A DNA stretch of 64,000 nucleotides from assembly GCA_020055645.1 (NCBI GenBank), contig CM034548.1:36816201-36880200 (forward strand), read 5' to 3'. Position numbers and translations under genes: made by a program. Below the pieces are notes generated by a model. That model did no database searches and was not told the origin of the DNA. It worked only from the letters and a program-made list of their open reading frames with translations. Positions within the stretch are counted from its first letter, which is position 1. Each line of letters begins with the position of its first letter. Below, piece by piece: positions 1-64,000 of the stretch. The DNA comes from Tomocerus qinae. Its lineage: Eukaryota; Arthropoda; Collembola; Entomobryomorpha; Tomoceridae.

Positions 1-360
1 TACTACTACAACTCTCACTTGATACACGAATGAATAACTCCGTATTTCTATTTAGTTTACTTAAACCATCTCTATACTATTTTTACTTTATGGCATTTCA
101 CTTCTAGACCTGTTTATTCCTACTAACAGCCAATCCAGCGCTATTTTCTCTCTACTACTGCAAGTGATCACAATTCATTATAAATACAGCATATTGGATA
201 TAGGCTATGAATATAATTGCACTTTTCTGGTGCATTAATATAGATATATACGTTCATATATATTACATGCCTTCAAACTCCGACCATTTCTCGGCTTTTT
301 AACAAACGTAATCATCTATATTTTTCAGTTATAATTGAGAAACGGAAAGTATATTGTGTA
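1..360. other. Gene-free flank left of the Helitron
   Basis: AT-rich sequence with no reading frame of note and no repeat that I recognise. Its last base, A at 360, is the host base next to the Helitron terminus. Confidence 0.6.
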
Positions 361-2841
361 CTAGAAATAGGCCCGTTCTCCGAACGGGAAAAATGGGTAA
401 CCCCTTAATGGGCACGGTAGATCATGGGTATGCATTATGCATTAAAAAAGTATGAAAATTAACAGATTAAAATGTTTAAAACATTGCTTGCTGCATTGCT
501 ACAACATCCTACGCACGGGGAACCAAATACAATACTTATCGAATCAACATAATAATAGTAAACCAAATTCAGCATCATTTAACTAAACAGCGAAATTAAA
601 GTTTGAAGTCCTTTCATCAGCGCCTGATTTTTATTATATCATTAATATTATATGGACATATTATATAATTTTAAATCCCCCCGTCAATTTACATCACCCC
701 GCGTCATTTTACATTACCACATCATTGTAAATAGACGTCATTTTATATAACCCCATCATTGTAAATAGACGTCATTTTATATAACCCCATCATTGTAAAT
801 AGACGTCATTTTAAATAACTCTATCATTTTAAATATCCCCGTCATTTTAAACAGACGTCATTGTAAATGACCCCGCCATTTATTTTAAACAGACGTCATT
901 GTAAATGACCCCGCCATTTATTTTAAACAGACGTCATTGTAAATGACCCCGCCATTTATTTTAAACAGACGTCATTGTAAATGACCCCGCCATTTATTTT
1001 AAATAGACGTCATTGTAAATGATCCCGTGATTTTAAATAGACGTCATTTAAATGACCCCGTCATTTTAAATAGATTTCATTTGTAAATGACCCCGTCATT
1101 TTAAATAGATGTAAATGACCCCGTCATTTTAAAAAAAAGATGTCATTTGTACATGACCCCGTCATTTTAAATAGATGTCATTTGTAAATGACCCTGTTGT
1201 TTTGTTTTTAAAAAATCTCGTCATTTGTAAATGCCCCCGTCATTTTAAATAGATGTCATTGTAAATGACCCCGTCATTTTAAATAGATGTCATTTGTAAA
1301 TGACCCCGTCATTTTAAATAGATTTCATTTGTAAATGACCCCGTCATTTTAAATAGATGTCATTTGTAAATGACCCCGTCATTTTAAATAGATGTCATTG
1401 TAAATGACCCCGTCATTTTAAATAGATGTCATTGTAAATGACCCCGTCATTTTAAATAGATGTCATTGTAAATGACCCCGTCATTTAAAATAGATGTCAT
1501 TTGTAAATGACCCCGTCATTTTAAATAGATTTCATTTGTAAATGACCCCGTCATTTTAAATAGATGTCATTTGTAAATGACCCCGTCATTTTAAAAAAAG
1601 ATGTCATTTGTACATGACCCCGTCATTTTAAATAGATGTCATTTGTAAATGACCCTGTTGTTTTGTTTTTAAAAAATCTCGTCGTTTTAAATAACCTCGT
1701 CATTTTAAATTACGCCGTCATTATAATTTAAATAACCCCGTCATTTTAATTTAAATAACCCTGTCACTTTCAAATTTTTCATGTTTTCTCTGATAATTTG
1801 TCGCCCACCCCCAAATTTTTTTCTGACTGTGGCCCCGGTAAATGACCCCGTCATTTTGTCATTTAAAATAGACGTCATTTTAAAAGACCCCGTCTTTTAA
1901 AATAGACGTCATTTTAAAAGACTCCACATTTTAAATAGACGTCATTTTAAATAACCCCACATTTTAAATAGTCGTCATTGTAAATGACCCCGTCATTTTA
2001 AATAGACGTCATTGTAAATGACCCCACATTTTAAATAGACGTGATTTTAAATAACCTCGTCGTTTTAAATAATTTAGTCTTTTAGAATCACCCATTTATT
2101 TTGAATAACCTCGTTGTTTTAAATCTATAAATGTCATTTTTTAAATCTCGTCATTTTAAATATCCTCGTCGTTTTAGTCATGCCTGTCATTTTAAATAAT
2201 CTCTTTATTTTAAATATTCACGTCATTTTTACCTCATCATTTTATGTAGCTCTGTTATTTTAATTAGCTATAACTCGTCCTCGTTATTTCTATTTTCTAC
2301 CTACCCCGTTACATTTATTAACCAATTCTATGTGAAGTCAAGTCAACCTATTCAATCCACAACCAAATGATACTGACTGAATAAACGTTGCCTTGCTATT
2401 AATAGTTTGGCTCCGCTGCGGTCGCCCCGTTCGAAGTGAAAGGGACACTAATCTCTTTACATGGCGGAGGCCTGCCTGCTTAAAGAGTAGGACTTTGTCA
2501 AATTTTTGAAATTCACTGGTAAAATATTTTCTACACAAAAATAAAAAACTGGAGTGGCTACGGTCTTCATTATTAAGTCGAGTAAGTCAGGAAGAAGTTT
2601 GGTAAAGATCGGATGAAAACTGTAGGAGGAGTATCTGGGCAGACCGTGACAGATCGGAGCGTTTTCTCCCACTCTTTCAATGTTAAAATTCGAAATTCAA
2701 AAATTCGTAAAACGATTTCTATGAAAGATATCGTTTTGAAACTCGAAGTTTGGGGTTCTGACTATGATGTGCCCATACAGTAAAAATTTGAAATTCGTAT
2801 CTTGATGCTAAAGGACATTTGTGTAGCTATTATTATATAGA
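361..2841 (-). mobile_element. Non-autonomous Helitron, 2.48 kb
   Basis: Read on the minus strand, the element starts with TCTATATAATAATAG at 2841 and ends with CTAG at 364-361. The flanking host bases are A (complement of 2842) and T (complement of 360), which is the A^T target expected for Helitrons. A 7 bp stem with a 3-base loop (CCCGTTC at 372-378, GAACGGG at 382-388) sits 7 bases from the CTAG end, as in known Helitron 3' ends. There is no Rep/helicase reading frame, so the copy must depend on enzymes from elsewhere. Most of the interior is a minisatellite; the 5' 700 bp is unique sequence. Termini, target and hairpin agree, so the family call is firm. Autonomous relatives were not searched. 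Confidence 0.85.
690..2120. repeat. Minisatellite inside the Helitron (about 30-40 bp units)
   Basis: Units alternate between 'gaccccgtcatttt' and 'aaatagacgtcatttgtaaat' type halves, giving a unit of roughly 35 bp with indels. Three variants occupy successive blocks: gacgtcatt (about 690-1060), gatgtcatttg (about 1080-1680), and a degenerate gacgtcatttt block (about 1860-2120). A marker segment, cctgttgttttgttttt, occurs near 1193 and again near 1643, so a block of about 450 bp was itself duplicated. Confidence 0.9.
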
Positions 2842-5800
2842 TTGGTAGCTCTTTTTAAGTATGTTGATATTCTAATGAAATGTGTTTCTTACTACTAATG
2901 CAGTGTAATGTAAATTGTGATGATGTGTTCAATTTTCTCACTGCCGAAGACCTACACATTTTACGCCGTACTATCAACATCTGCTTTCACATAATTCCTT
3001 TCAATTTTTATGACCCTGTTGACTGGGACACAATTTTTCTAAAACTGAAATTCATGCCTTTTTAAACTATCAGTTTGTTGGCACGTTTTGCATAACTGCC
3101 TGGCGATTACAAAAAGGAAAAACGCGCCGTTCCTTTTTGACAGTTTCATTTTACTGATATTTAACAAATAATATTATTTTAAAGATTATTACAGTAGTAA
3201 TAATCAGCTAATTGTTTCACAAACCGGATATAATACATACACGTACAACGTCATGAGCCTGTTTGTTGCTTTAATGGGGCAAAGTGATATTCAGCAGTAA
3301 ATCATACGCCGATGATACGCTATGTCCAGAATTGTGTGCATGATGTAGCATTAAACAGATTTGTCCAGGGAACACCTTCAGCAGTACCTTTCTAACCTTA
3401 TCACCAGGGCCAGGGTCGCAGTTCTCAATTATGGACAAGGTACTTTGAAATATCTCTTTATGCTACAATATGGTTCCAAATTATAAAACCCGAAGTTTGA
3501 TAGTCTTTTCTGACTTTTGAAAATAATTACGTTTCTTATGCTTGCCGCAATAGTGACAAATTATTCAGAAAAACGAGAATTACTATAGATATGCTATTTT
3601 AGATCCCTTGTAGGCCTAAAATGCTCTACCCTCAGCCTATCTAGGATTCCACGGTAGGCTAGGCCATTTACTCTTCTAGAATAACCCTATTGCTTTTTAG
3701 CACATTATGCAAGTATGTAGTATGTAGTGATGTGACACATGTATATGCATAAACTAAGTATTGCTCCATATATGAAAGCGTCTATTGTCTGTATGAATAG
3801 ACTTGACGACCTGACGTGCGTGGCTTCCTATTGTTCCTTGTCTTCAGAATCTTGGTATGCTCGAAATGCGTAAGTATTACGACATTTTCTGCCTCTGCTC
3901 GCTTCTCTCTATATGCTCTGCTACTTTGTGTGTGTCACAAGAGATTTTCTGATTTCGACTTGAAACGCACTAGTGCTTGTTGTCTATCTCTGTCTAGAAC
4001 TGTCTTTATTCCACGTGTCTCCCGTCTATTCCACAAGATAACCTGAAAATAATTTCAAATTCTCCACTGCTCAATTAAACATTCGGGTAAAATGGTCATT
4101 TGCGAATCTCAAAAGGTAACAACGCAGCTTTATGCATATACTCTTCACTTTCCCTCTTTTGTCAGTCTGCCCAATACGTTCATTCATTAATGAATAATTA
4201 GGGAGTCGGGGAGTGCACGTGGAAGTCGTAAATGGTGCGGGTGGATCATATTTCTCTTTTATGAACCAGAATGTCTAATCATAACATCCTGCCTATCTTT
4301 ACTCTTTCTATTCGGCTTCCTTTAACCATGCTAATGATATTATAAGAAGTTATAATATTACCGTTTACCTTAAACTTTATATAGTAGTGCGTATATAGTA
4401 ATCCTAAGATGACCATCATACTCAGTCGCTGATAGAAAGACATTCTTCAGAAAAAGTATTTAGTGAATTCAATAAATGCTAATTATGAATGTATTTATTT
4501 CATTCACAAAAGGTTCATTTCGCAAAAAAATGAGTAATGAGGATGCTTGTGAGGAATTAGAAAATGTATTTACCAATTTTACCAAAAACTGTTATATTAT
4601 TATATTGTCTCGACTTCTAGTGTAAATTATATTAATTATATTTCACGAACAAGGATTTGTAAATTATGCAAGTTTATAAAGAAAACAATGCATTGAAAAC
4701 GTATTACTTGCGTATCACGTATCAATTTGCTTAAATATGAATAAAGTAGTATTTTGAAACGAATTATACTTCAAAGTTAAGTCAATTTTCTGAACTGTAT
4801 ACAGAAACTTAAAACGAAATAGAAATACATTTGCAGTTTTAGAGCATTTGGTCACCGTAGGAAAATTATTTCATACCTGAGTCGCACATAGTATACATTA
4901 GTAGGTCAAAATTAAATGCCAAATACCCTAACATAACAACAAACTGGTATGTACTAGATCTTCCGACACAAACTATGCCTATTCATAAAATATGCACGAT
5001 CCTAAGAGTGTTTATTTTTGTATCTGAGTTGGTTGGCAGATATGATTTGCTTCATTGTGGCCTCATCTCTTTTCCTTCTACGGACACTAAAGGACCCGAG
5101 GTTTTAGACGAGTGAGTTATTATTTAGTTGGTCAGGTCAACGGTGTGTTGTAAGCCAAATCCGAAAGAAAAACTTTGACCTTAAGCACAACAAAATGGTA
5201 CATGCGTGATAAACCAACACTTAAAAATTGTAGTATTCCTAAAACTTGGGTTTCCATATGCATATTTTTTATTCCAAGGTGAAAATATTTGAAGTTCGAC
5301 AACTTATCAAACAAAAAACGACTGAAAACTTAAATGTTAGCAATATCTAGCTTTGAAAAGGATTTTAGCTACATTTACTTTCAGCACAGATGAAACTATT
5401 TGTTTTGAAGATGTCGAAAGCAGTTATAAAGTGCTAGAAAGAGTTTTGAGCCGCTGCAGGCAAATACAATAGTTGATAATTATCTTGGGTGTTGAATATA
5501 TGTATAAATGCAAGTGGCGGAGTTGTAGTTTTGTGATTTAATGACTCAGCAGTTTTTCAGGAAAATTTTCAATATTGCAAGAGTATAAGCATTACATTGC
5601 AACTTTATGAAAACGTAAGTATCGCAGTATCAAAATTAATAGTAAAAAATAATTACCGCATTTCATATCATAACTAAGAAACAACTTCCTTAGATTCTCC
5701 ATTCGACTTACAAAACGTATATCAGTCCATGAAAGACAACAGTGTTTGTATTTTTGGAAATTTTTCTGTATAAGCTGGGTTAGTAGTTTAAGATGAATTT

Positions 5801-7440
5801 ATTGTGTCGCTGGTAAGAGGAATTGTGCTGCGATACGCGATATCCTTTACTTGGAGATGATAAAAGATTTTCACTTGTTCTTTCTCGTCATCTATTTGTA
5901 ATCGTTTTCGCATGTAACTGTAGAGTGAGTGAGTATGTGGAAGAAAGTGTCCCTATCCATTTAATACATTCTTCTGGCAGATACGTTTAGCTCGGAAGGT
6001 ACAGAGAGTCAAGGTAAAAGTATGCGGAAGTTTCAAGCCGTACTGACACTATTCGTTCACCTCTGGTCTCCTATCCTGACTTGGGAAACAAAGAGATGAG
6101 GCAGGACGAATTGTATCTGCAGTTGTTCTCTCTTTAGTGCAGATACGTTGGCAGTGAGACACAAATGTAGGTCTCGCATTAAAAATTGATGGGCTGCCCG
6201 ATGGACCCCAAGAGCTCAAACTAAGCTAACTACAGATACCAGGTTGCTTAAACTAAAAACCAACTCAAGTCAACTAAAGTTATCTCTCCACACATTAAAC
6301 TTAATCGTCAAGGTAAGCAAGCTACTCACCAACCACAAACCGACGACACACTCAAAAAAACTTCTTTTCTTTTACAACATTCCACCAACTTTTGTTTCCC
6401 TTGCATAGCAAAATGCTAATGCTTTATGAATTTTACAATAATATCCCTACTTACTCCCACTCACAGTCCCCATTGACGCTCTCACAACCAACTAAGTGCA
6501 TTCTGCAATTTCGTATGTGGAATATCTATTTTCTTTCAGGGACTTTTAAATATTCAATATTCCCTTTACGAATCACATCTACGACATGTGTCATTCAGGC
6601 TGAATTCTCGTAAAAAAATCATGAAATTTATTATTTCTGAGCAGTTTAATAATATCTTAAGCTTACTTGTTCCTTGTGCGTATTATGAAAATATTAAATT
6701 ATAACTATAACTATTAAATTGGCACTCATTTCTTTGTGTACTTGACTTGGACCGTAGAGAGTTAACCGTATATTATATGATTTATTAATTATTGCATAAA
6801 ACACTGATACAAATCGCACTGGTATAAATGTACAAATACACTGGTGCAAATGTTTTGACAATAACCTGGGAACTATTATTGTTAATTAATTCATTTATTC
6901 CTTAAATTTAATTCAATTTACCCAAGTAAACAGCGGAATTTTAGGCCCATCCAGTCAAGTTACACTGTTCTACAGCATAACTCAATAAACTCTAGAGGTA
7001 TTAAAAATACTTTAATTTTCCAGTAATTTATCCTGTTAATTCAATTAAATGTTAATATTAGGTATATCAAAATACAAAAATATTTGCATACAATAATTCA
7101 GAATTATTTAGACCTCGTAATTTTAAATGGTATGAAATTATATTTTTTATACGGACTTAAACTGTAAAATGTAGTTTTAATAGTGAATGATTTTGCTAAT
7201 TCTTTCTAAATTCATCATTATGAATATTAATTGTCAAAATGAGTTCCTAATGAAATGTAGGGTACGTAGATTACGTGTCATTTTCCTCTGATCAAGTTTT
7301 TGACTAAAATTACAAACAATGTTTATAGATAACTAAATCTACTCATGCACTATGTTGCCGTAAGCTGCCTCAAACGGTCGTTAGCAAAAGAGGGGGTGGG
7401 GCTTAACTTTGAATGTTCCTATACTACCAATGCTAAATAT
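2842..7440. other. AT-rich intergenic stretch without recognised genes
   Basis: Only short open frames (under 80 codons) occur, with no splice-linked partners and no domain that I recognise. No tandem array or paired inverted repeat stands out. Confidence 0.5.
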
Positions 7441-7488
7441 GCTATTTTAAAATCGCTATATCTAACGCTACGGGCGCAGCCGGGCCTT
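7360..7488 (+). mobile_element. Possible degenerate Helitron-like 3' end
   Basis: A GC-rich block, cgctacgggcgcagccggg (7466-7484), stands out in AT-rich sequence and is followed within 12 bases by CTAA then T, which fits the CTRR|T rule. The palindrome is imperfect and no matching TC 5' end was identified, so this may be a truncated remnant or chance. Confidence 0.3.
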
Positions 7489-7499
7489 ATTACTAATTA

Positions 7500-10400
7500 C
7501 ATTTATTAATTCGAATGTGACGATTCGAATGATGTATATGTCAATGCTCTCTGTCGTTAGTGTCTGTATTAAAAATGAATTCTAAAAATATGAGTAGGAG
7601 TTTCAATGTAAAATGGAAGAGAACTAACTCAGCTTTTAGCTTCCACTTCGATACATGTATTGAAAACACAGTGTCATGGGGTGTTGTCCGAGCTCATTAA
7701 AGATACATTCAAAGTACTCGTTTGTCCTAGCTTAGTCACTTAAGTTTCTTGAAGAGGGTAAAACGGGTTTTAATGTAAATAAAGTCTATATTCTATTGTT
7801 CAGAGACTGCTATCACATTCAGCTGTAATAGGGGGTTAAAATGGTTAAGTTCTCCAATTTCGTTGATGAGCGTCTAATATAAGAAACAATTCATATTCCA
7901 GTAGTATGGGTAGTATAAGGCAGAGTAACTCTAGTCGTCGTGTCCTGTGTCCTACACATTATCTGTAGGAAGCATAATAAAACGGTTCCCTAGATACGAC
8001 ACACTACTATAGTCGCCTAAAGGATAAGTAGTAACTTGTTGGCAGAGGTTTAAATATTAGTAGAACAGAGTCTGTATAAAAATACATGTACAATGCTTCA
8101 CAAACCACAACTGATCTAAATTGAGAGTAAATTAACTCGTAAAATGTAGCCAAGTCAAGAACACAAAGAATTGGGACAGTTTACTAAAACACTTGACATC
8201 TAATTCGTCGTCCTTCAAATGAATTTAACCAACTTAAAAATTGTTCACTTGGGAGTGATGTCCTTGCGGTTATCAAGTATCTCTTAAACGCTAATTAGAG
8301 CTAGTAACCTTAACAGATACTAATTATTCGATTGAGACTTTACCATTATTCTAGATTGTTGCCAAGCTATCCCAATAGTTAACGCATGATTGATTTAAAT
8401 GGTTGAATGAATAGATATGTACTACGTTACGTATTAGACTTACTAAGAATGCAGTGATATTTATTTTATGTAGGATATGCGACTTGGGTAGACCAATTGA
8501 ATCAAAAATGGTAGAATGAAAAAGCAATGCAAGCATGAAACCCGAATTAGCCGAGTTCACAATAGGATTAAATTTATCCGAAATCCCTCTTTGCGAGCAA
8601 TGTTCAATATCTGAAATCCATAGCCTCCTTGTTGGCTTTCTTTGTCAGCTATAGCCAAATTGGCCTAAAATGGCCTAAATAGAAATGGGGCCAATAGAGA
8701 TAAAAAATCACCATTGATTTTGGTATTTATTTTTTTAAACCATGCGTTTCTGGTTGTAATGGTCACTAGCCGTTTCAATAATTTCAAAGTCAAATCGCAT
8801 TCAGCTAAAATGGAACGCTAATCCAGAAGTCTAAGTTGGCTTTTGCATTCTACCCTACCTAAGTAATTCAGCCTTAACAAGACTTCAATTTAGAACAGTT
8901 ATTTTCTCTAGAGCCGGTGTTTGTTTCATGGATCAATCTATTTTGCTGCCATCGCCATATATAAATTCAGAGATATCTCAGACAGCTTCTGTGCAGTCAA
9001 TAATATTATCCCATTATTTAAACAGATAATAAATTCGGCATACCTATATACTGTGCGAAAGAAAAATTGATACAGCAAATATTAGCAAGAATGGATTTAC
9101 AATTGGAAGGTAGTAAACAAACAGGAGTTGTGCTGCTTCTCGGCCTACCAATATGTCATCTTTGAAACATAAACAATTTTGCAAGGAGCAGAAGTAGTAA
9201 ATAACGCTAACTAATCGTGGGCACAGGTTTTATTGAGCAGCTTATCGTCTAGGCCCGTCGCAGCCTGAGTAGGCATAACCCCGTATCAACCTCCGTTGGA
9301 AGTTGTAATCTTCGTTTTACATTCATGCAGCAGCATTGCTGTTACAGGGCATTCCTTTTCCGTGTATAATTTGTCTTCACTTTCTTTCCTTAAACAAATC
9401 CTATTCCTTCTCTCCTGATTTGCATTGTAATGACTACATGATTGCAAATTCCACATGGATGGCGAGTATGAGCGTATTATTAGTAAGACCTCACTCCCTC
9501 CTCACCGATCAACTCTGGATGGCTAATCAAGACAGAGGGTCTAACCCTAACTCGCGTTAGTTCCTCGTAAACACATTTTGCATGCATACCAGATGGTACA
9601 CCTATACTCAATGGACACAAAACCCGTGTTTTCAAGTACTATTAACAGAATAATGGCAATTAATTTCTAGTATTTTATGGGTTGACTAACTTTATCCTGA
9701 ATGTTCAAACTTGATCTAGAATCCAAAGTTACACAACTTGGTCTAATACAAATATTACTCAAGTATGGATTACATCCTAACAAGTCAATGCTATACTTTG
9801 TTGGCGTCCAAATCCCTAAATTTTCAGAGATTGACTCATCCAAGTTTCACAAGTTGGAAAACTAGTGCACTGAACCTTTCCTTAATCTTGTAGCTATATT
9901 GAAACAAACTTACTAATTAATAAAGTACGCATATAAATTAAACATTTAATATTGGTATACCTATTGATTTTCCAAATTCCTATACCTATAATAGCAATTT
10001 TCTCAAGCATAAGCTCGTCATCTGTAATTTAATTTGCTGACGTAAAAATAATATAGTAGAGTGTAAGATTTTTTATAGAAAACGTACATTTACTCACATA
10101 GTACATTTACGATGAGCTCATTTGTCACGAATTTATGCAAAGATGTAGTCTGGCTTTCTCAAAGCCAAAAAACAGTGGACACGACATGATGTAAAGTCTA
10201 GTCAACAGACAAGACAACCTGAAAAACCTCTCTGCAATTCCAACATATGCTATAATGGAAACACTAACATTCAATGAACCACAAACTGCTTCTTTCGTTA
10301 TGCAAGTTGATTTTATAGGTGACTACAAGAATTAAAAATCAATCTGTCAAATCAAAACTACAATTGACAAAGATTTGGACGTTATGCGTCTACTATTCAA

Positions 10401-12090
10401 ATGCCACCATGAAAATCAATATCCAGTTGATATAGCCATTTTATATTTCCTTATACCTATAGTATAAGTATAACTGATCTGACATGAGTAAATTATGCAT
10501 GGTATATTTTACTACAATTCTTTGTTTTTGTTGAAGACATGGAGTAGCTATCAGACTGGTATATATCATTTATATACTAGTTAATGCATTCTTTCAATAT
10601 TCTGATCTCAAAATAGTAATATTCCTTATGGAAAATGAATAAGTACTAGGACAAATGCATTTAATAATGACAAAGCAGTGAATATACAAGTGAACTTGGT
10701 AATACGACATGACAGAATCTGGTCTGCATTGCATATTTATTAGCATTAGCATAGTTAATGATAAAAAGGAAATCCCACTCACCAATAAAGTCATCAGTTT
10801 GGACGAGACAGAAAGTGGCATCAAAATAAAGTGAGTGTATGTTTCCGTAGGTTGGATTCTCTTAAGATCAATTAATATGCAGTCTGCGTTGTGTAGAATT
10901 ACAGCAATCAAAATCAGATCACTTCAACTTAGTGTAATGTGCAACTCGGCAGCTTGAAGTTCGTTTAATGTCATGCACATGGATCAAGTAGAGTGGAAGT
11001 GCTAAAAGATGTAGAAGTGTTTTGCATATAAACTGTCATATCGTGTTGCTTCTTGTGACAGAATCACCCAGTAAAGAGTAAATTAAGATTTCAATTATCT
11101 TGTCTCTGCTATTATGTCAGTTGAATGTTTGCTTTGTCTCTTCACTAATCTGTATCTTGGATAATAAGTTCAAAATATTTATACTAATTCCTCTACACTT
11201 TGTAATTACACTTTCAAAAGCAATTTTTAAGTATTGTATATACTGTAATACAATTAGAGTTACGTAAAAGAGCACTTAGAGTTAGCAGGCAAAGATTTCA
11301 TTTACAGAAACGTACAGGTGTGCAAGGAATTCCAGTTTATCAGTTCAATTTCCTATTAGGAATATTAAGTAGGCATCATGTAGTGAACTTTTAGTCTGAA
11401 TCTTCGGTTTCCCTTCTACGTTTGATTAGTATGAGTACTATAATATTTATTTAGCTAGATAATTGTCTGTCACGCAATTCAAAGTAACAGAATGATTATA
11501 GACTATATACTTAAAGTTAGTTGGGGAGCCAGTTAGCAAATGGAATTTGTCACTGTCACTCACTTTCTCACTCACTTTACAACGTATTCAAATGGCTCTT
11601 GTCACAGAAAACATGTTCTTTCAGCTATATCATAGTACACCGTAGGTAGTAGTAACTAACTGTTTTTATTTCTATGTGTATTTAACGATTCTATAGTTTA
11701 GCGTGGTAATTACAGGAGAATGTATGCAAAGTTCAGTAGGTAGATTCAATGACGTTTCTGCACATTAAGAAATTGCATTAAATTACCTATGAAAGGAAGA
11801 CAAAATTCTCAACAAGTCACTCACAATGCCCCAGAAGTACAAATTTCAGATTGCTTCTATTCCAAACAAGTCATTGTCAATCGAGATTATTAATACTGTG
11901 AAAAGATGGAATATTTCATCAAGATACTTGTTTTTAAAAACCTCTTAATTGTATTTGTATTAGCGAAGAACACACGATTGAAGTTCGATTAAAAAATCCC
12001 CACAATCACAAAAAACGGTATTTATGTTTGGCTAAACTCGTTTGAAGGCTGTCTTGTTGTTTGAGGTTTTTTCTAACTGAAACAAATGTC
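7500..12090. other. AT-rich intergenic stretch without recognised genes
   Basis: No supported coding region. A 105-codon minus frame at 10594-10911 has no recognisable domain and is flanked by AT-rich noncoding-like sequence. No strong tandem repeats were seen. Confidence 0.5.
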
Positions 12091-12525
12091 CACAGTAGAG
12101 AGTTGCACGGGCACAGGCAGCCCGTACGGGCAGCTGCCCGGCCCGTGCCCGTACGGGCACGGGCGGGCACGGGCACGTTAAACGGATTTTTCACGGGCAT
12201 GTACGGGCACCGGGCTCGCTAAGTATGCTCACGGGCAGGTACGGGCGGGCACAGGCTAATCAAGGATACTCACGGACGGGCACGGGCGGGTATGAGTCAA
12301 CCAAGGATTCTCACGGGCAGGCACGGGCCCATCAAAGATGTTCACGGGCGGGCACGGGCTGCCCGCGGGCGCCCGTAAGTGCCCGTAACTTTATAATAAC
12401 AATAACAGTACACAACACAACATGTACAATGCAATAATGAATGTTTCGTGAAACATGCTTATATATTATTATAACACAGATATTAGTCTTCTATAATATA
12501 ATCGCACTAATACCTGACCTGACTA

Positions 12526-13056
12526 TCTATTTTTGGTAGGAGAGCCTAGGAAACCTGCATATATTACGTAACCTAAAACCCCCTCTCCCAAGTGTAGCGC
12601 AAGTGCTAGCTGTAACTCTTTTGGACATCGCCTCCTCCCATCAACTATAAACGTTCCTTGAAAGCACGAAAGCGCATGCCCCCTCCCTCTAAACCACCGA
12701 AATGAGTTGTTTCATATTATTATAACCGCCACCTATCGGTATTCTATGATTATAACATCAGAAAAATTATACAAATTCACATAAGATGATTAATGGTGAT
12801 TGATTAGAAATAATTAGCTAAAGAAGACAATCCGTTTTCCAAAATCCCGGAATCCTATTTTTCTGATTTTAAGGGGAACATTCTGGGGTGTTTATTAAAA
12901 ATGGAGTATTTTATTATTCCCTGCATTGGACACTACGAAATAGTTATTATTTTGGTTTAGGAATTTTTCCAATTGTCAAGGAATTGTTTTTATTACTGTG
13001 ATGAGGGACCTGCTTAATTTCTCTTGAGTGCCCCTTAACTGGGTTGGGATCACTAG
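12526..13056 (+). mobile_element. Non-autonomous Helitron, 531 bp, nested in the GC-rich element
   Basis: Starts TCTATTTTTGGTAGG at 12526 after host A (12525) and ends CTAG at 13053-13056 before host T (13057), as expected for a Helitron in an A^T target. It shares both end regions with the longer element at 30880-31834 in the opposite orientation. Shared landmarks are cctgcatatattacgtaa, aaaccaccgaaatgagt and the subterminal actcaagagaaatt / cagtaataaaaacaatt (read as complement). The 3' hairpin is weak (cccc...ggg), so the assignment leans on termini, flanks and the second copy. Confidence 0.75.
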
Positions 13057-13129
13057 TACTATATAAAAATCTACTGCGCACTACACACACAGTACGTATA
13101 GCGTATATTATAAAGTTTTTATAAAGATC

Positions 13130-13440
13130 TTTTGCGGGCACGGGCACATGTTACAGAATTTTCACGGGCACGGGCGGGCACGGGCGGGCACGGGCACATG
13201 CTACAGAATTTTCACGGGCACGGGCGGGCACGGGCACATGCTACAGAATTTTCACGGGCACGGGCGGGCACGGGTACGGAACACAGATTTTTTGCGGCCA
13301 CGGGCGGGAACGGGCCAATTTAGGATGACCACGGGCGGGCTCGGGCAGCCCTGGAAAAATCAGGATGCTCACGGGCGGGTTTGGGCGGGCACGGGCTCAT
13401 TTGTTACGGGCACGGGCGGGCACGGGCACTAAATTGCCTG
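13130..13440. repeat. GC-rich minisatellite, about 49 bp units (right block)
   Basis: Three to four units each contain 'acatgctacagaattttcac' followed by 'gggcacgggcgggcacgggc'. Later units diverge. The overlapping 63- and 94-codon frames here simply translate the repeat and are not genes. The left block (12105-12395) has related but more diverged units with 'atcaaggat' spacers. Confidence 0.85.
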
Positions 13441-13455
13441 CCCGTGCAACTCTCT

Positions 13456-14640
13456 TATCAATAGAAAGTTTAGCTTACTAGTTTCAACTAGAGTTGGTAA
13501 GAGCACAGGAGAAATGTTCAATCAAGTGTTGAGATATAAGTACTTATACTTAATACTGGCCAATGAATGAGACAAATACTTAGTCTAAAAGTACAGCTGC
13601 TGTATAGATAATGCTATGTTAATACAAGGAATACCTGAGAACTGCTTTCCTAATGCTTAAAATATGCTAATGATATTTTATTAATTCACTATTAATTGCG
13701 TTTAGCGAGGAGGTAAGGATGTACAGGTGTGTGTGATGACTTGGACTACAAGACGACAAATTGCATTAGTTTCTTCAATTACTTAAACTTTTGCATTTTG
13801 CAGAGAAAATGAAATTTCGCGGATGAAATGTTCTGTCTCCATCTAAAGGTAATTTATGCTTTTTGCTTGCGAGTCAAACTAATTTAATTTTTGTATAAAT
13901 TGTGTAGGTAGCCAATACAATAAATAGTGGGGTACCTATTTTTAGTATTCTTGTTTGCAATTTGAGAGGAAACTTTGTATGATAATGAGACGCGGAGACT
14001 CAAAGGAGTACAAAGTAAAAAGAGTCGACTCAACTCAATTCCGGACACGGAGCAGAAACTCTGTATTTAGGAAGGAGATGAGATGTTTTCTGCAAGAAGG
14101 AAAAAGACAACCAGTCAGACCAGACCAAACTTTAAGACAAGTCAACTCAAGTAGCCCGAGTCAGAAGAAAGATGTGCAAGAGCCGAGTGCAGATTGGCGA
14201 ATAACTGTGTGGTCTCCTCTTCCATCCAATATATACAGCACCAAGCTACTCTGCCTCCTCAGTTCTATTGCAATACTATCCTCTACTACTACTCCGCTAC
14301 TACTGAAACTTTACAAACGGACCTCCTTCCCTACAATATCTTCTAATTTCCAAAACGCATCTCCCTTTTCACACTATAACTAAACACTTCTTACTCTTCT
14401 CCAGCCACATACTACTGCATGACCAGATACATTAGTGTATCTATATCATTAAGGTACTACAAATTATAGGTAAGTACATTATACTCTTAAAACATTTATT
14501 TTCACAACGTATTGTATGATTTACTTATTCCCAAATGTGCAAGAAGCATTATAAGCAATTAAATCTTTATTTCATTAAAAAAAATTTTACACTGTAACAG
14601 ATGGACAGGAAACATTGATATAAGATATGAAAAATTAGGA
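13456..14640. other. Intergenic stretch with one weak 135-codon frame
   Basis: A plus-strand frame runs to 14383 (first ATG near 13979). It is Ser/Thr/Lys-rich, has no recognised domain and reads through imperfect gtcaactcaag-type repeats, so I do not call it a gene. The rest is featureless AT-rich sequence. Confidence 0.4.
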
Positions 14641-14660
14641 AATTAAAAATAATTATACTA

Positions 14661-15406
14661 TCATCCAAATTCATCCGATTTCATCCAAATTCATCCGAAT
14701 TCTTCCGAATTCATCCGAATGCATCCGATTTCATCCGAATTCTTCCGAATTCATCCGAATGCATCCGATTTCATCCGAATTCTTCCGAATTCATCCGAAT
14801 GCATCCGATTTCATCCAAATTCATCCGAATTCATCCAAATTCATCCGAATTCATCCAAATTCATCCGAATTCATCCGAATTCATCCGAATTCATCCAAAT
14901 TCATCCGAATTCATCCAAATTCATCCAAATTCATCCGAATTCATCCGAATTCATCCGAATTCATCCAAATTCATCCGAATTCATCCGAATTCATCCGAAT
15001 TCATCCGAATTCATCCAAATTCATCCAAATTCATCCGAATTCATCCGAATTCATCCGAATTCATCCGAATTCATCCGAATTCATCCGAATTCATCCGAAT
15101 TCATCCGAATTCATCCGAATTCATCCGAATTCATCCGAATTCATCCGAATTCATCCGAATTCATCCGAATTCATCCGAATTCATCCGAATTCATCCGAAT
15201 TCATCCGAATTCATCCGAATTCATCCGAATTCATCCGAATTCATCCGAATTCATCCGAATTCATCCGAATTCATCCGAATTCATCCGAATTCATCCGAAT
15301 TCATCCGAATTCATCCGAATTCATCCGAATTCATCCAAATTCATCCAAATTCATCCAAATTCATCCGAATTCATCCAAATTCATCCAAATTCATCCGAAT
15401 TCATCC
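14661..15406 (+). repeat. 10 bp satellite array (TCATCCGAAT)n, about 75 units
   Basis: The unit tcatccgaat is repeated with no insertion or deletion from about 14661 to 15406. Almost all variation is G to A at the single CpG (ccgaa to ccaaa). A run of 30 identical units fills 15031-15330 and variants crowd both edges. The left edge has a higher-order 40 bp block with gcatccgatt and tcttccgaat units, three copies long. GAATTC occurs at most unit joins. Because 10 is not a multiple of 3, all three forward frames stay open and encode the same 10-residue motif. Those 206-234 codon frames are by-products, not genes. Confidence 0.97.
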
Positions 15407-15409
15407 TGG

Positions 15410-17490
15410 ATTGGACTGAGTAAATTGCAATAGATGTTAAATGGACTTGCGATTGCCATTAGGCCCAAGCACGTACTGGTACAAAAGGACTTGTACAAAT
15501 GGTGACTACAATTTGTCGCCGTTTTCAAAAAAATCTTCGTTTCTGTAATTATGGAATGGGATTGATGCGTTTCCTCTACACTCTTCTAAATATCATTTGC
15601 AATTTGCACACATTTAAAGTCACATTAAAAAATGTATATCTTGATATGAAACGCATTTAAAATGTATAAACTACTATTATACATCCATAGTGTTTTAGTA
15701 CAATCTGAGTTTAGTTCCAATCCAAAACAAGCTGTAATTCAATATATAAATCTTTAATCCATTGTCAATCCTTTACAGAGTCTTGACAGTGACACATTTT
15801 TGATTTCCTTTTTATTTAATTTCTGAGCTTATATTTAGTTGAAATATTTTCAGTAATTACTTTCCTCTTTTTTCAGAGTCTATAGCAATCATTTTTCATG
15901 AATACTTTCATGTTCTTTGTAAGTATTGTATCCCAAAAGCCGTCTTTATTCTAATCTTATATCCCTATAACTATTTACTCGTTATATGCATGACATTTAA
16001 GCAATCTAAATGCCTACTACAGTATAATACTCCAATAAAGACATTTGAGCACTTTTAATTAAAAACTGCCTTCGTTCTTCGATCTCGGCAGCTCAAAAAC
16101 TAAAAGCTAAGCTACTTAAATATAAAGAAATGATGGGTTATAGCAATATAGTATATATATTCTGATTTTGTTCGTTATTTTCAATGGTATTATGCAACGA
16201 CTTTTATTTTCTTATGTAAGAAATAAGAAAAATGTCACAATTGAATTGTAATACTAAGATCTAACTAAAAGGTTCTTCGAAATAAGTAGGACTTCCCTTG
16301 GGAAAACTATACATAAAATAATCTTCCATAGAGAAGGACTACATTGAATGATTGAAAGATATTCATTGTATATTATATATTATATCCTACGGAGATGTGT
16401 ATGTAAGTATTTAACATCTTACGGGTGTGAGAAATCAGTTTTAAATCTAGACGAACGATAAGTAAAATTGTAATAATGTTTTATCCAAGATGGCCTGCAT
16501 CGTTATCGTTCAATTGAATCCTAGGTTGAACTCGGCCTATTCCCGGTGTACTGTAGCATGAATGGCAGTGTACATGGATATTTTCGCGTAATGTGTAGCT
16601 TGAGTTGCCTTGCCTTTAGTCATTTTTGCATTACTTCTTGTTCTTACACAGAAGACAAGACATTACTATTACGTGCATTGCAGTTTTCAGTCTTAACGTT
16701 TGGAGTTCTTATTGTTATTGTAGTCCTTGTCTTAGTTTATCTCTATTTTTTAGTGTGGTAGATGAACAGGGAGAGTAGAATAAGAATGCTACTTATGTTG
16801 TGGGTCTGTAGATGTTCGGAGTAAATACGTATTATGTGAGACTGGAATATATAGCTTTGTTGTAATAATAATATGGAATGGACGGAGGAACATTGAGTTG
16901 GAAGTTGGAAATGGAATGTCGGAAAATGGATTTTTCTGGGTGTCTAATAAGAAGGCTGGATGCACGTGGCTGAATCCGCTCGTCTCGGCTCAATTCTTAC
17001 GTTTTCTGAATACCCGAGAATCAAAGCTTTTACGTCTAATAACCAGCAGTATATTAACATTAGTTTGCTGTCATGTAGTCGTAGTTACTTACCTACTTAC
17101 AAAATATATTTAATAGACATACTCTGAATATACGTCACAATGAATTTTCCCTTTGTTCTACCTACTTGCATTCACCAGAATTAACTATCCCTATAGCGTA
17201 AATACAAATACAGAAGATTCCAATTCTGCACTAGACGCTTTGCCATCCAATTTGTACCACTCACCATATGACTAATGTCAAAATATCACCCTTAGTACCT
17301 AATTAGTCACTCTTCCAAAGCTCAGTAATTAAATGTTTGTCATTTATTTATGTTGCAATAAAATTCCACAGAAACGACGTAATGGCAAGAGTAGGTGTAT
17401 AAATACAGTAAGTGCTTCATGAATCCATTTTTAAAGAAGAGACTCGATCCTGTTTTGTACATCTTTGCGAGAAACTACTCTACACATACA
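15410..17490. other. AT-rich stretch without recognised genes
   Basis: Two 71-codon plus frames (16546-16761, 16898-17113) carry hydrophobic C-termini but have no splice support or known domain. Nothing else stands out. Confidence 0.5.
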
Positions 17491-17497
17491 CAACTAG

Positions 17498-17992
17498 TAT
17501 ATATGTGGTAGTCCAGAAGAGCAGGGGCGCCAGTAGCGCTATTGGCTAGTCCACAGGAGCACTGCTCTACTGGCTAAGCCCGTAGAGCAGTGCTCCTGTG
17601 GACATGGAAATCTTCAATTACAATGTGGTAAAGGAATCATAGACTCATGGGAAAACGAATCTAATGTAGGACCTTGGTCAAATTTAGGCAACAATAATTG
17701 TATTAATGTTCACTGCGATTAATCTCCTTTACTCTGATTCACTAATTTAATGATGTTACTTATTAATTTTACTGTATCCAAAGTATTTTCATGCAATATT
17801 AACTAATGACTAATTATATAATGACTGATAATAACATTTTTAATAAATATGTACTGTTAATGCAAAGAAATCAGAACTGCTCCTATGTACTAAAGTCGAT
17901 AGCGCCTATGGCTAAGCCCGTAGAGCAGTGCTCCTGTGGACTAGCCATTAGCGCTACTGGCGCCCCTGCTCTTCTGGACTACCACATATATA
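17498..17992. mobile_element. Foldback / long-TIR element, 495 bp
   Basis: The first 70-odd bases (17498-17570, beginning tatatatgtggtagtcc) are repeated in inverted orientation at 17921-17992 with very few mismatches. The left arm also contains its own hairpin, gtccacaggagcactgctct (from 17550) against agagcagtgctcctgtggac (to 17603). Its inner half, tggctaagcccgtagagcag, is a direct copy of the inner part of the right arm. The core is AT-rich without coding sequence. TA ends suggest a TA target, but the family is unassigned. CAGGGGCGCC inside the arms resembles a hAT tip, but no 8 bp target duplication surrounds it. Confidence 0.8.
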
Positions 17993-20690
17993 GTCCTGAA
18001 GAACTTCTATAGAACTGTAGCAACATCTACGGAGGACATACATATCATTTAATGTGAACACAACTCAAGCCATTCTTATTAGACTTGTTTGCTAGAACTT
18101 TCAGTATCATCACAAAGGTATGTTTCTCCAATAACTGCATAATATACAACTACTATGACTTCAAAATAGAAAATGCACGAGTTTGGTGTTTATCTTCTGC
18201 TCTCTGTGTATGTGACTTCCGTTCACTGTTTCTTAAATAATGTACAGGATTAGCAAGAAGTATTACATTCTGTCCAAATAAATATAAACACTAGCTAAAA
18301 TATCTCCAGACTGTAAATTGAATTTTGCAATGAAATCAATACATATATTTACAATAATGGTAAAAATTTCATTCGTTCAGGTAATTCAACGGTGACATTT
18401 CATGATTGAATGATATTTAATGCTCGAAAACATGCTATAGCATGAATTTTCTTATCAAGTGGAAATTGTAAATATCTTATGGCTCTAACAGATTTATTTA
18501 AATACATATTCTTGATTCTACAAATTAGTAGCTTAATGTTACAAGAGATTAGCAAGATATTAATAATCATATAGTTTACTGAATGGAAAGTTGCTTCTGG
18601 TCGACCGGGTACGGTTTTGTATAGATATAAAGGTATGTGTTATAAATGTAGTATGTATTGTATTTAGGTAGGCAACACACAGAATTCTTGTGTCTGTCTG
18701 CAAGTGTTGAGTTTCGGGTCCAATCCCAATAATCTGAAGTCAGAGGTCGAAACTCCCGTACTAAACTCATGTAATTATACTGACTGGGTTGAGTGTAAGT
18801 ATATAGCTTTTAGGTAGGATATAGACCCATATCAGTATCATAACATTGCACAAAACCTTTATTGTTCCTTTACTCAAAGCAAAATGCACTGAAAATTGCG
18901 GAATGGCAAGAGACGAGAAACAATGATATACATTGTGTAGTCTAAAACATAGGAGAAATGCAGATGAAATACTCAAGATTAAGTGCTGAAGCTGCTGAGT
19001 GCTGTAAACAGTTGCACTCTCTCTTTCATGTTATGTCGTCTAACAATACTTTGCTAACACGAATGATGAAAGGAACGAATCTATTACATTTCTTTACTCA
19101 TTTAAATTCACTCCAATATTCAACCAAGGAATCCAAACAGGATTTTTTCAAATTTCACAAAAAATTGGGATAGAAAACCATTAAAAGTGGAATCTTTGTT
19201 TTTCTGTAAATTCTTTCTGCCTTGGTGGTTAAATTCCTAGATAATTTCAATTTATTTAGCATTGAACGTTTAGGAACAAAACATGCAATGCCGTTGTTTA
19301 CTAGAAGCAGTATAATTTGTAAGCATAATTAAACATTCCCCGATGAACAGTCTACTAAAATCAGTAAAGCCTTGTGCTGTATGTAGATCACCTAGTCTAG
19401 TTTCTAAAACAATCACAGGACATTTTACGTTTTTAAACTGCTAAAAATAAAAAAGAATTTTTGATTCTGTGATAAAGTTTTTAATTTGGACAATCTCATC
19501 CTATATTGTAAGGTTACTTTTTAAAGCCGCATTGATCGGAAAAGGCACGAATTGGAAAATTTAAGATACGTATCGCCTACTATCGTGTTACTTAAATGAT
19601 TTAGTTCTCTCTCCTCTGATTGACCTATCCTCTTTGAAATGACATTATACTGTCGGATCAAACACGTCGTTTGAACAACAGTTCGCCCTGTTGGCCTACA
19701 TTACTCTAGATATGTAGCACACTTAATTTTGAAGGATGCGATGGAAAACGAAATACTATTATATCCGTATATTTGCGTAGTAAATTGCCTAAAAGTCTGT
19801 CCTTGTTTTAACGCTTCCAGTCGGTCTAAAATGGAATTTTGTGCATGACATTTTGTTGAAAGACTTCAATGAATGTGCACTTAAGTCGGATTAATGATTT
19901 TCTGCTTCGTATATAATAACATTTTCGGTGATAGAGTTAAAAGGAGGAATTCTGAAAATGGTATTTCTGAGTGTAACTTCACATCAAAGTAAAGGCAAGA
20001 ACAGAATTGTGATAGTGACAGAGCAGAAGTCTTTAATGCCTTCAAATCTAGAATTTAGTAGGTATTAAAATGGAAAGTGCCAAAGCGCAGAAATTGACAT
20101 CAATTTCAGTATCAATAGAAATTCAATTTACAAAAGGCTAAAGAGCATTTCTTCGTACTACGAAAAAGCTTTCTGAATCAAAATGACAAAGTCCGAGAAA
20201 TGGAGAAGTCTGTTTCAGTTTAGTAAATGCTCTTGACTGATCCTGACTTCTACTGTTTTTTAGAATTTATTTCTTTTATTTATTCCTGTCTAATGGTACA
20301 GTCTGTTAAGCCTGCCTCGATGATAAGGTTGCATAAGGAAATGAGCAATTTTACCACGGGATGCTTAACAAGCCCAATCAGTAGAATGTGACGTAATTTT
20401 AATTTGGATCTTTTCCTCCCCGTAGTAAAAATTGGCATAGTCTAGTGTTTCAAAATGTAGTACCTCAAAAAATAGAGTACAAAATTCTGCAGGGGACATC
20501 CTATTTAATTTTGAAAATTGCAAGGACGTTTGGGGATAAATGGCCATGGTGCCTCCTCCAAAAATTGTGGTACATGTTTTTAAAAAAGCGACAAATTTTT
20601 ATTCACCACGAGGGATATTATGTTATCAATGTTCTGCGCATCAACGAGTCAGCCTTAAGACCTAGATAATTAGATGAATATGTGCAAAAG
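17993..20690. other. AT-rich stretch without recognised genes
   Basis: Short frames only. A patch at 18700-18770 (gggtccaatcccaat then gtcgaaactcc) slightly recalls tRNA-derived repeats but does not fold into a tRNA, so it is not called. Confidence 0.45.
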
Positions 20691-21140
20691 AACACAAGAA
20701 AGTAGATTCTCGAAATAGAGATTTATTTACAATTTAAATAATCATCACATACACACAATAATGTACAAACAATCCGACAACACGTATAAAGTATTCAAAA
20801 ATCACAGCCAAAAAATAGTGTTGGATACGTACTATTAGTAGTCAGTAGCAGTAACATAAATAGGTAGTTTATTTGTTTCAAAATTACTATCATTAGTCAT
20901 ATTGTCTGTTATAAAATTAATCAGTCTAGTTGAGTTTGTCTAAGAGTGAGACCTAAATCTTCGTCCTCCTCATTCTTGTCCGTTTTCCGCAATTTTTGTT
21001 AATAAAAGTCATAAAAAATCACGCTACAGTTCACCTTTGTTAATATTTACTGAGATAGCCAACAAATAGTATTTACGGAAAGTTAAATATGTAGTTTTTT
21101 ATCATTGCTGTAAAGTAATTAAAAAAATGAAAGAAATATA

Positions 21141-21525
21141 TTACAATATTAAATTCCCTAAACAAAACCCAGAATAAGCTTTCAGCCAAAAATAGATTAA
21201 AATGTACGTTTTAATAAACTGCAATAACTGAGGAGACCAGAAGTGAGTAGGCAAGATCCTGATTCGTCCATTGAGGTCCAGAGGCATCAAACACTCAACA
21301 AGGAAATATCCAAAGGAATTTCCAGGAATCTGTTGTTGTTTCCAACAGAGTGAAAAAGTCGTCTGAAAAAGTTTTCCAGAGAACGAGTTGCCCTTTAAGT
21401 CGAAGACGATAACGATAACATTTCCACGTTCGAGTCCAGAGTTGATCCCCAGAAGTAAGCTCCTCTCCCTTGTCAAATTCACCCTGAAGATGCAGAGCAG
21501 ATTGAAGTTCGTCACGAACACGCTG
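21141..21525 (-). other. Possible coding exon, paralogous to the NHL-like second exon
   Basis: The segment 21430-21690 is about 90% identical to 22400-22650 and covers an exon start plus the upstream intron. In the frame shared with the other copy it begins SSVFVTNFNLLCIFRV after an AAAG|C acceptor at 21525, then stays open for 128 codons to a stop at 21141. The other copy ends after 35 codons because the homology stops. I do not recognise the extra sequence. It could be the last exon of the BTB gene just upstream or a relic of the duplication. Confidence 0.35.
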
Positions 21526-21670
21526 CTTTCCAAAATCAATAAAAAAAACAGTTCACGTCGATTAGATTAATTAAAATAAAACACAAAACCACTATAAAAT
21601 AAGGAATTCAACGAAATGGAAGGATCCATATCGCAAGTAAATTCTGAGCAAAAATCCTTCAAAAAGTTAC

Positions 21671-22167
21671 CTGTACTGGTGCATTAGATCAGGCTCTCTC
21701 TCAGGGAAATTATTCAACTCCTTTAAAAGCAAAAATGCAATTGAGACAAATTGCTTTGAAGAAAAATAAGTATAAGATAATATAAACATGATACTTACCC
21801 ATAGATGTACTCAAGCTTTCTTTGGACAAAATCTTCGTCGAAATTGACTACTGACGTCTACTCTACCGTTTTCTGAATCCAGCATATTGATACCAAGCAT
21901 GGTTTTAAATACGTCACTCCGGCCTAAATATGATAATTTTTAGATAACAAAAATGCCCTACTTTTATAATATTTTAACTCGAATTGGCATAGCCAATTCA
22001 ATTATGCATAACGTACACTATTTAAAATATCATTTACAAGCAAGAATGACCTTACGGAAGAAAAATGTCCTTGCGCCGGTGTGGAGGGCTACATCGGCAT
22101 AAATACCAGATGACAATAATATTATAAAATCAGCCCCCAAAATCAGTCCTCTTCTTTCCAGCTGAGA
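21671..22167 (-). pseudogene. BTB/POZ-domain exons, frameshifted as read
   Basis: Exon 22167-22038 encodes SQLERRGL..., then LLSSGIYADVALHTGARTF and KVILA. It is joined by a good donor (gtaaatg) to exon 21923-21799, giving CRSDVFKTMLGINMLDSENG, VDVSS and, after a one-base shift, NFDEDFVQRKLEYIYG. Order and spacing match a BTB fold (adapter and oligomerisation domains, often Cullin-3 substrate receptors or transcription factors). The shift near 21847, plus a phase mismatch to the possible next exon 21720-21671 (ELNNFPEREPDLMHQY), mean the gene is broken in this assembly. Splice sites are otherwise intact, so a base-call error or recent loss are both possible. No upstream start exon was identified. 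Confidence 0.6.
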
Positions 22168-22380
22168 CTGTAAATCTTAAAATAATTGTCATTAATTAAT
22201 CCTCTACTATATGCTGTTAGTTCAGTGTTTCTTATGAATTTATTGAAGCCCCAAATGCTGCCACATTTAAATACGCACACTTTCATCGTCGAACTACCTG
22301 CTCACAATTTATGGAAAAACGTGTCTCTCACTATTTTCGAACTTTTTTACTGTTTAAAATTAAAATGTAATGTAAGTTTA

Positions 22381-22986
22381 CTATTTAAAAATTTGTGGCA
22401 GGCATACTACCAGAAGTAGGTTCCTCTCCCTTGTCAAATCCACCCTGAAGATGCAGTGCAGATTGAAGTCTGTCACGAACACGCTGCTTTCTAAAATCAA
22501 CAAAAAAACAGTTCACATCGATTAGATTAATTAAAGTAAAAAACAAAACCACTGCACTATAAATTGAAGAAATCAACGAAAGGAAACGATCCAAATTGCA
22601 AAGTAAATTCTAAGCAAAAATCCTTCAAAAGGTTACCTGTGTTTGTCGAAGGCGACTCCTCTCGAGTACTTGAACTCTCGGCGGTGTTGACGAACGAATC
22701 GGCCGGTCGAGTTGGCGGACTGGGTTCTAGCGCTTCTCGAGACCTCCACCACGATCAGTTGTCCATACTTAGATAACGGCGATGTCCTAGGAAAATCTGA
22801 ATTGGCCACAATGTCCACGGCACCCAAACGAACAAATGAATTTTCAAGTGGAAGTGAGGATCTGAATTGGTTGTTCTTGTCCAACACAACAAGACAATCT
22901 CCAGCACTGACAACCGCCATGACAATCGGACGATTCAACTCTCCATAACCACTTACTGGAGATCCGGACTGGAAATCAAACTCCAT
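22381..22986 (-). CDS. Small NHL/beta-propeller-like protein, 2 exons, 151 codons
   Basis: Exon 1 is 22986-22637 and exon 2 is 22486-22381; a GT/AG join restores one frame of 151 codons. An in-frame TGA lies three codons before the ATG, supporting that start, although a pyrimidine-rich tract there could instead mark an acceptor. The text contains two blade-like segments: GELNRPIVMAVVSAGDCLVV near residues 15-35, and SRGVAFDKHSSVFVTDFNLH across the splice near 108-127. These resemble NHL repeats ('P.GVAvD..GnvfVtD'). A full propeller needs five or six blades, so this is a fragment or truncated duplicate. Its tail (RERNLLLVVCLPQIF) diverges where homology to the copy at 21.5 kb ends. The domain call is by eye only. 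Confidence 0.45.
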
Positions 22987-24171
22987 CAGGAATCAGGAAG
23001 GAAGACAAAAACCTCGTGTTTCTCCCGATTATGGATTCCCAGCGATGGTTAATAAAAAGTATTTAAAGGGCTTTGTTTTGTACATATTTATTTCCAGTAT
23101 TAATTATGATTTCTAAATATTTACCACATAATGTAATTTCCCGGGAATTTATAGGTTATCTTCCCTGAAACCTAGCAAATTTAATATGACTCGTATTCTT
23201 CAACTTAATTTTATCATTTCTATTAAGTCTCGTCTCTCGCAGCCAGCAGCAAACGAGAAGGAATGAGGGAGCTCATTGTTTGGTCAACAATAAATCTGCA
23301 CTCGGTATATTTAGCATTGTGCTTCGCCTGCTTTCTAAAACGGAATCCGGCAAAACCCCTGGGTTTACTGCAGTCTGGTTCAAAAACAAATTAAAATCGG
23401 ATTGTGTGATTGATAACATGTGGAAATAGACCATCTAGTGTCCACTGCATTGTTTTCGAGAAATTCTTTGTTTCCAATGTTCCTTGGTTTCAATAATACA
23501 AATGATGAGTAAATCTATTTTTGAGCCAATCCAGATTCCGTCCAAGAAATGTCCTCTCTACTGTATGCAATTTCTACTCATAGTCCCATGTTGGTGTCTT
23601 CATTACTTCTATCTGTAATCAGTACGTTAGGGTTTTAGCTGTGAATTATGTAACACAAGCCTATGAAATTCAATTACATATCTTTCAAACAACATTCAGC
23701 TTTACGCCTTAACTATAGAAATTAATTGACGGGACTAAACGACAGGATAATAAAAATATTTTATTTGAAATTGTTGGGGTAGGTTTTGACTCTGATGACA
23801 GCTTCTCATTGTTAATTCCATAATATATTCATTCCATAAGAGATAAAGTAAATACAAGTGCATAAAATATCACTACTGTAATTATAGTCTACAGTTATAT
23901 ATACGTATATATTAATGTTATGCATTAGTAGGCTAAATAATACTATTCTTGATTAGATATTACGCAGACAGAAAACGCCTACAATTACATATTATATAAA
24001 ATTATATAATATTCATACTATTATAATTGCATTTAAGTTAGGGAAGGGAATCACAAAGAACAGAATAAACCGTACTTAATTTCTATAACTATATAATACT
24101 TTAAATATTACATATAATCTACACTTCACTGACGATGAGATAACTTTCCCGAAGAATCAAGTCAATAATTA
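22987..24171. other. Intergenic stretch downstream of P4HA
   Basis: No supported coding sequence. It should hold the P4HA 3' UTR (minus strand, just below 24172), but I see no clear AATAAA close to the stop. Confidence 0.5.
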
Positions 24172-27100
24172 TCAAGGACGTTTGAATTTATCTAGTGGGT
24201 GCAGACCACATTTTGCTGTAGTAAACTGCTCATTCAAACGTATCCACTTGTTTGACACCCACTTATCTCCTAGAAGGACGGGACAGGCACCGTGTCTTGT
24301 GTTTTCATCTCCAACACCAGATTTATCCAGATTCCACCAAAATGCCGCTGCTCCCTTCTCGGGCCAAAGAGTTACTCCTGCACGAGGAAAAACAGTGGCC
24401 CCACCGGCTTCAACTTCTGACAACTGGACACAAAATTAAATCAATTATGAATCGATTGGACTTTACAAGAATTGCTATCATTATTTGCTGAGTTCAAACA
24501 TATTGAAGCTACAGTTATTCAAGTTTATTATAGAATTGAAGATTGAACTAACGTAAATCATGAGAGTTGCTACACGATCTCCGACGAATCGCTCCCAAGC
24601 TGTGTAAATACTTTTATCAGGGTTACTCATTAGATGGTCCGTGTGAGGCACATAAAGACCTCCTAATCCATAATTAGCAATCTAAAATTTAACAAGAAAT
24701 TCATTATCGACCTTGAATCGAAGTATGATATTCAATATCAGCATAAAATGCACATATAAAATAAAAATGATAATTACGGATAATTATTGGCCATACCTGA
24801 TAATCCTCTGCCTCTTTTGGCTGGAAAACCTTTAACCCAGTAACCAATTCGACCCGCTTGGTGATTTTTATCATTAACTTATGTTCCCAGTCTTTGATCC
24901 ACGCACTGAAAATATATTTAGTTAAGCACAAATTAATTAATCAGGGGTCTTAAATATAAATGATAAAAATCATACAAAGTAAAAACAGTTAAGGCGAGCA
25001 GGATACAGAAACAATAAATATAAAATGCAATATCATGTAAAACATTTGTTCGAAACTTAGAGCATAAAAAAGTCTTGCAAGGCAACATAAACATTTACAA
25101 ACTTTAAGAAAGCGGCTAGAAGAAGTTTAACTTACTTTTTACTAGTACGGACAGAACTTTTGATAAATGTTCCATTTTTAGTTTGATGCATGGATGAGCG
25201 AAGCTTTAGAACAAAAAATAGATAGCAAAGACAATAAAGAAGACATTAATTCAATAATTTCATTTTCTACATTTACATACCGGAAATGAGCAAAGCATTA
25301 GCTTAATAGATTAATTAAACGCTAATGAAATTATTCCATAAGCGAGTCTGAGAATGTTTTCGCGACTAATTGGATGAAAAAAAGTCATTACAGATTTGTT
25401 GTCGTATTAAATTATTTAGTTGAAACATTTTGAACAAATAAAAGTATATGGTACGTTTTTTGCTACGTTACTACTTACTACATCTACAATAATAATAGCA
25501 CACGGAGACAAGGAATGGAAAACAGAAACGCACTATAAATGGACAAAAACAAGTAAGAAGACGCCTAATATGCAAAAAGATGTGTGTAATAATAACGAAA
25601 TTTTACATGATAAAAGGCACACTTAAAGTTCACATTTAAATGTTAAGTAAGATTTGAAAAGTGGGGGACGAACTTTTGACTTATTCTCTTTTGGCTAACG
25701 ACATCCAAATTTCCATCCTGATGGTGTCTGTGGCGTGATCTGAGTAACTAAGATTTTTAGCGTTAATACAAATAACAAAAATGATCATATCAGTTTTAAT
25801 TTAATGCTAAAATATTTGAGTCTTCTTATCTGTGAATTTCTTATCAGCATCGCAAATTTAGTAAACCTAATAACCTTTGCTTTCATTGCCCTATATTTCC
25901 GGAATTAAATATATTTAACATGAACTTCAATCATTTACATACCTTTGGTTTTCCCAAACTAATCAGTTCCTCTGCTTGATTCTCAGTAATGAAATCATGT
26001 ACTATTACTACATACGGATCGTGGGATTCTTCCTCAATCTGTTCAACAAAAAAGAAAGTTGACATTTAGATAACATAACTACTCCCTTTCCTGTCCACAC
26101 GTATTTTTGTACACATTTACATCATGAAAATTGAAGTAACTTATATTAATTAACTAGACCAATATTTTTGGTAAACCCACGCATGCAGCAGACAATAGGT
26201 GAACTGCAACATCATGCTTTACGTTCTTCCATTTCCATAATAACCATAACATGAGATATGATTTAATTGAAACAAAAGCTTCACACGATGCAAGATAAAA
26301 TAGAATTCGACGTGTTTTCACTTATATTTTATTTTATAATTATCTTAACTGCCTTTATATGCAATCTTTTTGGGGTTTAGTAAAAGTTCAATGACAAAAC
26401 CTTCTAATAAAATCAAGATTATCAATGTGAATGTAGTCAATTAGGAACTTTATAAAGAAAATCTCACTTTTTTGCAACAGAATAGATAAGATTTTAAATT
26501 AACAAAAATTCACTCTTATATCTTTTTAAATGGCTCTCTCCAGGCTTATCATCAACTAATCGGTACAAAAACATTTTCTGGCGATATTATTATCATAATT
26601 TATAATATTAGACATCAGGAGAGTGAATCTCATTACACACTGCCCCAAGGTTAAGAAGATCTAACAGTGCTAAGTGCTTATGTATAAGTATGTCGAATCG
26701 AGTGTCATAACTCCCAATGTCGTAAGTTTCATTTAGTATCATAGTAAATCAACACTACTACACCTTACGCCTCTTTATGTGCCCAAATGGACTAATTAAA
26801 TATACTAATTAGTATTGAGGTTTCTACATAATATTACAAGTAGGATGATATGAGATTTTGTTTCTATATTACTTTACTTTCGCTACACCAAGAATAAGAC
26901 TCTAACAAAATAAGTTTAAAAGTTTAAATGGTTGAAGATACTATAATTCTTAACTCGTTCTCTGGTCTCCAAAGTTTACATAAAATAATATGTAGACATC
27001 CACTATGAAAATAATCAGCAATGATGCTATACAAATAAATGATACACCTATTAGGACGTTGTAGAGATGCGTTAAGGATACCTAGTCTGGTCTGCTTGTC

Positions 27101-30100
27101 AGATTTCGAATGTTTGTTCTTCCAATCGTGTACTTCATTATGCCCCAATTCTATTAAATGGTAAATACGAATACTAAGATTGTTTTATGGGTATATTTCA
27201 TCTAAATATATTGTCTTAACTTGTCTAGAGTTACATGAACTTCTTATCCTCGAGGTAAGTCGTGAAAAGTATAAAAAATCAACCCTTTCTATTGATTGAC
27301 AAAATGTATATACTATAACTGCTGAGTGATTTATACATTTGCAATTAATCATATTATTATACACCTATAGTTGGCTTATTTCATATAAAAACAAGAAATG
27401 TAGTAATAGTATTATAATATTATCTATTAAACGGTGTATACTAAGGTAAGAAGTTTCATATTTGCAATGCTAACCAAAGGACGCTATTCTTTACACAGAT
27501 TTGCAGATAGTTGATTACTGAAGATGCTACTCAAGTCAAACCAAATCGAGGCAAGTCAAGGACCATTCATGAAACATTCTTGCTAAGTGGCCACAATTCG
27601 TATTGCTTTGATTGCCTATACACTGCTTTTTGTGATACTGCAATACTTGTTTTTAACTAAGGAAAAGTGACTGGCACTACAGTCGATGATTTCTAATTGT
27701 GTCAAGTCCACAAGTCAACGCTATTTGCTTTCATATATTCTTTCCTATATCCACTATTTAATGTGGATTAGAATTATAGGAAGTTATGCTACGTTTTACA
27801 TACAGTAACATCCGAATACATCATATTACAAGATTGGATACATACATCTATTAAACTTGGCTTGGGCTCGACTTCATTCGACATTTATATTAAACTTACA
27901 ACTTATTATAATTGTTTGTGCTAGAAAACCGCATAGGTAAGTCATTGAAACAATATTCATGCCTAGAAAACTTACTTTCAGAGGAGATATGGTCAAGTAG
28001 GGAGATCCAAGATGCTTTAAGCGACATTTTAAATTCGACTCAATCGTATCCGGCTGCAATTTAGAAATTAGAAGAATTATTGAATTTTTTATTGGGTGAT
28101 ATGTTTAAAACAGAATAACCAAAATGTACAACTAAATCATTCATTAATTGATGTTTTTACAATAAAATCTTATAATATGTACCAATTTTATTTAGCAAGA
28201 AAATTTTTACATACTCGCAATTTTTCTCCCCTGCAAAGACGAATGTAGTGCTCAGTTTCTTCTTCTTCACTTTGCCTTTGAAATAGTTTAGGAACAAAAT
28301 TTTCGACTCGATTTGCATTGTACTTAGTATTTCTTGCTAGTTCTGGGTTGATTGGTACAGGATTGGTTTTCCAAGTTACCCCTCGTGGACCTTGTCGTTC
28401 TAAGATATCGTCGTGCTAATAATGTAACAATTAATGACAATCAAAATTACATGACTGGTAAGGAGATAAATTGATATTTTCCAAACAATTCATAATTAAA
28501 AGAGATTTCTATTTACTCGCAAATTATGGATACTACAAACCAGACCTATTCCTCCTTCTTACAAGTCAAACTAAAATTTGGAGGTTAGGAAGGTTTCTAG
28601 TCTGCATTAATTTCTGAGTGGAGAATAGGTAGAGGTACGTATATATTATGGTAGCTTTTTTGGAGCCTTGCTTGTGAGGCAAGTAAAGTGATTTTTAGTA
28701 AATTCTATGGAGCCTTCTCCCACCATTGTACCTGAGATAATACCAAATTCCGCTAGATGCTTTATGTCACTGCAGGTAAAACATAAGGGACTTTTACAAT
28801 AGAATAGGTACTCCCTTTGTCCTTTGAAAAATTGAAGTAATTGCACAAAGTAACCTAATGCATACTATTGTTTCCCATTTGTCACAAATTTTATGTTATT
28901 ATCCACAACAATTTCTTTTATATCACAAGTGTACCGATGAAGCACAACTAATTGAAGGAAAAGTGATTGTCTCTATCCACTCAGATGATAAATATTAGAT
29001 ATTATTATCATGGGATTTAGAGGTATGGAATTGTAAAAATTATTTTCTGAAGAATTAGTTCTTTAACTTCATTTGTCATGCTTTCTTATTCTGACAGTTT
29101 GTTAGTATAATTCATAACGGTTGTTTACCTGTATCTTTTGACTTACAGTTTCAATTGCAGATTGGAGAGAAGGAGTGATTTCTGCAAGTAGACTAGATTC
29201 GTTTGTTTCTCGGTTAGCTATAAACTGTGCTCCTTGTAACCATTGAATTGCCCGATGATATAAGCCTTGTGTAAATGCATGCTTCCCAAGAAATAGCATG
29301 TCTCTTGCGCTTAGTCCATGGGACCCTTGAAATTCTGAAAAGATAAATTTTCCTTTAGACACGTAGCAAATCAATTTAATCCGCATATTTATTAAACGTG
29401 GCTATTATATGTTAATTGTAATGCTATGTGAACAATAAACAGTAGATCTACTACTATCGGTAGCATTATGCTTGGTTTTGGCTCTTTGGAGAAAATTGCA
29501 TATTTTCATGTGGGCCAATTTTAGGGTACATAGCGTGACAAATCATTATTTAAATTGCCGAGAGTTTAACATTCACAATACTACTTATATTCATTTCATA
29601 TCCATAAACTCTACTTAACGATGAAGATTTGGTCCATGATAAGAGTATGATTATTTCAAGGTTTTATTTAAGATTGGTCATGATGTGCAGGAGCTTTTAC
29701 TTGATGGATATTGCAAAATTGCTATTAATAACTGAGATTTCCGCTGCCATTGTGCAGAAACTCAGGACTTGATACGAAAAGAGACAGTAAGTAATAGCTT
29801 CCAATACAATTGAGGAAGTATTTAGAGTTGTGTGAAGTTGAACACAGAAATGGTACATGTTTCATAAAGCTCGAAACGGTTAATAATTTTATTGATACAC
29901 AAATAATAATAAGAGGATAAGTAGTAAGTAGGGTATAAGGAGAACTAACTCTTATGAAATGAGTTTTATTTGTAGATTAGCATAGCAATTAGTGCTGGGT
30001 ATGACATTTATATACTTTTATGGTACAAACTACGTACCATTCACATAAAAAGGCCCAAATATGGATTTTCAAGCAGTAAATACATTTTAAGTTAATCCAA

Positions 30101-31765
30101 CATCTAGAACGATTAGCAGTAGAGAATGGACATGCACTCACACTCGTATTTACCAAATTTACCATGCATGCTTAATAAATGCACCAATTTCTTGCTTATT
30201 TGATGCATGATAGTATTATGTTATCATGGTTTTCAAAAACGTAGTTCAGGAAGTTAGAGTTTCGCACGGTTTGACGATAACAAAAACTTACTACTGAAAG
30301 TGACTTATCATTCATAATACTACTTTGCATTCGCAAAATACTTTATTGTTTTTATATTTTATTGCCCACTTGAAACGAAGTGGTCTTTAGATAAAGAGAT
30401 ATCAACATAAATATTCATTGTATTTAGTTAGTAGTTAAATTTAAAAAAGTGAAAATATTTAAGTGAATGCCTAATACTTGTTCAAGCTTTCATAGTCTTA
30501 TCTTACTTACTATGCTTATTCTTGTATGTCGTTTTATGTGTGACTACTATTAGAGTCTGATATGTACGTAGATGAACGAGATGTAGACTAGCTATCAACA
30601 TAGTAGCTGACCTATTCCCTCGTAAAATACTCATAATAATATATTAATTACTACTATTATTGGGAACATAATTCAAACGTGTAATTTGTACTACTAAATT
30701 ACTTATAGTATTGCTAAACCCTTTTACTATTGACTATGCTAAACATTTAAAACTTTACTATAGGGCTACCAAACATGGGTCCTAATATCACACTATTTAC
30801 CCACCCCTACCTCCCTATTTTATTTACAACATGATTTGCAAACTACTATTACAGGAGGGTATCTGTATTTATTATTATACTAGTGAACCCAGCTAAGGGG
30901 GCAAATCTAGCACTCAAGAGAAATTCAGCACGCCACCCATCACAGTAATAAAAACAATTTCGAAAACATCCCATTAGGTTGTTAACTTTGTAAATACAAA
31001 GTACATTTAAATTAATACACCTTTATTTTCTACAGTGGTTGGAAAAATTAACTGCAGCCCCAACTTCCTGATAAAAAGGAATTTCCTACACCAAAATAAT
31101 AACTGTAGATAGTAGCATCAAATATAGGGAACAATGAAAGACTATTTCCGAAAAAACTCCCACAAAGTTACCAAAACTTTTAAAATCGAAAAAATAAGAT
31201 CCCCTCTAGGATTTTGGAAAAACGTTCAAATCCCATGAGTACAACTTACGAATAAATATTTTTAAAGAATAGTTAATTACCCAGTGCTGTTATTTAATTC
31301 TACAAAAAGATATCCCAACTGGCACAAAGGAATTAAGAGGGTAGTAAAAAGTAAACCTAGCTCTATTAAAAAATGTTGAATAAGTTTTTCGATATTATAG
31401 CAGAACCAATTTGGGTTAGAAGTTTTGAAATGCTATTTAATACGCACATTACGATCATTACGAAATGTTCCCTTTCGCTAATAATTTCCATTCGATCCCC
31501 ACTAACCATTCAACCTTCTTATGTAAACTATTATTATTTAGATGTTATAACAATAATATGAAACGACTCATTTCGTTGGTTTAGAGGAATTGGGCCTGCG
31601 CATTTTACTTTTTTTGCTTTTAAGGAGCCTGCATATATTCCGTGTGCAGTTAATGGGAAGAGGGGATACCCAAAAGTGTTGCAGTCAGCACTTGCGTTAC
31701 ACATGTGGGAGGGGGTTTTGCTTTACGTAATATATGCAGGTTCCCTAGGTTCTCCCTACCACACG

Positions 31766-31822
<57 letters not shown>

Positions 31823-34800
31823 AATATATATAGACAGGTAAATTTATCAAGTCTGCGATTATATATAGAGATCCTTAAGCAGGGTATCAGTATAAGCAGA
31901 TAAAAATAATTACTGTAATGCTACGACTGTAAAAATTTATATCAAAGAATTTTATCTAAAGATATAGTTTAATAGAGTTTTAAAATTTTGTGAAAAAGAA
32001 GTTAAAGTTGAAATTAAAATATTTGCAACGATTATTCTTCTATTGATACCTTCACTGATTTTTAATACTATACTAAGATAGCAATGTCGCACAAGTTTAA
32101 TTTGAAGTAAAATTTCTACTCAACGTAAATTACCATAACAATGACATTATAAACTTTAATATTATAGGTATAACAGCTTAGTTAAGAGAGATGAGGAATT
32201 GCAGCGTACATTATTATATAGTTGATATATTAACATTTCGTTCACCAACTTATACAGAAGTACCCAACAATAGCAAAAACGACTACTACTTTGAAACTGC
32301 ATAACACAGCAGTAAAGAAAACCAAGATGGATCATTAAATCGTCGTATATTGAAAACAGCAAATGGTAGACATTACCATACTGCTCATGCTATAATAAAT
32401 CAGCTTTCACGATGTGCATATGTCCTGTATGTATTATTAAGTATGTCGTCTAATGTGGGTATTGAAAATTATATAATCTTACCGATATATGTGGTAATAG
32501 GTAGGAAAGAATTGGAATTACATATGCAGAAGAAGTATTATATCGTAATGACTATGTTTCAGTTGGAGGAAGTGAAAGTGAAAAGAATCTTTAATTCGTT
32601 ATGGCTTACCTTACGTGTTAAAGATTGCTTTTCATGAGCCACTACATGAAATAATTTTGTGGGTCGGATCAATGCTAAATTATCCAAAATCTAAATGCAC
32701 TCATATTCTATCTAAATGGCTACCTTTCATGCCAAGAGCTATGACCATAATAGAGATTGGATACCATTATGCAATTTTGTAATATTTTCCTTTTTACAAA
32801 TCGCCTTAACTAGCGAGAACGAAATTTTTTGACACATTCAATATTAAATTCGAAATCTATATGGTATTTACTTAGAAAACCTGTATTCTCTATCCTCCCT
32901 TGATAATATACTATTCTCATTGGTAATCTTATTGTTATGTGAAGATGAGCAGCATCTGTAAATTGGCATTCACTTATTGTGTAACTCAAAAGTCCAATTA
33001 CGAGTTCTTTTATTTACACTGATGCATGATGGCAACTTTTATTTGACATTTACATTATAGAAGTTTAAAGAAAGTTTTACTCATCACTTTAAATAGATAC
33101 TTTTAAAAAAACAGTATAGAAGTAATAACTATAGTTATGTACAAATAAGCGTTGACATTTTTGCACCATTAAGTCTTTCTGCTCTGTAGTAGAAAACAAG
33201 CTTAATAATTTCCTTTTATTTGCAGTTTCTGTATTAACGCTTAATAAATACGCATTTTTGTTACGATTGAATTCATTGCACGCAGAATAATTTTTGTTGC
33301 TTCGTTGTTACCATTTAACACTTTAAAGCATCCTTTATGGAAGCTACTGCTTTATTATTATGATTTATTGATTTCATACCCACATTCCCTTCACTGTATT
33401 CCATTTCAAGTCTCGAATTCCTTAGCAAAATAATTTACTGAGATAGTTCATGAAAAACTTTAAAAACTTTCTTATTCGAGTTTTATCATGGTAAAATGTT
33501 GATCAATTAGGCCGAGTTAAGGATATCATTACCTGTAGTAAGAGCAGCCATTTGTTCGGGCAGGTTAACCACACCGTCAGAGAGATCTTCCATTTTAAGT
33601 CTATAAGTATCCTGAAGTCTGACTAGTGCTTGGGCAGCTCCATTTAGGTCTTCAGAACGAGGAAAATTGTTACTGTCCCGATAAGATTCTATCCAAGAGT
33701 AAACTCCTGAAAAATTTCAAAAATAATTGAATAAAAATTATAACCACTCGAAGTTAACGATTTTCACAAAGGAAAAAAATGTACTATTTAGGCACCTACC
33801 AATTTTTATAGGTTACTAATCTATACTCTATGCCCACCAACTACAATGTATTTTGAGGTATTTCCATTTGCTTAGTATTTATGTTTCCGTCTTCACAATG
33901 AATTGAAATGCGGATGATAAAAAGTTCAATTGTATAGGGTGTAATACCTACAGCATAGTTGCTGAACTTGATTATCGTTTTGTCTTTATTCACTCTTACA
34001 CGTCCTGTTCTGTTCTATTTATGCTAATGTTTCTGCAATTAATTTATTGCAGCTTTCAATCAAACAATTTAAGTTATAATGAATGTCAGAATTATATTAA
34101 ATCGACTGTAAGATAAACAATTTATTTACAGCCCTTACACATATCTGTCTTGAAGACAATGATATGACAAAAACACCGATATATGCTAAGCCTATAGTGA
34201 TTATTTACACTTGAATGAAATTAGAAGTCAATTATAATATGACCTAAATAAGCGCTGTTTGTCAAGAGTCAAGACATTGTTTACGCATTAATAATGCAAC
34301 GCCAAGCTAAAGTGTGGCCAGACATTATCTCCACCTTTGTTAATTCATTCTGTCGCTAAAAGTCACTTTCCGCATTCATCCAACGTTATAAATCAACTGG
34401 TAGTAGTACAACAGTGCAAGTAGTATAGGAAGGCCCACGATACACAATATAATATACCCAACGAGGTATTTAATTGTAAAATTACAAGCTATGATAGTTT
34501 TAAGTGACGCTTCTTAATAAATAACTGATAAATGATACTAGAGAATTGATAAACACTACATATCTGCATAATGTTTAGTACTTCCCATTTGGATATCAAT
34601 TTGTTTATATATACATTTGAGACCATCATAAATTATTTACCTATACTTTACACTACTTTATGCTATAATATTATTTAGGTATAGTTACACTTATCAAAAC
34701 ATTATAATGAATATAGAAACACAAACAAGAAATGGACACAAATTAGTACATCACTGAATTAAATAAATGTTTTTAACAAATAAATTGGCACGTTGTAGAA

Positions 34801-37800
34801 TGTAGCTAGTAGAAACAATTACATTTGTCATGCATTTTCGTGTAGGTAGACATTGTCTCTCGGTATCGGCAGACTGTCTGTACGGATGCGGCAATGGTTG
34901 TACTTGTACTTGTGAGTATTATGTTGCATCTATTGATTGTGCAGATTGTACCTACCAACGTGTTTAATAGAATAAGTAGAGTCAGACAGAAGTAAAGAGA
35001 GTTGCTGAGTAATTGTAAGCTTGGTCTTTATTGTCAGAGTAAACATTTTATAGTTGAGTACAAATGAAGTTATGTCAATCTCTAATTTGCCCATAGTAGT
35101 ATTATAAGGATGTACTATTTCTACAATGCCCCTAAAAGCAGCACCCCTGCGTCTTTTTAGTAATGCGAACTACGACGAGTACTATTTTATATTTACATGA
35201 ATATTAAGTGTTTACAATGACAGCCAAGCTGCGTTTACTATCGGTACACGCATATACAAACAATATGACCATCATTGTCTCTATTTAGTCTCAAAGTCTT
35301 GAATGCAACTAGTGAGTCTGTTCAAAGAGTTTGTTTATGTATGAATTAGAATTGTCTTATCTCAATTCTTCCTCGGTTGACTCTTCCATCGATCCATCTC
35401 TCCACACGTAAGTACAATTGAATGCAACGGTCGTAAAGTCGGCATTCTCCGCATGTATGCCTATTATTGTCTGATGTATGCAATGTCTCTTGCATTTTTG
35501 CATTCAGAACAACGCTAACAAAGCAGTAGAAAGTTATTTTGAATAATAATTCGTCTATGAATGTATTTGTATGTGCTTGCCATTCCTATGCTCTTCTGAC
35601 TCTTGCTGAACCAAGAGAAGGAAAAGTTTTTTAAAAGTTCCAATTCTTCAACACGTAATTTTAATATACCAGTCGAAGCCATAAAATCTATACGAGTATT
35701 TCATATTCAAACTAACTTTACTATACCTACTTTTTGAATTAGTGCCACGCATTTTCTTCAGCATGTATTAACTTTGAGTTAGAGAAGCAATCTCTAAGCT
35801 TGGTATTCAATTATTTATATATACATACAGGTAACTCTATGCTTATGGTAATTTTTCAATTTTCTTGTGGACTACTCTTGAAGAATGGCCCCAATTATTA
35901 TCTGACAACAGTTTTTGATTTGATTTAGCATCTTCTAGTTCCTTCCTACTCGCTTCTGCAATGGGAATGATTATTTCACAGACTTGACCATTCTAATGCA
36001 TCTGTAATGATGATAAGTGCATAAATGCAGTCTAGCTATTTCGAATTGTATACATATTGGATAAGATTTCTATTAATAGATACTCAACGGAGATATCCTC
36101 ACCTAGTAAATTTAGATGTAGTTTTAAAGTACTTCCGATTGAAAAATAGCCCCTGTAGGCTATACTCGGTAGCATCTTTTTGAAGTCAATGCTTTACAAG
36201 TCTTGTACCATATGAAAAATGCAATGCTGTTATTCATTATTATTACGAGGGTTATTAGGAGATGTTAAGTAATAAACTATAGTTATGTGTTAGCTATGAA
36301 AAAGTTAAATCTAGCCATATTGATGCAATCAACTCAGAACAGACTGCTGTAAAGATATCTGCTTGATTGCCCATTTTTCTTATTTCTTAATTATGATATT
36401 CGTACATGAAGCAATCAAATTGCTTCTCTTGGATATTACATGGTGATGCTATTCATCGTCAGTTCTTTGTACATATCAAAAGACAAAAGAAAAATACCTC
36501 AAGTGTGTTTCATATAATAAAAGCGAGATTATTGGATGTCATGCTATGTGAGTCTAGCACTAAATTCCATTCTGGCGTGTATATGATTTCAATAATACAA
36601 TGCGGTTTTTATGTGAACTGAAATATACTGTTCAAACTACGTAATGACTTTTATGTGATGGTTATAAATAGGCGTAGGTGATCTTTCATCAAAACACAAG
36701 AATGCTATCTGTCTGACGGAATAGGTAATCTCTTTTCTGATGAATGCAAGTGTCTTCTTGTCTATGCTAAATGAATTGAATAGGCGAGTTGGCTGGTAGA
36801 ATTGGTTGTGTGAAATGTATGATATGGCAGGTAGTGATAGGAATATCGTGCATAATCGGTTAAATCTCCACAGTATTCACGCTTGAAAACAGAAATCTTG
36901 TATTCTCACCCATTTAGCACAGGAGGTAGGTAGGTAACTGATTGTGAGTACTGAGGCAAGGCAGACGAGCGAGACAAGACAGCCAAGCCAGAACCATTTA
37001 GACTATTTTATTATGCATCTTACAGTTTTCAGAGAACTAATCAAAAATCTGATGCCTGTGAAGCTAGTGTAACGCCGTGATTACTACAATTCGAATGCAT
37101 TATTGACTATAGAGTATATTTATAGATACTGCCATTTAAATTTCCTATATTTAAAATTGCCTATCATCCTCCCATATATTACACATGTGTACAATGATCA
37201 TTACACTACACAATGATTCCGTATCATTCGACTACCATATACTTACGAAAAAAATTCCGTTTGATTGATGCATTTTAGAAGCAATGCAGTATCGGAGTGA
37301 AATACTGACTGGAGTAAAGCAATTTAAAGCAAATAATATGCATACTGATTTATTTCTTCATTAACATCGATTTGTAATAATTAGAAAGGCATGCTATAAG
37401 CATCTATGAATAAAGTGAGTGGAATAGTTAAGCAAAAGATGAGACTATTGCTAATCGCATTGACTCCTAGGACTCCTGCATCACATCATGGATATAGATA
37501 TTCATTTTGTGCCTGTGTGATAGTAATAACTCGCAAATGATACACCATAACGACATATACATAATATTTGTACTTTATAGTATGGTGTGTGATTGTTAGT
37601 AAGGAGTAGATTGACGTTGTGTGATAGGTATTTGAAAGAAGAAAAAGTCGGTCATGTAACTGTGAGTTGCGTGTTTTTCAAATTCTCGTTATAGCCAAGA
37701 CCAACTGCAACTGTCGAATATATCATCGTACTACTTAAGTCAGTATCATCTTGTTCATCGAAAGTTTGTGGCCATGTCAGTTTTTTGTTCGTGTGTGAGG

Positions 37801-40800
37801 ATGGCGAGATGTACTGATATTAACGTGTGTGGCTACTGTACTGTAATTATTGGTGCAATTCCTGACTTCTTTCTTGTTAGTACATTCAATAACACCATTT
37901 GTGGCACTGTGGCTACAATTTTTACAAATATTGCATGAATTACATCTTAATGACTAGACTTTTATCTTGGCTACTCATATTTTACAAGCAATTCACAAAA
38001 TATGACCTAGAGAATTTGCGTTTAGCTTGTTCTTATGCTGTAATGTTTAGTTACTATTGTTAGGCAGGTTGTAAAAGAGTAAGTATAGCACATTACTATT
38101 TATTACATCACTGATCGAGAGATTTTAAATTTTGGAATGGAATCCATGTATTTGAATTCTACTATCTTCTTTAAATATCTTTTATTCCCCTACAATATAG
38201 AGTGCATCGAGTAGGTTAACATCTTCATAGCCATTCATATGCTAATAGTGCAAATTTCAAGCACTTTAAACATAACATTGATAAATACCTAACTACAACT
38301 AAAAATAAGGTAGCAAATATTCACATTTCTACATAGTAATGTAGTCCCTTTTAATGGCAAATAATTTTTGCATTCAAATTAATTTTTTTTAAATTAGCAA
38401 GAAGAAAATATTTGCTGGTCCGTACTTTATAATTACTTTTCATGTTCAAAAATTGCCATTTCTAAATACCTGTGTCAAATTACAAAACATTTTACAACTA
38501 TTGACCGACAATAGTATTGACTTAAAACTGATTGACAACAGGACTTCGATTCGCATATTTTAAATTTAGTATAGCAACAACTAAGACAAATAACTACTAT
38601 TCTATGACTTCCTTAATATGTTTGCAACAAAAAGGGTAACTCAAGACTGCTAAAAATGTCATATTGACAAATAAGTAGAATCATACAAAAGCAATTGCAT
38701 AAGAAATTCCTGTTACCGCAACATCATCAGAAATAGACTTACATCAGATAAACCTGAATCTCAGCAAATAAGTAAGGACAGTAAGAAGATGCTCTTGTAG
38801 ATACGAATAAGATGCAAAGCCGTCTTAGTATGGGATAATCTGATAATGCATCGAAAAAATACATTAGCATGCGGTGGCATAGACATGCCATTAACATAAT
38901 AATCACACTGAATTATATTAGCACAGAAACGGAAAGAAGCTTTGTGGTCACATTTTTTCAATTTGTTGGTACAACTGCCGCAAGAAAACAAATACGATTT
39001 AGTTCATGACACATGGCGAGTATCTGTATTAGTAGTCCGATATTGGTGGGCACCTGTTATTTTTACGTTTGTAAAGAAATCTGTTATCTATCTCATTATT
39101 TACATGGCTACGGTACAGCATTATTATTACACTTTATTCTTTGTGTGACTATTTAGCATTTGTCAAACAGTAATAATTGTATCTGCAGAGGAGTTTTAAT
39201 ATTTGTAGGTGGCAAGTCTTAGTCTCCTATGCAAATGATAGCTCTCTCAATATTTGCTAATGGAAGGCTTTTGAAGACATCTGTCTTCAGTGACCATATA
39301 AATTGTGTATAATATTAGTTTTATTTTTCTAACGGATGAGTGATTTACTGAGTTAGTGATAGTCATCCATAACCCTAATATGTAGCACACCCCATGCAAT
39401 GCACATCGGCGACATTTCCTCAAATCTCTTTAAAAAATAATTAGTCACACTCGTACAATGCATGTGTAATGCAATGCACCACATAGAGTGTAAAACACAT
39501 TAAAAATACATTTTATCATCTTGTTTTGTATTTTTGATGTTTGTCAATGCACCCAATATTGTAATACTCCTAATCTCTGTCATTGAGATGATTAGCGGTT
39601 ATGGTGAGTATTAATGCAGTATTTGCTATGCTGCGCTACATTGCTCAAGAATGAATAATAATGAGTCATGAGTTAATATCAGATGCGACAGATCTTCATT
39701 CAGTATCTTCACGTGAAGGTGTGTATAGGACTTGTCAGTTATACCTAATATAGAAAACTATTCGCAAAGCAAAGATCGTTTTGGTTGTGCTATTTTATTT
39801 ATCTACTTGCAATTGCAACCCTTCATTTTTTTTAAAACTACATCTGCAGCACATAGAATGTTTTCTTTCTACAATTTCATGGGAACTTTTTTCAATCTTA
39901 AAGTTCTTATGGACTTTTTTCAGTCTAGAATTTTGTAAGAACTTTTTTAACCTGAGATTTCTTAAATCCTTTTCCCTCTAAAATATAATAGGAACCTCAA
40001 CGAATTACCAGTGCCACATATTTTTGCATTTAATTATTAAAATAATTTAAATGGATTAATTACTGAATTGTATATCTTGGGATGTTAGGGTAATATAGTA
40101 CTTAGTCCAAAATAGCATGAAATGACTTCTTATGCTCTTAATGTTGATTATCGTGTTAAATAAGCATAGAAAGACCTCTCCTAATATCATTTCCTTATTA
40201 CATTAAACAAATTCTTGAATATTAATAAAAGTAGGTAGAATGGCAATAAATAAAAAGATTTGGTTGAGGTTGATGACATAGGCATTTGCTTCTATGGAAC
40301 GCTGTATTGTATGTTTGTTTGTATAACTGATCTAATAAAAACTTTGATGAATGCATTTGTGTAGCATTTTCCACCCCTAAAGGAGAACCTGAAGATGTTG
40401 ATAAAAATGTAGCTAATAGCGTGAATGTGATGATAGTTGCGTTTCACATGTAGGAGTTCACTGCACAGAACGTTTTAGTTGAACGCTATTTGTAAATTGT
40501 ATTGTACAATACTATTGCACTTATTATACTTATTAGGATCGAAGCTTTGCTTAGTATCCTTATGAATTTGTCGCCGTCACTCTGGCGATCGTCTGATCGT
40601 CTGGTCGTCCGGTCGTCCACTATTGGCAAGGAGCAAGTATATCTTTGCAGTGGCATAACTTATTTCAAATCTGTTTTTTGCATACGGTAGGAAATGTATT
40701 CAGGAGCAACCAGTTATCATTAGAATTCAAATTTGATGCATCCCCTGGTTTGTGGAAATTATATAAATACAGAAGGTGAGGCAGACAGTAATAGTACGGC

Positions 40801-43800
40801 AGGTGAGACAGACAGCGTATAACATAGAGGACTGTGAATGAGCTGAGCTATCTAAGAGACTACACACCGCGCTGGTATTAACATGCTCTGAAACTGCGGG
40901 AGACAAATGCAATATAAAATAAAATAGCTTCTCTAGAGCAACGATTAGTTGAATACAATTTTCGTTTCATTGCAACAATATTGTCACTGCATTGTAACCC
41001 AAAAGTGAAAATTGGCTAAAGAAGAGGATTTTTGTCCATTGTGATTAGTTAAATACAGTTTGAAACATTTTATCGTAAAAATTGTCAAAATATAAGAGTT
41101 TGAAAGATTTTAACGTGAAAATTGTCAAAATATAATGGAAATGGTTGTCCATCTTCACTTCATTATGAATACATGTGTGGGATTCATCAGTGGTGAGTGC
41201 AGTTAACTACAATTATCTCAAATCACTATTTAGGTATTGTTTAAATCACAATACTACATTCAATTTGTATTGAAATCCAAAAAATTATTAATCGGGTATA
41301 ATCCTAATCGTGACACTCGATTCTTTCCAGCTTTACAGTCACCTGGTGCGGAATTGATTGGGTTGTGATTAGTTTGAAACATTTTATCGTAAAAATTGTC
41401 AAAATATAATGGAAATGGTCGTCCATCTTCACTTCATTATGAATACACGTGTGGGATTCATCAGTGCTGAGTGCAGTTAACTACAGTTGTCACAAATCAT
41501 TATTTAGGTATTGTTTAAATCACAATACTATATTCAATTTGTATTGAAATCCAAAAAATTATTAATCGGGTATAATCCTAATCGTGATACTCGATTCTTT
41601 CCAGCTTTACAGTCACCTGGTGCGGAATTGATTGAGTTCTGCATGTTGACTCCAAACTTATATCAATACTCTAATACCAATACCATCAACTCCCGCCCAG
41701 ACTGTTGGACCAAAGACTCCAACTATAACCCTACATTTTAGATGGCGTAGTGAGTGGAATCTACAAAATCAACAAGATATTACTATTTAGGTATTGTTTA
41801 AGTCACGTTACTATATTGAATTTGTATTTATCGTAAAAATTGTCAAAATATAAGAGTTTGAAAGATTTTAACGTGAAAATTGTCAAAATATAATGGAAAT
41901 GGTTGTCCATCTTCACTTCATTATGAATACATGTGTGGGATTCATCAGTGGTGAGTGCAGTTAACTACAATTATCTCAAATCACTATTTAGGTATTGTTT
42001 AAATCACAATACTACATTCAATTTGTATTGCAATCCAAAAAATTATTAATCGGGTATAATCCTAATCGTGACACTCGATTCTTTCCAGCTTTACAGTCAC
42101 CTGGTGCGGAATTGATTGGGTTGTGATTAGTTTGAAACATTTTATCGTAAAAATTGTCAAAATATAATGGAAATGGTCGTCCATCTTCACTTCATTATGA
42201 ATACACGTGTGGGATTCATCAGTGCTGAGTGCAGTTAACTACAGTTGTCACAAATCATTATTTAGGTATTGTTTAAATCACAATACTATATTCAATTTGT
42301 ATTGAAATCCAAAAAATTATTAATCGGGTATAATCCTAATCGTGATACTCGATTCTTTCCAGCTTTACAGTCACCTGGTGCGGAATTGATTGAGTTCTGC
42401 ATGTTGACTCCAAACTTATATCAATACTCTAATACCAATACCATCAACTCCCGCCCAGACTGTTGGACCAAAGACTCCAACTATAACCCTACATTTTAGA
42501 TGGCGTAGTGAGTGGAATCTACAAAATCAACAAGATATTACTATTTAGGTATTGTTTAAGTCACGTTACTATATTGAATTTGTATTTCCAGCTGACTTGC
42601 CGAATGCATCCCTACTCATTATTAAATGACATATTCCATTCTTTCCAGCTTTACAGTCTACTAGGAATTGATTTAGTTCTGCATGTTGACACATGGTGAA
42701 GAATTGAAGTTAACTATTTGGAATAAACATTTTATCGTGGAATCTACAAAATCGACAAGATATCACTATTTAGCTTGGTGTTAATTGACTCCTGAAGGGT
42801 GGATATTCATGACTACCAGCAGTTTGATCTGGGACAGGAATGGGATTCCGGAATGGGACTAATTCAAAAGAAAGTCCCATATAAAATTCCAAACTATTTT
42901 ATAGGACTTTCTCTACAGAACCCACCTGATACGGGCAGGGGATGGGGGGAGGAAGAGACAGGAATCTGTCTATTTGCCTTCATTCTAATTATAACTGATT
43001 GTGGCTGAATACATGTGCTACCATATGCAAAAAGCAGATTTGAAACAAGTTATGTCGTTCCAAAATATGCGTGCATTTTATTATCGAAGGACAACCAGAC
43101 CATCAGAATTTTTTTTTAAATCTCCCGCTTCGATCCTGCGTATACGCCTGTTTGCCAACAGTTTATCTTTTTTTAAATGTTTAAAATGAAATTTACTTCT
43201 TGTCTTTGCCTTTAAAGCTAAACAACCGAATAAATTTCATATACATTGTCATTCCTTTTATCCTTTTCAGTTCTTATCGAAGTGTAATTTTCTAGACTGC
43301 AGGGATTGGGCGAGCTTCAAAATCTCCTTTCCCATTAAAACTCAGCTATGCATAATAATGAGAATGGTCACGAAATATTAGTACCAAAAAATTAAGTAAT
43401 TTCGATTTTCATACATGCCAGCAGCGTGTATAAATTGGAAGTAGTAGAAATGGGAAATAAACTAACTAATACCATAATGCATGGTGACAAGGCGATAAGT
43501 CTTACAAGGAAGGTCTAAATAGCTAGCAGATATTCAGGTCAAAATTCGAAACACGATGACTATAACAATTGCAACTTTGTACAAAGCAGGTGAATGGAGA
43601 AGCGATGCTTGAATATGAAATAATTATAGCGTTCTTAAAATAGTTTCCGCATCCCGAAGTAAAAGGCGTACTGATTTTAAATTCATGCATAATGAAGAAT
43701 TTAAGCAAACTGCCAATAAAATGCATAGAGTGGGCTAAGTGACAGCTAATTAAGTCAGGACGGAATGTAGAGGATTAAAATGCAAGTTGTAAGCACTTCC

Positions 43801-46800
43801 GAGAGGAAATTCCACGCTCACTAAATACACATTCTTTCATTATGTTTTTTAAAACAATGCCCTTTCATACTTATAATTTTGAAGTAGGCTAGAAAATCTG
43901 CTGGTGCGCTTAAGTTGTAAAGGAATTAACGTTAGTAAACTTGTGTGTATAATTAGATTAATATAACAATTCTGGTTGCTGAAGGATTTGGTATTTAATA
44001 AAGGGGTTCGCTCTAGTTGCGGAAAAATAATTTTTCCTACTCTTACCCTAAAATGTTATTAAGCAAACTGCTGAAAGGATAAAAACAAAGAAAGATTTTC
44101 TAAGCGAAAAGTCTTTGTAACTAATTTAAAGCTTTGTATTTTATCTGTATTTGTAATACCTTTGCTTCTAATGATAAATTAATGGCTAATTAAACAAATA
44201 TTTCAACCTCATTGATTTGGGAGTTTAAATGATACTAATCTTAGGTTGTTTGTGTAAATATTTTCAACATTATGGCATCTGTGTCCTAAATATAAATGAT
44301 AGTGCATCAATTTGTAATTCGTGTGCATATTTCAAATTGACATACATTTAAACGTGTGGGAGTCCGAGAAGATACGTATCACATTTTGATTGAGTTTATA
44401 CCTAGGTTTTAGCACAGAACGTGTCGTTGGTATTGAGATTGTTTTTTGCACGAAATAGTAAGTAGATAGATATAAGCAGGCGACACTCAAGCCGATGTTT
44501 TTGTCTGGTTAAAATTACATTTCGTTTGTATCTGTTCTTAGCAATAAAACCACGTAGCGTCACTTTTGTGGCGAATTTTTACCACAGAAACCAAATAATC
44601 TTTTACTATCAACACTTACTACAGTTGAAGCATGCAAGAAAAATCTTTAACCATATGTCAACAATTAAAACCAAGGCTGACACCTTTTATAGTTGGCTGA
44701 CCTGAGGTTTTAGCGTCAATACCTATTCTATCTTGACATTTATCTGTACTTACGTTCTACTTAAACTGTCAAAACTACAAATAAAAAATTCCAAATCAAT
44801 TGCATATATATCCTGCTTAATTAATATTAATTTTCATATTGTGTAATTAAGTAATCTACTAAATTTAAATGGAATTTTATTTTACTGCGTCTACCCAATA
44901 AAAAACTATATTTTAATATCGTAAAATTCTTTCCATATGAATGTTTTTAGGACTACAGAGTTTACAACTGAAAGATAATTTTATGGTTGAAAAAGCATTA
45001 CAAGTTAAAACAAGGAGCATCAAATAATTAAAATAGAGATTTCTTTATACTTGTTAGAGGGGGCAATACAATTAGCTCTAAAAGACGACTGAGTACAATA
45101 ATTATATTATTTAGTTGACCGAAGTTACTAATTGTGAAGATTTAATTTGCCTGCTGCCTGTTTAATAAAAATCAGCATCAATTAAGTAACAGATTTAAAA
45201 GCAGAATCATTTGTAGGGAGGTCCTACGAAAGTTTTCTAATATTATACAGACAGAAGATAGATGCTAAGCGCTGGAAACAAATTTAGCCAATTACCCTTT
45301 CATGCACCTAGCGTGCAACAATAACGAACAATAAAAGGGAAAGCTGATTTTTAAAACAATAATTTTCTGTACATGCAAAACTGCTAAATTTGTATGGAGT
45401 AATACACTTCTGTAACTATAGCTAAAGTATGACTATACAAAAGTACACGAATGTGCCAAAGTATCGCATCATATCAAAAGGGTCCATTGAGAAATGCGAA
45501 TGACATTATTATGATAAAAGCAACAAGAATTTTTTTTATCGTCCTACGATTATAATAGACTTAATTCACTGGTAATTTCATTATAAACTTAATTAAGAGT
45601 AAGTTTGTGGCTTAACATAACTATCTAGGTATTTATAATTATTTACAATTAAAATTAATGGCATTCACTTTATTAGTGTTGGTGGTCCACTAACTTTCAT
45701 CATCAAAGATCACCCAAGTGGTCTGTGGAGTGCAGACGATTAAATCTGTGTAAATGTTATTATGAGTGTTTGTATTCCATCGAGTAGTTTCTATGTTGAC
45801 TTAATCATTAGACATTGGCTACTGATTACAGACAGTCCATGAGCATGATGATGAGATGATGTACATTGCAATGGTGAAACTGTAAATTGCAACTCTCAAG
45901 GAACCCGAACTCATACTGCACATGAAAACGTTTTGCGTTCTATTCCACATTCTAGTGTATTTAATTTTGTCTCAAAAATGTTGTATATGAGTTCTATCTC
46001 CGTACTTTAAAGTGTATAAAAGTTTAGGTCTATCATTGATACTAAATTTGCAATTCTCAAACAATTGCAAGACAATAGTGATTTTTATTTAATCAAAGCA
46101 TTTAATTTTGATCTACATGTAAATAGGTGACATTGATATTATTTCATGACTTGATGTGCTAGAAAAGTATTAGAAATAAAGCATTTCCTTTTGTAATTAC
46201 TCTTTGCTATATGAAAATCATGTTCAGGTGTATAACAATAATTACAATAATAATTTTGGATGCACTGATGTTACCTCCATAATAATATATCCATGTAACG
46301 CTCCACTACACTTCAAGTGAAGAATACTATTATGCCTTAGCGAGTTTGTTGTTTCTCTTGCAATAAAGCTACTCGTATTTGTGTGCGTGCATGTATGTAA
46401 TAACGTAATTATTAGAGTAAGTGTCAGAATGATAAACAAACAACAATAGCAGGAGCAAAAGTAGGCACAGGAAATGAGCCTCGATTTGATGAAAGAGTAA
46501 GAGTAATTGCAGGTCTTTGCTTTTCTGTGCACTTGCCAAGCGAACGTCTTTAAAAGGAACATTATTTTCCCTAATAACTATAATAATAGTATTTAATTAG
46601 ACAATATAAATCATTATGGAAAGATCGCCTTGCAATTACCGCATTACGAACGGGAAAATTATTTTCAATTAGGTAATAATTCTGCCAACAATGATACATT
46701 TAGGCTTTCTAAATTAATTGGGCTTGAATAAATAGAAAATTTTTATTCTCCACTGCCAATGCCATATGGTAATTGGAATTGAATGCATCAGGGTACAATG

Positions 46801-49800
46801 GATATTAGGATAAATATGAAGGTCAGTAATATTGTAATCATCATGATACTCTTGCGCCATTCATAAGAAAACTAGTTGTGCTGATCCAGATATAAAAATT
46901 AATGCTACCTTTCATTTCCACACATTTCTATGGTCAGCATACAATACAAATATCGCATAAATAATCTAAATAAAAACCTGAATAAATAGTCCATAAGTAT
47001 ATTACTTTCATATGTTTGTATTTTACGGATGCATGGCCACTAAAACGATTCTGATGATGCCTACTTAAAAATCAGTGCAGAGCAGACAAACATTAAATGG
47101 CCCTTTTCGATACAATATCAGACATACAATACAATCATTGCTATTAGTAGAAGGACTTCCTAATTATTATGTGTCCATCTCGTCTATACTCCTATATATC
47201 ACCATTTACAGGTCGATTGCAGCAAACAATATTGAAGACGTGAAAAGTATTAAGTTATATATGAAGACGGTACCTTTAGTAATACAATGCATCAATTAAT
47301 GATATAAATAGATACGTACCTTGGCTGTAGTTGGAAATGGCATGAAGTGCTATGTGAACATCCTCCCAGTCTGCAGTCAGTCTCCGTACAAGAAGATAGG
47401 CCTCCACAGGATGAGCCACAATTTCTTTGCTCTTCTTTCCATTCACCAACAATCGCTTCTGTGCTTCCACGTAACTATATGGATAGTAAATATCGCACAT
47501 CAATCAAATAAAAAGAATCCTTTCTTCTCTAATTGTTATGGACAATCTAACAAAATGATTGATCTCTACGTATTTACAAACACACATGAAGTAATTACAG
47601 AGCTCTACGGCGACAATTGAAAACTGGTATATGAATACAGTTAATTATATACTGCCACTGCTACCTATAAATTATATTTAGCCGGCGTACTTTTTTTACA
47701 ACATAATATAAATATATAATAGGGGCGTAATTTACTATTGCATTCACTGCTTCGCAAAATCATTCCGATTGTTTGCGATTCGCTTTATTGTAACTATATA
47801 ATGCAAGTATCATTGGTAGTAATTCTGGGGTAGAATTTCATATTGTTGTGTGACAGGAGATAGTTTTATAGTATAATTAATGCAATTACTAAACGTAAAA
47901 TGGACTAGCCCATAGCAGTGTGAAAAAGAAAAAAAGCTGGACAATTATTATTGTGCAGCCTGCAGACTCAACTTGTAGACGACAGGTGTGCATATGTGAT
48001 AAAAGTAAAAAAATTAGGTAGTAAATATTGTAAATATAATACTACCAGAAGGTATATGCTAGCATTTTACTTGAAATGTGCTATTATACATTTAAGATTG
48101 TACATCAAAATTAACATGTTATTGTTACAGTGATGGAGTTTAATATAACTAGACTTCTGGGTGTAAGGAATACTAAGACATGTACTTTCCTATTTGAAGA
48201 ATGAGTAGTTGTGGCTTTAAATATGCGCATCCTCCAATTTAACTTAAGCATTTTGTAAAGTTGGAGTTGCTAAACAAAAGTGATTGATTGTTTCGTTTTT
48301 GTCCTTAATGATGCAAAACGAGAAAATTGACATGATTTTTTGTATTTTCTGAGAATTGAAAGTATCTCATTTTAAGGATTCATAATTACTGCATGGTGTG
48401 ACTGATATTCTTTCTTTATGTTGATAGAAGAATGAATGCAGCAGAAAAGGTAAGAATTATCAGTGCATGGAAAATTCACATTGAATTTGCCTACCTGAAC
48501 GGCACCTACTCCTTTTCTGTAAAGAAATGATAGGATGGATGGTCATAACTAGTATATGAAATGGCCCACTCCACTGGTACAAATTCAGTTCCTTCAATGG
48601 AAATGTGATACTTATACACTCCACGGAGTATGGTACACAATAACAGAAAATATAATGATCTATATATTGCAATCAGAAAATCAAATCGTATTTCTATTTA
48701 CGCGTGAACTGTACGACTACAACCGTTTGTTCGGTGATCTCTCTGAATCCTAAGCTATAATATAAGTTTCTTATCTAAGTAGTAAACAATTGCAACCATT
48801 TCAGAAATTAAAGAAATGGTTTTGAACATTTTGGATCCACGCCCGGATAACTTATTTACTGAAATTGAATGACTTAAAATTTGGTAGCCATGCAGAAACA
48901 AATTCATTCAGTTGAACGTCTATCTTCAAAAGAAGAAAAAAAAGCCTCGAAGCAAACACATCGTTATTATATTAGCTATGTTGATAATATCACGTTACAA
49001 GTTTACTATAATAGGTAAACCAATATAGGCACAAACGTTACACACAGCCACGTAAGTAATACAAGGATGTATCTACATGGCTAGATAATACTTATACTTT
49101 TGGTAGAGATGCTGCATAGAAAAGTATCAATCCTTCAAATAAGAGCGAGTCTTGGGGAAACGCAAGAGTGGCCATTAATCAAACGAAGGGAAGCAGAGTA
49201 TAATTGAGTCTTCTTACTCATCAAGAGCATCAGATCATTATACCATTCAACAATCGCTGTTCTAACCACACCAGTTAGCAATGTAAATTCCAAATACGAG
49301 AATATTTGAATATCTGTAAATCAGAAATGTGTTCTATATCTCCGACGAGTGGCTATGAACAATCTTCTAGTTTTATGGGAGTTAATAGAGTAAGATTTGC
49401 AGCATTATTACAAGAACAGTAGGAGATGGCGGTAAACAGACCGCTTGCGAAGATTACAAGTAAAGACAAGTAAACAGATAATTTCAGTTGACACAAAAAT
49501 GAGGTAGGTGTGGGCACAGATAACTGAATATCATCAAAAGAAGAGACCGTTTCATGGTTGCTGGCTTTGTGATGGTCATCATCTTCAGTTGTATCACTTG
49601 TATTTATGTTCACCGACAGACGACCTGCAACTGCAAGTACATCCACTCCATTCTACATTTACTATTTGTTCTTCTCTAGTCCATCTATACTATAAATACT
49701 TCTATAACGTATGTTATGATATACTCTGGCCACTATCAGATTGTAAATTTCCCAAATGAAGGAAACATACATGGATCGCAATTCACATTGTATTTACACA

Positions 49801-50863
49801 CAAGTGTGGCCTTACACGAAGGAGTTTTTGCATAGAATACTTGAGACTCGCTTAGTGGACTTAACTGTCTCATGCTGTCAAACTCGCCTTATGTTTGGAG
49901 TTTTTGTGCCTCTAGAACGTTTTGGTTTGTCCCACGTAGAGTTAAAATGACAGCCATTTAGTTAGCCAGATTAAGCATATCTGAATAACCTATTCACTAA
50001 GGAAGCTATTTCTTTTCCCTTTTATTTTTTCATGACTGCATATTAACCTCTTTATTTACTGTATCTTTTTAAGATAATTTTTAATGAAACCCCTGTGATG
50101 AACAATACTCTCTAAAATGAACATTTTTTAACTTCAAAAATGTCAAATGATGATTTTTGAATACTAGTTTTAATGCTGTATCATTTGGATCATGTAAGGT
50201 ACATTTTTAAAACTTGATACAAGAAGATTATGAAAATGTACGCTCACGGCGACACTAGTATAAAGATTAACATAATAATATTAATAGCAACCTTCTAGTT
50301 GTATCTATACTTATTTAACTTGAAGTCAATGCTTGTTGCAAAGAAGATTTTAGCATAAGGCAGAAGATGAGATTGGCATAAGAACCTTTGATGATAATTG
50401 ATTTTTACCATTTTTAGCTACAGTTAAGTAAACGTAGGAGTGGAATAGAAGAATTTTTTCTTGTATTTATGGTAGAATGAATTTGTATTATCTAATGGAA
50501 TAGAGCAAGGTGTATTTTTTCTTACGTTCTGATTAGATTAGCTTTTTCTATCGTGTACTCAGCAAATGTATCGAGCAATTCCACGATCTGCAGTTCATTC
50601 TCCACCAAGTCTTCAAGTTTAGACGTGGACGAGAATAGATCTTCACGTTGACTCTGCAGAACAGACTTATCTTCTCTGACTGCATAACTCTGTTCAGGCC
50701 CGCACGTCAGAAATACAAGTGTTATCGAAGAGAGAATTAACAGACCAGTCCAATAGACAAAAAGATGAAATAGGAACAACGGACCCCCAACTATAAATGA
50801 AGATTTTGTGCTGCGTCCGGTGGCACGTTTTTCCTTTCGGTTCACCACAATCAGGTTCATCAT
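24172..50863 (-). CDS. P4HA: Prolyl 4-hydroxylase subunit alpha, 11 coding exons, 601 codons
   Basis: Exons: 50863-50526, 47474-47320, 33706-33533, 29334-29129, 28415-28215, 28053-27976, 26038-25943, 25203-25136, 24905-24797, 24681-24553, 24423-24172. All joins are GT/AG and in phase (1806 bases). The enzyme hydroxylates procollagen X-Pro-Gly prolines in the ER using Fe(II), 2-oxoglutarate and ascorbate, partnered with PDI. Order: signal/anchor segment at about residues 30-57; N-terminal dimerisation helices (DLFSSTSKLEDLVENEL); ALVRLQDTY and TPR-like peptide-binding region (residues about 170-290); CRGEKLR linker; catalytic double-stranded beta-helix. Iron ligands are H488 and D490 (PHTD) and H562; the 2-oxoglutarate lysine is K572 (HGACPVLLGDK). 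VATLMIYLSEVEAGGATVFP is a family hallmark. There is no KDEL, as expected for the alpha subunit. Usual length is about 530-550; the excess is an unusually long basic leader before the hydrophobic segment. The start is the first of two adjacent ATGs at 50863; an upstream in-frame exon is possible. Confidence 0.95.
26039..27975. other. P4HA intron 6
   Basis: About 1.9 kb of AT-rich intron without supported features. Loose gtcaag/actcaag repeats occur near 27530-27720. Confidence 0.6.
29335..30879. other. P4HA intron 3, left part
   Basis: AT-rich intron sequence up to the Helitron at 30880. I see nothing else in it. Confidence 0.6.
30880..31834 (-). mobile_element. Non-autonomous Helitron, 955 bp, second copy of the nested family
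   Basis: On the minus strand it begins TCTATATATATTTATTATAT at 31834 and ends CTAG at 30883-30880, followed by host T (complement of 30879). The 5' flanking base is G rather than A, perhaps a later change. Both ends and several internal blocks match the 531 bp copy at 12526-13056; this copy is longer and carries a (TA)n tract just inside the 5' end. An internal inverted repeat (cctgcatatatt at 31628 against aatatatgcagg near 31740) lies in the 5' third. It sits in intron 3 of P4HA, in the same orientation as the gene. Confidence 0.7.
31769..31818. repeat. (TA)n microsatellite
   Basis: About 25 uninterrupted AT dinucleotides just inside the 5' end of the 955 bp Helitron. The small frames here translate the repeat. 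Confidence 0.97.
31835..33532. other. P4HA intron 3, right part
   Basis: AT-rich intron. A 95-codon plus frame (32350-32637) shows no domain and is not called. Confidence 0.55.
39885..39972 (+). repeat. Three degenerate copies of a ~29 bp unit
   Basis: Units read gaacttttttcaatctta, ggacttttttcagtctag and gaacttttttaacctgag, each followed by an AT-rich half. Imperfect tandem triplication within P4HA intron 2. Confidence 0.7.
40587..40618 (+). repeat. Short 8 bp tandem repeat (gatcgtct / ggtcgtcc)
   Basis: Four consecutive 8 bp units: gatcgtct twice, then ggtcgtcc-like twice. A small GC-richer patch in AT-rich intron sequence. Confidence 0.8.
41071..42586 (+). repeat. Tandem duplication, two 758 bp units, with nested ~274 bp sub-repeats
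   Basis: Positions 41071-41828 and 41829-42586 are nearly identical; I see one substitution (ttgaaatcc against ttgcaatcc). Within each unit an earlier, more diverged duplication is visible: tataatggaaatggt occurs at 41131 and again at 41405 (offset 274), followed by matching text to ttctttccagctttacag. A third, degenerate partial copy follows at 42590-42700. The identical 76-codon frames at 41511 and 42269 are products of the repeat. It lies in P4HA intron 2. Confidence 0.93.
42700..47319. other. P4HA intron 2, right part
   Basis: AT-rich intron without supported genes. The longest frame (106 codons, minus, 46242-46562) is Cys/Leu-rich with no domain or splice support. Confidence 0.55.
47475..50525. 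other. P4HA intron 1
   Basis: Three-kilobase intron. A minus-strand frame at 49353-49646 has an acidic patch and one hydrophobic segment but lacks an ATG at its start and a recognisable family; it is not called. Confidence 0.55.
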
Positions 50864-52300
50864 TATAAAATGCCACTTTGCCACTTCTACAGTTTTACTT
50901 GGATCAAGAATTTCTGCCAACTACAGGATTTACGCCTTTTAACTTGCACGACAAAAACACAAATACAGTTAGGAGTAGTCTATAGTGTACTTACACCTGC
51001 AGTTTTATTACAAGTCCGGCAAATTTGGTAACTAATTACTGCAAACACCTGGTCTACTAAAAGACTAATCTTTTTGTTTGTTGCACACCTCCCTATACCT
51101 ACTGGTTGACACTCTCAGATATAGTTGCTATATATATTAATCTGATTTAGAAATGTGCTTATGGCAAAAAAGGAGATAAATTCTATTGAATGTCTTAAAA
51201 AGGAAACACAGTGACAGTTTAAATCAAGAAGTATATAATTAGGATGGAAAATACTTTCCAGTATATGCGTAAAATTGATTAAAAAGGTTCAATTTAACTA
51301 TTTGGTAAAATATTACATAAACATCTGTCTCAAATATGGAAATTTTAAAGAACGGGCTAAAACCACAACAGAAATATTTTCTGCTGCTTACATTACACAA
51401 AAATAAGTAATGGTTTCTTGCTTAATTTTAAGAGACTTGATTTAATCGCGATTTGTGTCGGTATAAAGGTTCCATATAATTGCGGTAAGTCAATGAAACA
51501 AATCTCCGACTTATTCTAATTGAAATAATGGCCTTTGTTAAGGCCTATGCTAAGTAAGTAGTTTTCAAGCTGTAGAGTTTCAATTGTTCACCTAACAAAG
51601 TTTTTTGTATTGGTCAACAAATATTTGATAAACATTTACTTGCAGGGACACATTTGTTATTTTAACTTGGAGTCAAACTTTTAATAATAGCAAAAATGAG
51701 TATTGCACTCAGGTATTTTAAAACACTTATTGAAAAAGCAGAGCAGATAATATTTCAACAATTCGAACTGCAGTGGTGAGCAAGGGGGAGGATTCTTCTT
51801 TGGTGCTGTTGTGTCTTCAGCGACTCGTGGCTGACTGACTGACTTTGCTAAATGTAATTCTGATCTTTATGTGGAAGTGAGATTTGACTAGCTAAGTACA
51901 ATATTAAAGTGAATGTAGACTTCAACCAACAAAACTGATTTCTTCAAACGTTTACTACATGCATGCTTCTCATTCTTACACCCTCATCTCATGCCCTCAT
52001 CTCATCCATCACATGGTACCTGTCTAGCCTGTAGTGTAGAGTGTAGACGTACCTTTTCATGTGGTGTAGTAATGCAACTATGTATGCAATTCAAACTTGC
52101 AGGTTGGTATAACACATAAAGACGTTGTGCCGTTTAATGGATGGTAAACAACGCTGTTGCTGTCCCGAACAGAAAACATAGCTACTTAATACAGAAGTGA
52201 ATACTAACTAGTATTAATTTTTGTATGCTGTCTGAGTACTCGGTTTTGCATATACGGAAAGCCAGGTTTCAATTTCTCATAAAATGCTTTTCAAAATCTG
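50864..52300. other. Upstream region of P4HA
   Basis: Should contain the P4HA promoter and 5' UTR on the minus strand. No unambiguous TATA or initiator element can be assigned by eye. No genes seen. Confidence 0.45.
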
Positions 52301-52398
52301 GGATACATTTGAGCATCTGCACCTGCTCAAATGTATCCGGCTACCTTTGAGCAAACCCGGAGCAGCTGCTCAAATGTGTCCAGATACCGTTGAGCACT
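52301..52398. repeat. Cluster of alternating TTGAGCA / TGCTCAA palindromic arms
   Basis: A perfect 15 bp inverted repeat, ggatacatttgagca (52301-52315) and tgctcaaatgtatcc (52324-52338), is followed by tttgagca (52347), tgctcaaatgtgtcc (52368) and ttgagca (52390). Five arms alternate in orientation, so the strand can form several alternative hairpins. Confidence 0.85.
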
Positions 52399-52585
52399 TC
52401 TAGATTCTAGAATACCCAGAGAATCAGACATGAAGTCACCAGACAATGATAAGGAACACTAAATGAAATTAGCGAATAGCAAACCAAAATGCTTAAGATC
52501 AGCAAAATAAACCACAAGCATCAAAATAAATTAACAAAAAATAATAATCGCCAAATTAAATTCAAAATTACCATTATAAATAAAA

Positions 52586-52825
52586 CCAACAGCAAGCCGT
52601 AACAGAAACTCTCCTGAGTACAGGGGACCGTTAGTAGTAGTAATAGATCCATTTTGATTACTAAAATTCAAATTAGATCAATAATGATCATAATTGACTA
52701 TCAAAATAAACAAAAATGGAATGCAGATTAATGCATTAACAACGACTATAAGCAGAAATAAAAAAACCTACAGCAAGCCGTAACAGAAGCTCGCCTGAGT
52801 GAAAGGGACAGTGTACACATTTTTG
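52586..52825 (+). repeat. 181 bp-spaced duplication
   Basis: The 18-mer cagcaagccgtaacagaa occurs at 52590 and 52771, followed in both by ctc-cctgagt and a gaaagggac-like end. Downstream text (attactaaaat...attcaaattagatca) also matches, so the whole ~181 bp was duplicated and then diverged. Confidence 0.8.
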
Positions 52826-52899
52826 GTAGATTAATAATAGTATAAATAGATTTAAAGTGATTACTAAAATGTAATTCAAATTAGATCATTCTTCAAAGT

Positions 52900-53155
52900 A
52901 TCTTCAAAATCAATGGAAAATCAAAATAGATTAATGTTGACTATGCAAAATCAACAGAAAATCAAAATAGATTAATGTTGACTACGAAATCAACAGAAAA
53001 TCATAAATAATGTTGACCATGAAAATCAACAGAAAATCATAATTAATGTTGACCATGAAAATCAACAGAAAATCATAATTAATGTTGACCATGAAAATCA
53101 ACAGAAAATCATAATTAATGTTGACCATGAAAATCAACAGAACATCCAAATTGGT
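52900..53155 (+). repeat. 36 bp tandem repeat, about 6 copies
   Basis: Unit tgttgaccatgaaaatcaac plus agaaaatcataattaa. Exact starts at 53011, 53047, 53083 and 53119; earlier copies are shorter and more diverged. It lies upstream of the Tudor exons. Confidence 0.92.
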
Positions 53156-53339
53156 TAATATTAAATGTCAAAATCAAAAGGAAATCACAATTGATTAATA
53201 ATGAGTATCAAAAACATGTTGCATGTTGTTATTTAAATAATATTGTAATACCAAAGCTATCTCATCAATTTTATGAAACTCATAATTATATTATTATGCT
53301 TTGTTTTCTGAGTTACCACCAGAGGTCACTACTTTTTTC

Positions 53340-53424
53340 TGGCAAGGCAAGCGTCGGCGCGAGGCCGTCTAAGCGCGAGGCCCTGGGCAACTGCCCAGTC
53401 CGCCCATAGGGAAAGCCGCCTCTG
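53340..53424 (-). mobile_element. GC-rich transposon terminus (hAT-like), solo end
   Basis: On the minus strand it begins CAGAGGCGGCTTTCCC at 53424 and continues into tgggcagttgcccagggcc and two gcgcgaggcc-like blocks. CAGAGGCGG tips and the gggcagttgccca palindrome resemble ends of hAT-type elements. No matching second end or target duplication was found, so this is a remnant. Its tip lies 5 bases before the splice acceptor of the first visible Tudor exon. Confidence 0.5.
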
Positions 53425-53429
53425 TTCAG

Positions 53430-54849
53430 CATAATGGTTTAATTGGAGTGTTTTTCTTCGACGTTGGAAATGAAGAAGTCGTTTCCTATAAGAAATGTTT
53501 TCAAATCTGCGATGAGTTGCTGAAAGTAATTTGTAAATACTTATTTATAAACATTTGAATGTTGTGTAAAGACCTACAATAATTAAAAATAATTGCTTAG
53601 GTACCAATACAGGGTGTGACCGTTTCCTTAAAATCCGTTGGCGATGAAGAAGTTGCTCAGTTTTTCGATGGTCATGGAAGATTTTTGTCGATTTCTGCCG
53701 CCATTTTGGATTTGGCCAAATGGGAGTGGGAAAAGCGATGGGAAAGGAAAGCGCAAATTGACGAGGAGATTCTCTGCAATGGTATTCTAATCAAAAATGG
53801 ATAACATGTTGAAGTGAAATGTTTTAATGCATAATTTTTTTGCTAGCAGAAAAGAAGTGGAGTGAAGAGTACAGAAAGTCTGCGCTTAGAGAATTTCCAG
53901 TTGATCGAATTACTGACGTCACTGTAGTTAATGGTAATCTAGAATTGGCCGAAGTTTTGGTTCTCTCTAATGTCGAGACGGAAGATTATAGCCGAGAAAG
54001 AAAAGTTCTTCAACTCCAATTCGAACACTACTTGAAATTTGTGGGAGAAAATGAGAAAAAAAATTTTCCAACCCTTGGAGAACATGTATGGGTCTATATA
54101 TGTAAGCTATATACTTTTATACCTCTTAGAATTAGTCTTTAATGGCATTCCACACGTACAAAACTAAGAAAGCCAATTAATTGCCACTTTTAACTACGTA
54201 AACTGTCCCACTTGTTATTTTGATATTTTTTATAATGATCTTTAGTCATATTATCACTATTGTTATTCCTTCTCTAGTACCAAACGACGACGAAATTGTC
54301 AAGGACTTAAGAGGTGTAGGGAAATGGAGTCGTTGTGTCCGGGAAGGGGATGAGCTTTGGAATATGGACCAATATGAATTTTATCCGATTAAAGTGTGCG
54401 GAGATCCATTGTTTAAGCTCAAGAAATTCTGCCCCAACTTCAATAAAATTCCTATATTCATTGGGCCGAGTACCCTCAAAGGTCTATTAGTTTTCCTCAT
54501 TCATTACAATTAAATCATGAAGAGTTCTCTACTTTAAAAGAGTATTTCTTAATTTATTCTATGTGTATGACATTTATGATAGACTGCCTTCCGATGAACG
54601 ATCAGAATAAGATAATATTCAACACATTGGTTAAACCAGGAAAAGTTTTATCATTACGAGGTCTTGGGGGAAATGAAGTTACCTGTGAGGACTATAACGA
54701 ATATCATGAAAGTTTCCTTGCAATATTTCCCAGTAATATCAAATACAATTTTTTCATTTATAGGCGAATTTCAATTAAAATGTTTTATATTATACAGACT
54801 TTTAGAATTGAAGAACGAAATTACGGATAAAGTTGGAAGCAGTCAGTGA
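53430..54849 (+). CDS. Tudor-domain protein, C-terminal 323 codons, 6 exons, 5' part missing
   Basis: Exons: 53430-53525, 53601-53781, 53847-54101, 54278-54481, 54583-54732, 54764-54849. All joins are GT/AG, in phase, and the frame ends at TGA 54847. The first exon reads NGLIGVFFFDVGNEEVVSY followed by ELLKVPIQGVTVSL, matching the second half of a Tudor fold (canonical F-x-D-Y-G-N-x-E, then P-x-Q-A/G). The cage tyrosine is replaced by valine (FDVGN). WSEEYRKSALREF then ITDVTVVNG...ELAEVLVL suggests the SN-like half of an extended Tudor domain. A further LGEHVWVYI segment may begin another Tudor-like unit; the last 120 residues are unrecognised. Tudor proteins bind methylated Arg/Lys ligands, often in piRNA/germline granules. 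The N-terminal half of the first domain has not been found upstream, where repeats lie, so the gene may be 5'-truncated or have distant exons. Confidence 0.6.
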
Positions 54850-55140
54850 TGGATTGAAGAGAAATAAGTTTACATGTCCTTAAAAATGTATTTTATCAAC
54901 TTTCACATCATGTTTACATGACACTGGTTGAATTTAAAATTTATTAAACTAGTTCTTGGATGTTAAAAGTGAAATGGTTATATAAATCTTCTCAGGTTTT
55001 TTAAATAGATTAATTGTCATAATATAAATTAGAGCAATGGTAACGTAGTGATTACTACATACTAACATACTAGACACTATACCAGTTATTTAATTAAACT
55101 TAGTTATGGTTGTGAAAAATGTAAAACATCTGAAAATACT

Positions 55141-55146
55141 TTTATT
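55141..55146 (-). terminator. Poly(A) signal of the SMC6-like gene
   Basis: AATAAA on the minus strand, 17 bases past the stop codon at 55163. It supports a transcript end and argues against a long run-on into the convergent Tudor gene. Confidence 0.5.
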
Positions 55147-55162
55147 GCTATTACAAAGTACA

Positions 55163-57646
55163 TTACTTCTCAATCTTTTGTTGCTTTTCTTGTTTAATGT
55201 CGTTTTCGTATTTTGTGTCGACGGGTTCAATTTTTGGCTGCCAAATGAAGTTCCATCCCAATAGACCAGTAACAAAAAATTGAACGCGTTTCTTTTCCAT
55301 CACCATGTCCTTGAAAATAGCCGATTGAAAGAATCTTTTCATGTGAATGCTGTCAATTGCATTTTCAACCATGTAAATTGGAGACATGTTCGTTGTCTTC
55401 CAGAAACCAAGGATTGCAATGCTTAGAGCCACCATCTTGTTTCTCTTTGAGGAGACCCGATAACGGCGCTTTATGGCTTTCCTAAAAATAGAATAGTCTG
55501 AAAAATAAGCAAGCTTTAATAATAGGCTTACTAATAAATGATTTCCGCCTACTTATCTGCAGTAAACTTGTATGCGTCCACACCAAAATTAATTTCCTTA
55601 CGTTCGGAATCTACGCTGCACAAACCCTAAAAGTAAATTCATAGTTAAATACCTCAAAAAAACTCTCAAATTGTGCTACCAATGTTATGTTAATTCAACA
55701 TCATATTATTTACTAAAATTAAGCTTTATCTATGATGGCAAAGTTATTCAAAACTACACAAATGGTACAACTAATTACGTCAACACCCATTGCTGAACAG
55801 CAGTTGGCGTAGAACTTTTCAAATTCTTCAGCACATTTCCTTTCTGCGATGTTGACCTTTGCCTTTGTTTCTTCCATCTCTTTATTTTTTATCTAAACAC
55901 AAACATCAAAAACATTACTTTAAAAAATCACATTTAATAATTATTGTTTGCCAAACTTGAAATTGAATGCATAGAAATTACAAAAATTCATTTTCTATTC
56001 ACATGACACTAAACAATATTGTAATTTTCATTTTTTTCTATCCGAAGTTTGGATAGTTTCATCATTTTAGAAAAATTAACTTAATATTCTATACCTCCAA
56101 CTGCACTTTTCGTTTGTAATTTAATAAAATTGTCTCTTCAGTGACTGCTTCCGGATTAGATGTTTGGAACAATTGGAAGTCCTGTCAAGAATAAGAATAA
56201 TAATATTTAATTACTCAAAATATATCTTGAATCTATATCATTATTACAATAGAATTCCAAATTGATGTATATAACTAATATAAATACGTACCTCTATCTC
56301 TTTTTTCAACTTGTCAATTTCTGCAGCCAGAAATATATTTCTTTTATAATCAAACCTGATTATAGTTCCCATCAGTCTCTCAAATTCTGTATACCTAACA
56401 TAAAATAAAAAGGTTATTATTTTTTCAGGATTAGTGAAATTAATAATATTTATATAGTACTCTGAATCATACAAATAACATTTCAAACATAGACATTATT
56501 TATAGGTAAATGAATAAATAATTAAAATGAGTTCAGACCAGTATTGAGAGGATTTTGTCAAATAAAATTTCAGAATGTTTTGAGTGATGATAAACGGTAC
56601 TCCACTCAATTTAGGGAATTCAAGTTGTTCATAGATACGAGATATATAATCACTACTCGCCAACATTGAATTTGAGTTCAGCACTTTCTTCGTACGCCAA
56701 ATTGGTCCCAGCAGTTTTCCGTCCTGCACTTGTATCTTTCGAATGATTTGTAGTGTATCACCGTACATATTTCTTAAATCCGAATTTGGTGGGATGGCCA
56801 CGGTTAGCTTAATGATCGCTATTTCAGTTTTTCGCTTTATAAGATCTGTGAAAACATAAAATTTTTAGCATTTAAAGGTTTGTACACAGATAAAGTATCG
56901 CGATGCTTAATTTAGTAAGGCATAAAACGAATGGCGACTTAGACCATTTCATTCTAATTATGTATAATTTAAGATAAATAAACAAAATTTAATTTCGATT
57001 TCTGGTTACCTTGTATGTTGTTGTACCCGAAAAAATTAATGACTTCGTCTTGACCTAGTCCTAATAAAATGGCCAGTACTATTGTCGTTTTCCCAGTAGA
57101 TCGTAATCCACAAACGAAGTTTTCAGACATAAATGAGTATGAAATGTTATCGAATCTCATAAAATTTTTGAATTCCACCGCTTTGATACGTGACACCCAT
57201 AACTATGTAAATAAATTCAGACAGAAAATTCAAATTAACCAACAACCAATTCAGTTTTGCAAAGCCGTATTGAGGGGGGCATTGGGGGCAAATGCCCCCC
57301 CTCCAAAATCCAAGAAAAGAATTTTTTTCTCAAAATTCCAAAACATTTCGCGCTTGCGCAATTTTATGTGATTTTTGGGCTATTTTTGACTCATTTTAGA
57401 CAAAATAAGGCAAAATTTTTCACCCATGATATTATTGCCTCCTCCGAAATCGACTTCTAAATACGGTACTGAGTTTTGGTACACAATCAACAGTACTGTA
57501 CACAGCCATAATAATCATTTAGTACAAATGACAATACAAATTAAAAAATTAGTTGACTAATAACATGTTATTACCTCTTTGTTCGGAAGCTCTGCCAACG
57601 GTCCTTGATGACTAATCATTGGTGCTCTAGATTCAGTCCTTTCCAT
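55163..57646 (-). CDS. Degenerate, hinge-less SMC6-like protein, 8 exons, 422 codons
   Basis: Exons: 57646-57575, 57202-57010, 56845-56539, 56394-56292, 56181-56095, 55892-55779, 55626-55553, 55481-55163. Every join has GT/AG and keeps phase (1269 bases). The N-terminal head is SMC6-type: RIKAVEFKNFMRF, P-loop GLRSTGKTT (residues 56-64), ILLGLG, YGDTLQIIRKI, and Q-loop FIITQN (Q177), where SMC6 has 'ILTQ'. About 95 residues of charged helix (LAAEIDKLKKEIE, NIAERKCAEEFEKF) lead straight into a C-terminal head: SIAILGFWKTTNMSPIYMVE. The C-loop LSGGE is replaced by VSSKRN (326-331) and Walker B D-E by E-N (356-357). SMC6 normally has about 1,050-1,100 residues; introns here are 71-372 bp, leaving no room for hinge and arms. 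It is probably not an active ATPase. It may be a decoy subunit, a new function, or a young pseudogene with an intact frame. Confidence 0.7.
57261..57471. mobile_element. 211 bp TIR MITE in intron 1 of the SMC6-like gene
   Basis: Ends CAAAGCCGTATTGAG and, inverted, CAGTACCGTATTTAG share CA..CCGTATT-AG. AGTTTTG directly flanks both sides (57254-57260 and 57472-57478) as a target duplication. A ggggggcattgggggcaaatgcccccc palindromic core lies near the left end (quoted in parts: gggggcaaatgccccc). Duplication length and tips suggest a hAT-like element. Confidence 0.75.
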
Positions 57647-57995
57647 TGCTAATGATGAATGAGTATCAGAATGCTCCGGATAAGAATTTCACTAACGAGT
57701 TTTTTTCGCTATTCAGTATTGAGTAAAACCCAAGACAGATTTTCAAATTTTAACAGATTAATTTAATCGTCACGTCTCTTCCTACCGCAAGTCACAATCA
57801 CAAGTGAAAAATAGAGTTAACGGAAGGTATGAGTTAACTGACGCTCGTATCGTACAGGAGAGTGGAGGGAGGGCGGGGTTTATCCTCCATCTTAACACCA
57901 CAAAGCATAGACTTGAAAAAGCTCAGACATCTCATTCGCTCTCATTCAACTACGTACGACAACGACAACACACTGCACTGTCTGCAATCAACGGT

Positions 57996-58095
57996 NNNNN
58001 NNNNNNNNNNNNNNNNNNNNNNNNNNNNNNNNNNNNNNNNNNNNNNNNNNNNNNNNNNNNNNNNNNNNNNNNNNNNNNNNNNNNNNNNNNNNNNN
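57996..58095. other. Assembly gap, 100 N
   Basis: Exactly 100 N, the usual placeholder for a gap of unknown size. Distance and even adjacency across it are uncertain, so the SMC6-like gene and the genes to the right may not be true neighbours. Confidence 0.99.
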
Positions 58096-58373
58096 AACTT
58101 TTTATAAGCCAGAGTGCAAATTTAATTAAGTTTACTCTATTCCATCTTAACTAACTTACATATACATAAACGAGTAGTGTACAAACGCGACCGGGATTTA
58201 TATTAGAATTCATTCTAACGTGGTCTACTTACTTAGATAATGCACTTAATCACGAATTGGAAAATTAACGTTTGTTAATCAATTCATCAAAAGGTCAATT
58301 GATTAAAATAGGAAAGATGAGGAGAATCGGAAAGAACAAAGTGAGAAGATATCAATCAATTGATTTTCAGAAA

Positions 58374-59156
58374 TTAATTTCCGGGAGGATGAAGGATACG
58401 AAAACCGGTGGTGGCTGCGTCGTTAATTTCCACCAACCTATTCCTAACGTGGGTAAGTAGTTCTTGTAGGCTCCCAATCATCTCAGATGCCACTTCTTGG
58501 TTCCTCCTCAATACATCAAAGTTAAATCCGCAATGATGTAATCTCAATTCGGAATTTCCCCGATGGACTCCTTCAGCATTCACTTGACATTTTCAATTAA
58601 CATATATGTTGGAATCCAGGTGAGCATGTTGGTCGAGATCTTCCAACAGAATTTGTTGGTTAACATTAGGTTGAATTTCCTGGTTGGGATCTTCAATTTC
58701 CATTTGATAGTGGTCAAAGTCTTGCAGCATTTGGTTGTAGTCAAATTCCTGTACTAGTCGCACCTCTTTTATTTTTGGGCCACCCTCCTTTAAAAGGCAG
58801 AAATCTTCCACCTTCACTTCTGGGCAGTCATTAATCTTCAATTGTTGATTGGAGTTTTCCGCAGGAGGATGTTTCTTCTCAAGAATATAGTGTTCATAGT
58901 CTATGAGAACCAAAAGATCAGACAATTCCGAGAGTGATGTGGCAGGGGATATTATAGTGGGCTCAATTTCTTCAAGATATTGATTTGAGCTGCTTTTAAA
59001 GAAATCGTACCAAGATGCAGGATAACCAGCCTGATAGGAGAACGCCTTCCGAGTGCTCAGACAACATCCGCATCTGGTAATTGGTCTGGTTGCAATGCCG
59101 CTTCTTGATCTGGTAACAACTCGATATGGACAAGGAGAAGCCAATAAGCATAACAT
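58374..59156 (-). CDS. Acidic uncharacterised protein, one frame interrupted by TGA
   Basis: From ATG 59156 a 187-codon frame runs to TGA at 58593. The same frame then continues without a stop for another 72 codons or so to TAA at 58374. The first half is basic and Cys-containing at the start (ITRCGCCLSTRKAF), then acidic with Asn/Gln-rich stretches (QDFDHYQMEIEDPNQE). The part after the TGA looks like a helical tail (EVASEMIGSLQELLTHVRNR). No intron with usable GT/AG borders removes the stop. A second ATG frame (59217-58996) overlaps the first third. No family is recognised. A nonsense mutation, readthrough, or sequence error would all fit. Confidence 0.4.
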
Positions 59157-59219
59157 GATTATAATTATTTGATAGGTACTTTGATTTCCGAGCTAGTTTT
59201 CCTTTAAGAATTTCCAAGA

Positions 59220-61810
59220 ATGATTTATGCTTAAGGATTTAAAGTCCGAACTGGAATCATCGATTCTGTTGTAGTACTCATTTTTGCAGTCCCAATAAAG
59301 TGAATATCAAGATAAGTTTTCTGCGTACAAAGAATAAAAATCACTCAGTTATTACAGACATTCGAAATTGTAACCAAGAATCGGAAAGACAATTTTTGTT
59401 AAGATTTCAAAAAGCTGCAAAACTTAGAAATTGTTATGTTTGGCAGAACTCTTTTTGAAACAACTAACTCAGAGTGCAGATTGAGCAAGAATGACCAGTG
59501 AACTAATTTCTTCGAAGAAGGAAACCTCGGTTTGGTTACTGGATATATTATAAAGATAGATACAGAAATATGAACAAAGGAAACAATAACTTTGTTAAAA
59601 ACTAGTAGCCCTCAGACCATGACTCAATTTCGAAAGGTATGCAATAATTATGCGTATTGGACATACAAATATTTATTTGTATACATCATCACTATAGTAT
59701 AATCGTGTTGTTCGAGTTGCGCAGTGAAAAATTCCGTATGTTTGTTTATATCATCGTATGTTAATTTGCCGCTCTGATAACGCAGCTAAGCAGAACCCAA
59801 ACGTTACATATTTTAAATGTGGTAAATCCAACAAGTCCGTATATTTCATAACAAAGCAGTTCATGCATTCTGTATGCAAATATTTCCAGCTTTCGCGAAA
59901 GCAATGAATATATATATGAAATCGTACCCGCAGAGTTGTAGTGTAGTTGGACCTCACACGTTGTTTTTATCGGCTTCGAGTTCTGGTCGAAGCAAGCCTT
60001 TTGTGTAGTACCATATGATTCATTGTTCTTCCAATTGAATAGAAAAATAGATTGCTTGGGACCATAATAACAGTGCTGCTGGTGGAGCATATTATTTATG
60101 AAACCGTGTCCGAACCCTGATAGTCAATAATTCCCAAGCAATCCACACGTGGACAACCAATCACAACGCACAGCCATGCATGGACCACTTGGACATAAAC
60201 GTTGATTTTATGACCTGGGAAGACTAGGGTTTAAAAGGTCAATTGGAATTATGTATATCTGAAATGCATTTTTCTCATCGTAATATTGTCCTGGAATACA
60301 CACTAGCTTTATTCATAATATGGTCTGGGTCCAGATGTTAATAAAATAAAGAATGGCGGTCTTTTATCGACATAATTTATTGCTTATCCACAATTATCAT
60401 AAACGTTTTCCTAAATATTACATTAGATAATCTCAGACTTTTGAAGAGAATTTTTAACAACCTCGCATCGTACAAATTGGGAATTGTAAGCTTTGTAGGA
60501 TATTTTTAAAGAAAAATGTTAAAACAATTCTTTGAAGATAGAAAGGAGACCTGTTTTATCGGACACTTTTGCCTATAGATCCAAAACATACGTCATACAT
60601 ACTTGAATTATGTTTGCAGCTTGTTTCTAAATAATAATACGATCACAATTAGACAGTGCTTATAAGGATTGAAATACTTATTAGATGCATTAAAATCCTT
60701 ATGTAATTAATATTCGATTCCTCATCAGAAGTTGAAAATTGTAACATGGTTTTTAAACTGGAACAAAGACTGTCTTAAATATAATATTATCAACTCTAGA
60801 AGTGTCTAGGTTTGATAGCTACGTCAGACTCTTAGAAGTCGACCTTTCGCCTGAAGTAGTAAATGAGAAACGAAAATAAGAGTAATTACGGAAGTTCTAT
60901 CAACGGTCTTGATGGAATAATTAAGCAAATTAGGAAATGTGAAGGTTGTAAACTATATCATAACAGGTTGTTGCACCAATTGGACGGATGATTATCAGAT
61001 AAAATACTAGTTTAAGTGGCCAAAATAAGATGCCCTAAATACTGTTCACTAAAATCACCTAATTTGCCAATTTCAGTAACAAAATACACATAATAGGATA
61101 ATGGCATCGTTTGCCATATTGTCATTAAACTGCTTGTCCATCATTTTTACTAAAAAATTAGCAAATCTAAGTCCTACTACAGTACATTGTTAGATTAAGG
61201 ATATTATGAGGATTCTTGAGCACATAAAATTGACGGCATTCATACATTATCTGAATCATGGCCGCAGTCAGAATAAAACGAGAGTTCTGGGTCGGGTATT
61301 GAGTTAAGACCAGGAGCTAATAGATAAAAAAATTACATATCGTAAAACCGTACATTTGACGAAGTATATACGTTTTCGAGATATTAATTTTTAAGATTTT
61401 CTTAACCATTAGCGGAGTAGGCAGACATAAGACATGCCCCACACAGGGCTCAAAAAGTCAAATTTTTACCCTATGGATTTTCTTCATTTTGCTCCGGCCA
61501 TAATATGGATTTGTACTGCAAATAGTGCACCATTGGAACGGAATGCAAGTAACTAACTTAATGTTGATAATGTTTTAAACAATTGCATCAGGAAAATCTC
61601 AGTTACCTAATCTGATTCTCTCAGTTTCAATCACAAATTGAATGTATTGACAGTTAATCTATCTTTCAAAATATTTGTTTAATTATTTTCATTCTAGAAA
61701 TTATCCGATGTAATTTGTACTGTACTATATTTATACATAAGATACATATCCTGAAAGCAGTAACAACATTACCTACCATTAAAGTATCTACCTATACTAT
61801 CAATCTTCTT
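59220..61810. other. AT-rich stretch without supported genes
   Basis: A 109-codon minus frame (59761-60090) has no recognisable motif. No tandem array or transposon terminus was identified. Confidence 0.5.
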
Positions 61811-61823
61811 GGATAAAAATTAG

Positions 61824-62112
61824 AAGACATCGAAAATCTTTAAAAAGACATTTGTGTCCGACTTTAACAGGTTTTTCCGAATATAGATGCCGATGTGGTG
61901 CCGTTAGCAAAATAATTAGGAGAAAATTTAAAAAGGACCCACAAAAATTGAAAGAGGCGCGCATTTTTGCGTACCCAGATACTGGTAAACAATTTAATGA
62001 ATCTAAAATAGTAAAACCCGTAAAAACGAGTGTCAAGGTATCAGAGGGGGATTGCAAACAGTTTTTACATAAATACAGTGCAAAATTTGTAAATTATTTT
62101 ATTGTGGTTTAA
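61824..62112 (+). CDS. Possible terminal exon, basic Cys-containing protein
   Basis: After an AAAATTAG acceptor-like site, a frame of 95 codons reads RHRKSLKRHLCPTLTGFSEY, then RCRCGAVSKIIRRKFKKDPQ, and ends at TAA 62112. It is rich in Lys/Arg with a C-x(11)-C-x-C cluster. The composition looks coding, but no upstream partner exon was found and the family is unknown. It ends 24 bases before the stop codon of the convergent SET gene, so the two transcripts would overlap if both are real. Confidence 0.3.
62098..62103 (-). terminator. Poly(A) signal of SET
   Basis: AATAAA on the minus strand, 33 bases beyond the SET stop codon. It falls inside the last codons of the opposing plus-strand frame. 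Confidence 0.55.
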
Positions 62113-62135
62113 TTTTGATAATTACAGAATGTTAA

Positions 62136-63748
62136 TTAAAATGCTCCTTCCTCCTCTTCCTCCTCTCCCTCAGCTTCTGGTTCGGCTGCATCGTCGTCGC
62201 CACCTTCACCACCGTCATCTCCACCTTCAGCATTTTTATCGTCGTCTTCGTCCCCTTCATCCTCTTCCTCCTCTTCTTCGACGACAACCACAGAGTCATC
62301 TTCCTCTCCTTCCTCACTGAATACATTACAAAAAATATTCAAATAGTTTAATGCAATACACGGATTACAACTCCTTAACAACGGTGAGATATTTTTCAAA
62401 CTTCAGATGGCAAAATGGTTTTAAAAAATATTTTTACTTCAGATCCTTCAAAAACGTTAATTTTCTTATATAACAATTGTTCTGGCAATATTAGCAGTTG
62501 TTTTAGTTACATACTGATTGCGTAAGTACAAGTTAAACATTTTTAATTAGCTATTAATCTTTGTATAACGACACAATGCCAAAACAGCATAACACGGCAA
62601 CGACAGTATGGTATAGTAGTATAGTAGTACTATACTTATTAAAAAAGTATCCTATCAAAATACTTCATTTATTCCTATAAATGAGCATTTAATGCACAAG
62701 ACTGTCAATTCGACTGAATAAAAAACTTAGAACAGACAGTGACGATAACCAGATTTATACATCGTATTTCGTTTGTATATAGGGAGACATTAAATGCATA
62801 CTTTCAATAATATCTAATATAATTTAGTAGCTTACCTTCCTTCTTCATCTACTCCATTTTCTCCTTCAATGTCCGGCACCAGATAATATTGAAGAGGATT
62901 AGGCCATAAGTCATCCTTAATAACCTAAATGTGAAACCAAACCGCTGTATTATCTTTACATCAAAAATAATCAATATCTAAAACCAATTAGCATAAAGCC
63001 ACCACTAGAAATTTTGTACTTTGCTTTGTTGCGATATGAATATTGAACAAAGTCGACATCAGCATATAAAGCCAAGGACATGTTCAGAGAATAGTGATAA
63101 TCTGTACAAAGTCGGCTGAATTGACTAGGCCAGAATGTACTCGATCAACTTAAAATGCTACATAAACGTAAACCTCGAAGCAATTTGAAAGGTATAATAA
63201 TTTGGAACTCGGACAAACCTCTGCGATGTCGTCTGATGAAGGGTCACCATGATCATTAAGCCACGAGAAAAATGTTTTTGGTTCTAAGCCACGTTTTCGT
63301 CTCAACGAGATGACTTCTCTCTGCTTCTTAGAAAGGTCCATGTTTTCCTTCCATCGTATCTCAGAGCTAGTCGACTTGGGATCCCCTGAAACAGTCAGTT
63401 TATTCAGTTATCACTGATTGGTACACAAATCTTTAAGGATTTAAAAATATTCGTCTATCCGAAAAGAGACTACCTAGCATTTGATTCTAGTTAAAGGTTC
63501 AGTTTGAAATGCAAAATCAAAAATAAGATTAAAAGGGAGAAACACTAACAACGGACGTGAATATTTGCTACGAATTCTTTCATATTATTTTAAATGCTAT
63601 TTGTACTTATCATTTTTATTTCTTGTCTTCTTGTAAATAAAACTAAATGAATGCTTTCTCAAAATGCTTACCAACGGTGCCCAAATGAAACTCTTTCACG
63701 AGGACGTCATTTTCAAAGAAAGGGTTCTCATCAAAGTATAGTTTTAGC
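62136..63748 (-). CDS. SET: SET/TAF-I histone chaperone (NAP family), last four exons
   Basis: Exons: 63748-63672, 63385-63219, 62924-62836, 62316-62136 (stop TAA). Joins are GT/AG and in phase; the 5' part lies beyond the window. SET binds histones, inhibits acetylation (INHAT) and PP2A, and acts mainly in the nucleus. The exons give the NAP-domain strand-helix text [20 protein letters not shown], then [20 protein letters not shown], the 'earmuff' end [20 protein letters not shown], and [19 protein letters not shown]. The last exon is a 60-residue acidic tail of Glu/Asp runs broken by Gly and four consecutive Val. The order and spacing match animal SET closely, and the tail length is normal. 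The Asp/Gly/Ala composition of the tail ([12 protein letters not shown]) is somewhat unusual. Confidence 0.95.
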
Positions 63749-64000
63749 CTGCAACGTAATAAAACACAATTCTTTTATCTGATATTCGTAATTGATTATA
63801 CAATACTATTAACACAATATTAAATAACGACGCAAAGATTGCATAATATTTTCATTTCCGTTCTCACAATTAATTTAAAGGCACTTAGACTACCCATAAA
63901 TGCTAATAGCTTCCTAGATGCTAAATAATGCTTATAGCATACTATTTACTATACACATATCTGTAATCTAGTCAGTAATTAAATTATTCTCAAACAAACA
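63749..64000. other. SET intron running off the window
   Basis: AT-rich sequence upstream of the first visible SET exon. No further SET exon is recognisable before the window ends. Confidence 0.6.

Follow-up and report, generated by a model that had tools for sequence, protein, structure and literature searches.

The gene on the minus strand at 57646-55163 of the window (the whole stretch of 64,000 nucleotides analysed here, on contig C3 of the 334 Mb assembly of Tomocerus qinae) raises the question of what a protein might do that carries both halves of an SMC-type ATPase head and very little between them. Eight GT-AG-spliced exons join into a 422-codon open frame with no internal stop, all seven introns are GT-AG, and neither the frame nor any of the splice sites shows damage. 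This model was built by hand, and the same exons were returned by a spliced aligner queried with the hand-built protein, in agreement with the eight canonically spliced exons and single 422-residue frame of the initial annotation, which had been made from the letters of the window alone. The exons, all on the minus strand, are as follows.

57575-57646, minus: exon 1, 24 codons; family motif P-x-[IV]-x-x-[QK]-G-P-[LM], here PMISHQGPL at 57622-57596
57010-57202, minus: exon 2, N-terminal head; Walker A GLRSTGKT at 57109-57086
56539-56845, minus: exon 3, remainder of the N-terminal head; Q-loop region TQN at 56585-56577
56292-56394, minus: exon 4, head-proximal coil-like stretch (neck); also in the models of L029, L031, L032, L033 and L035
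56095-56181, minus: exon 5, 29 codons, phase 0-0; missing from the L029, L032 and L035 models; site of the L031 stop
55779-55892, minus: exon 6, short helical stretch running into the C-terminal head
55553-55626, minus: exon 7, beginning of the C-terminal head
55163-55481, minus: exon 8, C-terminal head; SSKRN at 55453-55439 (signature position); SPIYMVEN at 55384-55361 (Walker B position); stop codon

The neck, to which exon 4 corresponds, is the part of SMC6 that Nse4 binds. In the encoded protein, Walker A (GLRSTGKT) spans residues 56-63 and TQN occupies the Q-loop position at residues 176-178, while the signature position reads SSKRN (residues 327-331) versus LSGGE in SMC6 and the Walker B position reads SPIYMVEN (residues 350-357) versus SPFRCLDE. 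The exchanges of SGGE for SKRN and of DE for EN, next to a retained SMC-type Walker A, were thus correctly noticed at the outset. The head halves are separated, from residue 192 to about 290, by a coil-like stretch of slightly fewer than 100 residues, close to the 95 first estimated. An SMC hinge is ~190 residues long, and the interval between exons 3 and 6 measures 646 bp with a longest stop-free run of 83 codons. Because these 646 bp offer at most 83 open codons, no hinge is hidden there, in keeping with the hinge-less protein first described. Around the gene, a 100-base assembly gap (57996-58095) lies ~350 bp upstream of the start codon and leaves the promoter side incomplete, and intron 1 holds a repeat-like stretch (57259-57421) with related copies in two of the loci described below, L034 and L029.

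The window sequence by itself gives weak evidence of its kinship. Against Pfam it reached 18.7 bits with SMC_N (cut-off 40) and 13.7 bits with AAA_23 (cut-off 27), and the sole match that phmmer listed for it in the PDB was a repeat protein, 8vd6_A ('CAP REPEAT'). For that reason the SMC assignment needs a family profile, which we took from an alignment (A1) of five members, namely the window copy, L035, L029, L032 and L033, the last two hand-edited. The best PDB match of this profile was the SMC6 chain 9lwi_A (E 4.9e-8), which we take to be human SMC6, followed by four further SMC6 sequences, presumably from yeast, at E 7e-7 to 1.1e-6 and then by SMC5 at E 1.6e-4 to 1.9e-4; RecN was not among the profile's PDB matches up to E 10. 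The C-terminal half also aligned, in order, with the signature region of the same SMC6 chain, though the match was weak (8.1 bits). Introns 2 (NNIQ[1]DLIK, phase 1) and 3 (SSQY[2]WYTEF, phase 2) of the window gene, which flank exon 3, have the same position and phase in SMC6A, a full-length SMC6 gene of this genome. The SMC5 gene shares neither, its intron nearest to intron 2 being of phase 0 and a few residues off, and the model of SMC6B, a second full-length SMC6-like gene, shares intron 2 only, in a model that holds one frameshift and is hence uncertain. A tree groups the six mini sequences used firmly (100/100) on a long stem, without fixing their place among SMC5 and SMC6 or putting them inside SMC6. 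The case for an SMC6 origin therefore comes from profile rank and shared introns, not from the tree, and on these grounds a derivation of the family from SMC6 rather than SMC5 is supported. The SMC6-type label first given to the gene fits this outcome, in which SMC6 ranks best, SMC5 is weaker and RecN does not appear.

A search of the genome for full-length SMC6, an idea already raised in the initial annotation, found SMC6A at C1:105.33 Mb with intact motifs (GENGSGKS, LSGGER, FHVLDEFD) and SMC6B (L058, C1:89634800-89641200; 89.64 Mb) with GVNGSGKS, LSGGER, FHIIDEID and a hinge-like region. The hinge regions of the two match each other at E 2.8e-5, and that of SMC6A matches the human hinge only at E 0.08. 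The window protein resembles both in head sequence, and its gene shares two intron positions and phases with SMC6A and one with SMC6B, but LSGGER, the Walker B DE and the hinge-region matches are theirs, and the window protein has none of them. SMC5, at C1:94.25 Mb, also has intact motifs. Elsewhere in the genome, SMC1 occurs at three places (L038, L039 and L040, with open frames of 1072-1087 codons, the frame of L040 shifting after the signature motif), SMC2 at two (L042, L043) and an SMC3-like head half at each of L041 and L044, and SMC4 is present; the names SMC1 to SMC4 are our own assignments from characteristic motifs. A Pfam search with PF08743 (Nse4_C) placed six Nse4 loci above the cut-off, four of them within ~31 kb on C3.

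C2:38549969: Nse4 locus
C3:8125358: Nse4 locus
C3:8133357: Nse4 locus (L061)
C3:8143265: Nse4 locus
C3:8155948: Nse4 locus
C2:3978176: Nse4 locus

One Nse4 locus was read and confirmed (E 4.3e-14). A profile search for Nse1 gave three weak matches (E 0.12 to 0.5), and one for Nse3 (MAGE) gave none here, the MAGE search being blank in every control genome as well and hence uninformative. Six Nse4 loci are compatible both with a separate system and with multiple copies of an SMC5/6 regulatory set.

The window copy is not a lone gene, a point beyond the reach of the initial annotation: a protein search of the genome places it among nine loci or more, all such counts being lower bounds.

C3, 30.89 Mb: L034, 3′ half missing
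C3, 35.55 Mb: L029, intact, 361 aa, seven exons, without exon 5
C3, 35.56 Mb: L030, 5′ half missing
C3, 35.61 Mb: L031, one stop, in exon 5 (in-frame skipping possible), and a somewhat early end
C3, 36.87 Mb: the window gene
C3, 40.27 Mb: L032, nearly intact; exon 1/2 junction not settled in the model
C3, 42.19 Mb: L033, two stops
C1, 70.89 Mb: L035, intact, 368 aa, seven exons, without exon 5
C1, 136.97 Mb: L036, broken within

Genome searches with the window, L035 and L032 queries gave no tenth locus, one match at E 7.2 being disregarded. Four of the nine loci are intact or nearly so and five are lesioned, and the nearest relatives of the window copy, L030, L031, L033 and L036, are each interrupted by stops or frameshifts. 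Both head halves are retained at seven loci, none of which has space for a hinge. The compact layout of the window gene recurs at L029, L031, L032, L033 and L035, and the neck stretch is present in all six gene models that reach that far, with the arms gone. The exon 1 motif can be read at every one of the eight loci with a recognised exon 1, L030 being without its 5′ end; it was not seen upstream of SMC6A, in a short stretch searched for open frames of at least 45 codons. Two members, L035 (31.8 bits) and L032 (34.5 bits), pass the AAA_23 cut-off on their own. A mobile element was considered as the vehicle of the L029/L035 duplication and rejected, since no terminal inverted repeats of at least 14 exact bases were found near the ends of the duplicate; one inverted-repeat pair in L029 has one arm within the gene and the other a long way downstream. 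Within its enlarged intron 1, L031 contains an element with inverted ends (a TIR pair, 3077-4685 of that locus).

Across the five aligned members, the Gly-Lys-Ser/Thr of Walker A is retained without exception, including in those ~36% identical to the window copy, and the first Gly, the Gly-Lys and the middle Ser are invariant. Its retention in such distant members suggests that nucleotide binding is under selection. The signature Gly-Gly is absent from all five, with the two Ser at and before the signature Ser position invariant, and the Walker B Asp has become Glu in each of the four that keep the region, where the catalytic Glu is replaced by N, S, C or G. Because these losses are common to the aligned members, their common ancestor was probably already without the catalytic motifs. 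The Q-loop of the initial annotation stands for the window copy and for L031, which keep the Gln, and not for the other four aligned members, which have Pro (three) or Lys (one) at this position; with the Gln lost in four of five, ATP binding is weaker as a shared property.

Coding constraint shows in the indels. Between L029 and L035 there are no frame-breaking indels in 1083 bp of exon versus 27 in 1781 bp of intron (p 6e-6), and between the window copy and L031 none in 1209 bp of exon versus 7 in 822 bp of intron (Fisher p 0.0018), the latter count covering six of the seven introns and leaving out intron 1, whose lengths are too different. The window gene model is not a product of chance, because its exon order and phases recur at other loci and its exons are far poorer in indels than its introns. 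For substitutions, the L029/L035 pair gives dN/dS 0.31 (bootstrap 0.19-0.47; dS 0.216, dN 0.067), window/L031 0.59 (0.34-0.94), window/L033 0.26 (0.17-0.37) at a dS of 1.2, and L031/L033 0.24; the rows for window/L035 and window/L029 were set aside as saturated in dS. When changes were polarised, the synonymous and nonsynonymous counts, all of them small, were 4 and 14 on the window branch, 9 and 18 on that of L031, and 7 and 18 unassigned. Indels, and dN/dS clearly for one pair, show a family that stayed coding and constrained after the loss of its catalytic motifs. Constraint on the window copy itself appears supported by the indels and not by the substitutions on its own branch, where 4 synonymous and 14 nonsynonymous changes are close to neutral proportions, and this copy could have recently lost constraint. 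The undisrupted frame had been taken to argue for function or very recent origin; very recent origin misfits a family whose aligned members have their motif losses in common.

We give an even chance to the reading in which the product of the window gene is an SMC6-type head, hinge-less and catalytically dead, that restrains SMC5/6 as a regulatory or 'poison' head, and by analogy with SMCL-1 of C. elegans (below) the ATP-binding, non-hydrolysing decoy or regulator proposed at the outset appears to be the best-supported reading. Building on the observed gene structure, homology, family, motif losses and coding constraint, we infer the folding, ATP binding, partner choice and direction of regulation of the mini head along the following lines. 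A full-length SMC6 gene would have lost its arms and hinge, giving rise to the mini family, which then multiplied in this lineage. The two halves would fold into a single ABC head that binds ATP through Walker A and, with another residue for the catalytic Glu and Glu for the Walker B Asp, should be unable to hydrolyse it. Such a head could present no normal signature motif to a partner; the signature motif of SMC5 could meet the ATP-bound mini head at one site, and the second site would be incomplete. By occupying the head face of SMC5, or Nse4 at the neck, or both, the mini head might lock SMC5/6 in a state without hydrolysis or exclude SMC6 from it, much as is proposed for SMCL-1 and condensin. 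The 'SR' mutation of yeast is presumably located in the signature motif. It blocks head engagement and abolishes salt-stable DNA binding, according to passages of PMC8327961, and heads without a signature motif may therefore not engage SMC5 in the ordinary way. The same passages describe hinge-less Smc5(EQ) and Smc6(EQ)/Nse4N sub-complexes that co-isolate with ATP (PMC8327961), so that a hinge-less dead SMC6 head can in principle meet an SMC5 head, an encounter that loss of the signature may weaken.

Several other explanations bear on the same observations. An annotation artefact, in which hinge and arms sit in unrecognised exons, is highly improbable: SMC arms and hinges diverge fast, and the SMC_hinge profile (PF06470), which matched none of the nine family loci, failed as well on the hinges of SMC5, SMC6A and SMC6B, yet the gap between exons 3 and 6 is too short, as described above, and five other members are similarly compact. 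The window copy is also rather unlikely to be a recent pseudogene, so far undamaged, of a once-working family. Its branch has the near-neutral counts given above, its closest relatives are all damaged and its dN/dS against L031 is 0.59, which would suit a pseudogene, but the exons of that same pair are free of frame-breaking indels where the introns have seven, and the full frame and every splice site remain whole. Nucleotide binding might alternatively play no part, with the head-proximal coil titrating Nse4 or the head titrating SMC5 as an ATP-independent competitor. The neck kept in six models while the arms are gone, the signature Gly-Gly lost from all five aligned members and the Q-loop Gln from four would all agree with such a competitor, which we consider unlikely in view of the Gly-Lys-Ser/Thr of Walker A kept in all five, even at ~36% identity.

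The remaining alternatives turn on the Nse4 expansion. Mini heads might pair with some of the expanded Nse4 kleisins and be structural ATP-sensing subunits, and not inhibitors, of a lineage-specific SMC5/6-like machine directed, for example, against viral or transposon DNA or at a specialised chromosome process, a possibility we hold only tentatively. The Nse4 copies share the genome with SMC6A, SMC6B and nine mini loci, and lesioned mini copies are numerous. Many lesioned copies are seen in gene families under conflict. Passages of PMC10586767 describe Smc5/6 as restricting extrachromosomal viral DNA and as a target of viral proteins. Against this, the co-expansion of Nse4 and mini heads may be coincidence. 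A more specific proposal, which we regard as distinctly doubtful, is that mini-SMC6 heads and expanded Nse4 make up a second, arm-less, ATP-gated SMC5/6-type system without a hinge-to-hinge dimer, directed at mobile or viral DNA or serving some specialised chromosome process.

For the favoured reading, a regulatory head that restrains SMC5/6, the closest natural parallel is SMCL-1 of C. elegans, which, in the passages of Chao et al. 2017 (PMC5373644) on which we draw, is without hinge or coil, keeps Walker A, has a degenerate signature and has lost the catalytic Walker B Glu. These passages report that it binds condensin SMC subunits, that its overexpression is harmful, that without it a weak condensin mutant is partly rescued, that it probably restrains condensin and that it is confined to some Caenorhabditis species (PMC5373644). 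Likenesses to the mini family on this account are the short length, the N- and C-terminal head halves without a hinge, the kept Walker A and the lost signature and catalytic Glu, as well as the restriction to a lineage in a species with a duplicated full-length SMC gene, which is SMC-4 for SMCL-1 (PMC5373644) and SMC6 here. In contrast, SMCL-1 binds condensin and its spread is discussed in those passages together with SMC-4 and the duplicate DPY-27 (PMC5373644), whereas the mini family is SMC6-derived, counts nine loci with many lesions, retains a short coil, has Glu for the Walker B Asp and shares an exon 1 motif. An origin independent of Caenorhabditis SMCL-1 is likely from the best match to SMC6 and the introns shared with SMC6A.

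Other systems agree in part. The engineered yeast Smc6(EQ)/Nse4N of PMC8327961 is likewise a hinge-less SMC6 head without its catalytic Glu and associates with hinge-less Smc5(EQ) in the presence of ATP, but EQ is the sole change named in the passages of that source, and the signature motif is presumably intact. SMCHD1, which the passages of PMC5373644 mention as a regulator and as a truncated relative of SMC proteins, has the reverse truncation, resembling the SMC hinge only. In the open-licence literature searched, no natural hinge-less SMC pseudo-ATPase other than SMCL-1, and no hinge-less SMC6 relative, was found; PMC12629237, in the passages concerned, describes SMCL-1 and adds no other case. 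The family is neither ordinary SMC6 nor mere debris, and we read it as a new, multi-copy, SMC6-derived variant of the SMCL-1 kind, with a function that we infer. It looks like an SMCL-1-type case on another SMC complex, in another phylum and in several copies. If mini heads do restrain SMC5/6, they would be a natural tool for how head engagement without hydrolysis controls the complex; if mini heads and Nse4 copies form a separate system, SMC machines could work without arms.

Around the window gene, five adjoining pieces of open reading frame had no Pfam match better than E 0.05. Copies of mitochondrial COX1 lie in a chromosome-size contig, at L045 (C1:36670928-36672268) and at C1 139.1-139.9 Mb, as nuclear insertions or through misassembly. 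COX1 reads without stops when translated with the invertebrate mitochondrial code, our choice of table, and has a collembolan look. The window also contains a tandem array of 36-41 bp units at 52905-53209 and, at 14631-15433, a tandem repeat that is open in three frames and reads HPNSSEFIRI over and over.
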